Origin: Akkermansia muciniphila
GTDB lineage: Bacteria > Verrucomicrobiota > Verrucomicrobiia > Verrucomicrobiales > Akkermansiaceae
Direction of reading: 5' to 3'
Length of the DNA stretch: 64,000 nucleotides
Assembly (NCBI RefSeq): GCF_900184965.1
Contig: NZ_FXYA01000199.1
Location: 124,001-188,000, forward strand
In this document: piece after piece, positions 1 to 64,000 of the stretch
How the letters are laid out: each line of letters starts with the position of its first letter
Position numbering within the stretch: the stretch's first letter is position 1
The notes under the pieces: model-generated
Database searches by the model: none
What the model saw: only the letters and a program-made list of their open reading frames with translations
What the model was told of the DNA's origin: nothing
Translations under genes and position numbers: made by a program

Positions 1-339
1 GGCCATGCCGCCGTGAACCTCACCTTCCGGAACGTGCTGCACTATATTCGCCGCCTTTATGAACGCACGCGGGAAATGCAGGAACATTACGTGGAAGAAA
101 AACACATCCACCGCATGAAAAAATATCTGGTTTATACTGCGCGGGGACTTCCCGGCACCTTTGACCATGATATGAAAAGGGCGAAAACCGCCCGCGATTT
201 CATGCGCATTTGCGAGGACATTCTGGATAACGACGAACCTTTTGCTCCCACTCCGCCGGAAGACACGCATCTCTTTGCCCATTTCCATACCCTCCTTGCG
301 CAAGAGGAAGCTTGTCTCCCTCCCGGAATTCAGGTATGA
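1..339 (+). CDS. C-terminal part of an unknown protein (cut by window edge)
   Basis: The reading frame is open from the first base and stops with TGA at 337-339, so at least 113 residues of the C-terminus are present and the start lies outside the window. A GTG at 13 is in frame but I see no reason to use it as the start. The visible part is charged and helical-looking, rich in His, Arg and Glu, with no signal peptide or membrane segment. I do not recognise the family. It ends 12 bases before the transglutaminase-like gene and is probably co-transcribed with it. Confidence 0.6.
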   Translation, partial: GHAAVNLTFRNVLHYIRRLYERTREMQEHYVEEKHIHRMKKYLVYTARGLPGTFDHDMKRAKTARDFMRICEDILDNDEPFAPTPPEDTHLFAHFHTLLAQEEACLPPGIQV

Positions 340-351
340 ATTTCACCGTTC

Positions 352-1491
352 ATGAATCTGCTGCCTTTCGCCCTTCTCCCGGGCCTGACCGCCGCTATTT
401 GCGCCGCCCATGACACCATTCCGGCCGGGGTGGAGTTTTTGCGTGCCTGCATGCCTGAGCAGGACAGGGAAACGGTTACGCAAGAAAGGCTGGTCCGGGA
501 AGTCCGCCTCGCCCTGGCAGCACGGGACCAGTTCCCCTGGGCCGCCCAGGTTCCCTGGGAGCTTTATGAAAATAACGTTCTCCCTTATGCCGTGGTCAAC
601 GAACCGCGCGACGAATGGAGGGAGCAGTTCCATCGCCTCTTCGCGCCGCTTGTTTCCTCATGCAAGACGGGGCGGGAAGCCGCCCTCACCATCTCCTCCA
701 GCATCCAGAAAACCCTGAACGTACGCTATTCCACAGAGAGAAGAGCCCCTCACCAGGGAGTCAGGGAATCCCTGCAATCCGGCAAAGTCTCCTGTACGGG
801 CCAAAGCATCCTGCTCATCTGCGCGCTTCGTTCCGTGGGCATTCCGGCCCGCATGGCGGGAGTTCTTACCTGGAACCACGTGCGCGGCAACCACAACTGG
901 GTGGAAGCCTGGTGTGACGGGGAATGGAAAATGCTGGAATACAATGAAAAGGACTTCAACACCCCGTGGGTAATGTCCGCCATCAGCATGCTGGATCCCC
1001 GTAAACCGGAGAACGCCATTTATGCCACCTCCTGGAAAAAGGGACCTTCAGGAGCATTCTTTCCCATGATATGGGAAGCCCGCTACGACGGAAAACGGCA
1101 CGCGCTGGCCTTCCCGCCGGAAAGCCGTACCGTCCCCGCCGTCAATATCACGGACCGCTACATGAAGCTGGCGTGCGAATGGGTGGCGTCTCAACCGGAA
1201 TATGTGCCCGGCAGCCGGCTAATGCTGGACATCAGGGAGAAGAAAGAAAACGGCGTCAGAAGGCTGCCCCTGCACGTCGTCCTCAAATCGGAAGAAGGGG
1301 AAGTTCTGGCGGATGGGATCACTCCCGGACCATCCGACGACATGAGGAAATTTCTGGAAATACGCCTGCCGGACAACATTTCCCGCGGCATGCTGGAGTT
1401 CAAGCTGCCTGACGGAACCGTGCGCCATGAACCTGTGGCACACACGGAAGCTCCGGTACAGATTTTGAACTTCTTCGTGCCCACTCCATGA
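352..1491 (+). CDS. Secreted transglutaminase-like domain protein
   Basis: 379 residues with a hydrophobic N-terminus (about residues 1-19, ending AICAA) that looks like a cleavable signal peptide, so it probably acts outside the cytoplasm. The centre carries a transglutaminase/protease-like core: Cys148 in GKVSCTGQS, followed by a segment typical of the family (RSVGIPARMAGV), His181 in GNHNWVEAW, and an acidic position after EWKML where Glu stands where the family usually has Asp. The last 100 residues look like a beta-rich accessory domain. The substrate is unknown; proteins of this fold act as peptidases or amidases on peptide bonds or cross-links. No Shine-Dalgarno precedes the ATG. The stop overlaps the start of the next gene (ATGA), so the two are translationally coupled. 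Confidence 0.75.
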   Translation: MNLLPFALLPGLTAAICAAHDTIPAGVEFLRACMPEQDRETVTQERLVREVRLALAARDQFPWAAQVPWELYENNVLPYAVVNEPRDEWREQFHRLFAPLVSSCKTGREAALTISSSIQKTLNVRYSTERRAPHQGVRESLQSGKVSCTGQSILLICALRSVGIPARMAGVLTWNHVRGNHNWVEAWCDGEWKMLEYNEKDFNTPWVMSAISMLDPRKPENAIYATSWKKGPSGAFFPMIWEARYDGKRHALAFPPESRTVPAVNITDRYMKLACEWVASQPEYVPGSRLMLDIREKKENGVRRLPLHVVLKSEEGEVLADGITPGPSDDMRKFLEIRLPDNISRGMLEFKLPDGTVRHEPVAHTEAPVQILNFFVPTP

Positions 1492-2345
1492 AAATTCCCC
1501 TGTTTTTCAACAATACGGCGCGCAGCGCCAGAGCCGGTCGATTCCGCCGCTGGCTGGATCAGCACCGGGATTTTTTTAACGTTATTGAACCGGAAAGCAG
1601 GGAAGACATGTTGAACCATTTGGTTTCCCAGGCGAATTCCGGAGCGCCCGCCGTGGCTGTGGCGGGAGGGGACGGCACGCTGGGAATCGCGGCAAGGGCT
1701 CTCTGCAATACGGAAACGGCGCTGGCCCCCTTTCCTGCGGGCACCATGAATGTTTTTTCACGGGAAATAGGAATCCGTCCGGATTTCGACCACGCCCTGC
1801 ATATCCTGAACATGGGGCGTTTCAAAAATGTGGATCTGTTCGCATTCAACGGGCAAGTTTTTCTTCAAATGGCGGGCATTGGCGCGGACGCCCGCGCCGT
1901 AGAACTGACCACGTGGGAAATGAAAAAAAAATGGAAAGCCTTCGCCTACGTAATTGCCGGCGCCCGGGTCTGTATGGAAAAACAGCCGCGTCTCACCCTG
2001 ACCACAGATGAAGGCCGGGTACTGGAAGGCCGCTCCATCATCTTCGGCAACGGGCGCAAGTATGGCGGCCCGCTTAACTTCTTTGCGGAAGCGGACAACA
2101 GTGACGGCCTTCTGGATGCAGTGGTATTCAGGCATTCCATTACTTCCATCATCGGAGAATGCCTGACGGCCGCGGTTCATGGGGGCTTTCATTCCCGGAG
2201 AAGCGGCAATTTTGAATACATCCGGATGACGGGAGGAACCGTCACCTCCGCCGGACAGGCCTCCTGCGAACTGGACGGCGATTATGCAGAAAACGCCCCG
2301 GTCCGCATCACCCGCCTCGGCTCGCTGAAAGTGTTCGTTCCCTGA
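1488..2345 (+). CDS. Diacylglycerol/lipid kinase family protein
   Basis: 285 residues, matching the usual length of the DagK/YegS/LCB5 catalytic family. The ATP-binding glycine motif GGDGT is at residues 60-64 (AGGDGTLGIAARAL), followed by the family pattern PAGTMNVFSREIG, where most relatives have GTGNDFAR. The C-terminal half has the expected beta-sandwich with FGNGRKYGGPL and SDGLLDAVV. It would phosphorylate a lipid such as diacylglycerol at the inner membrane face; the exact substrate cannot be read from sequence. It overlaps the transglutaminase-like gene by 4 bases (ATGA). It converges on fabI, with a terminator between them. Confidence 0.8.
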   Translation: MKIPLFFNNTARSARAGRFRRWLDQHRDFFNVIEPESREDMLNHLVSQANSGAPAVAVAGGDGTLGIAARALCNTETALAPFPAGTMNVFSREIGIRPDFDHALHILNMGRFKNVDLFAFNGQVFLQMAGIGADARAVELTTWEMKKKWKAFAYVIAGARVCMEKQPRLTLTTDEGRVLEGRSIIFGNGRKYGGPLNFFAEADNSDGLLDAVVFRHSITSIIGECLTAAVHGGFHSRRSGNFEYIRMTGGTVTSAGQASCELDGDYAENAPVRITRLGSLKVFVP

Positions 2346-2410
2346 AACGCAGCGTGAAAACAGGCTTTTTGACAGAAACCAGGCCCCTCTTTTCCCTCCG
2401 CATGGAATCG

Positions 2411-2442
2411 CAAAAAAGCCGTACCGGTAAAACCGGTACGGC
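2411..2442 (-). terminator. Rho-independent terminator of fabI
   Basis: An 11-bp perfect stem (arms 2418-2428 and 2432-2442, GCCGTACCGGT) closes an AAA loop. On the minus strand the hairpin is followed directly by a run of six T (plus-strand A run at 2412-2417). It lies 34 bases downstream of the fabI stop. The plus-strand side lacks a T run, so it mainly serves the minus strand. Confidence 0.85.
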
Positions 2443-2476
2443 CTGCGAATAGGAAAAAGCTTCCGTAAGGAACGCG

Positions 2477-3259
2477 CTACATGCCCATGATCTGATAACC
2501 GCCGTCCACGTAAATCACCTGCCCGGTGATTGCGGCTGCGCCGTCACTGGCCAGGAAAACGCCGGTGGCTCCCAATTCCTCACCCGTGCAGGAACGGCCC
2601 AGAGGGGCATGCTCCTCATACACCTTGAACATGGTGTTAAAACCGGAAACGCCGCGCGCCGCAAGCGTCTGCATGGGCCCCGCGCTGATGCAGTTGACAC
2701 GGATACCGCGGGAACGGCCCAAATCATAAGCCAGATAACGGGTGCAGGCTTCCAGGGCAGCTTTGGAAACGCCCATCAGATTGTAGTTGGGAACCACTTT
2801 TTCGGATCCCAGGTAGGACATGGCCAGAATGCTGCCGTTGTCGGACATCATGGGTTCCACGGCGCGGGAAAGGGCTACCAGGGAATAAGCGGATATATCC
2901 AGGGAAATCTTGAATGCCTCGCGGCCCGTTTCCAGAAAACTGCCGCCGAGGGCCTCCTTCGGGGCAAAAGCCACGGAATGCAGCAGACAGTCTACTTTAT
3001 CCGTATGCTGGCGGACCCTTTCAAAGAAAGCGTTAACGGACTCATCACTGCTGACATCCAGATCGTAAACGGGGACATCCTCGCCGAAGTTCTCATGGAT
3101 CAGCTTGAGAACGCCGTCCTTGAGACGTTCGCCCTGATAATTGAAGATGAGCTTTGCGCCCGCTTCATGCCACGCCTTGGCAATTGCGAACGCGATGCTG
3201 CGCTTGTTCGCCACGCCGACTACGACACCAACTTTGCCTTCGAGTAATTTACTTGACAT
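2477..3259 (-). CDS. fabI: Enoyl-[acyl-carrier-protein] reductase (NADH)
   Basis: 260 residues, normal for FabI, the short-chain dehydrogenase that reduces enoyl-ACP in the last step of fatty-acid elongation. Seen: the N-terminal nucleotide-binding segment GVVVGVANKRSIAFAIAK, the catalytic pattern Tyr149, Tyr159 and Lys166 (SYLGSEKVVPNYNLMGVSK; E. coli Tyr146, Tyr156, Lys163), and the C-terminal signature TGQVIYVDGGYQIMGM. It follows folD by 66 bases on the same strand, but that gap holds its own promoter-like sequence only a few bases from the start codon. A strong terminator lies just downstream. Confidence 0.95.
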   Translation of the reverse strand: MSSKLLEGKVGVVVGVANKRSIAFAIAKAWHEAGAKLIFNYQGERLKDGVLKLIHENFGEDVPVYDLDVSSDESVNAFFERVRQHTDKVDCLLHSVAFAPKEALGGSFLETGREAFKISLDISAYSLVALSRAVEPMMSDNGSILAMSYLGSEKVVPNYNLMGVSKAALEACTRYLAYDLGRSRGIRVNCISAGPMQTLAARGVSGFNTMFKVYEEHAPLGRSCTGEELGATGVFLASDGAAAITGQVIYVDGGYQIMGM

Positions 3260-3271
3260 AATGGTAAATGA

Positions 3272-3300
3272 ATACTGCCTTACTTTCCTTCATTTGACAA
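3272..3300 (-). promoter_or_regulatory. Candidate fabI promoter, nearly leaderless
   Basis: On the minus strand TTGTCA (3295-3300) is separated by exactly 17 bases from CAGTAT (3272-3277). The expected start site would be only about 5-6 bases before the fabI ATG at 3259, leaving no room for a Shine-Dalgarno. The spacer end and -10 (TAAGGCAGTATT) match the candidate promoter of rpiB-glyA at 23000-23028. Confidence 0.45.
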
Positions 3301-3325
3301 GAAAAACGGACGTCACGGCATTTTG

Positions 3326-4201
3326 TCAGGCTCCCGTCTGCTGGCGGCACGCTTTGACCGTATTGGCCATCAGCATGGCGATAGTCATCGGGCCCACGCC
3401 GCCGGGCACGGGAGTAATCGCCCGGCACTTGGGCGCCACCTCATCATAGGCCACGTCCCCCACAATCCGGTAGCCGCGTTTGGCGGAAGCATCCTCCACG
3501 CGGTTGATGCCCACATCCACCACTACGGCGCCGTCTTTCACAAAATCAGCCGTCACAAAAGCGGGCCGGCCTATGGCCGCCACGATAATGTCTGCGGAGC
3601 GGCAAAGTTCCGGCAGGTTCTTCGTGCGGGAATGAGCCACGGTCACGGTGGCGTTTGCCTGCTTGGACATCAAAAGATGCGCCATCGGCTTGCCCACAAT
3701 CATGCTGCGGCCAATGACTACGGCTTTCGCCCCCGCCGTTTCAATGCCGGCGGCTTTTAACAGCCTCATGCAGCCCAGAGGGGTGCAGGGCACAAAACCG
3801 GTCTCATCTTCCAGCACCAGCTTGGCGACATTCTCCGGATGGAAGCCGTCCACATCCTTGGCGGGGTTTATTTCCAGAACCACGGCCGCTTCGTCGATGT
3901 GGGGAGGAGGCGGGCTTTGCACCAGGATGCCGTGAATGGAAGAATCCGCGTTCAAGTCGCGGACAACCTGAAGCAGTTCTTCCTGGGAAGCATCGGAGGG
4001 GAGAACTATTTTACGGGAATTCATCCCCAGTTCCGCACATTTTTTCACCTTGGAATTTACATATACCTGGGAGGCGGGATCATCCCCTACCAGCACCACG
4101 GCCAAACCGGGCGTTATTCCCTGTTCCCTGAGCCGGGCAATATCTCTTTCAACCTCTTCCAGCACCTGGGAGGCTACTTGCTTTCCATCGATGATTTGCA
4201 T
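3326..4201 (-). CDS. folD: Methylenetetrahydrofolate dehydrogenase / methenyltetrahydrofolate cyclohydrolase
   Basis: 291 residues, the usual FolD length. This cytoplasmic bifunctional enzyme interconverts 5,10-methylene- and 10-formyl-THF for purine and formyl-Met synthesis. Seen: the catalytic Tyr47-x3-Lys51 (YVNSK), the loop [11 protein letters not shown] (usually VQLPLP), the NADP-binding [14 protein letters not shown], and the C-terminal signature [15 protein letters not shown]. The start overlaps the 3' end of the upstream acyltransferase gene by 28 bases, implying co-transcription. It shares folate one-carbon metabolism with the SHMT half of rpiB-glyA at 23044. Confidence 0.95.
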
Positions 4202-4902
4202 AATAATGATTGGTTAAGAGGCGGGAAGTCCGGAAGCCCCTCGCCAAGCAGCCCGGCCAGAAGACGGGCATAATTCGCCACCTGCTCATCTGTTGCGTCC
4301 GGGGGAATGAACAGGCGCTTTTTCCATAGAATATTTACGTTGGAACACGGCTTGGGAATGGCGTAACGGTCCCAGGTTCTGTTCAGACGCCAGCAGCTTT
4401 CATATTCGATGCATACGGGAACGATGGGCAGCCCTGACTGGGAGGCCAGCTTGACAATTCCATGATGCACTTCGTAAAGGGGCCCCCGCGGACCATCCGG
4501 AGTGAGGCAGAAACAGACATCCCCCTCCTGAACCTTCCGCATCATTTCCATGTAGGCCAACGCCCCCCGCCTTCCGGAAGAACCCCGGACGGCTCCCAGG
4601 CCGAAGTGCCTGCATACGGCTTCCACCAGGGCGCCGTCCTTGCTGGCGCTGGTAAGCACACACATCCTGAGCGGCTTCTGGGCCAGAGACCACGCATAAC
4701 CCGGCACCATCGTGCGGTTGTGCCAGAGGGCTACAAGAAAAGGCGCCGTATAAACATCGTCATGCTCCTCCTTGATGGAACGGATATTCAGGCTCATGCA
4801 GATGGGCTGAAGTACGGACCACAGGCCAAAGCCGGCCAGCCGGGTCCACCAGCGGGACCTCTTTTCAGATGTTTTGCGAACAATGGGATTGAGCAGCAAC
4901 AT
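4174..4902 (-). CDS. Lysophospholipid acyltransferase family protein (DUF374-like)
   Basis: 242 residues with the DUF374/LPLAT pattern: [11 protein letters not shown] holding the active-site His, [14 protein letters not shown], the box [14 protein letters not shown], and [21 protein letters not shown]. Members transfer acyl chains in membrane lipid or lipid A synthesis. The N-terminus has one weak hydrophobic stretch (about residues 20-40), suggesting membrane association. The gene starts 15 bases after the stop of the AsmA-like gene and its 3' end overlaps folD by 28 bases. The neighbourhood (secretin, AsmA-like protein) points to outer-membrane biogenesis. The donor and acceptor cannot be told from sequence. 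Confidence 0.75.
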
Positions 4903-4917
4903 GGAATCTTGGCAATA

Positions 4918-6558
4918 TCACATGAATCCGTCCACTGTAATCCGGGAGGGAGAGGGATTTGACGGAGCAGGAAGGGATACCCCGCGGGAAGGAACGGCAT
5001 GCATTTCCGGACGGTCCGTGCCCGGCGCCTTTTCCTGGAGCATTCCCGCGGAGTTGTCCTGCGGAAACGCCGGAGTGCCGGAAATTTTCACAGGAAGAAT
5101 CATTTCATGCCCTTCCTGCGTCACGCCGGACGGCAGTTTCCGGACGTCCACCATGTAGGAAGGGATTTTAAAGACCAGTTTCCCCGTCAAGGAAGCACCG
5201 TTGCTGTACAAAACTCCGGTCACCCCCAGAAAGCCCTGCTCAAACAGGGAAATCTCTTTCAGGGAAGCGGAACGTCCAGTTCCATCGCTTTCCAGAAGGA
5301 AAGAGCCGGACGTAAAGACGGGAGAAGAATACGGCAGCCTTATTTCCGTATTCCGGGCAGTCATGGCCGCCAGCAGGCGCAAAACAGGCAGCCTGATCAT
5401 GGTCGCCTTGATCACGGAACCGCTGTATCCTTTTAGAGAGGGCCTTTTCTGTTCAGCTGTTACAGGCAGGGCAAAATCCAGTTTCAATTCATGCTTCTCA
5501 TCCCCTTCCTGCTCTCCCGCCTGCACCTTGAGAACGGAAGAGAAATCATCTCCCAGCAGAGAGGCGAGATCGAAATTTCTTCCTGTCAACGTCCAGGCCT
5601 GGTGACGGAAATCCGTGCCCAGAGGAAAATTCCCCGTAATCATGAAGGGGCTGAGATCCGTAGGCTTGTTGAGCAGACGCCCTTTGTCCAGAAAACCGGA
5701 AAAAGTGAGCTGCTTGACGCCGCTCCCGTTGAGAATGACGGAACCGGAATCAACTCCCATCAACGGCCAACCCTTGATTTTCAATTTTTGCTGTGACAGA
5801 TCCAGCACGTATTCCGGTTCAGTTCCGTTTCCGGACGTGCGGATGTAGGCTTCCGCCGTCATATAAAGGGGAGCGTCATTCCTTTCCAGAGCAAACTCTT
5901 CCGTCCCGTGGGCATAACCCACTTCCAGACGCGGAGCTGTGTACCGCCGGAAAACGAACGGCAATTCCCGGTTCGTCTGGGGCACGGCAAATTTAACGAA
6001 TCCGGGACGCAGGCCAATAACAGCCCTGGACACATTAAGGCCTTCCCCTCTGATTTTTCCCATGAATAAAGGCACGGCGGAAATTTCCCCGGAGATGCCT
6101 TCCATTGCCACAAAGGACAGGCAGGAATCTTCCGGAAAGGATATCCTGACGCGTGAAGCCTTCATGGTAAGGCCATCCATCGCCATTCCGGAAATGTTCA
6201 CTTCTCCGCCCCAGGCGGCGGAAAGATCAGCTTGCAGACGGTCGGCAAATTCCTCCGTATTGAAGGAAGAAAGGCGGTACATATATGTCCCCGCCAGCGC
6301 ACCGGCAACCAGAAGGACCAGAATACAAAGGCCTATTAAAAAACGCTTGTTTTTCAACACGGCCTGTTTGGAGTCCTGCCGGTCGTCATTGTAAGTCCGC
6401 CGGCGCTTTTCCACCCGGATCACCTTGCTGCCGTCCGGGCGCACCACAACTTCCCTTCTCCGCTCTACTCCTTGGGAATCCGACGCATGCAGCTGACGCA
6501 TGATATTGTCAGCTCCCTGGGGCGGAGAAGACTCAAAATCAGAATCGCTGTTTTTCAA
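4918..6558 (-). CDS. AsmA-like single-pass membrane protein, unknown function
   Basis: 546 residues. Residues 1-70 are hydrophilic and charged (cytoplasmic, with a basic RRREVVVRPDGSKVIRVEKRR patch), one transmembrane helix lies at about 73-95 (LIGLCILVLLVAGALAGTYMY), and the rest is a large beta-rich periplasmic domain. The segment after the helix (DRLQADLSAAWGGEVNISGM) and the LTGRNFDLASLL pattern resemble AsmA/DUF3971-type proteins that shuttle lipids or aid outer-membrane assembly; this is a fold-level guess. It sits 21 bases after the secretin gene and 15 before the acyltransferase, so it is probably in the same operon. Confidence 0.6.
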   Translation of the reverse strand: MKNSDSDFESSPPQGADNIMRQLHASDSQGVERRREVVVRPDGSKVIRVEKRRRTYNDDRQDSKQAVLKNKRFLIGLCILVLLVAGALAGTYMYRLSSFNTEEFADRLQADLSAAWGGEVNISGMAMDGLTMKASRVRISFPEDSCLSFVAMEGISGEISAVPLFMGKIRGEGLNVSRAVIGLRPGFVKFAVPQTNRELPFVFRRYTAPRLEVGYAHGTEEFALERNDAPLYMTAEAYIRTSGNGTEPEYVLDLSQQKLKIKGWPLMGVDSGSVILNGSGVKQLTFSGFLDKGRLLNKPTDLSPFMITGNFPLGTDFRHQAWTLTGRNFDLASLLGDDFSSVLKVQAGEQEGDEKHELKLDFALPVTAEQKRPSLKGYSGSVIKATMIRLPVLRLLAAMTARNTEIRLPYSSPVFTSGSFLLESDGTGRSASLKEISLFEQGFLGVTGVLYSNGASLTGKLVFKIPSYMVDVRKLPSGVTQEGHEMILPVKISGTPAFPQDNSAGMLQEKAPGTDRPEMHAVPSRGVSLPAPSNPSPSRITVDGFM

Positions 6559-6579
6559 TGGTCTTGATCCGGTTAAAGG

Positions 6580-9105
6580 TTACTGGGCATTGCTGAGGGC
6601 GGGGAGCGGAGCGGCCCCTGCAGGGGCCTCCTCGTCCGGAATGGAAGTATCCGGCGTGTAAAGCTTCTTGCCGCCCGGATCCACCACTTCCGCCTTTACC
6701 ATGATGATGATGGCCTTGCGCTGTTCCTTGGAACCCTTGGAACGGAACAGGCGCCCCACCCAGGGAATATCCCCCAGAACGGGAATTTTATCCTCGTACG
6801 TAATGGAAGTGGATTTTTTCAAGGCGCCGATGACGAGCGTATTGCCGGTGGCTATGCGCACCGGAGCGGTCAGGCGCCGTGTGGAAAACACGGGCTGGAG
6901 GATGAAGTTGTCTGAAGTTTTCACCATGACGACATCTTCCTTTGCGTCCTTTTCCTGGGAGACCATGGGAACGAAAAGCGATGTGCCGTAGTTGATGAAG
7001 CCGTCAAAATCCACGATTTCCGGCACCACGGTCATTTCCACGATGGATTTGTCATCGCTGATGCCGGTCACTTCCACATTGAAAATCGTGCCGAGCTGCC
7101 TGGTTTCAAAGGCAGTGGGGTGGGCGGGAGTCATGGGCATGACCGGAATACCGCCGCCGTTATTGTCATCGTCGCCCCAGTCATTATTATTGCCGGTGCT
7201 GTTGGGAACTTCAGGCGGATCATATTCCGTAGGGTAAATCAGTTCCCTGCCGCTGAAGAAGGAGGCTTTTTCACCGGGGCGCACAATCACGGAAGGATGC
7301 TGCATGATGTCTGTGCCTTTTTTCTGGCTCAGGCCGCGCATAATCATCGTGATATCCGCATGGCTCCACATGCCGCGCAAAGTGACGATACTGGGAGCTC
7401 CGCCGGGAACATAGGTTGCATCAGAACTTCTGGCGGAAGTGCCGCGTTCAATCATGCTGTCAATGCTATTTTCCGTAAAAACCTGGCTGCCGGAACGCAG
7501 CCCGCCCACCACTCCCACCGGGGCGGCGGCTCCGGCCACACTGGCGGCGCTGTCCAGCACGGAATTGTTATAGCCATTTTTATCGGTTCCCGCGCCGCCC
7601 ATGAACCACTTGGTAGGATCCAGGTTCAGATTGACGATCCAGTTAAAGCCCAATTCCTCCAAATCCGTCTGATTGACTTCCAGAAAAGTCGCGCTGACCA
7701 CCACCTGGAGAGGCTGTTCCGCAGTTCTGGACGCTACCAGCTCTTCCAGCATGCTCAAATCTCTGGGCGTGCCATGAAAAAGAAGAGTGGAGTTGCCCGA
7801 GTTGTATTTAATAAAGCTGCCTTCCGGGAATTTCACCCCCATGGAAGCCAGCGCCTTTTGCGGATCCACCCGTTTCAGGGTCATGCCGGAAGAACCGGAA
7901 TCACCGGAACTGAACGGGTCTGAATCGTCGGCGTCAGAAGCCTCCGACAATCCGGAGAAGAAGCCCGGCGGAAGGGTAATGGACTTGGTGACCATGTAGG
8001 AAGTTCCGTCTGAACTGGATACCAGCTCCGCGCCAAAGGCATTGGTCCGCAGAATAAGGCCGGATGCGCGCGCCACGTATTCCAGGGCTTCACGAAGCGG
8101 TACATTTTGAAGATTAAGCGTAATTCTCTTGGCGGCGGCATCCCTGGCGGAAACGCTGTCTGCTGGGCCGGGATCCACGGAAATATTCACACCGCGTTCC
8201 GCCTCAGTCATGGCAGCGGCATCATGCGTCCTGGCCTGGCTGCGCAAATAATCCACGGCTTCCTGAACCGTCGCGCCGTCCAGCTGCACACGGGGCAGGC
8301 GGATCATACCCAGTTTCTGATCCACATTCACCACCGGGTTGTCCAACGGACGGGAGAATGAAGCGGGTTCCTCCGGAGTTTCCGTCAAAGGAACGGGCAT
8401 CTCCCACTGTTTGGAAACGTCCGCCAGAGCGCTGCTGCGGGTTTCATCCCTGGCAGCGCCAAAATAAGCGGTTCTGGCGCGGTTAACCAGTTCCATGCCG
8501 CGCCGCGCCGCCGTATTGTAAGGGTCCGTCTTAAGGACGGACGTGAATTCCTTCAGGGCCGCATCGTACTGGCCCAGTTCATAATAGCCGAAAGCCAGGT
8601 GGAGCAGACGGTTGACTTCCCCCACATTTTTGACGTGTTCCGGGGACAAGGCCGGATTCGTACGCACCGGGTCGCGGGCTATTTCCAACGTGCGTCTGGC
8701 CAGGGCATGGTCCGGAGTGGCTTTCAAGGCATCTTCCAGCAGCTTGACAGCCTCATCGTAACGCCCCGCTTTGACATATTCCTGAGCCACGGCCACACTG
8801 GCATCCGCGATGCTGGTTTCCAGGAAACGGCGGCGCTTCTCCATGTTGGGGGATTTGGGCAGCGCAGTCAGGCTTCTGCGGTAATTGTCCAGGGCTTCCT
8901 GGTACTTGCCCTCAGAATATTGCTGACGCGCCTGGCCCAACAGCAGCATGGATTCCTGAGCCTGCTCTTCCATCCGGGCTGCAGCCCGGCGTGCGGCCCC
9001 TGCCCCTTCCTGGGCCAGCCCCTGGCCGGCTCCAATACCGGCAACGGCAAGCGCCATGGCAATTTGCTGAATGGCAGACATGGAGTGAGGGAAACGTCTA
9101 ATCAT
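6580..9105 (-). CDS. Type II/III/IV pilus secretin family protein with N-terminal TPR repeats
   Basis: 841 residues. There is a signal peptide (about 1-31, IQQIAMALAVAGIGAGQGLAQ), then TPR-like repeats at about 55-225 (YSEGKYQEALDNYRRSLTALP, YVKAGRYDEAVKLLEDALKA, YYELGQYDAALKEFTSVLK). An STN/N0-like domain follows at about 270-360 (VTLNLQNVPLREALEYVARASG type) and a C-terminal secretin domain with the family signature VLGDIPWVGRLFRSK. Secretins form outer-membrane rings for type II secretion or type IV pili. No pilM/N/O/P, ATPase or prepilin gene is nearby; instead AsmA-like and acyltransferase genes follow. The variable C-terminus (Pro/Ala-rich tail) and a low-complexity Asp/Asn/Gly stretch (NSTGNNNDWGDDDNNGGG) are notable. 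Confidence 0.85.
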   Translation of the reverse strand: MIRRFPHSMSAIQQIAMALAVAGIGAGQGLAQEGAGAARRAAARMEEQAQESMLLLGQARQQYSEGKYQEALDNYRRSLTALPKSPNMEKRRRFLETSIADASVAVAQEYVKAGRYDEAVKLLEDALKATPDHALARRTLEIARDPVRTNPALSPEHVKNVGEVNRLLHLAFGYYELGQYDAALKEFTSVLKTDPYNTAARRGMELVNRARTAYFGAARDETRSSALADVSKQWEMPVPLTETPEEPASFSRPLDNPVVNVDQKLGMIRLPRVQLDGATVQEAVDYLRSQARTHDAAAMTEAERGVNISVDPGPADSVSARDAAAKRITLNLQNVPLREALEYVARASGLILRTNAFGAELVSSSDGTSYMVTKSITLPPGFFSGLSEASDADDSDPFSSGDSGSSGMTLKRVDPQKALASMGVKFPEGSFIKYNSGNSTLLFHGTPRDLSMLEELVASRTAEQPLQVVVSATFLEVNQTDLEELGFNWIVNLNLDPTKWFMGGAGTDKNGYNNSVLDSAASVAGAAAPVGVVGGLRSGSQVFTENSIDSMIERGTSARSSDATYVPGGAPSIVTLRGMWSHADITMIMRGLSQKKGTDIMQHPSVIVRPGEKASFFSGRELIYPTEYDPPEVPNSTGNNNDWGDDDNNGGGIPVMPMTPAHPTAFETRQLGTIFNVEVTGISDDKSIVEMTVVPEIVDFDGFINYGTSLFVPMVSQEKDAKEDVVMVKTSDNFILQPVFSTRRLTAPVRIATGNTLVIGALKKSTSITYEDKIPVLGDIPWVGRLFRSKGSKEQRKAIIIMVKAEVVDPGGKKLYTPDTSIPDEEAPAGAAPLPALSNAQ

Positions 9106-9216
9106 AGGAATTTCCGGGACTATACCGAATTAAAAACCGCCCGTCATTATAAAAACGCCCAGCAGAGCAAAAAATATCGGCAAAGGCAACAGCTTCCCTC
9201 CGGAGGAAATGCTTCT

Positions 9217-10986
9217 CTAAACGGCAGACAGTTCCAGCACGCCCACATGCCCCGGTTTCAGGGGGTAAGACAGCCCGCGGTCCATCAATTCCCGCCGCTC
9301 AAAAATCCTGTCCTCATCCTCCGCGTCCATCAGGTTTCTGACGCGCACACGATCCGTCTGGATGCCGCACCAGCCGAAAGCATGCTGCGGAATGGAAATG
9401 CGCAGATTGTAGAAATTAATGCTGGGAGAAAGATTTCCCACCACAAGCACGGTAGCCCTGGCGCGGGCATCATGCCGAAGCATGGCATACACCCAGTGGC
9501 CGGAAGTGTCTTCCGCCGGTTCCCTGCCGAACGTGGTGTTTTTCATATTAGCCCAGTTCAGGCCGTAGAAATCTCCCCGGTCCAGCGCCGGATGCTGCAT
9601 CAGGGGAAGAAGCCGCCGATGAAAATTTCTCAGCTCTGCGGATTCCTCCGGCAACAGGGAGGAGTCAAACCGGCCATCCGCCACCCAGGGCTGGAGCCTG
9701 GGGAGGCAGGTGTAGTCAAAAATGCTGGTGCGCCCGTCATGGCCGCCAAAACCGCCGGGCCCCTCCGCCCGTTCCCCCACTTCCTGCCCGTTGTACACCA
9801 GCACAGGACCACTCCCGGAGGCATACACCAGCGTCATGATTGCCGGCAGAACGACAGGGCCCACGCCTCCCCAGGAAAGAGGGGAGCACACGCGCGTTTC
9901 ATCATGGTTCTCCACGTAGCGGACGCCGTGGGTCATGTAGATGGGATTGCTTCGGAAAAGGCGGTCGAAGTCATTGGCCCAGTTATTTCCCGTGTACATA
10001 TGGAGCGCCAGATGATAGCAGTCGGAATCGTAAACGGCATTAAATCCGGCATCCAGAAGGGCGGCGCAAGGATCGCCGGGTGTGGTTTTCATGTGGTCGT
10101 TGTATGCCTCCGCCATGAAAAACACATCCGGCAGACGCACCCGGGAACGGGAAATGGCCCACTTCCAGAAGGCCATGGGGATCATTTGGGCCATGTCGCA
10201 CCTGAACCCGCCAATGCCCAGGCTCTGCCAGAAGGAAAGGATATCGTCCATGATGCGCCATGTCTTGGGCACATGCTGCTTGGGGCTGGTCCACCCCGGC
10301 AGCAGGCGGAGGGCTGGAAGACCGGCCATAAAGTTATAGCCGTAGTTGAGCTTGACCGTTTCATACCAGTCGTACTTGCCGGGATTCCATGTAACGGCAT
10401 TATTGCCCGTCACGCGGCCGAAAGTCATTTCCCCTTCAAACAGGCCGTCCGGCAAACGCAGGGGAGGCCCGTCCCCAGGGCTGTTGGAGGTCAGGTAAAA
10501 GTACCCCTGCTCCGGAGAAAAAAACGTATGGGGATCATCCCCTTCCCCAAAATCGTCATGCCCGTCCCAGTCCGCCAGGTAGGCGCGGGAAACATGGTTG
10601 GGAATAAAATCGATCATCGGCAGCAGCCCCACCGTCCGGCAACGCTTTACCAGCGCCTTGAACTCATCCATTCTCTTCTCCGGGGAGGAGGCCAGATCCG
10701 GATCCACGTCAAAATAATCCACCACCGCATAGGGACTTCCGGCCAGGCCTTTTACGATGGATTCCGGCTGGGCGGCCAGCCCGGGATGGGCCGTCTGCGT
10801 AGCGTGCCTCAGCACCCCGGTCAGCCAGACGTGCGTAAAACCCATCCGCGCTATTTCACGTAATGCTTTATCCGTCACTCCATTAAAAGTTCCGCACCCG
10901 TTCGTTTCCCGGCTCCCCCAGTCAACTCCGTGGGTCTCCATATTGGAAAAATGACGAACAAATAGTTGATAAATGACAGGACGCAT
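9217..10986 (-). CDS. GH13 alpha-amylase family glycoside hydrolase
   Basis: 589 residues, no signal peptide, so cytoplasmic. All GH13 conserved regions are visible: MIDFIPNH (about 124-131), GFRCDMAQ with nucleophile Asp264, FFMAEAYND with acid/base Glu293, and YVENHDET with Asp362. A C-terminal beta domain follows, from about residue 480. The exact specificity (alpha-amylase, maltogenic, or trehalose/sucrose related) cannot be decided here. It fits with malQ at 34986 in intracellular alpha-glucan (glycogen/maltodextrin) turnover. It lies 26 bases after cca and 111 bases before the secretin gene on the same strand. Confidence 0.85.
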   Translation of the reverse strand: MRPVIYQLFVRHFSNMETHGVDWGSRETNGCGTFNGVTDKALREIARMGFTHVWLTGVLRHATQTAHPGLAAQPESIVKGLAGSPYAVVDYFDVDPDLASSPEKRMDEFKALVKRCRTVGLLPMIDFIPNHVSRAYLADWDGHDDFGEGDDPHTFFSPEQGYFYLTSNSPGDGPPLRLPDGLFEGEMTFGRVTGNNAVTWNPGKYDWYETVKLNYGYNFMAGLPALRLLPGWTSPKQHVPKTWRIMDDILSFWQSLGIGGFRCDMAQMIPMAFWKWAISRSRVRLPDVFFMAEAYNDHMKTTPGDPCAALLDAGFNAVYDSDCYHLALHMYTGNNWANDFDRLFRSNPIYMTHGVRYVENHDETRVCSPLSWGGVGPVVLPAIMTLVYASGSGPVLVYNGQEVGERAEGPGGFGGHDGRTSIFDYTCLPRLQPWVADGRFDSSLLPEESAELRNFHRRLLPLMQHPALDRGDFYGLNWANMKNTTFGREPAEDTSGHWVYAMLRHDARARATVLVVGNLSPSINFYNLRISIPQHAFGWCGIQTDRVRVRNLMDAEDEDRIFERRELMDRGLSYPLKPGHVGVLELSAV

Positions 10987-11012
10987 GAGTTGAAATAATC
11001 AAATTTTGACGC

Positions 11013-12407
11013 TTATAATGCTAACTTTTTCAGGTATTCTGCAAGCGCATTCTGTTCCACCGGGGCAATTTGTCCCAGCTGCAGCAGGGCTTCCTCCCTG
11101 GTCCGGAGCGTTCCCTCCAACTGAAGCTCCTGCAGACGGGACAGCCATTTCCCGAAATCAGGCCCCGGGGACAGCCCCAGATTCACCAGATCACGCCCGG
11201 TCACCAGAGGAGGAGGCACCAGAGGGGCATTCCGGTAGGAATCCATGAAGTCCCTGACAAATTGCCAGTTGTCCATCAGTCCGTTGGAGGAAAGGCAATC
11301 CAGGCGGTGGAGTTCCAGTTCATCCCGGAAATGAGGAGCGTTCATGAACATTCGCAGCGTAGATTTCCTCATCTGCCTCACGTTGATGAAGCGCATATGG
11401 CGCTCCACCATGGAACACACCGCATCCACCACGGCATTGGAATATTTTAGCCTTCTTAAAATGACCCTGGCCATGGAAGAGCCTTCCTTGTCATGGCCGG
11501 AAAAACGGATGCGCCCCGTTTCATCCACCTGGCGGCAGGGAGGCTTTCCGATGTCATGCAGCAGAACCCCCAGGGCCAGCACCAAAGACACGGGGGAACC
11601 GTCCCTTCCCAGCGCGTCCAGCATCATCAGCGTATGGGTGTATACATCCCCTTCCGGATGCCATTGGGGAGGCTGCGTACAGCCTATCATATCGTATATT
11701 TCCGGAATGATATGCTTCATCAACCCCGTTTCCACCAGCATTTCCACACCCCGTTTCCTTCCGGGAGACAATAAAATCCTGTCCAGTTCCTCCCTGATGC
11801 GTTCCGGGGCAATCCGGGCCAGCAGCGGCGCATTCCTGAAAATGGAGGAGCAAGTTTCCTTCTCCACCTGAACTTCCCTGGTAACGGCAAAACGTACGGC
11901 GCGCATCAGCCGCAGGGAATCTTCTTCAAAACGGCGGTCCGGCTCCCCGATGCACCTCAATACGCGGGCCCGGATATCCTCCATGCCTCCTACATAATCC
12001 ACCACATGGCCCGGAGGCGAAGAAAACGGATCTTCAAAAAGGCCGTTCATGGTAAAATCACGCCGCCGGGCATCTTCTTCCGCATCCGTAAAACAGACGG
12101 CTTCCGGCCTCCGGCCATCCCTGTAGCTGCCGTCTCTGCGGAAGGTTGCCACTTCAAAGGAAAAACCTTCTCGGCGGACCAGCACCACGCCGAAGGCGGC
12201 GCCCACTTCCCAGGCATCCGGAAACAGGCGCAACACCTCATCCGGACGGGCGGAGGTGGCAATGTCGATATCCTTCACGGAATATCCCAGCAACCTGTCC
12301 CGGACACAGCCGCCCACAAAATATACGGTGTGTCCTGCTCCGGAAAGAACCCGGGCCACGGCCTCCGCGGCCTTTCTCAACAGAATCCCCTCCATGAAAC
12401 GGATCAT
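11013..12407 (-). CDS. cca: CCA-adding tRNA nucleotidyltransferase / poly(A) polymerase family, with HD domain
   Basis: 464 residues. N-terminal class II nucleotidyltransferase head: FVGGCVRDRLLGYSVKDIDIAT with metal-binding Asp pair, then RRRDFTMNGLF and GEPDRRFEEDSLRLMRAVRFA. An HD-type domain follows (VLLHDIGKP, then GHDKEGS). It would add or repair the 3' CCA of tRNA; a poly(A) polymerase role cannot be excluded because both classes share these motifs, but the HD domain favours CCA addition. The start overlaps the stop of the upstream thioredoxin-fold gene by 4 bases (ATGA). A second Met four codons in (12395) is an alternative start. Confidence 0.88.
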   Translation of the reverse strand: MIRFMEGILLRKAAEAVARVLSGAGHTVYFVGGCVRDRLLGYSVKDIDIATSARPDEVLRLFPDAWEVGAAFGVVLVRREGFSFEVATFRRDGSYRDGRRPEAVCFTDAEEDARRRDFTMNGLFEDPFSSPPGHVVDYVGGMEDIRARVLRCIGEPDRRFEEDSLRLMRAVRFAVTREVQVEKETCSSIFRNAPLLARIAPERIREELDRILLSPGRKRGVEMLVETGLMKHIIPEIYDMIGCTQPPQWHPEGDVYTHTLMMLDALGRDGSPVSLVLALGVLLHDIGKPPCRQVDETGRIRFSGHDKEGSSMARVILRRLKYSNAVVDAVCSMVERHMRFINVRQMRKSTLRMFMNAPHFRDELELHRLDCLSSNGLMDNWQFVRDFMDSYRNAPLVPPPLVTGRDLVNLGLSPGPDFGKWLSRLQELQLEGTLRTREEALLQLGQIAPVEQNALAEYLKKLAL

Positions 12408-13702
12408 TCAGGCATGGGCCTCAAAGGAGGAGCGGAAAGAGAATCTTCCTCCGCACCGGAGGGGGAGGAAGGGAATGCGTGCCGCAGCCTGTCAGGCCGG
12501 GAAGCGGAGGGAACGCGCGTATCCGGGGAATTAATCCTGGCCGGCAGAGAAACAGGCTTGGAGGAAGCAGGTGTGGAGGGGACCTTTTTCCCATCCGGCA
12601 TTTCTTTCTTCTTTCCCTCCAGTTTACCCATGACTGCGTACAGGTTGGCGTCAAACAGCATATCCGGCGTGCCGCGCATCAGGATTTTCCCCGCGGGGGC
12701 CAGCAGATACACGCGCGGGGTGAGCCTCACCCGGTAATCCTTAAACGCCGCCGCCTTTTCATCCACCAGGGAAGGCATATCCATTTTCAAGTTTAACAGG
12801 GCCTTTTCCACGTTCTCCCTCTTTCCGGGAGCCACCGGCATCACCGTCAAACCGGGAAACTCTTTCCGGAGAGACGCGGCTTTTTGCAAAAACTGAACGG
12901 AACGCATATCCTGCGGATCCCAAAAAACTACCAGCACGGGCTTATCCCCGGAAGGGAGCGTCACATTTCCGGCCGCCGCGGTGGAAGGAAGGCTGATTCC
13001 AGGCCCGGTCTGCCCGATATTGAGATTACGTATTTCGTATAGTTCCTCCTTCACAATATCCTGAACAGGAATGGGGCCGAAGCTGGAATCATAGCATTTG
13101 ATAATGGCGTCTTTCAGCAATTTTCCGCGGGCCGCCACCAGCCTGACGTCATCCTGAAGCATCCCTGTCGTTTCCTTCATCACCATGGCCAGTCCCAGGG
13201 AAGCCAGGCCCTGGTCCTCCGGGAACTGGTTGTAATCCTTGATCTGTTCCAGAATAACGCGGCAGCGCAGGTCGCGGGAATTGCTCAGGGCATACGCCGC
13301 CTTCCCCGCCCCTTGTTCCCGGAACAGCGTATTTTCCAGGGAATCCAGGCAAAACACGACAATCTTTCTGGCCATATCTCCATTCGGAAACGCCTGCGCT
13401 ACAGCCTGGGGATGATTCAGGAACCAGACGACAGCCGGAAGAAGGCAGGGTTTTTGAGTTTCGGGCTTCTGAAGGTCGCTCCCAGCCTGCCTCCATAATT
13501 CCCGAGCCACCGGAACGGCATCCGGACGGTTCTCCATTAATTCCGCCCTTTTTTCTGCGCTTTCAGCCGTTTTCAATGCGGATTCCCAGTCGGACTGCCT
13601 CATCCGCCAATCCTCCAGCACCCTGTTCATGCCCGTCTCGTCCGCCGGAGCCCATCCAATCAGGCTGCATGCACCGGCTATCACGCAAAACGCTCTCTTC
13701 AT
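12404..13702 (-). CDS. Secreted thioredoxin-fold (TlpA-like) protein lacking the CxxC motif
   Basis: 432 residues with a signal peptide (about 1-20, FCVIAGACSLIGWAPA). The first 240 residues are helical and unrecognised. Residues about 250-370 form a TlpA/AhpC-like thioredoxin fold (KPVLVVFWDPQDMRSVQFLQKAASLRKEFP ... TPRVYLLAPAGKI). Where redox-active relatives have WCxxC, this protein has WDPQD, so it is unlikely to be a disulfide oxidoreductase; it may be a binding or structural variant. The C-terminal 60 residues are Pro/Ser-rich and low complexity. It overlaps cca by 4 bases. Two candidate structured RNAs lie upstream. Confidence 0.75.
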   Translation of the reverse strand: MKRAFCVIAGACSLIGWAPADETGMNRVLEDWRMRQSDWESALKTAESAEKRAELMENRPDAVPVARELWRQAGSDLQKPETQKPCLLPAVVWFLNHPQAVAQAFPNGDMARKIVVFCLDSLENTLFREQGAGKAAYALSNSRDLRCRVILEQIKDYNQFPEDQGLASLGLAMVMKETTGMLQDDVRLVAARGKLLKDAIIKCYDSSFGPIPVQDIVKEELYEIRNLNIGQTGPGISLPSTAAAGNVTLPSGDKPVLVVFWDPQDMRSVQFLQKAASLRKEFPGLTVMPVAPGKRENVEKALLNLKMDMPSLVDEKAAAFKDYRVRLTPRVYLLAPAGKILMRGTPDMLFDANLYAVMGKLEGKKKEMPDGKKVPSTPASSKPVSLPARINSPDTRVPSASRPDRLRHAFPSSPSGAEEDSLSAPPLRPMPE

Positions 13703-13832
13703 ACCCTGCCACTATGCCCTGACGCGTCCCGCACGTCAATCAAACCCCGTGGCAAAACGCTGCCTATTTTTTCTTTCCCTCTCCCTCCCAGCTGTTTACG
13801 TCCCCGGAATACATGTTCCTGAAATGAACAAA

Positions 13833-13944
13833 CCCCGGCGAATCCCTTCGCCGGGGCTGCTGTTCAACTAACTACCTATGAAGACGGTCGAGTCCTTAAG
13901 TGGATGAAGCGCTCTCTCTTTCACTGCATCCGGATCATAACCGT
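13833..13944 (-). ncRNA. Candidate structured RNA, copy A (tandem pair)
   Basis: Read on the minus strand: a 5-base outer arm (13940-13944), a 30-nt hairpin (13902-13931), the closing outer arm (13884-13888), the 18-nt motif TTCATAGGTAGTTAGTTG (13865-13882) and a terminator hairpin (arms 13833-13842 and 13847-13856, loop TCCC on the plus strand) followed by TTTGTT. The 30-nt hairpin folds as a 10-bp helix with one C/T mismatch and a 10-nt loop AAAGAGAGAG. Copy B has the same register with different base pairs. Its 5' end is not defined. It lies in the 504-bp gap between the phosphate transporter and the thioredoxin-fold gene; I do not know the family. Confidence 0.55.
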
Positions 13945-14017
13945 TATGGGTAAGACAAACGCCCGGCAAATATGTTCAAACATTACTTCTTTTGTATGAC
14001 ACAAGCCCCGGGGCAAC

Positions 14018-14130
14018 AAAAAAGCGGCTACGGAATTTCTCCCGTAGCCGCTCCAACTAACTACCTATGAAATCAGGGCTATTCTTGGTGATAAGGAAAG
14101 CTCTCGTTCCTCCCTTATCGAACATCCCTG
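14018..14130 (-). ncRNA. Candidate structured RNA, copy B (tandem pair)
   Basis: Same plan as copy A on the minus strand: outer arms 14126-14130 and 14074-14078 (CAGGG/CCCTG), a 30-nt hairpin at 14090-14119 with a 10-bp helix and the loop GAACGAGAGC, the identical 18-nt motif at 14054-14071, and a strong terminator (arms 14024-14033 and 14042-14051 followed by six T, 14018-14023). The 5' arm could alternatively pair locally (GAACA/TGTTC). It could be a free-standing small RNA or the processed 3' end of the phosphate transporter mRNA, whose stop is 77 bases upstream. Confidence 0.6.
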
Positions 14131-14206
14131 TTCATTCAACATCCCCTCATGAACTAAACGCTCAAGAATTTTTTCCCTCCCGTGAAAAAAACAGAGAACC
14201 GCCGCT

Positions 14207-16447
14207 TTAGGCCGCTACAAAGTTTCGTTCGTCATTGGTCAGGGCCCGCACCTGCACGGCCATGAACCTCATCTCATTAAGCATGTTCAGATAAAGCAGG
14301 GAGGAACGGGTGCGCGTCTGGTTGCGCTGAGCCCGCTTGATCTGGCGCTTGGTGGCCTTCGCCACCAGTTGAAGAAGCTGTTCCTGAGCCACCATCGTGT
14401 AATCGAACTGAATGTACGTCCCCGTCTGGAGCATTTTGCAATATTCATCCAGCAGCTTGATGAGAGCGGCATGCACCTCCTTCAGATCGTCCACCTGGTC
14501 AATCGTAAACGGCGTGTGGTTATTATCCACGTACGTAAAGATGGACTCGGAAAATTGCGACAGGCTCTGCGTAGCTTCGTTCAAATGCTCCAGGGCCTGC
14601 ACAAAGTGGTAACCCATATCCAGGGAGCGGGACTGCATCTTGTACAGGATAGGGAGAATATCGTACTTGTGATGCTCGCTGCTGGTCATGGCCAGCCGTT
14701 CCGCGGCATCCGCCAGTTCCTTCAGGGCCTTCCTGTCTCCCTGGAAAAAGTTTTCCACGGTGTCATTGTAAATCTCCCGCAGCTTGAGCGTGCTGTCCAC
14801 AATCTGGTGGCTGCATACATCCAGAATATTTTCTTCCGTAATCTGGTCAAAACGCTCTACGGAAAGCTTACTCTCCCGCCTGCGGTGCATGATAGTGGAC
14901 TTCACCAGAATGACAACGACCAGGAACAGCAGGCCGAAGATGGCGTAAACCTGCCCGTAATGCAGGATGGTAGCCATGATGGCGGCCAGCGTAAAGGCAG
15001 CCAGCCCGGTCATGAACCAGCCGGAAATCACCGTCAGCACGCCGGTCACGCGGTAAACCGCGCTCTCCCTGCCCCATGCCTTGTCCGCCAGGGAAGACCC
15101 CATGGCCACCATGAATGTCACATACGTGGTGGAAAGGGGAAGCTGCTTGCCCGTAGCCCATGCGATCAGCAGGGAAGCGACCGTCAGGTTCACCGTGGCT
15201 CGAATCAGGTCAAAGGCTACCCGGTCCTTGGGATTCAAAGGCTGGGGGGCGGGATCCCACTGGTGGTTCATGCGTACCAGCATGCGGGCGGGAATAAGCC
15301 TTTTTACCCCGCGTCCCAGGGCGATAGCGCTGCGAACAATGGCGCGGGCGGGGGGGACGGAGCCGAAACGCTCAATACCGCCTTCACCCTGTCTGGAAAG
15401 TTCCACGCCGGTGGCGATCACCGTTTTCGCCTTTTTGGAGAACCACAGGGCAAAAATCATCATGCAGCCCGCGGCGAACAGAATGTAATGGTTTACCGGC
15501 ATGCCCTGCCCCGGCATCAGACACTCCATGGAGAGGATGGATGAGGGAGAGCCTCCGGCCGCCGCCACACCTCTGGCGTACTGGAAGGAATCCAGGCCGC
15601 CCATGAAAACGCCGATGAAATTCACCAGGTCGTTGCCCGCAAAGGCCAGGGCCAGGGAAAAAGTGCCCGCCAGAACGGTCAGGCGCAGGATATTCGTCAT
15701 GAACAAATGCTGGAGCAGGAACATGAGCACGGAAAAACCGCCGAAGGCCGTGAGCAGGGCCATGCCCAGATTCTGGTCAATGTATTGGATAAACGAGGGT
15801 TCCATCAGGGTAGATTCCTTCAGGCCCTTGAAAACGGCGAAATAGGCGATCGCCGTCATGGCCATGCCGCACCAGAAGCAGCCGAACCATTTGAATCGGG
15901 ACTGGTATTTAAACGTGAACGCCAGACGGGAAATCCACATGACGATGGTGCCTACCGTAAAGGCGATGGCTACGGAAAGAAGAATGCTGGTGACAATTTC
16001 AAAAGCCTTGTCCGTATTAATGAAATCCCACACGGATTGAACCAGGCGGAGTTTGGAAATCTTGAACAGGGCCGTCGCTACGGAAGACCCTAAAATACCG
16101 AACACCAGGGAAACGGTGGTGGACGTAGGCAATCCGAACGTATTGAAGGTATCCAGCAGGATCACCTCACTGATCATCACCCCCAGGAAGAGCAGCATCA
16201 CTTCATGATAACTGAACATGTTCGGGTGAAAAATGCCGTTGCGGGCCACTTCCATCATGCCTCCGGAGAAGCAGGCCCCCACCAGCACGCCGATGGAAGC
16301 TACGGTCAGGATCACCCGCACGGGAGCGGCCTTGGAACCGATGGCGGAATTGAGGAAGTTGACGGCGTCATTCGCTACGCCGTTGATCAAGTCAAATGCC
16401 GCCAGAAGCAGCAGGGCCGTGATGATAATCCAGTAGATTGAGTCCAT
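14207..16447 (-). CDS. PiT-family inorganic phosphate transporter with C-terminal PhoU-like domain
   Basis: 746 residues. The N-terminal 540 residues are polytopic with both PiT repeats: FDLINGVANDAVNFLNSAIG near the start, GLPTSTTVSLVFGILGS at about 105-125, and LPLSTTYVTFMVAMGSSLADKAWG in the second half. The last 200 residues are helical and soluble and resemble PhoU/DUF47 (MTSSEHHKYDILPILYKMQSRSL), which usually comes from a separate neighbouring gene; here both are fused. It would take up phosphate with protons or sodium across the inner membrane. It lies 114 bases after hrpB; two candidate structured RNAs follow its stop. Confidence 0.88.
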   Translation of the reverse strand: MDSIYWIIITALLLLAAFDLINGVANDAVNFLNSAIGSKAAPVRVILTVASIGVLVGACFSGGMMEVARNGIFHPNMFSYHEVMLLFLGVMISEVILLDTFNTFGLPTSTTVSLVFGILGSSVATALFKISKLRLVQSVWDFINTDKAFEIVTSILLSVAIAFTVGTIVMWISRLAFTFKYQSRFKWFGCFWCGMAMTAIAYFAVFKGLKESTLMEPSFIQYIDQNLGMALLTAFGGFSVLMFLLQHLFMTNILRLTVLAGTFSLALAFAGNDLVNFIGVFMGGLDSFQYARGVAAAGGSPSSILSMECLMPGQGMPVNHYILFAAGCMMIFALWFSKKAKTVIATGVELSRQGEGGIERFGSVPPARAIVRSAIALGRGVKRLIPARMLVRMNHQWDPAPQPLNPKDRVAFDLIRATVNLTVASLLIAWATGKQLPLSTTYVTFMVAMGSSLADKAWGRESAVYRVTGVLTVISGWFMTGLAAFTLAAIMATILHYGQVYAIFGLLFLVVVILVKSTIMHRRRESKLSVERFDQITEENILDVCSHQIVDSTLKLREIYNDTVENFFQGDRKALKELADAAERLAMTSSEHHKYDILPILYKMQSRSLDMGYHFVQALEHLNEATQSLSQFSESIFTYVDNNHTPFTIDQVDDLKEVHAALIKLLDEYCKMLQTGTYIQFDYTMVAQEQLLQLVAKATKRQIKRAQRNQTRTRSSLLYLNMLNEMRFMAVQVRALTNDERNFVAA

Positions 16448-16561
16448 AACTGTCTCTTGTGAATGGTGGGCGGAGGGCGTCCGCGAGCTGCACCACCGCC
16501 TCTTTACACGGAAACGGTCGATTTTGCTACTGTTTTGTTACAGAAAAATCCTTTCTCCTTA

Positions 16562-19147
16562 TCAACGGGAGCGTGGCAGGAAATCCAGCTCCCCGGGGTC
16601 GGGCCAGCGGTGCCGGGGATAACGCCCCGCCAGGTCCTTTTTCATTTGCCCGTAGCCGTTCCGCCAAAAACTTTCCAGAGAACCCGTTACCTGCCACGGC
16701 CTCTGGCTGGGAGCCAGCACCTCCACAATCACGGGGACGGCCCCGTTGGCAATGCGCGGGGAAACAGCCACGCCGAACAGGCGCTGCACCGTCAGACTGA
16801 TCACCGGGGAGGAATCCTCCCCGTACCTGACCCTGGCATGCTGGCCATTGGGCAGCGTGAGGCTTACCGGCGCATAATCGTCCAGCGCCTTCGCCTGCCA
16901 GCCGGAAAGCCAATCCCTCAGCACGGGAAGAATCTCCCGTTCCTTGATGTCCTTATAACCTACGGCCCCTTCACAGACCAGGGAAATGGCGACCAGCTTG
17001 TCCTCCTCCGAAAAACGGGGCAGCTCCAGTTCCGGCATCCAAACGCTCAAACCATTAAGACGGCGTATCCACTGTTCCACGGCATCATTCCATTTCACCA
17101 GCTTCAGGGTACCGTCCACTACCTTTTCCGCCAGAACCGGGGCGGCCAGCTCCGGAGAAGCATCTCCGCGGTCACGATCCTCCAGCACCAGATCTCCATA
17201 CATCAGCCTCCGGCGCAAACGCACGCGGCGCAAAGCGGCATCGAAGACGGCTTCCTCCCCGCAGGAAAAACGTTCCGGCCAAATGGAACGCAAATCTTCC
17301 GGCGCAACAAGCGTACAGCGTCCCACACGGGTTTCCACCGCCTTCCCGGACAATTCCGCCACCTCTGCGGCCACGAAATGCTCCCCATGAAACACCACGC
17401 TTCCTTCCGCCAGCCTGCCGCCCACACCGCCGGCCATGCGGCATGTATTGGCGGCCACGCCATTTCGAACACCCACATGGTCCGCAAAACTCTCAATCAT
17501 CGCACGGACTACGGCAGGACGCGCCGCCGTAAAATCCGGTCCCGGCGTTTCCCGGACTTTTCCCCGGCTGCCGACGGACAGAAGCTGCCGGTATGCCATC
17601 CATGCCTCCCGCGCCCCGCGGGCGGAAATGCCCCAGTGGGTACACGTCCCCGCCCCAAAACCGGCCTCCACAGCCTTCTCCACCGCGCGCCACTCCGCCT
17701 GAAAATCCGTGTAATCCGCGGAATCGCGCAAATGATCGTTCAGCCCACCCTTCACCGCAACACCTTCTCCCTGCATCAGGGCAGCAATAGCAGCCAGTTC
17801 CACGGCGCACTGCTCATCCTGCCCGGCCACCATCAGGCGGGCCAGCCGGGGCGGCAGGGGAAAAGCGGTCATCCTTTTTCCCGTATCCGTCAGGCTTCCG
17901 TCCGCCTCCGTAGCGCCCAGGGCAGCCAACAAATTTACTGCCCGCTGCATCACCAGAGGGGCAGGAACATCCAGCCAACGGAAATTTTCCGGCACGTTGA
18001 CGCCCCAGGCAGCCAAATTCAAAACGGCCCCGGCCAAATCCACCCGGAAACATTCGGGCGGGTCAAAATCTTCCTTCCGGGCCTGTTCCGCCTCACTCCA
18101 CAGCCGGAAACAGCGCCCCGGAGCCACGCGCCCGGCACGGCCCGCGCGCTGGGCGGCGGACGCCTTGGAAATCTTCACCAGATGCAGCGTATCCATCCCC
18201 CGGTACGGATCCCAGCCGGACCGGCGCACCAGCCCGGAATCAACCACGGTGCGCACCCCCTCAATCGTCAGGGAAGTTTCCGCCACATTGGTGGAAACAA
18301 TAACACGGGGAATCTCCCCCCGCTCCACGGCGCGATTCTGCTGCTCCGGCGTCAGAGCCCCGTAAAGGGGGAAAACGTCCCTGCCGCCCATCCACGGCTT
18401 TCCTGCCAGCAGATCCACCGTTTTCCGTATTTCATACACGCCCGGCATAAATACCAGCACATCCCCGCAGCCGTCCTCCCTCACCGCCTCCCGCACAACA
18501 TCCGCCGCCTGCTCCCATATGGGGGGAGGCGCCACTCTGCCGCGTCCGTCACTGACCAAGCGGGGGGCCCGGTAAACGATTTCCACGGGATACTGCCTGC
18601 CTTGCGCTTCCAGAACCCGGCAAGAACTTCCCATATATTCCCGCAGGCCGGATATCTCCAGTGTGGCGGACATCACCGCCACGGCCAGATCCCGGCGCGG
18701 CCCTTCCTGCAGATCCAGCACACGCCCCAGGGATAAATCCCCGGAAAGGCTCCGTTCATGGAACTCATCAAACACCACGGCGCTCACCCCTTCCAGGGTG
18801 GGCCGTTCCGTCAGCCAGCGCTCCAGCATGCCGTCCGTCACATACGCGATACGGGTGCGGGAGGAAATATGCCGTTCAAAACGCACCGCATACCCCACTT
18901 CTTTTCCCAGCTCCACCCCGCGCAGCCGGGCCACATGCCGCGCCAGCAGACGAGCGGCCATCCGCCGGGGCTGCACAACGACAATCAGGCCACGGTCTCC
19001 CAGACCGGCGTCATCCATCATCGGAGGAACGCCGGTGGACTTGCCGGAGCCGGTAGGAGCTTTCAACAAAACGCGCGGAGAAGGAACCCGCAGAGCCTCC
19101 ATCAATTCTCCGCGGATTTCCTCAATGGGAAGAGAAGAAAAAACCAT
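16562..19147 (-). CDS. hrpB: ATP-dependent helicase HrpB (DEAH-box type)
   Basis: 861 residues, close to HrpB length. Walker A is in APTGSGKST (residues 30-38), the Walker B/DExH box reads VVFDEFHERSL (Asp127-His130), motif III is VMSATLE, and the helicase C-terminal motifs VIVSTNVAETSLTIEGV and QRAGRAGRVAPGRCFRLW are intact. The C-terminal region carries the HrpB-specific domain (LPNGQHARVRYGE, ending in GSLESFWRNGYGQMKKDLAGRYPRHRWPDPG, quoted here only as landmarks in pieces). HrpB relatives are putative RNA helicases of unclear role. It follows cdsA by 36 bases on the same strand. Confidence 0.92.
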   Translation of the reverse strand: MVFSSLPIEEIRGELMEALRVPSPRVLLKAPTGSGKSTGVPPMMDDAGLGDRGLIVVVQPRRMAARLLARHVARLRGVELGKEVGYAVRFERHISSRTRIAYVTDGMLERWLTERPTLEGVSAVVFDEFHERSLSGDLSLGRVLDLQEGPRRDLAVAVMSATLEISGLREYMGSSCRVLEAQGRQYPVEIVYRAPRLVSDGRGRVAPPPIWEQAADVVREAVREDGCGDVLVFMPGVYEIRKTVDLLAGKPWMGGRDVFPLYGALTPEQQNRAVERGEIPRVIVSTNVAETSLTIEGVRTVVDSGLVRRSGWDPYRGMDTLHLVKISKASAAQRAGRAGRVAPGRCFRLWSEAEQARKEDFDPPECFRVDLAGAVLNLAAWGVNVPENFRWLDVPAPLVMQRAVNLLAALGATEADGSLTDTGKRMTAFPLPPRLARLMVAGQDEQCAVELAAIAALMQGEGVAVKGGLNDHLRDSADYTDFQAEWRAVEKAVEAGFGAGTCTHWGISARGAREAWMAYRQLLSVGSRGKVRETPGPDFTAARPAVVRAMIESFADHVGVRNGVAANTCRMAGGVGGRLAEGSVVFHGEHFVAAEVAELSGKAVETRVGRCTLVAPEDLRSIWPERFSCGEEAVFDAALRRVRLRRRLMYGDLVLEDRDRGDASPELAAPVLAEKVVDGTLKLVKWNDAVEQWIRRLNGLSVWMPELELPRFSEEDKLVAISLVCEGAVGYKDIKEREILPVLRDWLSGWQAKALDDYAPVSLTLPNGQHARVRYGEDSSPVISLTVQRLFGVAVSPRIANGAVPVIVEVLAPSQRPWQVTGSLESFWRNGYGQMKKDLAGRYPRHRWPDPGELDFLPRSR

Positions 19148-19183
19148 AACGGGTTACAGGGAATCCGTTCGTGCCGGGGACAT

Positions 19184-20152
19184 TCAGCCGATGCAGGCCA
19201 GCAGAAACCAGAAAAACGGCACGGTAAAGGAAGGGCTGTCAATCAAATCAAAAATTCCTCCTATCCCCGGCAGCAGGGAACCGGAATCCTTGATGGCCAG
19301 GCTGCGTTTAACCAGGGACCCGGCCAGATCCCCGTAAACGGAAAGCAGGAAAATGAGGGATGTGCATCCCATCAGTACCAATACCTGGGTTATGGACAAG
19401 ACGGAAATTCCGAACATCGGGAAAACCAGCCCTATGGCCGCCGCATTCGTCAGCGCCCAGGAACCGAGGAGGCCCTCCCACGTTTTCTTGGGGCTGATGT
19501 GGGGAATGAGCCTGCGGGAAAAAAGGCGGCCGCCCAGCAGGAACCCGCTCACGTAGGCAAAAATGTCCGCCATCTTCGTTACCAGAACGACCCACAGCAC
19601 ACACATGACAATGGCCGGATAAACATACCCCGCCCTCATATACGCCAGATGCAGGGCCAGAATGGCAAAAGAGAACAGCCAGACGGGATAAATAAAGGAA
19701 AGCAGCGTAGTACCCACGGAACGGAGCGCCCTGCTTCCGTCCACCGGGCGCTTCATCTCACGGATGAAGGCAACCACTACCAGGAGGACCGGAGCGGCAA
19801 GCGCCACCAGAAGAGGAAGGGGGATGAGGAAAGAAACCTGTTCCGCAAGGGCGCTTTCCCGGAATTTAGTGATGCAGCATGACCAGGACAGCAATACGGG
19901 GTACGCCACTCCGAAAAGAAAGCTCAAGTTCGGCTGGGAGGCTTTTCCGGAACGCAGCAGCATGTGCCGCCATTCCCAAGCGGCCAAAATACAGAAAATG
20001 CAGACCAGACCGTAATACCCAAGTTCGCAGTCCCACCACAAAGCCCCGGCCAGCAACCCAAGCAAAACCACGGTGCTGAATGAACGCTGCACCAGAACAC
20101 CCATCTTGCTTCCGGAAAAACTCTTGTCCCGATTCGGTATGCTCATCATCAC
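19184..20152 (-). CDS. cdsA: Phosphatidate cytidylyltransferase
   Basis: 322 residues with about eight membrane helices. The CDP-DG synthase signature is present near the C-terminus: GDLAGSLVKRSLAIKDSG, then LPGIGGIFDLIDS, where the second Asp-containing box has Ile in place of the usual His. The enzyme makes CDP-diacylglycerol from CTP and phosphatidate, feeding all phospholipid synthesis at the inner membrane. It is the first gene of the minus-strand block and is divergent from the tail-specific protease across a 508-bp gap. Confidence 0.9.
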   Translation of the reverse strand: MMMSIPNRDKSFSGSKMGVLVQRSFSTVVLLGLLAGALWWDCELGYYGLVCIFCILAAWEWRHMLLRSGKASQPNLSFLFGVAYPVLLSWSCCITKFRESALAEQVSFLIPLPLLVALAAPVLLVVVAFIREMKRPVDGSRALRSVGTTLLSFIYPVWLFSFAILALHLAYMRAGYVYPAIVMCVLWVVLVTKMADIFAYVSGFLLGGRLFSRRLIPHISPKKTWEGLLGSWALTNAAAIGLVFPMFGISVLSITQVLVLMGCTSLIFLLSVYGDLAGSLVKRSLAIKDSGSLLPGIGGIFDLIDSPSFTVPFFWFLLACIG

Positions 20153-20660
20153 GCGAAGTGTACAGAAAACCGTTGCAACCTCAATCCTGAAATGCTTCCT
20201 TTCCTGCGGCGTCTCTTCGGAAAACGTCCGTTCTCCCCATCCTCACCCTCTCCGCTGCAAACAGGAAAGCAGTCATCCCGCCACTTTTCCCTCTCCGGGA
20301 AGGATGCAGCAACGGAAAACCAAAGAAAGCACGCAACAACAAAAAGCGGAAAAAACATCCGTAAAATGAAATCCATTTCCATGCAGCTCCAATATGACAA
20401 ATGCCGGACTTCCGCACAAAATTTCAAACTTTATGGTGGATTTATCCACCCATGAATTCTCTTCTTTCCTCCCCCTGCCGCCGCCGGATATTTCCGGATG
20501 AACCGGCTTCCATTTACTCTTGTCCTCTTCCGGAAACAAGGAGAGCAAAATAGCGTCATGTGGACGTTTTATAAGATAGACAATCACCTGCAAATCAGTA
20601 ACACTTACATCCCGGCGTCAGCTTTTTCCCCAAATGGAAAAAAACGCACCCTTTTCCGTT
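20153..20660. other. Divergent intergenic region between cdsA and the protease gene
   Basis: This gap must hold the promoters of cdsA (-) and the protease (+). Short open frames exist on both strands but have no codon-like composition or recognisable product. A perfect inverted repeat GGTGGAT-TT-ATCCACC lies at 20435-20450 and could be a protein-binding site. I see no tRNA, riboswitch or terminator. Confidence 0.35.
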
Positions 20661-22880
20661 ATGAACATGCACTCATTCCGTTGGATTAGACTCACCGCAT
20701 TCTCGGCCCTAGCCGCAGCCGCCATTACTTCCTGCGCCTCTGCGGCTACGGACTTCAACCAGGTGGGCAAGCAAATGTCCCTGCTGCTCCAGAATTTCCA
20801 CTTCTCCCGCAAAGAATTCAGCGATGAACTATCCGCCAAATTCCTGGAAACCTACCTGCGCAAGGTAGACCCCAACAAAATATTCTTCACCCAGCAGGAC
20901 GTAGACGCCCTCAAAAGAAAATACGGTAAGGAGCTGGACGACTACCTTATGTCCGGCCAGATGATGGATGCGGCCCAGGCCATGCACTCCCTTTACCGCC
21001 AGCGCGCCATGCAGCGCATCTCCTATGCGCGGGATTTGCTGAAAAAGGGAGGCTTCACCTTTGACAAAGACAAGTCTATCGAACGTTCCCGCCGCAAAAC
21101 AGCCGCGTGGCCCAAGGATGAGGCGGAAATGCAGCAGGTCTGGAAAGACATGGTGGAGGAACAGCTCCTGTCCGAAATCCTGCGCCGTGAAACCGTAGCG
21201 CGCCTGGCCAAGGAACAGAACAAGCCCGATCCCCTGGCCAATGAGAAACCAGCGGAGGAAAAACTGCTTATGCGTTATGAACGCATTCAGCGCAATATTC
21301 AGGAAACGGATCTGGAAGACGTAGCGGAAACACTGCTCAGCGCCGTAGCCTTGACGTATGACCCGCATACGGATTACATGGGTGCGCGCCAGGTGGACCG
21401 TTTCAAAATCTCCATGGGTACGGAACTCACCGGCATCGGCGCCCTGTTGGGCAGTGAAGACGACGGTTCCACCAAAATTACCGGTATCGTTGTGGGAGGA
21501 CCGGCTGACAAATCCGGAGAATTGAAGCTGAACGACCGCATCGTTGCCATTGACTCCGACAACTCCGGAGAAATGGTGGATATCCTGTTCATGAAGCTGG
21601 ACAAAGTGGTGGATATGATCCGCGGAGCCGAAAATACCCAGATGCGCCTGAAAGTAGAGCCGGCAGACGCCCCCGGACAGGCCAAAATCATTACGCTGAC
21701 CCGCTCCAAGGTACCTCTGAAGGATGAACTTGCCAAAGGTGAAATCATTGAACTTACCGGAGCTCCGGAAGGCAGGAACCGCATTGGCGTGCTGAGCCTT
21801 CCCTCCTTCTACGCAGACATGGAAGGCGGAGACCGCCGCTGTGCCAAGGATGTCAAAAAAATCCTGGAACGGATGAACAAGGAAAATGTGGATGGCCTGG
21901 TAATTGACCTGCGCAGCAACGGCGGCGGTTCCCTGGAGGAAGTGCGCCTGATGACGGGCTTCTTTACCGGAAACGGCCCCGTGGTGCAAATCAAGGACAC
22001 CCGCGGCAACGTGGATATCAAATCCGCTCACAACCGCCAGAAACTCTTCAATGGCCCCATTGTGGTGCTCATTAATAAACTCAGCGCATCCGCCTCTGAA
22101 ATTCTGGCCGCGGCCCTTCAGGATTACGGCCGCGCCGTGATTGTGGGGGATGAATCCACCTTCGGGAAGGGGTCTGTGCAGCAGCCTGTGGACATCGGCC
22201 AATACCTGCCTTTCTTCGCGGCCAGAGACCGTGCGGGCCTGCTGAAAGTCACTACCCAGAAATTTTACCGTGTGGCGGGCGGCTCCACCCAGCTCAAAGG
22301 CGTGGAAAGCGATATCCAGCTTCCCACCGCTACGGCGGCATTCGAGCTGGGAGAAGACATTCTGGACTACGCGATGCCCTATGACCAGATTACGCCCTGC
22401 ACCAACTACAAAAAGGACTCCTCCATCGCGGCCATGCTGCCCGTGCTGAAAGATGCCAGCGCGAAGCGCGTGGAAAAAGACCGCGATCTCCAGATTGCCA
22501 GGGAAGATATCGCCATGATGAAACAGCGCATCAAGGACAACAAGCTTTCCCTGAACAAGAAAATCCGGGAACAGGAAAACTCCGCCCTGGAAGAACGCCG
22601 CAAATCCATCAACAAGGAACGCAAAATCCGCTTCGCGGAAATGGCCAAGGAAGACGCTACCAAATACAAAATTTACCGCCTGACGCTGGACGACGTCAAC
22701 GCCAAGGAGCTGCCCCTGGCGGATCCGGAAAAAGACAATGAACAATTCATGCACCTGGCGGAAGACCCCACGGCAGAACTGGACGACTCCCCGGAATACC
22801 CCTCCGGCCTTGATCCGGAACTCCGTGAAGGCATCAACATCGTCCAGGATATGCTGAAGCTGGAATCCTCCGGAAAATAA
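20661..22880 (+). CDS. prc: Tail-specific C-terminal processing protease (S41 family, Prc-like)
   Basis: 739 residues from the chosen start. An upstream in-frame ATG at 20634 would add nine residues including acid ones before the signal sequence, so I prefer 20661 ([17 protein letters not shown]). The signal ends in AITSC, which fits a lipobox. A PDZ domain lies at about 240-330, then the S41 core: [33 protein letters not shown] with the Ser nucleophile, and [10 protein letters not shown] with the general-base Lys about 26 residues later. The C-terminal basic/helical extension ([15 protein letters not shown]) is the Prc-type tail. It would degrade periplasmic proteins from their C-termini. 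A terminator follows. Confidence 0.92.
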
Positions 22881-22909
22881 CGGCTCGCTCCTCGCGAACC
22901 TCCTTGCCG

Positions 22910-22943
22910 CCCCGGCCCCATTCAGGGGACCGGGGTTCTTTTT
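22910..22943 (+). terminator. Rho-independent terminator of the tail-specific protease gene
   Basis: Stem CCCCGG-CCCC (22910-22919) pairs with GGGG-A-CCGGGG (22925-22935) with one bulged A and a 5-nt loop, followed by TTCTTTTT (22936-22943). It lies 30 bases after the stop codon. Confidence 0.8.
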
Positions 22944-22999
22944 CACGGAGGCAATTCCGGGAGCCGTGCCTCCCGAACAGCCCGAAATGAATCCGGGGC

Positions 23000-23028
23000 T
23001 TGCCAGCCGGAGGGAAATAAGGCAGTAT
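23000..23028 (+). promoter_or_regulatory. Candidate promoter of rpiB-glyA
   Basis: TTGCCA (23000-23005), a 17-base spacer, and CAGTAT (23023-23028), 15 bases before the ATG at 23044. The -10 and spacer end match the fabI candidate (TAAGGCAGTATT). The -35 plus first part of the spacer (TTGCC...GGAGGGAAA) matches the candidate at 60911. Confidence 0.45.
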
Positions 23029-23043
23029 TTTTGCCCGTCAGCA

Positions 23044-24744
23044 ATGAGCACCACCATGAATACGACATACAAAATTGCCATCGGCGCGGATCACGCCGGA
23101 GTCGATCTCAAGGAAACCGTAGCAGAACTCCTCAAGGCATGGGGTCATGAAGTGACCGACATGGGAACCATGACCAAAAATTCCTGTGATTATTCCGACT
23201 ATGCCAATGCAGTCGCAAGCAGCATTGCTGACGGCACCAACGACCGCGGCATCCTTATCTGCCGGTCCGGCATCGGCATGAGCATTGCCGCCAACCGCTG
23301 GGTAGGCGTCCGCGCCGCCCTCTGCCGCACGGCCCCTGCTGCGGCCCTCTCCCGCCAGCACAATGATTCCAACCTGCTCTGCCTGGCTTCCGCCTATGTG
23401 GACAATGAAAGTGTGGAAGATGTCCTGGACGCCTGGCTGCATGCTGACTTTGAAGGCGGGCGCCATGAACGCCGCGTCGTCAAATCCTCCGGCAGCCCCC
23501 TGCAATGGACGGATCCGGAACTGGCGGCCCTCATTCAGGAAGAAGGACGCCGGGAAAGCAACAACATTGAACTGATTGCCTCTGAAAACTTCACTTCCCC
23601 CTCCGTCCGGGAAGCCCAGGGCTCCCTGCTGACCAACAAATACGCGGAAGGCTATCCCGGCAAACGCTGGTATGGCGGCTGCGAGGTGGTGGACAAAGTG
23701 GAACAGATCGCCATTGACCGCGTACTGGAAATTTTCGGCGGGGATCATGCCAATGTGCAGCCCCACTCCGGTTCCCAGGCCAACATGGCCGTTTACTTCT
23801 CTGTTCTGAAGCCGGGCGACACCATTCTCACGATGGATCTCTCCCACGGCGGCCACCTCACCCACGGTCACCGGGCCAACTTCTCCGGCAAACTGTACAA
23901 TGTGGTTCACTACGGCGTATCCCAGGAAACGGAAGCTATTGACTATGATGCTTTGGAAAAACTGGCTCTGGAGGTGAAGCCGCAAATGATCACGGCGGGA
24001 GCAAGCGCCTACTCACGCACAATCGACTTTGAACGCATGGGACAGATTGCCAGGGCCTGCGGTGCCTACCTGTTCGTGGACATGGCCCACATCGCGGGCC
24101 TGGTGGCAGGGGGGCAGCACCCGAATCCGGTTCCCTATGCGGACTTCGTCTCCTCCACCACGCATAAATCCCTGCGCGGCCCCCGCGGCGGCTTCGTCAT
24201 CTGCAAGGAGGAATACGCCAAAAAACTGGATGCCGCCGTCTTCCCCGGAATGCAGGGAGGTCCCCTCATGCACATCATTGCCGCTAAGGCGGCCTGTTTC
24301 GGGGAAGCTCTGAAGCCCGAATTCAAGGACTATGCGGCCCAGGTTGTCAAAAACGCCAAGGCCATGGCGGCCAAAATGGCGGAACTCGGCTTCCGCGTCG
24401 TCTCCAACGGTACGGACAACCACGTCTTCATGGTAGACCTCCGCAACAAGGGCATTAACGGCGCAGACGCGCAGGAAGCCCTGGACCGCGTAGGCATCAC
24501 CGTAAACAAGAACGCCATCCCGTTTGACACGGGCTCTCCCATGAAACCCTCCGGCATCCGCATCGGCACGCCTGCCGTAACCACTCGCGGCATGAAAGAA
24601 AAAGACGTGGAACAGGTGGCCGAATTCATTGCCCGTGCGCTGGCCTTGTACGTAGGTGACCAGGTATGCCCGAATCCGGACGGCTTCTCCCAGCTTAAGG
24701 AAGAAGTTTCCGCGTTTAACCGCAACTTCCGCCTGCCTCATTAA
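23044..24744 (+). CDS. Fused ribose-5-phosphate isomerase B and serine hydroxymethyltransferase
   Basis: 566 residues in one uninterrupted frame. Residues about 8-145 are Rpi[10 protein letters not shown] (His17), [24 protein letters not shown] with Cys73 at the catalytic position, and SRQHNDSN with His106; the usual CGTGIG reads CRSGIG. Residues about 152-566 are full-length Gly[11 protein letters not shown], the PLP-lysine segment [14 protein letters not shown] with Lys375, and TPAVTTRGM. RpiB interconverts ribose-5-P and ribulose-5-P; SHMT moves the serine hydroxymethyl carbon to tetrahydrofolate. I start at 23044; [10 protein letters not shown] at 23056 is an alternative. Upstream in-frame codons from 22966 look non-coding and overlap the promoter. 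A terminator follows. Confidence 0.93.
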
Positions 24745-24770
24745 CATCTCCTGCGCATAAACGCTTTTCA

Positions 24771-24803
24771 GGCCGTTCCGCCGTTTCCGCGGAACGGCCT
24801 TTT
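24771..24803 (+). terminator. Rho-independent terminator of rpiB-glyA
   Basis: An 11-bp perfect stem GGCCGTTCCGC (24771-24781) with GCGGAACGGCC (24789-24799), a 7-nt loop, then TTTTAATT. It lies 26 bases after the stop. Further downstream, a 12-bp palindrome CAAACCGGTTTG is at 24928-24939. Confidence 0.85.
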
Positions 24804-24943
24804 AATTAAAAATCCGTATTCACGGTCTCCCAATACGGACGGCCAAGACGCCCGCAACAAAAAAACTCTTCGTCAAGGAATAGCCAGGAATTGTCCAAAC
24901 TGCGCTTTCCCTCTCCTATATTGCGGACAAACCGGTTTGGAAA

Positions 24944-25459
24944 TTAACAATCATTATTCATCCTCACGTCCTCGCTGGAACATTTGCCCTCTTCCCGGCC
25001 CAACCGGAAAACAAAGGTAGCGGCAGGTTGGGAATAATGGAACTGATGGCTTGCACGGGTTGCCCCTCCATCCGCAATTAAAATAATCTTAAAACCTTCA
25101 TTGGAAAACCGGATATTTTTTTCATCCCAATATCCATAACCGGACATAACAGAATATCTTCCTATTTCTCTAAATGAACCGTCCTGCTGGCGCAGAAAAG
25201 CTTTAAATTCATAACTGTTGAAATTGGCGCCCCTAGGCGTTCTCCACACTAAAGCGGCTTCATGGTCCGCCTGCCAGATTACTTTGTTATCCGGATTGTC
25301 CCGGAAACAGTTTTCCAGAAAAGCCATCTCCTGCTTGTGAAAACGCAAGGCGGCGCCATCTACCGGAGGATGATCGACAAGAGGAGAAGGCGCACCAGAA
25401 GCCACAACAAGGGGAACCGTGCAGCAAGAGAAAAAAAACGTTTTCAAGGAGGCATTCAT
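24944..25459 (-). CDS. Small secreted protein of unknown function, possible immunity protein
   Basis: 171 residues with a signal peptide (about 1-21, LKTFFFSCCTVPLVVASG), so exported. The rest has aromatic-rich beta-like stretches (SGYGYWDEKNIRFSNEGFK) and a C-terminal Cys pair. I do not recognise the family. It sits 77 bases downstream of a broken gene whose C-terminal part looks like a cell-wall hydrolase or polymorphic-toxin tip. A secreted protein directly behind a peptidoglycan-hydrolase toxin is the usual arrangement for a periplasmic immunity protein, but this is inference from context. The stretch is AT-richer than its flanks, which suggests acquisition. Confidence 0.55.
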   Translation of the reverse strand: MNASLKTFFFSCCTVPLVVASGAPSPLVDHPPVDGAALRFHKQEMAFLENCFRDNPDNKVIWQADHEAALVWRTPRGANFNSYEFKAFLRQQDGSFREIGRYSVMSGYGYWDEKNIRFSNEGFKIILIADGGATRASHQFHYSQPAATFVFRLGREEGKCSSEDVRMNNDC

Positions 25460-25535
25460 CTTCCGGATATTACTTCATCAAAAAGACGGCTCAAGTCTCA
25501 ATCACCTGATCCGCCTGATGATGCTTCAGAATGAT

Positions 25536-26131
25536 TTATCTATCCAAAGGGCCACCGGGCCAGACAGACAAATTATCCCATCCGTCTGGTTTGACGGTGC
25601 AGGTCCGGTACTGTTTTTCAGTCAAAAAGTCAGTTCCTCCAATAGTAACATGAGGCTTGGGAGTAGTGCCTGCCGTTCTAAATCCATCATAAGGAACGGT
25701 TACGCCACCGCTCAGAACCTCAAGAAGCGCCTTTCTGGCTTCTTCCGGTTTTTCACAACTCAGCCTGTCAATATCCCTGTACTTCTCCCCTTCAACCTTG
25801 GCATATTGCTGATTTGTTACAGATGCCCAATTAGGATTCTTACCGTCTTTGATTTCTCCAAATTCCGTCAACATACTCAACAATGGATTTCGATAGGCAT
25901 TCCCTTTCGTGTTGCCGAGACGATTCAACATCACCAATGCAATCGCCCTCATCTCGGCACCCTTCGTATCGGCTTCCGCATAGATGGCTCACACCATTAG
26001 AGAGTCAGAACATCGTCTCCGTCGATGCGGAAATAATGCCGTTCTGCTTTTTCTACTCTAATGTATCTTTTCCAGGTGTCAGTACGATCTTCTACATTCT
26101 GCTTGATAGGAATCAGCACGGGGTCGGCCAC
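25536..26131 (-). pseudogene. Broken cell-wall-hydrolase/toxin-tip-like gene (two fragments)
   Basis: The downstream fragment (25536-25952 from its first ATG) encodes 138 residues. In-frame sequence upstream of that ATG, back to a TGA at 25989-25991, adds AIYAEADTKGAE, giving YAEAD...MRAIALVMLNRLG. This resembles the SleB/transglycosylase-type pattern with an active-site Glu and a conserved NR. A second fragment in another frame, from GTG at 26131 to TAA at 25997, encodes 44 codon-like residues (ADPVLIPIKQ...RHYFRIDGDDVLTL). The fragments abut within 6 bases, in different frames, which suggests one gene broken by a frameshift and 5' deletion. Alternatively the 138-residue frame is a short live gene. 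AT-richer than its neighbours. Confidence 0.5.
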
Positions 26132-26178
26132 TCAACTAACAAACAAATTTTTACAAAAATTTGATATGTAAAATTCTT

Positions 26179-26919
26179 TTATGGCCTGCCTGCGGAAGTC
26201 ATGCCGTCCCACGCGGGAAAGTAATAATGCAGGGTAGGTTCAGGCTCATTCAACAGGCGGTAATGCCACCATTCCGGAGCATAATTGGCAAAACCCTGTT
26301 TTTCAAAAGCCTTTTTCAAAATCATCCTGTTTCTGCGTTGGGACGGAGTCACTAATGTGGAGTCCGTGGCGGAACTGGGATCCAGCAGGTCATGATGGCC
26401 GCCCATATCCACCGGCTTTCCGGTCCTGGCGTACAGCAGGGAAACATCCACAGCCACGCCCCGGGAATGTTCCGAGAAATCGCGCACATAGTGGTCTCCG
26501 AACACCTTGGCCTTGTCAATATGGGGATAATACCGGGACTTCATCTTCTGGTCCCCTTCGTCAGCTCCCCATTTGCAAATGTCCAGCACGGCGGTATGGG
26601 GACGGTAGGCGTCATAAATTTCCAGCAGGTAACCCTGACGATACAAATCTTCCGAGACTTTTTTCAACGCCTGCGCCGCCTGGGTGCGCAGGATGGCGCG
26701 CCGACCGTGGTAACCGTCCAGCGGACGCCCTACAAAATTGTCATATCCGGCATATTTCAAATTAGTCTTTACCAGGGGTGCCACCTGGTCCACATACACA
26801 AAGCCCGGCTGCATCACGGGCTGAAGGGGCTGATTGAACGCCGGTTTGAATTCCTTGCTGCCGGAACAGGAAACCAGTAACATGAACATGCCGCATACCG
26901 CAGCTACGCAAGTCTTCAT
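26179..26919 (-). CDS. D-alanyl-D-alanine dipeptidase, VanX/M15D family lipoprotein
   Basis: 246 residues from MKTCVAAV; an upstream in-frame ATG at 26937 would add six residues. The signal sequence ends in LLVSC, a good lipobox, so it is likely anchored at the outer membrane or periplasm. M15D zinc-site motifs are present: EIYDAYRPHTAV, SEHSRGVAVDVSLL (SxHxxGxAxD) and PEWWHYRL (ExxH). It cleaves D-Ala-D-Ala, usually for peptidoglycan turnover or nutrition in species without vancomycin clusters; no vanH or vanA is present. It starts 38 bases after the rpoD stop on the same strand. Confidence 0.88.
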   Translation of the reverse strand: MKTCVAAVCGMFMLLVSCSGSKEFKPAFNQPLQPVMQPGFVYVDQVAPLVKTNLKYAGYDNFVGRPLDGYHGRRAILRTQAAQALKKVSEDLYRQGYLLEIYDAYRPHTAVLDICKWGADEGDQKMKSRYYPHIDKAKVFGDHYVRDFSEHSRGVAVDVSLLYARTGKPVDMGGHHDLLDPSSATDSTLVTPSQRRNRMILKKAFEKQGFANYAPEWWHYRLLNEPEPTLHYYFPAWDGMTSAGRP

Positions 26920-26957
26920 GACCACGAAGCGTAGCACGGCATGCGGCGCAAATCCGG

Positions 26958-29024
26958 TCAGGATTCCGTCATTTCCAGGAATCCCTTGATCTTGCTGATG
27001 CGCGTGGGATGGCGCAGCTTGCGGAGGGCTTTGGCTTCAATCTGGCGAATGCGTTCGCGGGTGACGCTGAACTGGCGGCCCACTTCCTCCAGAGTGCGGG
27101 GACTGCCGTCCCGGAGGCCGAAGCGCTGTTCAATAACTTCGCGTTCACGGTCCGTGAGGGTGTCCAGAACATCCTTGATTTTTTCTTTCAGGAAAGAGAA
27201 GGAGGCTTCCTCCATGGGATTTTCCGCCGCCTTGTCTTCAATAAAGTCACCGAAGGAGGTATCGTCGGAATCCCCCACGGGGGCTTGCAGGGAAATGGGC
27301 TGCTGGGCCATTTTCAAAACGGAACGCACGCGTTCCACAGGCAGATGGATTTCTTCCGCGATTTCTTCCGGAGTGGGTTCCCTACCGTACTCCTGCACCA
27401 GCTGCTTTTGCACGCGCATCAATTTGTTGATGGTTTCAATCATGTGCACGGGAATGCGGATGGTGCGGGCCTGGTCTGCAATGGAGCGGGTGATGGCCTG
27501 GCGGATCCACCAGGTGGCATAGGTGGAGAATTTGTAGCCGCGGCGGTATTCAAATTTTTCCACCGCCTTCATCAGGCCCATGTTGCCTTCCTGAATCAGA
27601 TCCAGGAAGGAGAGGCCGCGGTTGGTATATTTTTTGGCAATGGAAATGACCAGGCGCAGGTTGGCCTCTACCATTTCATCCTTGGCCCTGCGGGCTTCGC
27701 GAAGCCATTTGCGGAGTTCCTGGTAGGCTTCTCCCATCTCATCCGCAGTCATCCACATGCGAAGCTCCAGCTCTGCCAGATGTTCCTTGAGTTCCTTGTT
27801 GTCCGGATCCAGGGCAACCTTCTTCTGCATGCGGAGCACGCGGTCGCGGGCCTCGTCAATCATGGAACAGAAATCCTCAATCACCTTGTGCTTGAAATAC
27901 AGGCGACCGAAGAACTTCACCAAAACGCCGGCAACTTTGTCGAATTCGGCCTGGCGGGCCTTGACGGACTTGGCCGCCTCCTTGCTGCGGTACAGCTTGC
28001 GGAAGGAACCGGATGCGTCCTGATGGGTCTGCTGTATCTGGGCGCAGAGCTGGGCCAGCCCTTTCATATAGCGCTCACGGGAGTCTATCTTTTTGTCAAG
28101 GATAACGCGGTCAAAGCGTTCCTCATTGTCGAGCAGGCGATAGGCTACGTCCAGATAGGCATTCGCGATGAAACCGAAGCGGTGCACACAGCGCTGGACG
28201 TTCTGTTCCGCGTCCTCAATTCTCTTGGAAATGGCCACTTCCTCTTCACGGGTAAGCAGGGAAACCTGGCCCATTTGTTTCAGGTACATGCGGACGGGAT
28301 CATCCAGAATGTCCATCTTGGCTTCGAGCTTTTCCTCTTCGTCCTCTTCTTCCGTGCTGATGCGGGTGCGGTCCGTGTAGCTGTCCACATCAGACGCGTC
28401 AATGATGTCAAACGCCATGCTGCGCAGGCGGTCCATGATGGCCTCGTAATCCTGCTGATCGACAATGTCGTTGGGAAGGGAGTCATTAATATCGTCAAAA
28501 GTCAGATACCCCTGTTCCTTGGCGAGCTTGATAAGTTCACGGATTTTTTCCTGAATCTCCGGAGCGTCAATCGGATTCGTGACCTTGCGGCTGGCAGCCC
28601 TCTTGCGTTCCTCTTCCAATATTTCGCTTAACTTTTTGGGCGTTTCCTCCTTCGCAGCAGGTTTGGCAGCCTTCTTCTCAGCCGGCTTCTTCTCCGCAGC
28701 CTTGGCTGGAGCTTTCTTGGCAGGAACAGCTTCAGGCGCCTTTGCCGGAGTCTTTTTGGCGGCCGGCGCCGCCTTCTTGGAGGCAGAAGCCGGAGACGCT
28801 TTTTTTGCCGGGGCCTTTTTTTCCGCAACGGGTTTGGCGGCGGCCTTTTCCGTAGCCGGAGCGGCAACCCTGGCGGAGTTTTTTTTGGCTGGAGCCGCCT
28901 TCGGAGCGGTTTTGGAATTTTTTGCGGCGGGCCGGGCCGTTATTTTTTCCTTGGATTCAGAAGCTTTTTTGTTGGCGGAAGTCTTCTTGGGAGAAGAGGG
29001 GGATGGGTCACCGGATTTGGACAT
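26958..29024 (-). CDS. rpoD: Primary RNA polymerase sigma factor with Lys/Ala/Pro-rich N-terminal extension
   Basis: 688 residues. Residues 1 to about 131 are low-complexity, basic and repetitive (many [12 protein letters not shown] units). Residues 132-230 resemble region 1.1 ([19 protein letters not shown]-type). Regions 1.2 to 4 are canonical: [21 protein letters not shown], region 2.3-2.4 with [19 protein letters not shown], and region 4.2 with [20 protein letters not shown] and [11 protein letters not shown]. It directs core polymerase to housekeeping promoters. The start is an ATG at 29024; a GTG at 29045 would add seven residues. It follows dnaG by 59 bases, the classic macromolecular-synthesis pairing. 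Confidence 0.95.
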
Positions 29025-29083
29025 ATCTTGAAAAGAAGAGGGCACAATTCACCATTATATCAATACCCGGAGGTATCGAGGCA

Positions 29084-30883
29084 CTACATTGTACCCAGCA
29101 AACGCTTCAAGTCAACACTAAGTTTGGACAATTCCAGCCTTCTGGCAGCATCCGTGGAGGGATCCGCCAGTTCCGCCATCAGGGAAGCGATGTGCCTCTC
29201 CAAAGCGGCCTTCGCAATGCCGGAGCAGGCTTCCTGTACACTCCTGTCCACATCGGGAATGGGGATAGGCTCCAGATTCAGCATACCCAGGGCATCCCGT
29301 TCCGGCTGAGGCAGGGACGCCAAAAAAGCCTGAACGGCCGCGGGGCTGTCCGGAGAAGGCAGCCTGGCCAGAATTTTTTTTAAGATGCCTCCGCCCTGCA
29401 GCAGCCGCATCGGCTCCAGCAATTCTTCAATACGGTCCACGATAAGCCCCTGGGCACGGGAATTCTGAAGGGCCAGTTCACAGAGCACGGCCACGGCGCG
29501 ATCCATTTTCACGGGAGGATGCCGCGGGACCCCCGCAGCCGTCTTACGCTCTGCGGACTGGGCCTGTTCCTGCCCCTTCCGGCGTCCGGCCATTCTGACG
29601 GCGCCGCGCAAATTATCTGCAGCCATGCGCATGCGCGTGGCTATGTCAGCCGTAGCCAGGTCCCGGGCCACCGGATCGCTCATGCAGGCCAGCAGGACCG
29701 TCATCTCACGGGCAAAAGCGGCGCTGGAAGCGGCGTCATCTAACAAACCGCCCTCCCTGGCCCGCTCAATGCGAACCTCAAAGAAGGAACGGGCCCGCTC
29801 CACCATCCCAGAAAAAGCCTCTTTCCCCTCCCTCTTCATGAAAGAATCAGGATCGTCCCCGGCAGGAAGGTTCACCAGGTAAATATCCTTGCCGAAGGGG
29901 GCCAGTTCACGAAAAGCCCGATCCGCTGCAGCCATGCCCGCCTTGTCCGCATCAAAACACAACACTATCCGTGAAGCATAACGTGAAAGAATCCGGGCAT
30001 GCTCCGGAGTAAACGCCGTCCCCAAAGGGGCTACGGCAAAAGAAATACCCGCCTCGTGGCAGGCAATGACGTCAATCTGCCCCTCGCACAACAGGGCTTT
30101 GCCGCTTTTTCCCATAGGGCCGCGCGCCTTGTCCAGGGCAAACACCACGTCCCCCTTCTTGAAAATGGCCGTCTCCGGGGAATTAACGTACTTGCCTGCG
30201 TTTTCCTGAGGCCGCAGAATGCGGCCGGAAAACGCCACACATTCTCCGTACACATTGTTGATGGGGAACATCAGCCTGTCCCGGAAACGGGCGTACAAAT
30301 CACCCCGTTCTCCGCGGTTGGCGAGACCGGAATCTATCAGGACCTGGTCCGGAATCCCCTCCCTGCGGGCCCAGGCCAGAAACTCCCGCGAGGAATCGGG
30401 AGCCCATCCCACCTGCCAGCGTTTCGCCATGTCTGCCCCATAGCCGCGGGAATTCAGGTAAGCCCTGGCCTCCGCCGCCTTCGGGGAACAAAGCAGGAGC
30501 CTGTGAAAAAAAACAGCTGCCTTCTTGTGGGCTACAAGCAAAGCCGTGCGTGCCTTGCGCCGTTTTTCTTCCGCGGCGTCATAAACCTCTTCCACAATGG
30601 AGATTCCGGCTTTTTCCGCCAGCCTTCGCACGGTATCCGCAAACCCCAGGTTCTCCATCTTCATCACAAAAGTAATGGCGGATCCTCCTTCCCCGCAGCC
30701 AAAGCATTTGAAATTCTGCCGACTCTGGTCCACAATAAAGGAAGGCGTCTTTTCATTGTGGAACGGGCAGCACGCCTTCCACCGGGAACCGGCCCTTTTC
30801 AGGGGAAGATAGGAGCCCACTACATCTACAATGTCAGTGGCCTCCAGAACGCGCCGGATGCTGTCTTCATCAATCCTTCCCAT
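29084..30883 (-). CDS. dnaG: DNA primase
   Basis: 599 residues from MGRIDEDSIRRVLEATDI, the normal DnaG start; the open frame runs 49 codons further upstream, but that part looks non-coding. Domains: CHC2 zinc finger (CCPFHNEKTPSF ... FKCFGCGEGG, about residues 41-65), the DnaG core with FRDRLMFPINNVYGECVAFSGR, and a TOPRIM domain with EGQIDVIACHEAG and FDADKAGMAA. The C-terminal 150 residues would bind DnaB. It makes RNA primers for replication. rpoD follows on the same strand. Confidence 0.95.
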   Translation of the reverse strand: MGRIDEDSIRRVLEATDIVDVVGSYLPLKRAGSRWKACCPFHNEKTPSFIVDQSRQNFKCFGCGEGGSAITFVMKMENLGFADTVRRLAEKAGISIVEEVYDAAEEKRRKARTALLVAHKKAAVFFHRLLLCSPKAAEARAYLNSRGYGADMAKRWQVGWAPDSSREFLAWARREGIPDQVLIDSGLANRGERGDLYARFRDRLMFPINNVYGECVAFSGRILRPQENAGKYVNSPETAIFKKGDVVFALDKARGPMGKSGKALLCEGQIDVIACHEAGISFAVAPLGTAFTPEHARILSRYASRIVLCFDADKAGMAAADRAFRELAPFGKDIYLVNLPAGDDPDSFMKREGKEAFSGMVERARSFFEVRIERAREGGLLDDAASSAAFAREMTVLLACMSDPVARDLATADIATRMRMAADNLRGAVRMAGRRKGQEQAQSAERKTAAGVPRHPPVKMDRAVAVLCELALQNSRAQGLIVDRIEELLEPMRLLQGGGILKKILARLPSPDSPAAVQAFLASLPQPERDALGMLNLEPIPIPDVDRSVQEACSGIAKAALERHIASLMAELADPSTDAARRLELSKLSVDLKRLLGTM

Positions 30884-31064
30884 AAGGCGGAACCAGTCTA
30901 TCACAAGGGGGCCGGGTGCACAAGAAGACAGAACCGGAACGTCATGCACGGAAAAACAATGCCTCCGCAGGCAGAAAAAAAATGGCGCAGCGCCAATGGC
31001 TTTCCTCCCCGGAGGAACACATTTCCCCATTGAGCGCGGGAACGGAACATGCTAGCCTGTCCGC

Positions 31065-32501
31065 ATGAAGCGCATCCACCTTCTGTTGCTGGCTCTGCTG
31101 GCCCTGTTTGCCGGCGCCCCCTTCCGGGCGGCCGCGGAGGACACTTTCCGCGACAGGGTAGTCATTATCCCCGTAGGGGAAGACTCCCTGACCAGCAAAC
31201 AAAGCTTCGGCTTCATGAACCGCATCCTGAAGAGGGCGCAAGAGGAGCAGGCTCGCGCAGTAGTATTCGACTTGAACACGCCCGGGGGCCTGGCCTGGGA
31301 AACCAGCGAAATGATGATGAAAAGCATCCAGCCGCTCACCATTCCCACCTACGCCTACGTAAACCCCAGGGCCATGTCCGCCGGGGCGCTCATCTCCGCG
31401 GCGTGCGATAAAATTTACATGGCGCCCGTCTCCTCCATAGGGGCGGCCGGCATCATCACCTCATCCGGAGAGGAAATGGACCCCGTCATGCGCAAAAAAG
31501 CGGAAAGCGCCTTCTGGGCCTTTACCCGCTCCGTCGTGACGGAAAAGGGTTACCGCCCGGAAGTGGTGAAAGCCATGATGATCCCGTCCGACCAGGACCA
31601 GCAGTTCGGCCCCGTCAAACTGGAAAAAGGCGCGCTCCTGACCCTGACGGGCAAGGAAGCCGCCGCGCGTCTGGAAGACGGCAGGCCCCTGCTGGCCCAG
31701 GGCACAGCCTCTTCCGTCACGGATCTGCTGACCCAGGAGAAAGTGAATGCCCCCGTAGTCACGGCGGAACCTACGGCGTTTGAGCGCATCGGCCTCTGGA
31801 TTGCGTGGGCTTCCCCCATCCTGATCCTGCTGGGCATCGGCGGCATTTACATGGAATTTAAAACGCCGGGATTCGGCATCGGCGGTATTGTGGCCATTGC
31901 CGCGTTTGCCCTGTTCTTCTTCGGCAACAACATTGCCGGGAATCTGGCCGGCTATGAGACGGCGGCCCTGCTCGTTCTGGGCATAATCCTTCTTTGCGTG
32001 GAATTCTTCGTTATCCCGGGCACATTCATTGCTGCCGTTGCGGGCGGCGTCTGCATCTTTCTGGCCCTGTTCGGCGGCATGGTCAGCTCCTGGGAATGGG
32101 ACCATATCATCCGGGACGGACAGTGGAATGACGTCAACACGCTGGCGGCAGTCCTGGGCATTCCCCTCCTGAAACTGGCCCTGGGCCTGACCGGAGGCTC
32201 CATTCTGATTGCCCTGCTGATGAAATACCTCCCGGATTCCATCCTGATGCGCCGTGTCACCAACGCCACGGTCAGCGGAGGTTCCGCCGGTGAAGCGGTC
32301 AATATCGCGCGCGTTCAGGTAGGAGACCGCGGGAACGCCGTCACGGAGCTGAAACCTAACGGAAAAGCCATGATTCATGGCGAAATATGCGAGGTTTTCT
32401 CTCGACAAGGCATACTGATTAAGGGTACCCCTGTGCGCGTCGTGGACATCCGTCCATTCGACCTCGTCGTCGTCAAGGACGACTTCCCCTCCGGGGATTG
32501 A
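31065..32501 (+). CDS. NfeD family membrane-bound ClpP-like serine protease
   Basis: 478 residues, the long (1510-type) NfeD form. There is a signal peptide (1-24), then a ClpP-class domain (about 30-230) with VFDLNTPGG, NPRAMSAGALISAACD holding the Ser nucleophile, and DPVMRKKAES with the likely catalytic Lys. Four to five transmembrane helices follow at about 245-390, then the C-terminal NfeD OB-fold (GNAVTELKPNGKAMIHGEI). Relatives cleave membrane proteins such as stomatin partners; no stomatin gene is adjacent. It diverges from dnaG. Its stop touches an in-frame TTG of the rimO frame. Confidence 0.88.
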   Translation: MKRIHLLLLALLALFAGAPFRAAAEDTFRDRVVIIPVGEDSLTSKQSFGFMNRILKRAQEEQARAVVFDLNTPGGLAWETSEMMMKSIQPLTIPTYAYVNPRAMSAGALISAACDKIYMAPVSSIGAAGIITSSGEEMDPVMRKKAESAFWAFTRSVVTEKGYRPEVVKAMMIPSDQDQQFGPVKLEKGALLTLTGKEAAARLEDGRPLLAQGTASSVTDLLTQEKVNAPVVTAEPTAFERIGLWIAWASPILILLGIGGIYMEFKTPGFGIGGIVAIAAFALFFFGNNIAGNLAGYETAALLVLGIILLCVEFFVIPGTFIAAVAGGVCIFLALFGGMVSSWEWDHIIRDGQWNDVNTLAAVLGIPLLKLALGLTGGSILIALLMKYLPDSILMRRVTNATVSGGSAGEAVNIARVQVGDRGNAVTELKPNGKAMIHGEICEVFSRQGILIKGTPVRVVDIRPFDLVVVKDDFPSGD

Positions 32502-32527
32502 CGCCATCACGCTTCCTACTTACTGCC

Positions 32528-33886
32528 ATGCCTCTCACCGTTGGACTCATTTCCCTGGGCTGTCCCAAGAATCTGGTTGACTCTGAAATCATGATCGGCC
32601 ACCTGCAAAAAGCCGGCATGACCATGACTCCGGAACCGGAACTTGCGGACGTAATGGTAGTCAATACCTGCGCTTTCATTGACCAGGCCAAGCAGGAAGC
32701 CATCGACGCCATTCTGGACATCGTGCGCGCCCGGGAAAACGGGGCTTATCCGGAAAACCAGAAACTAATCGTGGCGGGCTGCCTGTCCCAGCGTTTCCGC
32801 AAGGAACTGCCCGCCCTGCTGCCGGAGGTGGACGCCTTTATCGGTCCGGATCAAATCACCAAACTGCCGGAAATTATCACTCAAGTGATGAACCGGACCA
32901 TACAGGACCGGAATTTCATTGAAGGGAAATGCAGGTACGTTCCTGACTGGAACACGCCGCGCTACCGCCTTACCCCGCCGCACACGGCCTACATCAAGAT
33001 AGCGGAAGGCTGCAACCACGGCTGCGCCTACTGCATTATTCCCATGATCCGTGGACGCCACCGCAGCCGTTCCCAGCAGGACGTGGTGCGTGAAGCGGAA
33101 GCCCTTATCCGGTCCGGCGTGAAGGAAATCTGCCTCATCGCGCAGGACATCACCTATTACGGCATGGATAAATGGACGGACGAACGCCCCAACCGCCGCA
33201 GCGCGGTCGATTCCTCCCGCGGAGAGTCCCTGGCCTCCCTGCTCCGCGCCCTGAACGCCATTGAGGGGGAATTCTGGATCAGGCTGCTCTACACCCACCC
33301 CGCCCACTGGAGCGACGAACTGACCGCCGCCATCGCAGAATGCCCCAAAGTGGCCCGCTATGTAGACATCCCCCTCCAGCACATTTCCGATAACATGCTG
33401 GACGCCATGCAGCGCGTAACGGACGGAGACTATATCCGCACCTTGCTCCGGAAGATCCGGAAAGCCGTTCCGGGCATCGCCATCCGCACCACCTTCATCA
33501 CCGGATTCCCCGGAGAAACGGAAGAAGACCATCAGGAGCTGATGGAGTTTATCGAGGAATTTCGTTTTGAACGCGCCGGCATATTCACCTTCTCACGGGA
33601 GGAAGGGACAAAAGCCTACAAGATGCCCAACCAGGTGCACCACCGCACCAAGGCGCGCCGTTACAATGAAGCAACCATGTTGCTGGCGCGTCTCGCCTCG
33701 GAAACGGGCCAGGAGCAAATAGGCAGACAAATCCGCGTGCTGGTGGATGCACCCGGAGTCGCCAGGACGGAATGGGATGCTCCGGACATCGACGGAACCG
33801 TTTCCGTTCCTCTGACGCTGCCCGTCGGACAATTCGCCACCGTCACCGTAACGGATGCCGTTGCGTATGAATTGACGGCGGAATAA
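32528..33886 (+). CDS. rimO: Ribosomal protein S12 methylthiotransferase
   Basis: 452 residues from MPLTVGLISLGCPKNLVDSE, the standard RimO start; a TTG at 32498 overlapping the nfeD stop would add ten unlikely residues. The UPF0004 domain has three cluster-binding Cys (LGCPKN, NTCAF, GCLSQR). The radical-SAM motif CNHGCAYC is followed by IRGRHRSRS, a RimO hallmark separating it from MiaB, and a C-terminal TRAM domain closes the protein. It methylthiolates an Asp of ribosomal protein S12 using two 4Fe-4S clusters. It is probably in one transcript with nfeD. Confidence 0.95.
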   Translation: MPLTVGLISLGCPKNLVDSEIMIGHLQKAGMTMTPEPELADVMVVNTCAFIDQAKQEAIDAILDIVRARENGAYPENQKLIVAGCLSQRFRKELPALLPEVDAFIGPDQITKLPEIITQVMNRTIQDRNFIEGKCRYVPDWNTPRYRLTPPHTAYIKIAEGCNHGCAYCIIPMIRGRHRSRSQQDVVREAEALIRSGVKEICLIAQDITYYGMDKWTDERPNRRSAVDSSRGESLASLLRALNAIEGEFWIRLLYTHPAHWSDELTAAIAECPKVARYVDIPLQHISDNMLDAMQRVTDGDYIRTLLRKIRKAVPGIAIRTTFITGFPGETEEDHQELMEFIEEFRFERAGIFTFSREEGTKAYKMPNQVHHRTKARRYNEATMLLARLASETGQEQIGRQIRVLVDAPGVARTEWDAPDIDGTVSVPLTLPVGQFATVTVTDAVAYELTAE

Positions 33887-33929
33887 GATTACTTCCTTGC
33901 CCGGCAGAAAGAAACCGGGGACAAAAACA

Positions 33930-33975
33930 CGGGCGGAGCGTAGGCCTGCATATGTTGCCTCCTGTTTTCCGCCCG
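33930..33975 (-). terminator. Weak terminator-like hairpin downstream of the lipoprotein gene
   Basis: An 8-bp stem CGGGCGGA/TCCGCCCG (33930-33937 and 33968-33975) with a 30-nt loop. On the minus strand it is followed by TGTTTTTG. The large loop makes it a weaker candidate than the others. It lies between convergent rimO and the lipoprotein gene. Confidence 0.35.
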
Positions 33976-34001
33976 GCTTTCCGGATTTTTCCTCAAAGGC
34001 C

Positions 34002-34613
34002 CTACTGCTTCACGCTGGATTCAGGCAGGGGAACGTTTTCCGGAGGCGCTTCCTGAGGCGCGGCTCCCGACGGAGAAACGGAATTCGGAACAGGAACCAG
34101 AGAGGTATTCATCCGGGATATATCCAGCTCACGGGAAGCGGCGGCGGCTTCCGGACTGACGGCGCCCATATTGGAGGGCAAAGGAAGCAAGGCACCGTCC
34201 GGGCCAATCATATCGGAGGCGGAAACAGGATAAAAACTCATCATTTCCTGCGGATTAACAATCTCCGAGAGGCTCACGTAGCCCTGGCTGCCGTCTTCAA
34301 ACTCAACTTTGGCGAATAAATCCCCGCAGACCAGCACCTTTCCGGTTTTCACACCACCCCTGACGGTTCCGCTGGTGGAAAAATTATTTTCCGGATTCTG
34401 CTCAAACACCATCATTCTGTCCTTCTTGAACGTAACGGCTTCCCCAGGCTTGTAAAATGCCTGTTCCGCCTTGTTTTTAGCCGCCATTTTCTTGGAAGTG
34501 ATTCCTACGGGATCCAACGCGGAACTCTGGCGGTCCCAGGCATTCACATGCTTGTTCGGACCGCAGGAGGCCAGCAGCACCAGCAGAGCGGAAAAGGGAA
34601 AAAGCAATTTCAT
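34002..34613 (-). CDS. Lipoprotein of unknown function with SH3-like segment
   Basis: 203 residues. The signal peptide ends in LVLLASC (a clear lipobox, Cys at about 17), so it is a lipoprotein. Residues 60-120 contain a short beta pattern (GKVLVCGDLFAKVEFEDGSQGYVSLSEI, read in pieces) that looks SH3-like. The C-terminal 50 residues are Pro/Ser/Glu-rich and probably disordered. No family is recognised. It stands alone, convergent with rimO and divergent from malQ. Confidence 0.65.
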   Translation of the reverse strand: MKLLFPFSALLVLLASCGPNKHVNAWDRQSSALDPVGITSKKMAAKNKAEQAFYKPGEAVTFKKDRMMVFEQNPENNFSTSGTVRGGVKTGKVLVCGDLFAKVEFEDGSQGYVSLSEIVNPQEMMSFYPVSASDMIGPDGALLPLPSNMGAVSPEAAAASRELDISRMNTSLVPVPNSVSPSGAAPQEAPPENVPLPESSVKQ

Positions 34614-34985
34614 TTGCGGATTATCTTAATTGCCGCGGCTTACGGATGGAAGCAGAATTTGCGCCTGTTTCCGCCGGAGGCTGTTTCTAAAAGAAAAATT
34701 CCGCCTTTCCCTCCTGTTCATGCTGTTTCCGCAGAGAAAACCATGCCGCTCCCGAACCGGCCTCCCGGGCAAATAACCGGATTCCCGGTAAGGCATTTAT
34801 TCCCGCGGCGGAAAACAAACAGCCTGCCTTACCGGCGCCCGCCCCTGCTCCACTTCCCAGGAAAAACCGCAAAGCATGGCGCAAAGACAACGTATTAAGC
34901 TTGCTGCCTTCCCACCGGAAATGCTATTCTGGCGCTTACTGTTCCAACGGCTGACGAAGGTCTATCCGGAGGAACCGCTCAAGTA
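34614..34985. other. Divergent intergenic region upstream of malQ
   Basis: No gene is supported here. A promoter-like pair on the plus strand, TTGCTG (34901-34906) and TATTCT (34925-34930) with an 18-base spacer, would serve malQ. A GGAGG at 34970-34974 lies 11 bases before the malQ ATG, one of the few Shine-Dalgarno-like sites in the window. Confidence 0.35.
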
Positions 34986-36857
34986 ATGCGTTCTGATATG
35001 GATGAGAAAAGATTAGCCGGCGTAGTTCTGCCATTGTTCTCCCTGCGCCGTAGCAATGACCACGGCATCGGTGACTTGACGGCTTTGCGCCAATGGATTG
35101 ACTGGGCGGCGGATGCCCATGTGGGTTTCCTTCAGCTGCTCCCCGTCAACGCCCTGGGCAGGGACGAATGCCCCTCCCCCTATTCCGCCATCAGCTCCGT
35201 AGCTTTGGAACCCCTGTACCTTTCCCTGGAACCCTGGACCATCCCCGGCCTGGAAGAACGCGTATTCAATGAAACGGGGGACACGCTGCCGTGGGAACAG
35301 CCCTCCGGCCCGGATCTGGTGGACTATCCCAAGGTCAGATTCTGGAAAATGTGGATTCTGCGGGGAGCCTGGAACAATTTCAAGACCAAGCCGGAATATG
35401 AATGCATCATGCCCAAATTCAGGGAATGGGTGAAAGAACAGGGAAGCTGGCTGGAAGACTTTGTCTGTTTTCAGGTCCTCTGCGACCTGTTCGGCACGGA
35501 AATCTGGTGGCATTGGCCGGAACAGGATCCGGCGCGGGCCAAGGCCATTGCCGCCGATTACGAGGAGGAAAAGGACTTTGCCCGCTGGCTCCAGTGGCTC
35601 TGTGAAAAACAGTGGGAATTCATCCGCATTTATGCGGACGAACGCAATGTGAAGCTGATGGGGGATATCCCCATTGGCGTTTCCCTTTCCAGCGCCGACG
35701 TCTTTTTTGAACGCCACCTGTTTGACACGGAATGGTGCGGAGGAGCCCCGGCGGAAGGCAGCTATGCGGAAGACCCATTCACGGCCAAATGGGGGCAAAA
35801 CTGGGGCATTCCGCTGTATAAATGGGATGTCATGGCTCAGGATAACTTCGCCTGGTGGCGCCGCAGGGTAAAGTACTGCACCAAGATTTTCAGCATGTAC
35901 AGGATTGACCACATCCTGGGATTTTACCGCATTTACTCCTTCCCGTGGAAACCCACGGAAAACGGGGACTTCCTGCCTCTTTCCCACGATCAGGCTGCCC
36001 AGAGGACGGGCGGGAGGCTGCCCGGCTTCAAGCCCCGCGGGGATGATAATGCTGCGGACCGCAACATGAACCTGGCGGACGGAGACCTGTATCTGCGCCT
36101 TCTGCTTTCCGCCGCTCCCGGCGTCAGCGTGGTGGGGGAAGACCTGGGCTGCGTTCCGGATTACGTGCGCCCGAACATGCGCCAGCTGGATATCCCCGGT
36201 TTCAAGATTCCTCACTGGGAAATCAAGGAGGACGGAACCATTACGTCCGGACAGGAGTATCACGAATGCTCCTTTGCGGCGTTCGGAACGCATGACTTTG
36301 AAACCATCATGCAGACATGGAACGACAGCTACGCGAAAATAGAACGCGCCCGCAAGCTGGGACTGTGGGAGGACGGCTCCCCCAAAACGCCGTCCGGCCC
36401 GGAACAGGAAAACATCGTGCGCCAGGCGGAGGACGGAGCGCGCCTGCTGAAATGGTTTGCGGATTTCTCCGGCATGCAGCCTGAAACCTGGCTTTCCTGC
36501 TGGAACCAGGAAATCAAAACGGCCATGTACAACGCCCTGTTCCGTTCCCGTTCCCGTTATGCGGCCATTCTCTGGCCTGCCCTCTTCGGCATCAACAAAC
36601 GCCTCAATATTCCCGGCACTACGGGAGGAACCAACTGGAGGGAGCGCATGCCCTTCAAGGCCGTGGAAGCATGCGGCATGCCGCAGACTGCTTGGCTGCG
36701 CACCATCATCGACGGCTCCGGCCGCATGCCGCTGCAGGGTGAAGACGCCATCAGGGCGCTCAAGGAATCCAGCAAACGCCTCTTCCCGAAAATCACCGTC
36801 AACAACGAACGCTTCCTGAAACGGATGCTGATGTGGCCGAACGGCAAATCCCTATAG
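34986..36857 (+). CDS. malQ: 4-alpha-glucanotransferase (GH77, amylomaltase)
   Basis: 623 residues. GH77 features: PLFSLRRSNDHGIGDL at the N-terminus, DIPIGVSLSSADVFF (family: DlPifvaxdSaDvW), the nucleophile Asp in YRIDHILGFYRIYSFP, the acid/base Glu in VVGEDLGCVPDYV, and the stabiliser Asp in FGTHDFETI. It disproportionates maltodextrins in the cytoplasm, supporting glycogen or mucin-independent alpha-glucan use together with the GH13 enzyme at 9217. ATG 34986 is used; MDEKRLAG at 34998 is possible. Confidence 0.93.
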   Translation: MRSDMDEKRLAGVVLPLFSLRRSNDHGIGDLTALRQWIDWAADAHVGFLQLLPVNALGRDECPSPYSAISSVALEPLYLSLEPWTIPGLEERVFNETGDTLPWEQPSGPDLVDYPKVRFWKMWILRGAWNNFKTKPEYECIMPKFREWVKEQGSWLEDFVCFQVLCDLFGTEIWWHWPEQDPARAKAIAADYEEEKDFARWLQWLCEKQWEFIRIYADERNVKLMGDIPIGVSLSSADVFFERHLFDTEWCGGAPAEGSYAEDPFTAKWGQNWGIPLYKWDVMAQDNFAWWRRRVKYCTKIFSMYRIDHILGFYRIYSFPWKPTENGDFLPLSHDQAAQRTGGRLPGFKPRGDDNAADRNMNLADGDLYLRLLLSAAPGVSVVGEDLGCVPDYVRPNMRQLDIPGFKIPHWEIKEDGTITSGQEYHECSFAAFGTHDFETIMQTWNDSYAKIERARKLGLWEDGSPKTPSGPEQENIVRQAEDGARLLKWFADFSGMQPETWLSCWNQEIKTAMYNALFRSRSRYAAILWPALFGINKRLNIPGTTGGTNWRERMPFKAVEACGMPQTAWLRTIIDGSGRMPLQGEDAIRALKESSKRLFPKITVNNERFLKRMLMWPNGKSL

Positions 36858-37122
36858 CCAACAGCCGGCGGCCGCATCTTTTTCATCCCGTTACGGCGGT
36901 TTTTGGTCTTCCCTTCCCTGGGTAACAGGAAAAGACAATGGCTGACCAGTTCGGGAGGCGGAGGTTGAAGATACGACGCGCCCTTCCTTGTTGCCTTGGA
37001 GCCTGGGAGAAATTCAACGGGACCGGAAACGCGCAGCAGACAAGCTCCACCCAAAAAAGAAACGCCCAGGCAATGGAACAAACGGCGTAGGCGAATCCCA
37101 ACCTGCTCAACAGGTTCAAAAT

Positions 37123-37167
37123 AAAAAACGCCGCTTTCCTGCCTGTATTTTCTGTCAGGAAAGCGGC
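37123..37167 (-). terminator. Rho-independent terminator of the PEP-CTERM gene
   Basis: A 12-bp stem GCCGCTTTCCTG/CAGGAAAGCGGC (37130-37141 and 37156-37167) with a 14-nt loop, followed on the minus strand by G and six T. It lies 23 bases after the PEP-CTERM stop. The remaining 265 bases back to malQ hold no supported gene. Confidence 0.85.
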
Positions 37168-37190
37168 AAGCTGAAAAATAATATATATTT

Positions 37191-38042
37191 CTATGCCAAT
37201 CGGCGGCGGCGCATCATGAGAGCAGTCAGCCCCAGGAGGCTCAGGGAGGCTGTGGCAGGTTCCGGCACAACGGCCACATATTGGACATACACACCCTTCT
37301 CGTCAGTACCCAGATGATATTTGCCAAAATCCTCGGCTGTCGCAGTCAGCTCTCCTTCAGTAGAAGTCAGCGCGCCTCCATCGGTTCCAGTTATTGTCCC
37401 CGCTGCAAGGTTCCACGTTTGATAAAGATTTGTGTTGAAAGCTTCTTCTTCAGCCCCGCAAATCAAATACCTCTTTTCAAGACCATATGTAGATGTCGCT
37501 GTTACTATCCCGGTATTCAGGGAAGCGGAAATGGTCGTCGTGCGGTTATTGCCTTCCACCCCATTCATGGAGCCGGACATGTAATTGATCACGCCATGAA
37601 CACCAAAAACCATGGAATGGTTGGCGCCCGGATCAAAGATATTGTAAACGTTCACCGTCCCGTCAATCCGGCTTGTGCCGTACGCAAACAGCGCATTGAC
37701 GTTCAAAACGCTTCCTTCTCCCACATTGAATTGCCCGTCAAACCGGGGATTTCTGCTGGGAATTGATGAAGAAGGGGTTAAGTTTCCCAGAGAAACCGTT
37801 GCTCCGTCGGTTAGATTGAAAATGGTGGAAGAATTACCAAAGATGGAACCTCCGGTTTTTTCCCAATTAACGGAAGCGCCGCTGATGCTAATGGTATCGC
37901 CATTGCCCGGGACAGCATTGGTATCCCAGTTGGCCGCATCTGTCCAATTTTCAGTTCCTGCTCCACCAGTCCATGATACGGAAGAAGCGGAAGCGCTTCC
38001 TAACAAGGCAGCACTCATCAATAAAAACAATGATTTCTTCAT
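37191..38042 (-). CDS. PEP-CTERM surface protein, autotransporter-like beta-helix repeats
   Basis: 283 residues. It has a signal peptide (1-19, LFLLMSAALLGSASA), then Trp/Gly/Asn-rich repeats typical of beta-helical surface proteins (WTGGAGTENWTDAANWDTNAVP), and a C-terminal PEP-CTERM sorting signal: VPEPATASLSLLGLTALMM followed by four Arg. Such proteins are cut by an exosortase and attached or exported at the cell surface; no exosortase gene is in the window. The gene lies downstream of a candidate invertible element, with a promoter that straddles the element boundary, so its expression may be phase-variable. A terminator follows. AT-richer than housekeeping neighbours. Confidence 0.85.
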   Translation of the reverse strand: MKKSLFLLMSAALLGSASASSVSWTGGAGTENWTDAANWDTNAVPGNGDTISISGASVNWEKTGGSIFGNSSTIFNLTDGATVSLGNLTPSSSIPSRNPRFDGQFNVGEGSVLNVNALFAYGTSRIDGTVNVYNIFDPGANHSMVFGVHGVINYMSGSMNGVEGNNRTTTISASLNTGIVTATSTYGLEKRYLICGAEEEAFNTNLYQTWNLAAGTITGTDGGALTSTEGELTATAEDFGKYHLGTDEKGVYVQYVAVVPEPATASLSLLGLTALMMRRRRLA

Positions 38043-38080
38043 AATCGATTTTACAATTAAAAAACCTAGACGGCTTTTGG

Positions 38081-38109
38081 ATGTTAACGGATTATGAATC
38101 CGCCGTCAA
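38081..38109 (-). promoter_or_regulatory. Candidate PEP-CTERM gene promoter straddling the element boundary
   Basis: On the minus strand TTGACG (38104-38109, inside element A) is 17 bases from TAACAT (38081-38086, outside it). The 17-base spacer is almost exactly the inverted repeat. Predicted transcription starts near 38074, giving a leader of about 32 bases before the start codon at 38042. Inversion of the element would remove the -35 box from this -10. Confidence 0.6.
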
Positions 38110-38304
38110 CACTCAAATTTGATAAAAAACAATTTAATGCTTATTTACCCTGTTATTTTCGAGCGCCGGATTTTGAAAAAGCTTCTCTCCCTTTATGGAT
38201 AAAGTTCTTCTCACACGACGGAAAGGTTATGCTGCCCAAGGCATCAGGAAATTCCGCAAGCCCTTCCATCCCAGGATTCCCTTTATATACGGATTCATAA
38301 TTCG
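38088..38304 (+). repeat. Candidate invertible promoter element, copy A
   Basis: Bounded by CGGATT-ATG-AATCCG (38088-38102) and CGGATT-CAT-AATTCG (38290-38304), which are inverted repeats of each other with one mismatch. The first 78 bases align without gaps to the reverse complement of element B at about 77 percent identity (shared GTCAAC, CAAATTTGA, AATTTAATGC, GTTATTT). The last 45 bases share AGCCCTT, GGATTC and CTTTATAT. The middle is unrelated. It fills much of the 423-bp gap between the PEP-CTERM gene (-) and prmA (+). No recombinase gene is in the window. Confidence 0.6.
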
Positions 38305-38465
38305 CGTCCACACTGGAAATAAAATTTATTATTAATTGATATTTAATGTTTTTCTTCAAACAAATCAATTTCTTAACAATAGAGTTCCACAGCCCAGGAA
38401 AGTGGAAACGCCGCCACTGGCAATCCATTCTTGCCTCCTTGCCGGAAAAATCCCATACTTTCTGC

Positions 38466-39326
38466 ATGACATGGAGTTGGAACAAACTTTCCGCCGCCAA
38501 ATGGGAAGACGCGTGGAGCGAACGCATCGCCGGGAATCCGAACGCCGTGATTACAAAAATCAAAGGGGGAAAAACGGTCCGAATTACCGTTTACTGCGAT
38601 GATGAAGAAGACGCCCTGGCTTTGAAAAAATATTTTGGAGGAACCGTCCGGGAAGTCAGGACGCAGGACTGGGTGGCGGCCCAAAAGCGGGAAAAACGCC
38701 CTCCGCTCAAAATAAGAGACACCCTGGTCATTACGGAACAGAGCTCTCCGGAAAATCTGGCCGCCCTGCGGAAGCAGTTCCCCTCGCGCAGCATCCTGAG
38801 CGTCCCCGCCGAAATGGCTTTCGGAACAGGAGACCACGCTACCACATCCACCTGCCTGCGTTTCATCTGCGACATTGCCAAATCCCGCAGAAAAACATCA
38901 TGGACCATGACGGATATAGGCTGCGGCACCGCCGTGCTCGCTATGGCGGCGCTGAAGCTGGGGGCGGAGCACGCCACGGCTTTCGACTTTGACCCCATGG
39001 CTATTGAAGTGGCCCGGCACAACATGGTCCGCAACGCCGTCACGGCGGAACAGCTGGACTTATTTGTGGGAGACGTCTTCGAATGGAAGCCTTCGGAATC
39101 CCATCAGGGGGATCTTGTCGTCGCCAACCTGTTTTCAACTATCCTGCAAAGAGCTTTTCCGCATATCATCGCCGCCATGAAGAAGAATGCCGCGCTGGTC
39201 ATCTCCGGCATTCTGGCCTCCCAGTGGGAAGAAACGAAAGAGGCAGCGGAACGCCACGGGCTGTTCTTTGAACAGGTCGTCAAACGCGGCAAATGGATCA
39301 CGGCAAAAGGCGGCATGGCCCGGTAG
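38466..39326 (+). CDS. prmA: Ribosomal protein L11 methyltransferase
   Basis: 286 residues from MTWSWNKLSAAKWEDAW; the frame is open for 40 codons upstream, but those look non-coding and overlap AT-rich spacer. PrmA features: the EMAFGTGDHATTSTCL motif, the SAM-binding DIGCGTAVLAMAALKLGA, DFDPMAIEVARHN, and VVANLFSTIL (family NI/NL motif). It trimethylates ribosomal protein L11. The N-terminal substrate-recognition domain is short but present (about residues 1-95). Convergent with ribE. Confidence 0.9.
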   Translation: MTWSWNKLSAAKWEDAWSERIAGNPNAVITKIKGGKTVRITVYCDDEEDALALKKYFGGTVREVRTQDWVAAQKREKRPPLKIRDTLVITEQSSPENLAALRKQFPSRSILSVPAEMAFGTGDHATTSTCLRFICDIAKSRRKTSWTMTDIGCGTAVLAMAALKLGAEHATAFDFDPMAIEVARHNMVRNAVTAEQLDLFVGDVFEWKPSESHQGDLVVANLFSTILQRAFPHIIAAMKKNAALVISGILASQWEETKEAAERHGLFFEQVVKRGKWITAKGGMAR

Positions 39327-39524
39327 CAAACAGAACCTTCCGCATTTTTCTCCGCCCCCCTCCCACGGCCTTTCTCTCACCGGAACAGAAATGTCCCGGC
39401 TTCCTGTTCGAAAATCTCCGCAGCCCTTCCCTTCTTCTGCGGAAAACAGGAATGCCTTTTTATAGCCCGGCAGAGAAAAACCATCCCTGGCATGCCCGGC
39501 ATTTGTTTCTCCTTACGGGCAGGG

Positions 39525-40127
39525 CTATCCTTCCGCACGTTCACGGGCAGAAAACAGTTTCTCTACATACTTGGCCAGCATATCCACTTCCAGATTCACC
39601 GGCTGGCCGGGAACGGCATCCTGCAGATTCGTTCGGCCGAAAGTATGGGGAGTAATCCAGAACTCCAGCAGGGAACCGTTCAAATTGGCTATGGTCAGGG
39701 AAATGCCGTCAATGGTGATGGAACCCTTGTCAATACAATAGCGGGTTAGTTCCTCCGGAATGCGCACCTCCAGACGGTGGTCCTGCCCTACGGGCTCCAG
39801 GGCGGCAATCGTGCCGGTATGATCCACATGCCCCATCACGAAGTGGCCGCCGAAACGGTCCATGGCGGACATGGCGCGTTCCAGATTAACCAGCCCCCCC
39901 GGCTTGAGGTTTCCCAGACTGGTGACGCGGAGAGTCTGGGAAAGAAGATCAAAGGAGATGCGTTCACCCTCCAGGGCATCCACCGTCAGGCAGCATCCGT
40001 TGACGGCAACGGAATCCCCTAGGGAAAGTTCACGGCCGAACGGAATGGCCAGCGTCAGCCGGGCTCCGCCGTTAATAGGCGTAAACCCTTCCACAGTTCC
40101 TGTTGTTTCAACGAGTCCGGTAAACAT
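39525..40127 (-). CDS. ribE: Riboflavin synthase, alpha chain
   Basis: 200 residues with two lumazine-binding repeats: MFTGLVETTG at the start, GDSVAVNGCCLTV in the first repeat, FVMGHVDHTG at the junction and KGSITIDGISLTI in the second. It converts two 6,7-dimethyl-8-ribityllumazine molecules to riboflavin and the pyrimidine precursor. Riboflavin feeds the FMN of NuoF in the complex I operon. It follows the antiporter gene by 24 bases on the minus strand. There is no FMN riboswitch: the gap is too short. Confidence 0.93.
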   Translation of the reverse strand: MFTGLVETTGTVEGFTPINGGARLTLAIPFGRELSLGDSVAVNGCCLTVDALEGERISFDLLSQTLRVTSLGNLKPGGLVNLERAMSAMDRFGGHFVMGHVDHTGTIAALEPVGQDHRLEVRIPEELTRYCIDKGSITIDGISLTIANLNGSLLEFWITPHTFGRTNLQDAVPGQPVNLEVDMLAKYVEKLFSARERAEG

Positions 40128-40151
40128 AAGAGTGACATTCCGCTCCGGGCC

Positions 40152-41765
40152 TTAATGGCCGAAGCAGGTGAAGAAAATGAACACGATGGCTGTGGGAAAA
40201 GCCGCCCAGGCGAACAGCCACAGGGGATTGATGCCCTTGAAGTATTTACCCAGAATGGCCTGCCCGGCCGGGTTGGGGGCGTTGGCGATGACCGTCAGGC
40301 CGCCGCCCGTCACAGCACCCGCCACCACGGAATACTTGACGGCTTCCGGCAGGTTGGGAACCGTGGACGCCAGGAAGGTGACGGCGGCATTGTCATTAAA
40401 TGCCGTCAGCAGCGTAGCCCCGACCATGGCGTAGTCCCCCAGCCGCGTCAGCACCGGTTCCAGCCACCAGGCCTGCACGCCGCCCAGAATGACCAGCCCC
40501 GCCAGGAAGAACCCCACCATAATGGGCACGCGCAGAGACATTTGGTTCTGGTATTGCGGCGTAGCCAGCGTAAAACCGATAAAGAACAGGAAACTGCCGA
40601 TGAACATGACCGGCTCATGGGCGAAAAGAACCGTCCAGACCAGGAAGCAGACATGCGCCAGGGTCACCCACAGCGGTATTTTGTCATTGCGGTCTTCCCA
40701 GGACTGGGGAACGGCGTCGTCAAACTCGTCAAACTCTCTCTGCTGGGAAGCCAGGCGGGCGAACTCCCTGCGGAAAAGGAGAAAATACGCCAAATTGGAA
40801 ATGACGATGGCGGAAACGGCCTTCCATCCGAAATGCTGGATCATGTGCGCCAGCCCCCAGTCCCACTTTTCCGCCACCATCACCACGGGCGGAGCTGCAA
40901 AATGCGTCAGGGTGCCCCCGATGGAAATATTCACGAAGAGCAGCCCCAGAGTGGCGTACATCAACGTTTTCTTCGGTTTGAGGTCGTAAAATTTCTTGCT
41001 TAGGATCAGGGCCCCGATCGTCATGGCGGCGGGTTCCGTAATCAGAGAACCCAGCAGGGGAGCCAGGCACATCACGGAAATCCACCACGCGCCCGGCGTG
41101 GCCTTCCCAAGCCTGGCGCCGCAGTTCACGACATACTCCGCCAGCTTGAAAATAGGGCGGGAGGAAGCGATAATCATGATAATCATCACGAACATCGGCT
41201 CCGTGAAGGAACAATCATAATTCAAGTAGGCGGAAAAATCCTCAAAGGAATAATATTTCCAGCACACGAACATAAAAGGGATAAGCCAGATTCCGAACAC
41301 GGCTTCCACTTCTCCCAGGAAATGGAAAATGGCGGACGCGAAGGAAACCGGGAGGCGCTCTTCCGGATGCATCACGCGGAAATTGGTTTCCTTGAGCTTT
41401 TCCTTGTAGCGCAGGGCCAGCTTATGGGAATAACGCTCAAAGCGGCCGGCCAGAAACGTATGGATAATAGCCCCGAAGAAAACGAGCGTCACGGCCAGGT
41501 TGAAACCGCCGGACTGCTTGTTGCGTTCACTGAGCACCTGGTACAGGCCGGCATCCGGCGGCACCGGCTTGTACTGATTCAGGGGAATGGGAAAATGGCT
41601 GTACTGGGATTCCCCCCCCACTTCCGCGGCCGGATAAGCGGGAGCCGCCGCGCGGGCCGAAGCCTCACCGGCGGGAGCCCCCAGGAAAAAAGCGGCGGCA
41701 GCGATGATAGTGAGCAGACCCGCACGGCGCGCCAGAACTTTGAAGAAATGACAAATACAGATCAT
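40152..41765 (-). CDS. Putative Na+/H+ antiporter (PF07399-like polytopic membrane protein)
   Basis: 537 residues. A signal-like hydrophobic N-terminus (about 10-35) is followed by a periplasmic stretch and about 11 membrane helices. Landmarks: SASRPIFKLAEY-type segment (SSRPIFKLAEYVV), LAPLLGSLITEPAAMTIGAL, GTLTHFAAPPVVMVAEKW, and AFNDNAAVTFLAS near the C-terminus, with buried Asp and Asn typical of ion-transport (IT) superfamily carriers. The assignment as sodium/proton antiporter is by family resemblance only. It shares the minus strand with ribE (24-base gap). The 190-bp gap upstream to the deacetylase shows no gene. Confidence 0.75.
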   Translation of the reverse strand: MICICHFFKVLARRAGLLTIIAAAAFFLGAPAGEASARAAAPAYPAAEVGGESQYSHFPIPLNQYKPVPPDAGLYQVLSERNKQSGGFNLAVTLVFFGAIIHTFLAGRFERYSHKLALRYKEKLKETNFRVMHPEERLPVSFASAIFHFLGEVEAVFGIWLIPFMFVCWKYYSFEDFSAYLNYDCSFTEPMFVMIIMIIASSRPIFKLAEYVVNCGARLGKATPGAWWISVMCLAPLLGSLITEPAAMTIGALILSKKFYDLKPKKTLMYATLGLLFVNISIGGTLTHFAAPPVVMVAEKWDWGLAHMIQHFGWKAVSAIVISNLAYFLLFRREFARLASQQREFDEFDDAVPQSWEDRNDKIPLWVTLAHVCFLVWTVLFAHEPVMFIGSFLFFIGFTLATPQYQNQMSLRVPIMVGFFLAGLVILGGVQAWWLEPVLTRLGDYAMVGATLLTAFNDNAAVTFLASTVPNLPEAVKYSVVAGAVTGGGLTVIANAPNPAGQAILGKYFKGINPLWLFAWAAFPTAIVFIFFTCFGH

Positions 41766-41955
41766 GTCTGCGGACAGACTAAACGCCTCTCCTTTCTTCC
41801 GCGAGCGGAAAATGAGTCTGCATGCTTTTTAACAGAAACGCGCTCAGCGGGAAAATCCAGACAGGCCCCGGAAAAACGCGCGCGGCACAGAACAGGCTGT
41901 CATGCCTGCCTGAGTTTAAGGTTGAACAGAAAACTTAAAAATAGTAGTTGCAGAT

Positions 41956-43422
41956 ATGCGCTCCGTCCCAGGCCTCCTCTCCGTTTTCTTGATCGCAGCC
42001 GGTGCCGCATGTGCGGAGCTTCCGCCCGACCTGCCGCCGGCGTCACCCCTTCCCTTTGCCCCCGGCCCGGTCATCGGGGGAACCGTCAAGGGAGACCCGG
42101 CCTCCGGCATCGTTCCCGTCAGGGACCTGATTGAAGCCAACCGCAAGGATGAATACATCCCCATAGCGGAACCCATTCCCGGAGAGACAGGCTCTTCCGC
42201 TCCCCAGGCGGAGTCCATCCCGAACGCGGAACCCATCCCCGGGGAAACGAACCTGCATGCCCCGGCACAACCTGCGGTGGCGCCCCTCGTCATCCCTTCC
42301 ACGGCCTTTTCCTCCGTTCCGGTCCCTCAGCATGAAACCCGCATAGCCATTCTGGGCTACCATGATTTCAGCCGCACCCTTCCCGCTACGGAGATGCGCA
42401 TGAATACGGATGTGTTCCGCTCCCAGATGCGGGCGCTGAAAGCGTCCGGAGTGCCCGTTATCTCCATGAAGGAATTCCTGGAATGGAAACTGGGGGACAG
42501 GCAGCTTCCGGCCAAATGCGTCATGATCACCATTGACGACGGCTGGAAGAGCGTTTACACGGACGCCTACCCAATCCTGAAAGAAACGGGATTCCCCTTT
42601 ACCATTTTCCCATACACCAAATTCATCACGGGCCGCGGTTCGGCCATGAGCCCCGCCCAGATTCAGGAAATGCTGGATAACGGCGCCACCCTGGGCAGCC
42701 ACTCCATCAGCCACCTGTACCCGAGATCCTGGCGTGCCGCCCAGCGTAAAGGCGCCCAGGCGGTTCAGGAGCTGGCAACGGCGGAAATAGGCCATTCCCG
42801 GAAAATCCTTCAGGAAAAATTCCCCGGTTCTTCCGTGGAGGCCTATTGCTATCCGGGCGGCTTCATCCTGCCGGAAATGATCTCCAGGGCGGAAGAAGCC
42901 GGATTCCAGGCGGCCTTTACGGTAATTCCCAAAAAAGTGACCAAGGACACGGACCGCTGGCGGATTCACCGCTACATGGTCTTCGGCAAAGACCCTAAGA
43001 CATTCACCAGAGCCGTGAATTTCAACGTTCCCTCTACTCCGGAAACTCCGGCGGCCACCCCTGGCGGCGGCAGCGGCAAAAAGCTGAATTCCTACCCGGC
43101 TCCGGCCCAGCCCGTTTATCCGGCAGCCAATACCGTGGTGAAAAACCAGACTCCCGATATATCCATTTCCCTGGCAGGGGAACCCTCCCTGGACCCCAGG
43201 CAGATGGAAATGCGCATCTCCGGCTTCGGCCTGGTAAACGCCCGGTACGACGCCAAGGAAAAAATTTTGAAATGGACTCCATCCCGTCCCCTGCGGCTCA
43301 GCCCCGTAACCGTCCAGGTCCGTTGGAAAAATCCTGCTGCCAACATGTGGCAGACAGCCACCTGGCAATTCGGCATTGAGGAACAGGAAATGCACTTCAC
43401 TCCCCGGAACATCGTCAAATAG
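41956..43422 (+). CDS. Secreted polysaccharide deacetylase family protein
   Basis: 488 residues. It has a signal peptide (1-20, ending AACA), then a Pro-rich linker (about 21-125) that contains an 8-residue repeat AEPIPGET twice. A NodB deacetylase domain follows (about 128-350): ILGYHDF, motif 1 ITIDDGW (Asp pair at about 193-194), motif 2 SHSISH (about 248-253), and PFTIFPYT. The C-terminal 110 residues are a second Pro-rich stretch and an Ig-like beta domain. It would remove N-acetyl groups from an extracellular or cell-wall glycan; the substrate is unknown. Convergent with the membrane protein gene, 10 bases apart. Confidence 0.85.
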   Translation: MRSVPGLLSVFLIAAGAACAELPPDLPPASPLPFAPGPVIGGTVKGDPASGIVPVRDLIEANRKDEYIPIAEPIPGETGSSAPQAESIPNAEPIPGETNLHAPAQPAVAPLVIPSTAFSSVPVPQHETRIAILGYHDFSRTLPATEMRMNTDVFRSQMRALKASGVPVISMKEFLEWKLGDRQLPAKCVMITIDDGWKSVYTDAYPILKETGFPFTIFPYTKFITGRGSAMSPAQIQEMLDNGATLGSHSISHLYPRSWRAAQRKGAQAVQELATAEIGHSRKILQEKFPGSSVEAYCYPGGFILPEMISRAEEAGFQAAFTVIPKKVTKDTDRWRIHRYMVFGKDPKTFTRAVNFNVPSTPETPAATPGGGSGKKLNSYPAPAQPVYPAANTVVKNQTPDISISLAGEPSLDPRQMEMRISGFGLVNARYDAKEKILKWTPSRPLRLSPVTVQVRWKNPAANMWQTATWQFGIEEQEMHFTPRNIVK

Positions 43423-43432
43423 ACATCTTCCC

Positions 43433-44788
43433 TCAGGGCTTTTTCACCACCAGCTTGCGGATGCCAAACCGGCGGTTGGTATCCGGCCCTCCCCAATTTC
43501 CATCCGTCCCGGACACTTTTCCCTCAAAGAAAAGAGGAGAAATGGAAGGTACTTCCGGTTCCAGATTCTCCTTTTGAAGAGCCTCATGAATCAACTCCTC
43601 TCTCTGGAAAACCAGAGAGCCTACATGATAATATTCCAGGACGAACATCACCCCAAACAGCAAAGTCGCACCGGCAAGACATGCAGTCACCGAGCGCAGT
43701 CCACGCACCATGATTCCATTCCGGTACAATACGGAGAACAACACGGTTGACGCCGCTAAAACAGGCATGGACGACACGAACTGGACATGATGGGCGGGAA
43801 TGCACACCGGAAAATAACAAACGGACATGATGAGCCCCAGCAACAATAAAAAAAGAAGATAAAAGAAGGATTCCTTCTCCTTCCTGATTACTTCCCGGCA
43901 CCGCTCCATGCCGCTGAACAGCAAAAACCCCGTTAATACTGCGGAAACGGCATATATTTTACACAACATCCTCGCGTGGTAATAAAGCAATATCCCGAAA
44001 GACTCCGCATAAGCGCCAAAACCGCCCTTCCTCAAAACTTCACTCGCTCCCAAATCATGGCCAAGCCGCGAGTACAGCCCGGGGGCGGTAAATAGAAACA
44101 GGCCTCCCAAAACAACACCGGCAAACCCGCACCATACATAAGCGTCCACCCTGTGGTTTCGGAGCATGCTGACTGCGGCCATGGTGCAAAACGCCGTCGC
44201 TATTCCTATCGTCGCCCCCTCATTACAGGCGCCGCAGAAAATCCCATAAATCAGGCATCCTGAGGACAGGCTCCACTGAGGGGAGGTCGCCCGCCTCCCC
44301 CACTTGGTTCTGTAAATATTCATGAACCACACAATCAGGCATCCAGTCCACACATAATTCATGGATCCTGCGCGCGTCAGGCAAACATAATAAACAGTTA
44401 CACCGGCTGAAACGAACATGCTTAAAGCAAACAGCCATGTCCAGGCGCCGCACTCCCTCCGGAGATTGGGCATTCTCCCCAAAGCGAGCACATAAAGGCC
44501 GAGAATAAGGGCAAGCACAAACACGGGATTCAAAACCGTCCAGACCAGCCGGGGAGCAGAAGTAATAAAAAACGCCGCCATCTCCCCCAGCCTGGGATTC
44601 CAATACAGGTAGCTGTCCACGCAGGCCTTCCAGACATGGTGGATATGAAACTGTCCAAGGTACCCTGTCCTGTCGTGAATAAAGGAATCCCCGGCAATAG
44701 GGGAAAACCACGAAATAATATATAAAATAAATAATACTGAAAATGTTACAGCAATGGGAAAGACAAAAATTTTCCTCGGTTTCAACAT
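43433..44788 (-). CDS. Polytopic membrane protein, DUF6056/glycosyltransferase-like
   Basis: 451 residues with 10 to 11 predicted helices. The first periplasmic loop after helix 1 holds the pattern GDSFIHDRTGYLGQF ... WNPRLGEMAAFF, with acid residues placed as in GT-C-type glycosyltransferases and DUF6056 proteins. A short soluble C-terminal tail follows. It may move sugars onto surface glycans or proteins, but no activity can be assigned from sequence. Directly upstream lies element B, a second copy of the candidate invertible element. The start ATG at 44788 is preceded by AGGAAAAAAGT, a weak Shine-Dalgarno. AT-richer than the nuo operon. Confidence 0.7.
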   Translation of the reverse strand: MLKPRKIFVFPIAVTFSVLFILYIISWFSPIAGDSFIHDRTGYLGQFHIHHVWKACVDSYLYWNPRLGEMAAFFITSAPRLVWTVLNPVFVLALILGLYVLALGRMPNLRRECGAWTWLFALSMFVSAGVTVYYVCLTRAGSMNYVWTGCLIVWFMNIYRTKWGRRATSPQWSLSSGCLIYGIFCGACNEGATIGIATAFCTMAAVSMLRNHRVDAYVWCGFAGVVLGGLFLFTAPGLYSRLGHDLGASEVLRKGGFGAYAESFGILLYYHARMLCKIYAVSAVLTGFLLFSGMERCREVIRKEKESFFYLLFLLLLGLIMSVCYFPVCIPAHHVQFVSSMPVLAASTVLFSVLYRNGIMVRGLRSVTACLAGATLLFGVMFVLEYYHVGSLVFQREELIHEALQKENLEPEVPSISPLFFEGKVSGTDGNWGGPDTNRRFGIRKLVVKKP

Positions 44789-44801
44789 ACTTTTTTCCTA
44801 A

Positions 44802-45019
44802 CGGATTGGGAATCCGCATATAAAGCGAATCCCGAAAAGGGCTATGCCGGGGAGGGGCGGCTACAAAGGAAAAAGATTCTCCTTTGCTGCGTTCGGACAC
44901 GTCCACCCGTATATCCGGCAGACCTGATTGCCCGGACCTACCATTCGGAAATAACTGATCAAATTTGCATTAAATTATTTTTTCTCAAATTTGTAGGTTG
45001 ACTCCGGATTCCCAATCCG
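44802..45019 (-). repeat. Candidate invertible promoter element, copy B
   Basis: Bounded by CGGATT-GGG-AATCCG (44802-44816) and CGGATT-CCC-AATCCG (45005-45019), a perfect 15-bp inverted repeat. It is homologous to element A (38088-38304) when read on the minus strand. Its outward -35-like TTGACT (44998-45003) points right, toward nuoD, where no -10 follows at proper spacing. Two CAAATTTG palindromes (44960-44967, 44986-44993) are inside. It occupies the gap between the DUF6056-like gene (-) and nuoD (+). A 14-base palindrome TTAGA-ATAA-TCTAA at 45061-45074 lies just outside. Confidence 0.6.
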
Positions 45020-45138
45020 CTTTTTCCCATATTCGGCAGGTTCCGGATAAAAGCTCATTATTAGAATAATCTAACATTCATCAGTTGAGGAGACTCCCGC
45101 ACTACCTTCCCGGAATGCCAAAAAAACTGACATTTGGC

Positions 45139-45166
45139 TTGCCCGCATGGTGTGAAGTGGCATAAT
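45139..45166 (+). promoter_or_regulatory. Candidate promoter of the nuo operon
   Basis: TTGCCC (45139-45144), a 16-base spacer, and CATAAT (45161-45166) preceded by TGG, an extended -10 arrangement. Transcription would start near 45173, about 37 bases before the nuoD ATG. Confidence 0.4.
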
Positions 45167-45209
45167 CATCCGGCACCATTATCAGGTTCAGCCAGGCACG
45201 GACATCCAC

Positions 45210-46454
45210 ATGAAGACGAGCACCAAAACTTTCGCCATTGCAGATACAGCCGCTAACGCAGACTATCTCACCAATACATCCGAACCGCTCGGAGAAACGA
45301 TGACCCTGAACGTGGGCCCCTCCCACCCCGCCACTCACGGCGTGCTGCGCCTGGTGCTGGAACTTGACGGTGAAGAAATCATCAGCTGTGATCCGGTGGT
45401 TGGCCATCTGCACCGCGGGATGGAAAAAATCGGCGAAACCATCCAGTACAACCAGTTTGTTCCCTACACCGACCGTTTTGACTACCTGGCACCCCTGTCC
45501 AACAACATCGCCTATGCCTGCGCGGTGGAAAAACTGCTGGGCTGGGAACTGCCGCCCCGTGGACAGGCCCTGCGCGTACTGGCCCTGGAGCTTTCCCGCT
45601 TTTCCTCCCACATCCTGGGGGTGGGCGTGTACGGCATGGACGTAGGCGCCATGACCGTTTTCCTGTACTGTTATGAGGAACGTGAAAAAATCCATAATTT
45701 TTACGAACAGCTCACCGGGGCGCGCTTCACTTCCTCCTACACCCGCATCGGCGGCCAGACGCGCGACGTTCCCAATGAAATGCTCAAGGAAGTGCTCGTC
45801 TTCTGCGATGAAGCGGCCAAAACCCTTGATGAAACGGAAGCGCTCCTGCTCAAGAACAAAATCTTCATTGACCGTCTTCAGGGCGTAGGCGTCATCAGCC
45901 GTGAAAAAGCGCTTTCCTGGGGCATTACGGGGGCCAACCTGCGAGCCAGCGGCATTAAGCGGGACCTGCGCAAACTCACCCCCTATCTGGGATATGAAAA
46001 TTACGAATTCGACGTCCCCGTAGGCGAACACGGAGACTGCTACGACCGTTTTACCGTGCGCATTGAAGAAATGCGCCAGTCCCTGCGCATCATCCGCCAG
46101 GTCATTGAAACCATGCCGGACGGCCCCATCAACATGGTGGACACCAAAGGCACGCTGCCTGAAAAGAAAAAAGTCCTGACGGACATGGAATCCCTGATTC
46201 GCCAGTTCATGACGACAACCATGGGGGTGAACGCCCCCGCCGGGCAGGTTTACTTTGCTGCGGAAAACCCGAAGGGAGAGCTGGGCTTCTTCCTGGACTC
46301 CAAGGGAGGCGGACTTCCCAACCGCCTGCGCATGCGCTCCCCCTCCTTCTGCAACCTGTCCATCCTGCCGGAACTGATGAAAGGCCACCTGGTTTCCGAC
46401 GTTCCGGCCATTCTCGGCTCCTTCGACTTCGTGATGGGCGAATGCGACCGTTAA
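45210..46454 (+). CDS. nuoD: NADH-quinone oxidoreductase subunit D
   Basis: 414 residues, the 49-kDa-type subunit of the complex I hydrogenase-like arm, forming part of the quinone site. Seen: NVGPSHPATHGVLRLVLELDGE with the conserved His pair, GHLHRGMEKIGE, YTDRFDYLAP, and C-terminal ASFCNL-type end (RMRSPSFCNLSILPELMKG ... DFVMGECDR). NuoC is not fused to it. It is the first gene of the operon here; nuoA, nuoB and nuoC are absent upstream. No Shine-Dalgarno precedes the ATG. Confidence 0.95.
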   Translation: MKTSTKTFAIADTAANADYLTNTSEPLGETMTLNVGPSHPATHGVLRLVLELDGEEIISCDPVVGHLHRGMEKIGETIQYNQFVPYTDRFDYLAPLSNNIAYACAVEKLLGWELPPRGQALRVLALELSRFSSHILGVGVYGMDVGAMTVFLYCYEEREKIHNFYEQLTGARFTSSYTRIGGQTRDVPNEMLKEVLVFCDEAAKTLDETEALLLKNKIFIDRLQGVGVISREKALSWGITGANLRASGIKRDLRKLTPYLGYENYEFDVPVGEHGDCYDRFTVRIEEMRQSLRIIRQVIETMPDGPINMVDTKGTLPEKKKVLTDMESLIRQFMTTTMGVNAPAGQVYFAAENPKGELGFFLDSKGGGLPNRLRMRSPSFCNLSILPELMKGHLVSDVPAILGSFDFVMGECDR

Positions 46455-46503
46455 ACACCCGCCACTCTCATCCACTTTAACGCAAACACCAAACTTTCTC
46501 CCC

Positions 46504-47085
46504 ATGTCCGATTACGCTGAAAACGCCATCGACGCGACTATCGCCCACCAGCCCAGCCCGGGCGAACGGTTCTACCCGGCCTTTGAAGTAACGCCGGAAC
46601 TTGACGCCGCCGCCAGCGAATACGTTACGCATTACCCGGAAGGCAAGCAGAAATCCGCCGTGCTGCCCATCCTGCATGAAATCCAGAAAAAGTTCGGCTT
46701 CATCAGCGGAGACGCCATCGCCTGGGTGGGTGAGAAACTGAATATCTCCGCCGCCCATGTTCTGGGCGTGGTGACTTTCTATCCCGGTCTGCGCCAGATG
46801 TGCCCTGGAAAAAACCACATCCGCGTATGCCGCACTCTTTCCTGCGCCATGGCGGGGGCGGACAGCCTGTTCGACGCCATCTGCACGCGTCTGGGCATTG
46901 ACAAAAACGGCATTGACCATCACCACCCCATTGGAGTCAGCCCGGACGGCCTGTGGAGCGTGGAGGGAGTGGAATGCCTGGCCAACTGCGGCTTCGGCCC
47001 CAACATGATGGTCAACGACCTCCTGTACGAAAAAGTCACTCCGGAAGTGCTGGAGGAAGTAATCGCCAAATACCAGAACGCCTAA
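46504..47085 (+). CDS. nuoE: NADH-quinone oxidoreductase subunit E (24-kDa type, 2Fe-2S)
   Basis: 193 residues with thioredoxin-like fold. Ligands of the N1a cluster are visible: Cys in CRTLSC (with the usual C-x4-5-C spacing) and Cys in VECLANCGFGP. The N-terminal helical part (LPILHEIQKKFGFIS) matches the family. It docks on NuoF in the NADH-input module. It starts 49 bases after nuoD and is followed by nuoF after 31 bases. Confidence 0.93.
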   Translation: MSDYAENAIDATIAHQPSPGERFYPAFEVTPELDAAASEYVTHYPEGKQKSAVLPILHEIQKKFGFISGDAIAWVGEKLNISAAHVLGVVTFYPGLRQMCPGKNHIRVCRTLSCAMAGADSLFDAICTRLGIDKNGIDHHHPIGVSPDGLWSVEGVECLANCGFGPNMMVNDLLYEKVTPEVLEEVIAKYQNA

Positions 47086-47116
47086 TCCTTTTCCATCCCC
47101 GCACCAGATTTTCGCC

Positions 47117-48517
47117 ATGAGCATCACCTATCTTCCCGGTAAAGAACCCCACCCCAGGGAAACGCGCCGCATCCTGAAAAACGTTAACCGCGAAGGCTGG
47201 AACACGTCCATTGACTGCTATCTGGCCGACGGCGGTTATGAAGAACTGAAAAAGGCGCTCGGCATGGAGCCCAGGGCCGTCATTGACGAGGTGAAAAAAT
47301 CCGGCCTTCGCGGCCGTGGCGGCGCAGGGTTCCCCACCGGCGTGAAGTGGACCTTCATTCCGCCGAACAACACGAAACCTGTCTATCTGGTTTGCAACTG
47401 TGACGAATCCGAACCAGGCACGTTCAAGGACCGCTACATTGTCCACCAGGATCCCCACCAGCTCATTGAAGGAATGGTCATCTCCAGCTACGCGGTAGGG
47501 GCGCATCAGGCCTACATCTACCTGCGCGAAGAATTTCCCATCGCCGCGGAAATCATGCTCAAGGCTCTTCAGGAAGCCCGCGAACGCGGCTTCCTGGGCA
47601 GCAATATCCAGGGGTCCGGCTATGATCTGGAAATCCACCTGCACCGCGGGGCGGGAGCGTACATTTGCGGTGAGGAAACGGCCCTGCTCAACTCCCTTGA
47701 AGGGGACCGCCCTTATCCCCGCATCAAACCCCCCTACTTCCCGGCCGCCATCGGCCTGTACGGCTGCCCCACCATTGTCAACAACGTGGAATCCCTCTGC
47801 CAGGTGAAGCACATCATGGCCATGGGTGGAGAAGCTTACAGCCAGGAGGGGGCCAAACGTTCCCCCGGCACCCGCATCATCGGCGTTTCCGGCGACGTTA
47901 AACGTCCCGGGTTCTATGAAATCATCTCCGGCTCCATGACTTTCGGCGAACTGCTGTATGACGTCTGCGGCGGCCCGCGGGACGGGCGCCAGTTCAAAGC
48001 CGTGATACCCGGCGGTTCCTCTTCCAAGGTCATGCGCACGGATGCGGAATACAAAGTGAAGAATCCGGACGGCACCATGGGGAAAATCACTTTCTTTGAC
48101 ATTCCGCTGGATCTGGACAGCATCGCCCAGCACGGCTCCATGTCCGGTTCCGGCGCGGTCATCGTGATGGACGACTCCCGCTCCATGCCCTGGGCCATGA
48201 ACAACATCAACCGCTTCTACGCCCATGAATCCTGCGGACAGTGCACCCCCTGCCGGGAAGGCTGCCCGTGGATGATGAAACTCAGCACCCGCATCCTGGA
48301 AGGGAAAGCCGCCCCGTCGGACGTAGATCTGCTCATTGAAGTGGCCAACCAGATTGAAGGGAAAACGGTCTGCGCCTTCGGTGAAGCCGCCTCCTGGCCC
48401 ACCCAGGCCATGGTCTCCAAGTTCAAGGAGGAATTCGTGGCCCTGACGGATCCCTTCAACGCCTGTCTGCCCCACACGGAGGAAGGCAGGGAGCAAAACC
48501 GTTTCCTCACCCGCTAA
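47117..48517 (+). CDS. nuoF: NADH-quinone oxidoreductase subunit F (NADH/FMN-binding)
   Basis: 466 residues. It carries the FMN/NADH-binding glycine loops GLRGRGGAGFPTGVKW and GAGAYICGEETALLNSLEG, and the N3 4Fe-4S ligands in ESCGQCTPCREGC plus a further C-terminal Cys (CAFGEAASWP, where most relatives read CALG). This subunit oxidises NADH and passes electrons through FMN to the clusters. Normal length. It shows the cell has a full NADH-input module in this operon. Confidence 0.95.
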   Translation: MSITYLPGKEPHPRETRRILKNVNREGWNTSIDCYLADGGYEELKKALGMEPRAVIDEVKKSGLRGRGGAGFPTGVKWTFIPPNNTKPVYLVCNCDESEPGTFKDRYIVHQDPHQLIEGMVISSYAVGAHQAYIYLREEFPIAAEIMLKALQEARERGFLGSNIQGSGYDLEIHLHRGAGAYICGEETALLNSLEGDRPYPRIKPPYFPAAIGLYGCPTIVNNVESLCQVKHIMAMGGEAYSQEGAKRSPGTRIIGVSGDVKRPGFYEIISGSMTFGELLYDVCGGPRDGRQFKAVIPGGSSSKVMRTDAEYKVKNPDGTMGKITFFDIPLDLDSIAQHGSMSGSGAVIVMDDSRSMPWAMNNINRFYAHESCGQCTPCREGCPWMMKLSTRILEGKAAPSDVDLLIEVANQIEGKTVCAFGEAASWPTQAMVSKFKEEFVALTDPFNACLPHTEEGREQNRFLTR

Positions 48518-48569
48518 ACAGCAGCACGCAACACCAGTTCTCAAAACCATCCCTCTCCCATCCGTCATC

Positions 48570-50306
48570 ATGAGTGAAGAAGCTTCCAAACTCCCCAAAG
48601 ACATTGCCGCAGCGGAAGGCAAGGTGAACGTCCAAATCAACGGAACGTGGCACCGGTTCCCGCGCGGCACGCGGATTGCAGACGCCTGCCGTTCTGTGGG
48701 CGTGCCCATTCCGTGCTTCTGTTACCACCCCAAGCTGGCTGTCGCCGGCTCCTGCCGCATGTGCATGGTGGAACAGGGGATGCCGCCCAGGCTCGCACCG
48801 GGCCAGACGCCCTCCTATGATGAAAACGGCTACCAGCGCATCCAGTGGATGCCCCGCCCCATCATCTCCTGCGCCAACACGGTGGCGGAAAACATGGGCA
48901 TCCGCACGGACAGCCCGCTGGCCAGTGAAGCCCGCCGCGGCGTGATGGAATTCCTGCTCACCAGCCACCCTCTGGACTGTCCCATCTGCGACCAGGCCGG
49001 GGAATGCAAGCTTCAGGAATACTCCAACGACTACGGTCAGGTGGAAGGCCGTTTTGAAGAAAAAAAGACCAAAAAAGGGAAAAACCTGAGCATTGGCCCG
49101 CGCGTAAACCTGGACCAGGAACGCTGCGTGCTCTGCGGCCGCTGCGTGCGCTTCATGCGCGACATCATGCACGATGAAGTGCTCACCATGTCCCAACGCG
49201 GCACCTTCAACGCTATCACGGTTTATCCCGGCCGCGAGCTGGACAGCAACTACTCCATGAACACCGTGGACCTCTGCCCGGTAGGAGCCCTCACCTCCAA
49301 GGATTTCCGCTTTAAAATGCGCGTCTGGTTCCTGAAGGAAACCAAAACCATTGACGTGGACTGCGGGACGGGCACCAATATCACCCTCTGGACAAGGGAA
49401 GACAAGGTGTACCGCATTACCCCGCGCCAGAATGATGCCGTAAACTCCTGCTGGATGCCGGATTCTCACCGCCTTAACTACAAATACATCAATGCGGAAA
49501 CCCGCATTCCCCAGCCCGTCATCCGTACGGATGCGGAAGCGCCCCACCGCCCCTCCACCTGGGAGCCGGCCCTGGTTTCCGCCGCGGAAGCCGTCAAACG
49601 CATCGCCCCGAACCAGCTCGCCATCATCGCCTCCGGCCGCATGACCAATGAAGAGCTTTACATGGTCCGCCATCTGGCCGCCCAAATCGGCACGGATATG
49701 GTGGACATCGTTCCCCGCGTGGGAGAAAGCGACGGCATGCTTATTTCTGCGGACCGCAACCCGAACACGAACGGGGCCAGGCTGGTGCTGGGCATCGAAC
49801 CCGGTTCCAGGCTGGACGCCATTCGCGAAGGAGTGCGCAACGGCTCCGTCAAGGGCATCCTTACCCTGGGGGAAGACCTCACCTCTCCGGAAGCAGGCTT
49901 CACGGCGGAAGACCTGGACAAGCTGGACTACCTGTTCATGACCGCCCACAGCGCCAATGAAACGGCGCGCCATGCGGACCTGGTTCTGCCGGGCGTCACC
50001 TACGCTGAAAAATTCGGCACCATGATTAATGTCACGGGCCGCATTCAACGCCTGAACCGCGCCATCCAGCCCATAGGATACGCCCGGGACGACTGGCAGA
50101 TTTTCAGAGACATCACCCTTCTGCTGGGCGGCAATCCCGCTCTGAAAGACTTCAACTCCGCCCTGGACATCCTCACCGCCATGAGCACGGAATACGGCGC
50201 GCTCAATGGAGTCTCCTGGGGTTCCATCGGAGACGGGGGCCAGCCCATTCTGGAAACCGGCGTCACCATTCCCGTGGTGGAACGCGAAAAAAACCAGGGC
50301 CGCTAA
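48570..50306 (+). CDS. nuoG: NADH-quinone oxidoreductase subunit G (short form)
   Basis: 578 residues. The N-terminal ferredoxin part has the 2Fe-2S ligands (CFCYHPKLAVAGSCRMC), the His/Cys3 cluster region (HPLDCPICDQAGECKLQEYS), and 4Fe-4S ligands CVLCGRCVRF and DLCPVGAL. The molybdopterin-oxidoreductase-like part (about 220-560) is much shorter than in E. coli (about 900 residues in total), as in several other lineages. It links NuoE/F to the NuoI/B clusters. Confidence 0.93.
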   Translation: MSEEASKLPKDIAAAEGKVNVQINGTWHRFPRGTRIADACRSVGVPIPCFCYHPKLAVAGSCRMCMVEQGMPPRLAPGQTPSYDENGYQRIQWMPRPIISCANTVAENMGIRTDSPLASEARRGVMEFLLTSHPLDCPICDQAGECKLQEYSNDYGQVEGRFEEKKTKKGKNLSIGPRVNLDQERCVLCGRCVRFMRDIMHDEVLTMSQRGTFNAITVYPGRELDSNYSMNTVDLCPVGALTSKDFRFKMRVWFLKETKTIDVDCGTGTNITLWTREDKVYRITPRQNDAVNSCWMPDSHRLNYKYINAETRIPQPVIRTDAEAPHRPSTWEPALVSAAEAVKRIAPNQLAIIASGRMTNEELYMVRHLAAQIGTDMVDIVPRVGESDGMLISADRNPNTNGARLVLGIEPGSRLDAIREGVRNGSVKGILTLGEDLTSPEAGFTAEDLDKLDYLFMTAHSANETARHADLVLPGVTYAEKFGTMINVTGRIQRLNRAIQPIGYARDDWQIFRDITLLLGGNPALKDFNSALDILTAMSTEYGALNGVSWGSIGDGGQPILETGVTIPVVEREKNQGR

Positions 50307-50341
50307 TCACACTTCACACGCACACAACCTGTTAATCCGCC

Positions 50342-51610
50342 ATGATTGATTCGATTCTAACCTTTTGCGACGAGGTGCTCAGCAACCCTGTGTGGTTTTA
50401 TATCATCACTCTGCTGATCAAAATCGTCATCTGTTTTGCCATCACTATTCTGTTTATTCCGGTCTGCGTGTACATTGAACGCCGGGTGGCCGCCTGGATC
50501 CAGGACCGCGTGGGCCCCAACCGCGCCGGCATTCCGTTAAGCATCTTCCGCCGCTTCGGCATGAAATCCGACCTGCCGTTCAAAAAGACGCTGGACTACT
50601 TCGGGTTGCCTCATGACGGCAAAATCGCCAACCTGTGCCGTTTTTTCCGCCTGGACCGCGACATCCCCGTCTTCGGTCTCGTGCAGCCCATGGTGGACGG
50701 CGGCAAACTGTTCCTGAAGCAGGATTTCACGCCGCCCTTCGTACGCCGCGTGTACTTCTGGATCGCCCCCATTCTGGTGCTTGCCCCCCCGCTGATGACG
50801 GCAGCCGTCGTTCCCTTCGCCGGAGACCTTCAGACCTCTTACGGCAACGTCAACATGGCGGTGGCCAACCTCAGCGTAGGCCCCCTCTGGATGTTCGCCA
50901 TTTCCTCCCTCTCCGTGTACGGGCTGGTGCTGGCCGGATGGTCATCCAACTCCAAATTCCCCTTCCTGGGAGGCGTGCGCTCCTCAGCCCAGATGATTTC
51001 CTATGAAATCAGCATGGGCCTGTCCATCATCCCCGTACTGATGATTTACAGCACGCTGGACCTGTCCAACATCGTGGAATACCAGGCCGCCAACGGCTGG
51101 CTTCTGCTTCCCGTGTGGGGCGAGGGCCTGAGCTGGCAGCGCTGGATACTGCTGGTGCCCGTAGCCATCAGCTTCATCATCTTCCTCACTTCCATTTTCG
51201 CGGAAGCCAACCGCACCCCCTTTGACATGTCCGAATGTGAAACGGACCTTGTGGGCGGCTACCATACGGAATACTCCTCCATGAAATTCGCCCAGTTCTT
51301 CATGGGGGAATATGCCGCCATGGTGGTGGGGTCCTCCCTGGTCATCACGCTGTTCCTGGGGGGCTGGTCCATCGGCTTCGGCCTGGACGGCTGGCTCAAC
51401 GAACACGTAGCCAACTGGGTGGCGGTCATCTGCCAGCTCATCGCATATGTGCTCAAGCTTCTCTTCTTCGCCTTCTTCTTCGTCTGGGTGCGGTGGACGC
51501 TCCCCCGCTTCCGTTATGACCAGGTGATGAAGCTCGGCTGGATGGTCTTCTTTGAACTGGCCGTCATCAACATCTTCCTTACAGCCGCCATCCTGTACTT
51601 CGTCAAGTAA
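50342..51610 (+). CDS. nuoH: NADH-quinone oxidoreductase subunit H
   Basis: 422 residues, eight or more membrane helices, connecting the peripheral arm to the proton-pumping arm at the quinone channel. Signatures: ERRVAAWIQDRVGPNRAGIP near the N-terminus and FAEANRTPFDMSECETDLVGGYHTEY (read in parts), with the conserved Glu in AEANR and SEcEtdLV. An insertion of about 40 residues follows the first signature (KSDLPFKKTLDYFGLPHDG), with PMVDGGKLFLKQDF downstream. Confidence 0.94.
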   Translation: MIDSILTFCDEVLSNPVWFYIITLLIKIVICFAITILFIPVCVYIERRVAAWIQDRVGPNRAGIPLSIFRRFGMKSDLPFKKTLDYFGLPHDGKIANLCRFFRLDRDIPVFGLVQPMVDGGKLFLKQDFTPPFVRRVYFWIAPILVLAPPLMTAAVVPFAGDLQTSYGNVNMAVANLSVGPLWMFAISSLSVYGLVLAGWSSNSKFPFLGGVRSSAQMISYEISMGLSIIPVLMIYSTLDLSNIVEYQAANGWLLLPVWGEGLSWQRWILLVPVAISFIIFLTSIFAEANRTPFDMSECETDLVGGYHTEYSSMKFAQFFMGEYAAMVVGSSLVITLFLGGWSIGFGLDGWLNEHVANWVAVICQLIAYVLKLLFFAFFFVWVRWTLPRFRYDQVMKLGWMVFFELAVINIFLTAAILYFVK

Positions 51611-51645
51611 TCTCCCCCCTTCTTCATTCCGACAACATCACTATT

Positions 51646-52209
51646 ATGGCCTTCAAAACGATCAAGCGTCCGAAGATCTCCCTTGGAGAGCGGTTCTATC
51701 TGCAATCCATTCTTGGCGGTCTTTGGCTCACTATCAAGCACCTCGTTCTGGCTCTGCTGGGCAAATCCCGCAACAAAAAAGAACTGGCCGGTTCCGGCAT
51801 CGGCGTTACGATGCAGTATCCGGAAGCCAGATGGGACAAACATCTGCCGAAATATTACCGCGGAGCCCCCGTGCTGGTGAAAGGCGAAGACGGCCGTGAA
51901 CGCTGCGTTTCCTGCCAGCTCTGCGAATTCATCTGCCCGGCCCGCGCCATCACCATCACCCCCGGCCCCATCCAGGAAGGACCGTGGGGCAAAGTGGAAA
52001 AAGCCCCCAGGGAATTTCAGATTGACATGCTGCGCTGCATCTACTGCGGCATGTGCGAGGAAGCCTGCCCGGAACAGGCCATCTTCATGAGCCATAACTA
52101 CCTGTTTACCCCCACGGATAAAACCCAGGCCATCCACAACAAGGCCAAGCTCTATGAACTGGGCGGCACCCGCAAGGGGCTGGTCAACAAGTGGAACCAA
52201 TACAAATAA
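51646..52209 (+). CDS. nuoI: NADH-quinone oxidoreductase subunit I (two 4Fe-4S clusters)
   Basis: 187 residues with two ferredoxin motifs, CVSCQLCEFICPARA and CIYCGMCEEACPEQA, holding clusters N6a and N6b that lead to NuoB. The N-terminal amphipathic helix (LGGLWLTIKHLVLALLG) sits at the membrane. It starts 35 bases after nuoH. Confidence 0.95.
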   Translation: MAFKTIKRPKISLGERFYLQSILGGLWLTIKHLVLALLGKSRNKKELAGSGIGVTMQYPEARWDKHLPKYYRGAPVLVKGEDGRERCVSCQLCEFICPARAITITPGPIQEGPWGKVEKAPREFQIDMLRCIYCGMCEEACPEQAIFMSHNYLFTPTDKTQAIHNKAKLYELGGTRKGLVNKWNQYK

Positions 52210-52237
52210 CCCCCGAACACTCCATTTCCCGTACGTT

Positions 52238-52948
52238 ATGAACATTTTTGCCAGCGACATACTTTTTTACGTTTTCGGGGCCCTGGCCGTGGTCCTGTCC
52301 CTGATGGTCGTCTTCATGCGCAACCCCGTCTCCTCCGCCATGATGATGGCTCTTTCCTTTGGAGCCACCGCCGCCGTCATGATCGGGCTGGGAGCCCACT
52401 TCCTGGGCATTCTCCAGATCCTTGTATACGCCGGGGCCATTATGGTGCTCTTCGCGTTCATCATCATGCTGCTGAATGTGAAGCAGGAAACATCCCCCTT
52501 CAGCAGGCCTTTCTCCGTCGCCATCGGAGTCATCATCGCCGGCCTCTTCCTGGGCCAGCTTATCGGCATCATCTATTCTTTGCCCGGCGCCAAAGAAACG
52601 CACCGCTGCCCGATGGCCGGCGCGGAACAGGCCTGGAACGATTTGAAAATCGGACAGGAGAACGCAGCCCCCTCCAAAACCGGAATGGGAGCTCCCGCCT
52701 GCGGCCTTCGCAACAACGGAGTCCCTTCCGTCATTCTCCCTCCCCTTTCTCCCCAATGTTCCGCCCACCTCTATCCGGAAGGCACCACCATCCGTGCGGA
52801 GATAGACAACGGAGAATTCCCGGACACCGCCCTGCTGGGCCGTACCCTGTTTGACAAATATAACCGGAGCCTGGTCATCGCCGGACTGGCCCTGCTGGTG
52901 GCCTCCATCGGCGTCGTCGTGCTGAGCCGCCGCCCCTCCGGAAAATAA
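52238..52948 (+). CDS. nuoJ: NADH-quinone oxidoreductase subunit J with periplasmic-type insertion
   Basis: 236 residues from MNIFASDILFYVFGALAV; the open frame extends upstream into nuoI, but that part is out of register with any NuoJ. Helices 1-4 (about 8-112) include the conserved QILVYAGAIMVLFAFIIML. Residues about 117-197 form an insert with three Cys (124, 155, 174) before the last helix (210-230). E. coli NuoJ has 184 residues. The insert probably faces the periplasm. It is part of the membrane proton-pumping arm. Confidence 0.92.
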   Translation: MNIFASDILFYVFGALAVVLSLMVVFMRNPVSSAMMMALSFGATAAVMIGLGAHFLGILQILVYAGAIMVLFAFIIMLLNVKQETSPFSRPFSVAIGVIIAGLFLGQLIGIIYSLPGAKETHRCPMAGAEQAWNDLKIGQENAAPSKTGMGAPACGLRNNGVPSVILPPLSPQCSAHLYPEGTTIRAEIDNGEFPDTALLGRTLFDKYNRSLVIAGLALLVASIGVVVLSRRPSGK

Positions 52949-52973
52949 AGAACCCCTTACCACAGCCATCACC

Positions 52974-53291
52974 ATGATACCTCTTACGCATTATCTGATC
53001 CTTTCCGGCGTCCTGTTCGCCATCGGCCTGATGGGGGTGATTGTCCGGCGCGACATCATCGTCATCTTCATGTGCCTGGAAATGATGCTCAGTGCAGCCA
53101 ACCTGTCCCTGGTAGCGTTTTCCCGCGCCCAGGGCACCATGGGCCTGCCCAACTATGACGGCCAGGCCTTCTCCATCTTTATCCTGACCATCGCCGCGGC
53201 GGAAGTGGCCATCGGTCTGGCCCTCATCGTCTCCCTGTACAGGGCCAGGCGCACGGCCAGCACGCAAAATCTCAACACGCTGAAAGATTAA
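52974..53291 (+). CDS. nuoK: NADH-quinone oxidoreductase subunit K
   Basis: 105 residues, three helices, the usual NuoK size. Conserved Glu in IFMCLEMMLSAANL and in AAAEVAIGLAL are the two proton-path residues. It starts 25 bases after nuoJ and is followed by nuoL after 23. Confidence 0.95.
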   Translation: MIPLTHYLILSGVLFAIGLMGVIVRRDIIVIFMCLEMMLSAANLSLVAFSRAQGTMGLPNYDGQAFSIFILTIAAAEVAIGLALIVSLYRARRTASTQNLNTLKD

Positions 53292-53314
53292 GAGCAACAC
53301 ACTACTCCACGAAT

Positions 53315-55147
53315 ATGTTCAATATTGATATTCAATACACCTGGCTTCTGCTCTTCCTGCCGCTGGTCGTAGCCGCCTTTGACTGGTTCCTGCTGACCAA
53401 ACGTCCTAACGTCGCGGCCCTCACCTCCACCTTCTCCTGCCTGGCGACCTTCGTTCTTTCCCTGGGCCTGCTGGACCGGACCGGGTCTGCCTCCTTCTCC
53501 TGGCTTCCGATTTCCGACATCTTTTCCGTGGATCTGGGCTTCATTCTGGATCCCCTTTCCTCCCGCATGATGCTGGTGGTCACGGGCATCGGCCTGCTGG
53601 TCCATGTTTTCTCTCTGGGTTACATGGCGGACGACAAGGCGAAAACGCGCTACTTCGCGTGCCTGAGCCTTTTCATGTTCTCCATGACGGGCATCGTCCT
53701 TGCGAACAACATCGCCATGACCTTTATCTTCTGGGAATTGGTAGGCCTCTCCTCCTATCTGCTCATCGGCCACTGGTACACCCGGGACACTGCCGCCAAC
53801 GCCGCCAAAAAAGCCTTCATCTGCAACCGCGTCGGGGACTTCGGCTTCCTGATCGGCATTCTGACCCTCTGGGCGCTGACCAACACGCTGGATTTCAGCC
53901 TGATGGAAATACCCGCAGGAATCAGTAAAAACCTGCTGAACATTACGGTGCTGTGCCTTTTCTGCGGAGCGGTGGGCAAATCCGCCCAATTCCCGCTGCA
54001 CGTCTGGCTTCCGGACGCCATGGAAGGTCCCACCCCCGTCTCCGCCCTGATCCATGCGGCCACCATGGTAGCCGCCGGCGTTTACATGATGGTGCGCGTT
54101 CAATACTCCATCGGCATTGAGGCTTTCCCCGCCCTGGCCTGCAACGTCATTACCGGCATCGGGGCCATTACGGCCGTCATCGCCGCCTTCATGGCTACCC
54201 AGCAGAATGACATCAAACGCGTTCTGGCCTACTCCACCCTCTCCCAGCTTGGCTACATGGTCATGGCCCTGGGGCTGCTGGCCGGGGAGGCAGCCATGTT
54301 CCACCTCTTCACCCACGCGTGGTTCAAGGCCCTGCTCTTCCTGGGCGCCGGGGCCATCATCTTCGCCTGCCACCATGAACAGGACATCTGGAAAATGGGC
54401 GGCATCATGAAACGCATGAAGCTGACCTCCCTCACCTTCATCATCGCCACCATGGCGCTGATTGCCATTCCGTTCACGTCCGGTTTCTTCTCCAAGGAAG
54501 CCATTCTGGAAGCAGCCCTTCACAAAAACCCGGTCTTCTTCTGGATCGGCGCGGGCGTTGCCCTGCTGACCACCTTCTATATGATGCGCGTCATCTTTGT
54601 GGTCTTCTTCGGCAGGAGCCGCAGCCACAGCTCGGAACACGCTTCGGAAGTAGGCGGCCTCATGCTGGTTCCCCTGCTGATTCTGGCGGTCCTGGCTCTC
54701 ATCTCCGGCTACGGATTTATCGCAGACAGGCTGGTTCCTTTCAACGGATTCGTTTCCGAAAGCTTCCACATGGGCATGCCTTTCTACGTCTCCATGGGGG
54801 CGCTGGTGCTCGGGATCCTGCTTGCGGCTGCCTTCTACGCAGGTTCCCCGGCTTCTGACAAGCTCTCCGGCAATGTTGTTTCCCGGGCTCTCGCCAACCG
54901 CCTTTATATCGACTTGTTCTATGATAAGGTGCTGGTCAGGGGCATCCAGGGAGTTCTGGCCGCCATCATCGACTTTATGGACCAGTTCATCATCTCCGGC
55001 CTCATCGTGGGCGGACTGGCGCGGCTGACTGCCGCCATAGGCTCCCTGCTGCGCCGTCTGCAGTCCGGCAATATGGCCGCCTATACGGCCCTCTTCGGCA
55101 TTGGCCTGCTCCTGGTCATTTACTTTACCGTCTTCTATTCCTGCTAA
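53315..55147 (+). CDS. nuoL: NADH-quinone oxidoreductase subunit L
   Basis: 610 residues, antiporter-like (Mrp type) subunit with about 15 helices and the long C-terminal amphipathic helix. Landmarks: FWELVGLSSYLLIGHWY with the conserved Glu, KSAQFPLHVWLPDAMEGPTP (Lys and His of the channel), HAATMVAAGVYMMVR, and LAYSTLSQLGYM. It is the most distal proton pump of the membrane arm. nuoM starts 22 bases later. Confidence 0.95.
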   Translation: MFNIDIQYTWLLLFLPLVVAAFDWFLLTKRPNVAALTSTFSCLATFVLSLGLLDRTGSASFSWLPISDIFSVDLGFILDPLSSRMMLVVTGIGLLVHVFSLGYMADDKAKTRYFACLSLFMFSMTGIVLANNIAMTFIFWELVGLSSYLLIGHWYTRDTAANAAKKAFICNRVGDFGFLIGILTLWALTNTLDFSLMEIPAGISKNLLNITVLCLFCGAVGKSAQFPLHVWLPDAMEGPTPVSALIHAATMVAAGVYMMVRVQYSIGIEAFPALACNVITGIGAITAVIAAFMATQQNDIKRVLAYSTLSQLGYMVMALGLLAGEAAMFHLFTHAWFKALLFLGAGAIIFACHHEQDIWKMGGIMKRMKLTSLTFIIATMALIAIPFTSGFFSKEAILEAALHKNPVFFWIGAGVALLTTFYMMRVIFVVFFGRSRSHSSEHASEVGGLMLVPLLILAVLALISGYGFIADRLVPFNGFVSESFHMGMPFYVSMGALVLGILLAAAFYAGSPASDKLSGNVVSRALANRLYIDLFYDKVLVRGIQGVLAAIIDFMDQFIISGLIVGGLARLTAAIGSLLRRLQSGNMAAYTALFGIGLLLVIYFTVFYSC

Positions 55148-55169
55148 CCTAACCAACCAATCACATACC

Positions 55170-56594
55170 ATGCTTATCTGGCTTGTTCTCATTCCTCTGA
55201 TTGCCGCGGCCCTCATCGGTCTGTGCAAGGCGCCCGCACGCCCGACAGCCCTGCTCAGCGCCACCCTGACGCTGGCCCTCGGCATCTGGGCCCTGGTTAG
55301 CTTTGACGGCTGTTCCTCCTGCTGGTCCCGCTTTGAAGGGATGGACCTCCAGCTCACGTTGGCTCCGGCCCTGTCCAAAGTAATGCTGCTGCTGACCATC
55401 CTGGTTACCTTCGCCTCCGTGTTGGGCACCAACCCTCCCCAGGGGGGGGAAGCTTCCTGGTACAATTCCGCCCTTCTGATTTCCGCAGGCGCCACCGGGG
55501 CGTTTCTGTCCGACAACATGATCTCCTTCTTCGCCTTCCATGAACTGGCTCTTATCCCCACCTTCGTGATGATCGGCCTGTATGGACGCGGCGACCGCCG
55601 CACCACGGCCTGGCGCGCCACGCTTTACCTGGGGCTTGCCTCCATGGTTCTGCTGGCCGCCCTGCTGATGATCGGCACGCAGGCGGGCTTCACCTTCTCC
55701 GGCCTGAAAGACTTCATGGCCAGCGGACGCGAACTTGCCCATGCGGAACTTATCGGAGCTCTGCTCATCGCCGGATTCGGCACGCTGATTTCCCTTTTCC
55801 CCTTCCATTCCTGGGCAGCCCCCGCCTACGCATCCGCACCCGCTCCGGTAGCGATGATGCACGCCGGAGTCCTTAAGAAATTTGGCCTGTACGGGCTCTT
55901 CATGTTCCAGCCGCTGATGGAAACAGGATTCCTTCCCTGGACGAACATCCTGCTGGTTCTGCTTGTCTGCAATGTCATTTGGGTGGGTTACGTGACCGTC
56001 AACCAGAAAAGGCTGGACCTGCTGCTGGGCAACTCCTCCGTGATGCACATGGGTTATATTTTCCTGGCTTTCGCCGCCCTGGTGGTTTCCGGTTCCGCGG
56101 AAGCCAATCCCTGGGCGCTGAAAGGGGCTGCTCTGCTGATGCTGGCCCATGGCCTGACAATCGCCCTTCTCTTCCTGCTCTGCGGACAGATTGAAAAGCA
56201 GACAGGCACACTGGAAATCAACTCTCTGGGCGGACTGGGCACCAAGCTGCCGCGCATGGCTTTCGTTTTCGGCCTGGCGGGCATGGCCTCCATCGGCCTC
56301 CCCGGCCTCGCCAATTTCCCTGGGGAATTCATGGTCTTTTTCTCCGGGTTCGCCGGTTTCAGCAACGGCTTCGGCCCCGTTCAAATCGCCACCATCCTGT
56401 GCCTCTGGGGGCTGGTCATCGGCGCGGTATACATGCTGAGAGCCTACCGTAACATCTTCCAGGGGGATTTGTCCAAAGCCTCCGCCTACGCCACGGAACT
56501 GCTTCCCTCCGAACGGGCGGCCAACTGCTTCCTGGTCATCGCCCTGGCGGTCTTCGGCTTCTTCCCCACGCTGGTGCTTCAGTTCTTCTCCTGA
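55170..56594 (+). CDS. nuoM: NADH-quinone oxidoreductase subunit M
   Basis: 474 residues from MLIWLVLIPLIAAAL. An in-frame ATG at 55101 lies inside nuoL and gives an unlikely N-terminus. Antiporter-like subunit with the helix-5 Glu in FFAFHELALIPTFVMIGLYG, a helix-7 motif LISLFPFHSWAAPAYASAP that lacks the common LPDAH form, and NSSVMHMGYIFLAF. One of three proton pumps in the membrane arm. Confidence 0.92.
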   Translation: MLIWLVLIPLIAAALIGLCKAPARPTALLSATLTLALGIWALVSFDGCSSCWSRFEGMDLQLTLAPALSKVMLLLTILVTFASVLGTNPPQGGEASWYNSALLISAGATGAFLSDNMISFFAFHELALIPTFVMIGLYGRGDRRTTAWRATLYLGLASMVLLAALLMIGTQAGFTFSGLKDFMASGRELAHAELIGALLIAGFGTLISLFPFHSWAAPAYASAPAPVAMMHAGVLKKFGLYGLFMFQPLMETGFLPWTNILLVLLVCNVIWVGYVTVNQKRLDLLLGNSSVMHMGYIFLAFAALVVSGSAEANPWALKGAALLMLAHGLTIALLFLLCGQIEKQTGTLEINSLGGLGTKLPRMAFVFGLAGMASIGLPGLANFPGEFMVFFSGFAGFSNGFGPVQIATILCLWGLVIGAVYMLRAYRNIFQGDLSKASAYATELLPSERAANCFLVIALAVFGFFPTLVLQFFS

Positions 56595-56645
56595 TTTCCC
56601 CTCTTCCGAATACAATCCTAGTTTAACCTGATTTTTCTTTTACCC

Positions 56646-58028
56646 ATGCAAGCGTATATTCCGGAATTTATCCTGGCCGGCCTGGCAATGCTTTTGCTTC
56701 TGGCGGAGACCTTCTGCAAAAAAACGCCCAAATTCTTTTTCGGGCTGATTGGCGCGGCGGGAACCCTGGCGATGCTTCCCTTCTACATGGAAGGGCTCTA
56801 TGACAATACCTACATCATCCTGGCGCTCGTCGCCACAGCTGTCACCCTGCTGCTTTCCGTAGATTTCCGGGCCGTCATCAACTTTTCCTCCAATGACTCC
56901 AAATCCCAGGAGGGCACGGGGGAATTCTACATCCTGCCCCTGCTGGCCTGCGTAGGCATCACCTCCCTGTGCAAGGCCTCCAACCTGGTGGAACTGTTCG
57001 TCTCCCTGGAAGTGCTCACCCTGAGCTCCTTCATCATGGTAGGCTATTTCCGGCGGAACCTGGGTTCCACGGAAGCGGGCATCAAGTACCTGATTCTGGG
57101 CGCCGTCAGCACGGGATTCCTCGTTTTCGGCCTGGCCTGGTATTTCGGCATTACGGGAACATTCATTTATAATGAAACCATCGTCAGCCACGCTCTGGCC
57201 GACCAGACAGCCCCCGCCATGTACCTGGCCCTCGCCATGCTGCTGCTCGGCACAGCATTCAAAATCGGCGCAGTTCCCATGCAGCTGTGGATTCCGGATG
57301 TGTACCAGGGAGCTCCCACTCCGGTGACGGCTTTCCTTTCCGTAGCCTCCAAAGTAGCCGGATTCGCCCTGCTCGGCATCATCCTGGCCCCATTCGCCGC
57401 GCTGCCCCCCGTCGAATTCGTCGTAGCCCTGATGGCCGCCGCTACCCTGCTGGTGGGCAACCTGGGCGCCATTACCCAGACGAATCTGAAACGCATGATG
57501 GGTTATTCCTCCATCGCGCAGGCAGGCTTCATCCTTCCCTTATTCATCGGTACTGTGGACGGCCAGCTGGCTCCGAACGCTCCGTTCTACCTGGCTGTGT
57601 ACCTGGTCATGACCTTCGGCGCCTTTTTCGCCCTTGCCATGATTCGCATCCAGCGAGGAAGCGAGGAAATTTCCGCGTTCCGCGGTCTGGGCAAAACCAA
57701 TCCCCGGCTGGCCCTGGCTGTCACCATCATGTTCGCCTCCCTGGCGGGCGTGCCGCTGACGGCCGGATTTTTCGCCAAAATGATTTCTTTCGTGCACGTC
57801 ATCAATACGGGGCTGTACCTGGGCTGGATGCTCCCCGTCATGATCGTTTGCGCAGCGTCCGGGTTTTACTATTACTTCAAGGTCATCCGCTCCATGTACT
57901 GGGACAAACCCGCAGAAAACGCGGAACCCGTGCAGGTGCCGGTCATTTCCGGAGTCATGCTGGCCGCGTTCTCCATTTTCATCGTGCTGGGGGGCCTGAT
58001 GCCTCTGTTCCTGAATCCCATCCGGTAA
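56646..58028 (+). CDS. nuoN: NADH-quinone oxidoreductase subunit N
   Basis: 460 residues, about 14 helices. Landmarks: NLVELFVSLEVLTLSSFIMVG with the conserved Glu, FKIGAVPMQLWIPDVYQGAPTPVTAF (Lys and Trp-x-Pro-Asp-Val-Tyr, typical of NuoN), and MMGYSSIAQAGF. It is the last gene of the operon, 51 bases after nuoM, followed by a hairpin. Confidence 0.95.
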   Translation: MQAYIPEFILAGLAMLLLLAETFCKKTPKFFFGLIGAAGTLAMLPFYMEGLYDNTYIILALVATAVTLLLSVDFRAVINFSSNDSKSQEGTGEFYILPLLACVGITSLCKASNLVELFVSLEVLTLSSFIMVGYFRRNLGSTEAGIKYLILGAVSTGFLVFGLAWYFGITGTFIYNETIVSHALADQTAPAMYLALAMLLLGTAFKIGAVPMQLWIPDVYQGAPTPVTAFLSVASKVAGFALLGIILAPFAALPPVEFVVALMAAATLLVGNLGAITQTNLKRMMGYSSIAQAGFILPLFIGTVDGQLAPNAPFYLAVYLVMTFGAFFALAMIRIQRGSEEISAFRGLGKTNPRLALAVTIMFASLAGVPLTAGFFAKMISFVHVINTGLYLGWMLPVMIVCAASGFYYYFKVIRSMYWDKPAENAEPVQVPVISGVMLAAFSIFIVLGGLMPLFLNPIR

Positions 58029-58057
58029 CAAACGCTTCCTTTCCGCCCATGATTCCG

Positions 58058-58092
58058 AAGGCCGTTCTCCGAATTGTTCGCAGAACGGCCTT
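58058..58092 (+). terminator. Hairpin terminator of the nuo operon
   Basis: An 11-bp stem AAGGCCGTTCT/AGAACGGCCTT (58058-58068 and 58082-58092) with a 13-nt loop, 29 bases after nuoN. The T run is short (TT then CCTCATT), so it is weaker than a classical terminator. Confidence 0.6.
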
Positions 58093-58381
58093 CCTCATTC
58101 AGGAAAAGCCGCGTGTTCCGCGCCGGCCGGCCGAAAACGGAAGGGAGAAGGAAAGGTTGCAGCTGCCCGGCCTTCCGGGCTTACGATTTCAGCCGTTTCA
58201 GGATCCTGAGCAATTCGCCTGAGCCATACATTTCTTTTATCATATTCATGCCGGAAAAATTGTGAAAAAAGTGCGGCCTGCATGCGAGATTTCCCTCAGG
58301 ACAACCGTAATTAGCCTGTTCTAATTATTTGCCTGCCCTTCCTCCGGTCATCAGGCAGACAACCATCAATCATTCACAGCC
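58093..58381 (+). promoter_or_regulatory. Upstream region of the DUF3472 gene
   Basis: No gene is supported. An inverted repeat AATTAG-CCTGTT-CTAATT at 58309-58326, about 55 bases before the ATG, is the only clear signal and could be an operator or part of a -10 region. No Shine-Dalgarno precedes the start. Confidence 0.3.
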
Positions 58382-59266
58382 ATGCGTCTTTTAACCTCCA
58401 CCGCCGTCATTTGCGCCGCCCTGTTTTCCGGAACTATCCTGCAAGCACAGGACCCGGAACTGCTGGCCAAGCGCCAGTGCCGTTCCGTCCATATCAATCA
58501 GCAGGGACATCCCGTCCAGGCGAGCGCCCTGTACAATGTAGTAAAAGCCAAAACATCCGTTCCCGGCACCTACTTCTGCGCCATGAACTTTGATGACGGC
58601 TATATCGGTTTTCAGGAACAATCCAACGGTAAAAAAGTAATCATCTTTTCCATCTGGGATCCGGTGGCACACGGGGACAACCCCAACGACGTTCCGGAAG
58701 AAGAACGCACCAAGCTGGTAAAACTGGGCAAAGATGCACGCTCCGGACGTTTTGGCGGTGAAGGGACAGGCGGACAAAGCTTCGTGGATTATCCCTGGAC
58801 AATCGGGGAGGAGATGCGCTTCCTCGTCTGCGTCAAAAAAATGGGCAAATTCAAGGAAATCAGCGGCTATTACTTTAATAACAAAAACAAGTCCTGGGAT
58901 CTTATTTCCAAATGGAAAACGCATTCCTCGGAAAAGGAGCTTTCCTTCTCCGTCGGATTCGTGGAAGATTTTATGCGCAATTTTGAATCCGCCAAGAAGG
59001 CCCGCGGAGCCTTCTTTGGCCCAAGCTTCGCGTACAAGGACGGCAAATGGCATCCCAATACCAGCGTAACGTTCACCGGCGACCGAACCCCTTCCACCAA
59101 CGTCATGGCGAATATCCAACCTGATGGTTCCGTGCTGCTTCAGACGGGGGGAAGCACGAAAATGACGGATTTCAAGCTGTTCCAAAATCGCCCCCTGCCC
59201 CAAAATATTAAACTCGTCCTGCCTGACAAGACCGTTACCAGTCTAGTTCAGGAGAACATGAACTGA
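58382..59266 (+). CDS. Secreted DUF3472-like domain protein
   Basis: 294 residues with a signal peptide (1-22, LTSTAVICAALFSGTILQAQ). The body matches the DUF3472 pattern: GTYFCAMNFDDGYIGFQEQ, KKVIIFSIWDP, GGEGTGGQSFVDYPWTIGEEMRFLV (read in parts), and a C-terminal FTGDRTPSTNVMANI. Such domains are beta-rich, carbohydrate-binding-like and of unknown function; it is exported. A 50-residue membrane protein gene begins 3 bases after its stop. Confidence 0.75.
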   Translation: MRLLTSTAVICAALFSGTILQAQDPELLAKRQCRSVHINQQGHPVQASALYNVVKAKTSVPGTYFCAMNFDDGYIGFQEQSNGKKVIIFSIWDPVAHGDNPNDVPEEERTKLVKLGKDARSGRFGGEGTGGQSFVDYPWTIGEEMRFLVCVKKMGKFKEISGYYFNNKNKSWDLISKWKTHSSEKELSFSVGFVEDFMRNFESAKKARGAFFGPSFAYKDGKWHPNTSVTFTGDRTPSTNVMANIQPDGSVLLQTGGSTKMTDFKLFQNRPLPQNIKLVLPDKTVTSLVQENMN

Positions 59267-59268
59267 TT

Positions 59269-59421
59269 ATGTCCCCAACCGGCTGGTTAACCATGATTGT
59301 TTCCATCGGCGGCGTACTGGCCGCCGCCGCATGGGCGTATTACAAGGTGCTCTCCACTCCCAAGGAAACAGAACACCTGGGCAGCCCTACCCCGCCACTG
59401 CCGGAAAATGCGGAGGAATAA
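59269..59421 (+). CDS. Small single-pass membrane protein (50 residues)
   Basis: ATG at 59269, TAA at 59419-59421, starting 3 bases after the stop of the DUF3472 gene, so probably translationally coupled. The translation reads MSPTGWLTMIVSIGGVLAAA, then AWAYYKVLSTPKETEHLG and a Pro/Glu tail. It has one clear transmembrane helix (about 5-25) and a short charged tail. The plan resembles small accessory subunits of transporters, but I recognise no family and there is no transporter gene beside it. The remaining 227 bases to the next gene show nothing. Confidence 0.6.
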   Translation: MSPTGWLTMIVSIGGVLAAAAWAYYKVLSTPKETEHLGSPTPPLPENAEE

Positions 59422-59648
59422 GGTCCCGATGCGGTGAACCGCCGTACGCAGGACTGAACAATCCCCCGGATCATTTTGCCGCATCCAGAAAGCGCGCATG
59501 TTCCCGAGACCTGAAACAGGACGGATATAAGGGAGTATTTTCCCGGCAGAAAGGCAACACGGACCGGTGTTCCCCAGGGTATGCGTGCAAATCGCGCCCG
59601 AACCTGCGAGCCGCCCCGGTTCACAGGATTTTTAAACGTTTTTTCTCC

Positions 59649-60122
59649 TTACCCGTCTGACGGGGGCAGGATGAAGCCCAGCCGGTCAATGCCGTATCTG
59701 GCGCATTCCTGCCACAGGGATTTTTCCAGGGCTTCCGCAGTGCGGCGGCGTTCCTCTTCCGGCATGTTTTCAAAATATTCCGCTCCCAGGTGTTCGCTGA
59801 TGGCCTTGTCCGCCATACGCGTCACGAGATCCGCCCAGAAAGAGTTATCCCGATATTCATCCAGGCAATCCTGGAAAAAAGCGTTTTCTTCATATTCCCG
59901 TGTGAAGGCATAGCCGCCCAGGTCCTCCGCATAGGCAATGCGCCCTTTCAATTTGGGAGTGACGGAAAGCTCCTTCATCAGCCGGGAAACCAAATTTCCC
60001 CACGCAGCCAGGCGCGCTTCCGCCCCGTCCTGCTGGTTGGAGGCAGCCACCGTGGCGGCGGTGGAAAGCATTTCCGCCAAATCACGCGCTTCCTCATCTG
60101 ATAATTTCAACGTTACCGGCAT
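59649..60122 (-). CDS. Hypothetical helical protein
   Basis: 157 residues, soluble, charged and largely helical (LSDEEARDLAEMLSTAATVAA at the N-terminus; AFFQDCLDEYRDNSFWADLV in the middle). No signal peptide, membrane helix or recognised motif. Its start lies 6 bases after the sufT stop, so the two are co-transcribed, hinting at a cytoplasmic role linked to iron-sulfur work, but this is context only. Confidence 0.65.
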   Translation of the reverse strand: MPVTLKLSDEEARDLAEMLSTAATVAASNQQDGAEARLAAWGNLVSRLMKELSVTPKLKGRIAYAEDLGGYAFTREYEENAFFQDCLDEYRDNSFWADLVTRMADKAISEHLGAEYFENMPEEERRRTAEALEKSLWQECARYGIDRLGFILPPSDG

Positions 60123-60128
60123 GGAAAA

Positions 60129-60674
60129 TCAGATCAATCCGAGTTTCATTCTGCCCTCCTCGCTGACCATGTCCTGGTTCCAGGGGGGATCCCACACCAT
60201 TTCCACATCCGCGGCCTCCACCCCTTCCAACGCTTCAATACGGTCCTTGGCTTCCATGACCAGATGAGGGCCCATTCCGCAGCCGGGCGCCGTGAGGGTC
60301 ATTTTTACCGCCACATGGTGAAGGCCGTTCTCCAGCTCAATGACAGTCACATCATAGATCAGGCCCAGGTTGACGATGTCCACGGGAATTTCCGGGTCAT
60401 ACACACATTTCAGCGTATCCCAGACCCTTTCTTCCAGTGTGGCGTTCTCATCCAGCGCAGCCGCTTCCGGAGAAGGTTCTTCCGCTCCAGCGCCAAGGGC
60501 GTCCGCGTTCTCCCTGGAAATACGGGCCAGGCCATGGTCCGTAGCCACAGTATAGGAGCCGCCCAGTATCTGGGTGACATACACGCGTTCCCCTTCCGGC
60601 AGGGTGAGCACATCCCCGCTGGGGATCTGGACCGCCGTCACTTCTCTTTTGAGTTCTATTACCTGGTTCAGCAT
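60129..60674 (-). CDS. sufT: Iron-sulfur cluster assembly protein SufT (MIP18/DUF59 domain)
   Basis: 181 residues. The N-terminal 80 residues are the SufT-specific region (SGDVLTLPEGERVYVTQILGGSYTV). The C-terminal DUF59/MIP18 domain has VWDTLKCVYDPEIPVDIVNLGLIYDV and the conserved LTAPGCGMGPHL with its reactive Cys, ending VWDPPWNQDMVSEEGR. It helps mature Fe-S proteins, of which NuoE, F, G, I and RimO are examples in this window. The start is preceded by AAGGATTT, one of few Shine-Dalgarno-like sites here. The rest of the suf operon is not in the window. Confidence 0.92.
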   Translation of the reverse strand: MLNQVIELKREVTAVQIPSGDVLTLPEGERVYVTQILGGSYTVATDHGLARISRENADALGAGAEEPSPEAAALDENATLEERVWDTLKCVYDPEIPVDIVNLGLIYDVTVIELENGLHHVAVKMTLTAPGCGMGPHLVMEAKDRIEALEGVEAADVEMVWDPPWNQDMVSEEGRMKLGLI

Positions 60675-60993
60675 AAATCCTTGCGATTAAAGGAATATCC
60701 GACTATGGACACGCGCCGGAGGCATCCGAACGCCATAGGGCAGAACCGACCCATGGTTCCCGGAATCTTTCGCGCAGGAGCAACATAAGGCGTATTTGCA
60801 TCACCGTCGAGGTCAAAAACTGTTCTGCCCCGACCGGGAAAGCCCTTCATGACAGGAAAGAGCATGCCGCCATGTTTTGGAAAAGCCGCCGGAAGCGGAG
60901 AGCTTCGTTCTTGCCTAGCGGAGGGAAAAAGTGTAAAAAGTTCGGGCTGTCCGGGCTGCCCCGGCTGCATGTGCATTTTCAACCTGACATTCC
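60675..60993. other. Divergent intergenic region between sufT and the PpiD/SurA-like gene
   Basis: No gene is supported. A promoter-like pair lies on the plus strand: TTGCCT (60911-60916), 17 bases, TAAAAA (60934-60939). Its -35 and first spacer half (TTGCC...GGAGGGAAA) match the rpiB-glyA candidate at 23000. The leader would be about 48 bases. Confidence 0.4.
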
Positions 60994-62769
60994 ATGCTAG
61001 ATTACTTACGTAAACATACAATCGTCATCATGGCAGCCATGGCCCTGGTGTTTGTGGGCCTCATGTTCATCGGCGGGGACGTAAGCGGCGGCTCCCTGAC
61101 CGGCATGTTCAAGCAGACTTTCGTTTCCGTGGATGGGAAATCTTATGGGGAAAAGGATTATAACAACATGGGCAGGACCGGCCTGTCCGTGGCTTTTTCC
61201 TTCCCTTCCACCTTCGGCCCGCTGCTTCAGGACAATTTCAGCTCGGAAGAAAATCTGCGCGAACTCTGCTACCTGTTGAAAACAAATAACCCCAATGCGG
61301 CTTTTCTGGCCTACCGCGGCATTATCCGCCGGGAGGCGGGACGCCTGGGCTTGACGCCCAGCACCACGGAAATTGACGATGCCATTTGCAAGATTCCAGA
61401 GTTCCAGGACGACAAAGGCGTTTTCGACCCCCAAAAATACGACAATTTCATTTCCATGCGCGGCAACATGGGTAAAAAGCTGCAGGAGGAACTGCTGCGC
61501 GGACTGATGGAAGACACCATCAGCCTGGAACGCATCAAGGACGTGCTGACCGGGGGTATTTCCGTGGAGCCCGGTTTTGCCGAAGCTGTCGCCGAATCCA
61601 ACAGCCAGCAGATTACCATCAACACCGCCTTCCTGGAAAAAAGCGCCTTCCGTCCCAAGACGGATCCCGGAGAAGAGGAAATAAAAACCTTCTGGGACAA
61701 GCATAAGGAAAATTACAAGAATGAAGAAGCGCGCTTCTTCACCGTTTACACCTTTATCCCCGCAGGAGATGCCCAGGCTCCCAAGCCCGGCGACATTTCC
61801 AACGCCACCATGGAGACCATGAACCTGGTGGAAAATGACATCTGGGAACCGCTGAACGCCACCAACGGCAGGAACATGGACCAGGCCATCAGCGAAGCCC
61901 TGGCCAAGGCTCCCGGCGTCTGCAAAATGGAGAAAAAATCTTACACGGCCGTAACGCGCAAAAACGCGCCTCAGGAAATCAACCAGACAATCAACCAATC
62001 CGCTTCCGACGGACGCAGCGCCAATCTGCTGGATGTGGCTTTCTCCCTGACGGGAGCCCCCGCCCTGAATGCGGATGCGGATGCCAAGGCCATTGAAGAA
62101 GCGCGCGCCAAAACCGGGGCCGAACAGATCAGCACCATGCAGGTGCTGGAAAACGGGCAAGTCGTCCTGATCCGCCTGGAAGGCGTTACTCCGGTCAAAG
62201 CCCTGCCTTACGAGTCTGCCCGCAACAGCGCGCGTGCCGACCTGCTGGAAAGCATGACCGTTGAATCCATGAACAAGGCAGCTACGGAACTCAATACGGA
62301 ACTGCAGAAGGCGGAGAACCCTGTGGAACAGTTCAATGCCATCGCCGGAAAAGCCGGCGCCAAAACCGGCGCTTACGGCCCCTTTATTAATCCGAACGCA
62401 CTCTTGAGCAGCGTCAACCTGCAAAACGCCAAAACACAGGAAGAACTCCAGTCTCTTCTGGAACGGGCCATGAATTCCCGCCTGGCCCCTCCCAAAGAAC
62501 TCCCGGCTCCTGAAGAAGTATTCCAGGCGGTTTCCGTCATCAACCCCGGCCAGATGGCCCAGCCCATCAACACAGGGGACGGCATCCTGCTGACCCAGCT
62601 CGTCAAGCGCGAACTGGAGGATACGCCGGAATTCCAAATCAAAGCTACCCAGCAAATTGCCCCGGCTCTGACTGCCCAGGCAAAATCCATGATCATGCTG
62701 GACTGGCTGAAAGCGTGCATTGCCCAATACAAGGTGGAAATTGCCCCCATCCTGAATCAGGAACGCTAA
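60994..62769 (+). CDS. PpiD/SurA-like membrane-anchored periplasmic chaperone
   Basis: 591 residues. One transmembrane anchor at about 10-28 (TIVIMAAMALVFVGLMFIGG) is followed by a SurA_N_3/PpiD-like helical domain (about 40-230; YRGIIRREAGRLGLTPSTTEID, FDPQKYDNFISM). The usual parvulin GGDLG core is not evident, so it may be a chaperone without isomerase activity. It would assist folding of outer-membrane or secreted proteins at the inner membrane. It stands alone with its own promoter candidate and a strong terminator. Confidence 0.75.
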   Translation: MLDYLRKHTIVIMAAMALVFVGLMFIGGDVSGGSLTGMFKQTFVSVDGKSYGEKDYNNMGRTGLSVAFSFPSTFGPLLQDNFSSEENLRELCYLLKTNNPNAAFLAYRGIIRREAGRLGLTPSTTEIDDAICKIPEFQDDKGVFDPQKYDNFISMRGNMGKKLQEELLRGLMEDTISLERIKDVLTGGISVEPGFAEAVAESNSQQITINTAFLEKSAFRPKTDPGEEEIKTFWDKHKENYKNEEARFFTVYTFIPAGDAQAPKPGDISNATMETMNLVENDIWEPLNATNGRNMDQAISEALAKAPGVCKMEKKSYTAVTRKNAPQEINQTINQSASDGRSANLLDVAFSLTGAPALNADADAKAIEEARAKTGAEQISTMQVLENGQVVLIRLEGVTPVKALPYESARNSARADLLESMTVESMNKAATELNTELQKAENPVEQFNAIAGKAGAKTGAYGPFINPNALLSSVNLQNAKTQEELQSLLERAMNSRLAPPKELPAPEEVFQAVSVINPGQMAQPINTGDGILLTQLVKRELEDTPEFQIKATQQIAPALTAQAKSMIMLDWLKACIAQYKVEIAPILNQER

Positions 62770-62847
62770 CGTTTTTCCTTTCATGACAACCGTCAGTGCG
62801 CCCGTCTCCTTTTCACAGGCCCTGAACGCCGTCTGAACGCATTCACC

Positions 62848-62885
62848 ATGATGGCCTCCGCCCGGAGGCCATCATTTTTATTATT
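62848..62885 (+). terminator. Rho-independent terminator of the PpiD/SurA-like gene
   Basis: A long stem ATGATGGCCTCCG/CGGAGGCCATCAT (62848-62860 and 62863-62875) with a tight loop, followed by TTTTTATTATT. It lies 79 bases after the stop. Confidence 0.85.
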
Positions 62886-62914
62886 CTCTCCATCCTCTGC
62901 CTTTTCATCATCCA

Positions 62915-64000
62915 ATGAGCGCCCTGCCCTCCCAATCCAGATACATCATCGGAACGGAAGCCTGCGAACGTTTCAGCTTCTACGGCATGAAGTCCATCCT
63001 CATGCTGTACATGACGGGCCACCTGCTGATGAGCGACAACTGGGCAACCTCCACCCTCCATATCTTTGTGGGAATGGTTTATCTGCTTCCCCTGGCGGGG
63101 GCATGGCTGGCGGACAAGGTCTGGGGCCGATATAAAACCATTCTTTATATTTCCCTGCTTTACTGCGTAGGGCACGGAGTTCTGGCAACGGCGGATCTTT
63201 TCCACACCATTGAAACGCGCCGTTACATTCTCATGGCGGGCCTGTTCATCATCGCGCTGGGAGCCGGAGGCATCAAGCCATGCGTCTCCGCTTTTATGGG
63301 AGACCAGATTCCCAATAAGTCCCCGCAGTTAATGACCAAGGCCTTCAATGCCTTCTACTGGGCCATCAACCTGGGTTCCTTCTTCTCCTTCCTGGTCATT
63401 CCGGCCATGGAACAGCATTACGGGTACAGTTGGGCGTTTGCCGTCCCGGGTCTTTTCATGGGAGTCGCCACTTTCGTCTTCTGGCTGGGCCGCAAAAAAT
63501 ACCACAAAACGTCTCCGGACCGGAACAACGGCCAGGCCGGCTTCTGGAAAGTCCTTTTCATCATCCTGTTCCACGGAGGCTGGAAAAACGCGGAACAACG
63601 CTGCGGAACTTCTGCCGTGGAAGACACCAGGCACATCCTGAAAATCCTTTCCATCTTTGCCTTTATCATCCCATTCTGGTCCATTTTCGAACAGACGGCT
63701 TCCTCCTGGGTGGCCCAGGGCAGCAGGATGATTCCTCTTTCCATCCCGCTTCCGGGCGGTTCCTGGTCCATCGGGCCGGCCCAAATCCAGGCGGCCAATC
63801 CCATTTTTGTCATGGTGTTTATCCCCCTCATCACCGTATTTGTTTATCCCAGGGCGGCAACACTGGCGAAGCCCCTAGTGCGTCTCGGAACGGGGTTGGC
63901 CCTTAGTTCCGCTACATTCCTGATTGTCGCTTTCCTGCAATACCGGCTGGAAGAAGGAGCCTCCATGTCCATCGCATGGCAGCTGATTCCTTACTGCGTA
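62915..64000 (+). CDS. POT/PTR2 family peptide transporter, N-terminal 362 residues (cut by window edge)
   Basis: The frame opens with ATG at 62915 and runs off the window end. It reads SRYIIGTEACERFSFYGMKS (the POT ExxERFxYYG-type helix-1 motif, here with Phe and Ser), then GAGGIKPCVSAFMGDQ and FNAFYWAINLGSFFS (PTR2 signature), and FWSIFEQTASSW in helix 7. About nine membrane helices are present. It would import di- and tripeptides with protons. The family normally has 450-600 residues, so the C-terminal part is missing only because of the window edge. No Shine-Dalgarno is seen. Confidence 0.93.
   Translation, partial: MSALPSQSRYIIGTEACERFSFYGMKSILMLYMTGHLLMSDNWATSTLHIFVGMVYLLPLAGAWLADKVWGRYKTILYISLLYCVGHGVLATADLFHTIETRRYILMAGLFIIALGAGGIKPCVSAFMGDQIPNKSPQLMTKAFNAFYWAINLGSFFSFLVIPAMEQHYGYSWAFAVPGLFMGVATFVFWLGRKKYHKTSPDRNNGQAGFWKVLFIILFHGGWKNAEQRCGTSAVEDTRHILKILSIFAFIIPFWSIFEQTASSWVAQGSRMIPLSIPLPGGSWSIGPAQIQAANPIFVMVFIPLITVFVYPRAATLAKPLVRLGTGLALSSATFLIVAFLQYRLEEGASMSIAWQLIPYCV

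Follow-up and report, generated by a model that had tools for sequence, protein, structure and literature searches.

Inverted sites between a PEP-CTERM-type gene and prmA

The window analyzed here is a stretch of 64,000 nucleotides from Akkermansia muciniphila, and it belongs to a genome assembly of 2.86 Mb in 215 contigs (G000). Two short inverted sites lie between a gene for a PEP-CTERM-type protein and prmA, and they bound a segment that holds one half of a putative promoter. The features of the locus, in window coordinates, are as follows.

37191-38042, minus strand: PEP-CTERM-type target gene (283 amino acids), the open reading frame into which the split promoter reads
38081-38086, minus strand: -10 box TAACAT, outside the segment and fixed
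38088-38102: left recombination site, CGGATTATGAATCCG (CGGATT-ATG-AATCCG), both arms perfect; an identical site is present in G006, a second genome of the same species
38103-38289: invertible interior of 187 bp, in exactly the opposite orientation in G006
38104-38109, minus strand: -35 box TTGACG, inside the segment and travelling with it
38290-38304: right recombination site, CGGATTCATAATTCG (CGGATT-CAT-AATTCG), one mismatch, in the outer arm
38346-39326, plus strand: prmA, ribosomal protein L11 methyltransferase, on the opposite flank of the segment

Together the left and right sites span 217 bp (38088-38304). Each 15-bp site is palindromic around its 3-bp core, and the core of the left site (ATG) is the reverse complement of that of the right site (CAT). 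On the minus strand, TTGACG is separated from TAACAT by a 17-bp spacer (38103-38087) that contains the entire left site, and TAACAT ends 38 bp ahead of the start codon of the target gene. There is no -10 box at the 17-bp spacing on the prmA flank, where the sequence is GTCCAC. Within the interior, an A/T-rich stretch lies upstream of TTGACG, and TATATA adjoins the right site at the other end. These findings bear out a sequence-only reading of the locus, which had described a 217-bp segment between inverted CGGATT-N3-AATCCG sites with one arm mismatch, a TTGACG inside and a TAACAT outside at 17-bp spacing towards the PEP-CTERM gene, and a prmA side lacking a -10; the coordinates, the cores, the mismatch and the promoter geometry were all as described.

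The C-terminal tail of the target protein, VPEPATASLSLLGLTALMMRRRRLA, has the form VPEP-hydrophobic-RRRR, as read directly from the translation. It scored 18.5 bits against PF07589 (cut-off 20.7) and 23.7 against NF038129 (cut-off 65).

We compared the features of the locus with chance expectation. The promoter match carries little weight alone, as one match was found in the scanned region (37950-38450) and 1.2 were expected from shuffles, and its strength is modest, with 9 of the 12 consensus bases matched by TTGACG/TAACAT. When up to two mismatches were allowed, the site pattern was moderately enriched in the window (10 occurrences compared to 4.0 expected). Paired self-palindromes with matching cores were found twice in the window (38088/38290 and 44802/45005), and because the mean in 20 shuffles was 0, these pairs are beyond chance. 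The genome as a whole contains 36 exact sites and 96 sites with no more than one mismatch. The same pattern read backwards, used as a control, was found 0 times in G000.

The segment is found in both orientations

The sequence-only reading had proposed that the segment inverts, and a strain with the inverted orientation was found: in G006, sites and flanks match those of the window and the 187-bp interior lies the other way round (99.5% identity, minus strand). In this copy the mismatched arm of the right site has not moved with the interior but still adjoins the outer flank, which places the breakpoint within the site. Both orientations of the segment therefore occur within one species, as compared between two genomes. 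We infer that the locus may also switch inside a single culture.

Orthologous pairs could be compared between G000 and G006 for 20 of the 24 pairs in G000, and the other four had no ortholog in G006. The orientation was the same at 16 loci and flipped at four, including the window locus; two of these 20 verdicts rest on few common 15-mers in a diverged interior (L190, "same", 0.01; L209, "flipped", 0.04), and at both loci the end sequences agree with the verdict. The locus thus shares with the class of Akkermansia CGGATT invertons both the motif and, between genomes, the occurrence of two orientations.

The cores of partnered sites match

We examined the stretches around all 36 exact sites of G000, three of them in the window, and around all 37 exact sites of G006, a single-contig genome. 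A site counted as a partner if it lay no more than 700 bp away and had two arm mismatches or fewer. There were 34 partnered exact sites in G000 and 35 in G006 (23 and 25 pairs, at loci mostly shared by the two genomes). The core of the partner was reverse-complementary in all 69 cases, and no partner with any other core was found among them. Four exact sites had no qualifying partner: two had none at all (C2:386998 in G000 and 975095 in G006), and two had a matching-core partner with three mismatches (C163:73813 in G000 and 1496344 in G006).

The pairing is also kept where the core itself changes. An inverton is present upstream of prmA in eight of the 12 genomes that carry the recombinase E1 (see below), with the cores ATG/CAT, TGG/CCA or GTT/AAC, always paired; the core at this locus varies between species. 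No site of the CGGATT motif was found upstream of prmA in G007, G004, G009 and G008, or in four outgroups (G057, G011, G075 and G045).

The possibility that each locus has a private 3-bp code was rejected. The 24 pairs in G000 use 15 codes, compared to a random expectation of 17.1, which indicates that the cores are not spread so as to avoid clashes, and the core AGA/TCT is common to four loci. Cores agree within a pair yet give no locus its own address.

A family of tyrosine recombinases includes a candidate invertase

The candidate enzymes belong to a family of tyrosine recombinases (the E family), most of them about 345-390 amino acids long. One member, E1 (G000:C39:105691-106785), is encoded 17 kb before the window. 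Orthologs of E1 with at least 89% identity were present in 12 of 76 genomes, all of them among the 14 genomes with at least 22 sites (36-84 sites in each of the 12). Where E1 is missing, in 64 genomes, there are at most 11 sites, with the exceptions of G045 (88 sites) and G002 (22 sites, ten of which lie on C1 and C18 in apparent mirror copies, so that the true number is probably lower). These two genomes have in common a pair of sister recombinases, L129 and L264, grouped with support 100/96 in a tree built from the fetched E genes; neither has an inverton upstream. The 12 E1 genomes appear to form one clade, and among the ten of them searched for XerC, the XerC genes are likewise the most similar. 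The co-occurrence of E1 and sites is therefore a weak test of cause.

E1 carries the Phage_integrase domain (PF00589; 43 bits, cut-off 27.1). Its presumed catalytic residues, R207, K234, R297, H320 and Y330, are invariant in nine aligned family members, and the solved structures matched by its alignment are Xer proteins (five matches). E1 resembles XerC and XerD in its domain and its R-K-R-H-Y residues but falls far below both of the curated NCBIfam cut-offs (38.7 compared to 335.15 for XerC, and 34.9 compared to 329.6 for XerD).

A second link between the E family and the sites, one that does not depend on the E1 clade alone, comes from E genes that have invertons of their own. We scanned 113 E-family open reading frames (106 distinct), 60 of the stretches being hand-picked from a longer listing, and 100 distinct genes had at least 250 bp of upstream sequence. 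An inverton-like pair with matching cores was found just before the start of 43 of these 100 genes, compared to 2 of 2120 shuffled upstream regions; the criteria were set after the first examples had been seen, the shuffles preserve single-base composition only, and near-copies were counted separately. Under the same criteria, no inverton was found upstream of the other 57 genes, which include E1 and its 11 orthologs. The arms of the upstream pairs vary (CGGATT, AGGATT, CGCATT, CGAATT, a CGGAT type with a 5-bp core, and others) and cluster on the tree of E proteins, with 25 label changes compared to 52.7 for shuffled labels, although "none" and E1 count among the labels, and near-copies favor clustering. 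Two closely related proteins, L268 and L076, have unlike upstream arms, which argues against a simple protein-to-site code.

Two E-family genes, L073 in G006 and L075 in G001, lie directly behind their own CGGATT inverton; the segment at L073 has a PEP-CTERM gene on its opposite side. Variant paired sites (AGGATT..AATCCT, CGCATT..AATGCG, CGAATT..AATTCG, and CGGAT with a 5-bp core) are found ahead of the E genes L063, L067, L136, L286, L260, L257 and L263. These variant arms hint at the use of other motifs in site-poor Akkermansia species. Viral contigs were scanned with a phage origin in mind; in them, E-family genes were seen at three loci (40% identity), and the promoter-plus-site pattern was seen in one stretch (L310, 6445-6466).

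From these relationships among sequences, we infer that E enzymes would recognize CGGATT-type sites and that E1 may be the stable, global invertase. There is a substantial possibility, somewhat short of an even one, that the invertase is something other than E1: XerC/XerD, another E-family member, or an enzyme of another type (for example, IS110/Piv-like). XerC-type genes occur in 69 of the 73 genomes, other members of the E family are encoded immediately behind CGGATT invertons, and G002 and G045 are rich in sites without having E1. Against this, XerC-type enzymes are equally common in site-poor genomes, serine recombinases have no match in most of the site-rich genomes searched, and at E ≤ 1e-60 the E1 query matches nothing but E1 in G009 (74 sites) and in G007 (63 sites), although G007, in a sample without G009, gives three E-family matches when the cut-off is relaxed to E ≤ 1e-30.

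Other candidates were rejected. Serine recombinases had no match in nine of the 12 site-rich genomes searched, G000 included; matches (PF00239, E ≤ 0.001) were found in G044, G045 and G046, and in 18 of 73 genomes overall. XerC was rejected given the distribution of XerC-type genes (at least 55% identity) described above, and XerD-like genes are likewise found in most genomes, including those where sites are rare. A third Xer-like gene, B, had no match in G006, G010, G012, G044, G002 and G045, which are six of the 12 site-rich genomes (all but G005 and G009) that the search covered.

The proposed split-promoter geometry recurs across the genome

The geometry proposed in the sequence-only reading, with the -35 inside the segment, the site as spacer and the -10 outside on one flank, recurs across the genome. 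Of the 794 exact sites in the 14 site-rich genomes, 293 have TTGAC exactly 2 bp to the inside (14 of 36 in G000), and with the backwards control pattern it was found at this offset 0 times. We then analyzed 61 pairs: 24 from G000, 26 from G006 (at loci mostly shared with G000) and 11 from G001, the last being 11 of the 15 pairs of G001 whose two sites both appear among the exact sites listed. Three chance pairs (L206 at 2173, L225 at 2227 and L217 at 1811) had been removed by eye before counting.

TTGAC was present at one end in 44 of the 61 pairs, at both ends in none, and was missing from the expected place in 17. An A/T-rich stretch is conserved upstream of TTGAC in this set. Among the pairs with TTGAC, one flank and not the other carried the TA of a -10 at the corresponding position in 17 of 19 from G000, 15 of 18 from G006 and 5 of 7 from G001; six of the 44 had no TA on either flank and one had it on both. 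The presence of a -10 on one flank only indicates that, in most pairs, the -35 half moves and the -10 half is fixed, with the recombination site serving as spacer. This rule has exceptions, namely the 17 pairs without TTGAC and the seven of 44 without a TA on just one flank.

The flanks that carry a -10 in G000, with or without TTGAC at the segment, have an open reading frame in 20 cases, defined as the longest one of at least 100 amino acids starting no more than 450 bp from the site; the -10 flank of L207 gave none. In 11 of the 20, the predicted protein has a PEP-CTERM-type tail, counted by eye (10 with PEP and one with PEA). Several of the other proteins resemble, by eye, repeat-rich adhesins or glycosyltransferases.

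At the 17 one-flank pairs in G000, the TA flank faces the -35 in nine and does not in eight. If the split-promoter rule is right, switch states can be read from an assembly, and G000 would have nine pairs ON and eight OFF. At the window locus, the orientation in G000 is predicted to be ON for the PEP-CTERM gene and that in G006 OFF, and transcription of the gene would be expected to follow. G000 appears to have roughly two dozen switches of this kind, the window locus among them.

Proposed mechanism

We consider it highly probable that the segment at 38088-38304 belongs to the published Akkermansia class as an invertible promoter element, turned by a tyrosine recombinase acting at core-matched sites. 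The enzyme, E1 or another E-family member, would exchange strands inside both 15-bp sites, which have matching 3-bp cores. The 187-bp interior would turn round, carrying the -35 box TTGACG with it, and the -10 box TAACAT would stay outside, beside the surface-protein gene, with the site filling the 17-bp spacer. In the window orientation the two halves would be joined and the promoter ON. With the segment turned as in G006, the -35 would face prmA, where there is no -10, and the promoter would be OFF.

A wider account extends this mechanism to the split promoters of the whole genome. One family of tyrosine recombinases would shift the -35 halves, the site would double as the 17-bp spacer, and the always-matching 3-bp core would set which sites can recombine. 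E1 would act globally, its relatives would be behind the invertons with variant sites, and some invertases may switch their own genes. We regard the arguments for and against this wider account as evenly balanced.

It is also conceivable, but improbable, that the inversion is real and the entire promoter is contained in the segment, or that the segment alternates between the surface gene and prmA. Accounts of inverton-embedded promoters have been published (in the sections of PMC11892184 available), although the promoter motif given there for Akkermansia is of lower confidence and misses the authors' own cut-off of p<0.001. The TATATA beside the right site, at the other end of the interior, could belong to such a promoter. 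The consensus scan of 37950-38450 gave the split pair only, however, the prmA flank has GTCCAC in place of a -10 at the 17-bp spacing, and a -10 is present on one flank in 17 of the 19 TTGAC pairs of G000.

The reading of the palindromes as operators for a dimeric repressor, with the pair looping the DNA and no inversion, seems very improbable: all sites are palindromic, perfectly or nearly so, and the left one occupies the gap from the -35 to the -10, the classic position for a repressor, but paired cores are a requirement of strand exchange with overlap homology that an operator would not need, yet the variable core is reverse-complementary in all 69 partnered exact sites, and the interior is inverted in G006 at the window locus and at three other loci, so that operators as the sole function are contradicted.

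Comparison with known systems

The invertible promoter element proposed here has features in common with well-known switches. The capsule promoters of Bacteroides fragilis are also a set of many invertible promoters of surface structures, served by one global invertase, Mpi, a role for which there is a candidate here. Mpi is a serine recombinase and the promoter is described as lying inside the segment; in contrast, no serine recombinase was found in G000. The fimS element of Escherichia coli shares with the Akkermansia segments tyrosine recombinases (a candidate enzyme in the present case), short inverted repeats and ON/OFF control of a promoter. It differs in that fimS, with FimB and FimE, is a single locus with the promoter within the segment, whereas there are many loci here and the site is in the promoter spacer.

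The closest relatives are the published Akkermansia invertons, which have the same CGGATT..AATCCG motif in the same genus and, like the segment described here, lie beside PEP-CTERM or other surface genes. The motif is credited to Jiang et al. 2019, as quoted in the available text of PMC13343947 (2026, mBio), where a cps1-adjacent inverton with CGGATT..AATCCG flips and tracks capsule ON/OFF. In PMC11892184 (2025, Microbiome), likewise available in part, inverton group 138 comprises 39 invertons, 32 of them from Akkermansia, PEP-CTERM genes are enriched near Akkermansia invertons, and the authors express less confidence in the promoter motif of Akkermansia. The motif and the PEP-CTERM enrichment are thus already in print in these partial texts, and the window locus joins a known class.

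Other aspects go beyond the published text that we found, in its partial form: the paired core, the promoter with the site as spacer, and an enzyme family with invertons of its own. No statement of a 3-bp paired core or a site-split promoter was found in the portions of the Akkermansia inverton literature covered, and split promoters in general were searched narrowly. The available sections of PMC11892184 and of related texts name no invertase for group 138 or the CGGATT sites. Invertases near invertons are described in those sections as generally not positioned for inverton-driven expression, which differs from those E genes reported here that have their own inverton just upstream.

Akkermansia, a gut bacterium that lives in mucus, is widely studied, and an inversion-controlled capsule locus, cps1, has been shown in it (PMC13343947, available portion). 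The window locus supplies a pair of genomes, G000 and G006, predicted to be ON and OFF for a PEP-CTERM-type protein, and the analysis names a testable candidate invertase for the CGGATT sites.

A second inverton in the window and properties of the site pairs

The window contains a second pair of sites with matching cores.

43433-44788, minus strand: gene for a DUF6056 membrane protein, on one flank
44802-45019: second inverton, with sites CGGATTGGGAATCCG and CGGATTCCCAATCCG, cores GGG/CCC, 203 bp apart, and TTGACT at the right end
45210-46454, plus strand: nuoD-like gene, on the opposite flank

This inverton is predicted from its sequence to be OFF for the DUF6056 gene. No orthologous pair was found in G006.

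Arm mismatches were present in 13 of the 24 pairs of G000, in the outer arm only in 12 and in both arms in one. Ten of the 13 outer-arm mismatches are on the flank without a -10. The distances from site to site in G000 bunch at 154-157 and 166-169 bp, which together account for 12 of the 24 pairs.
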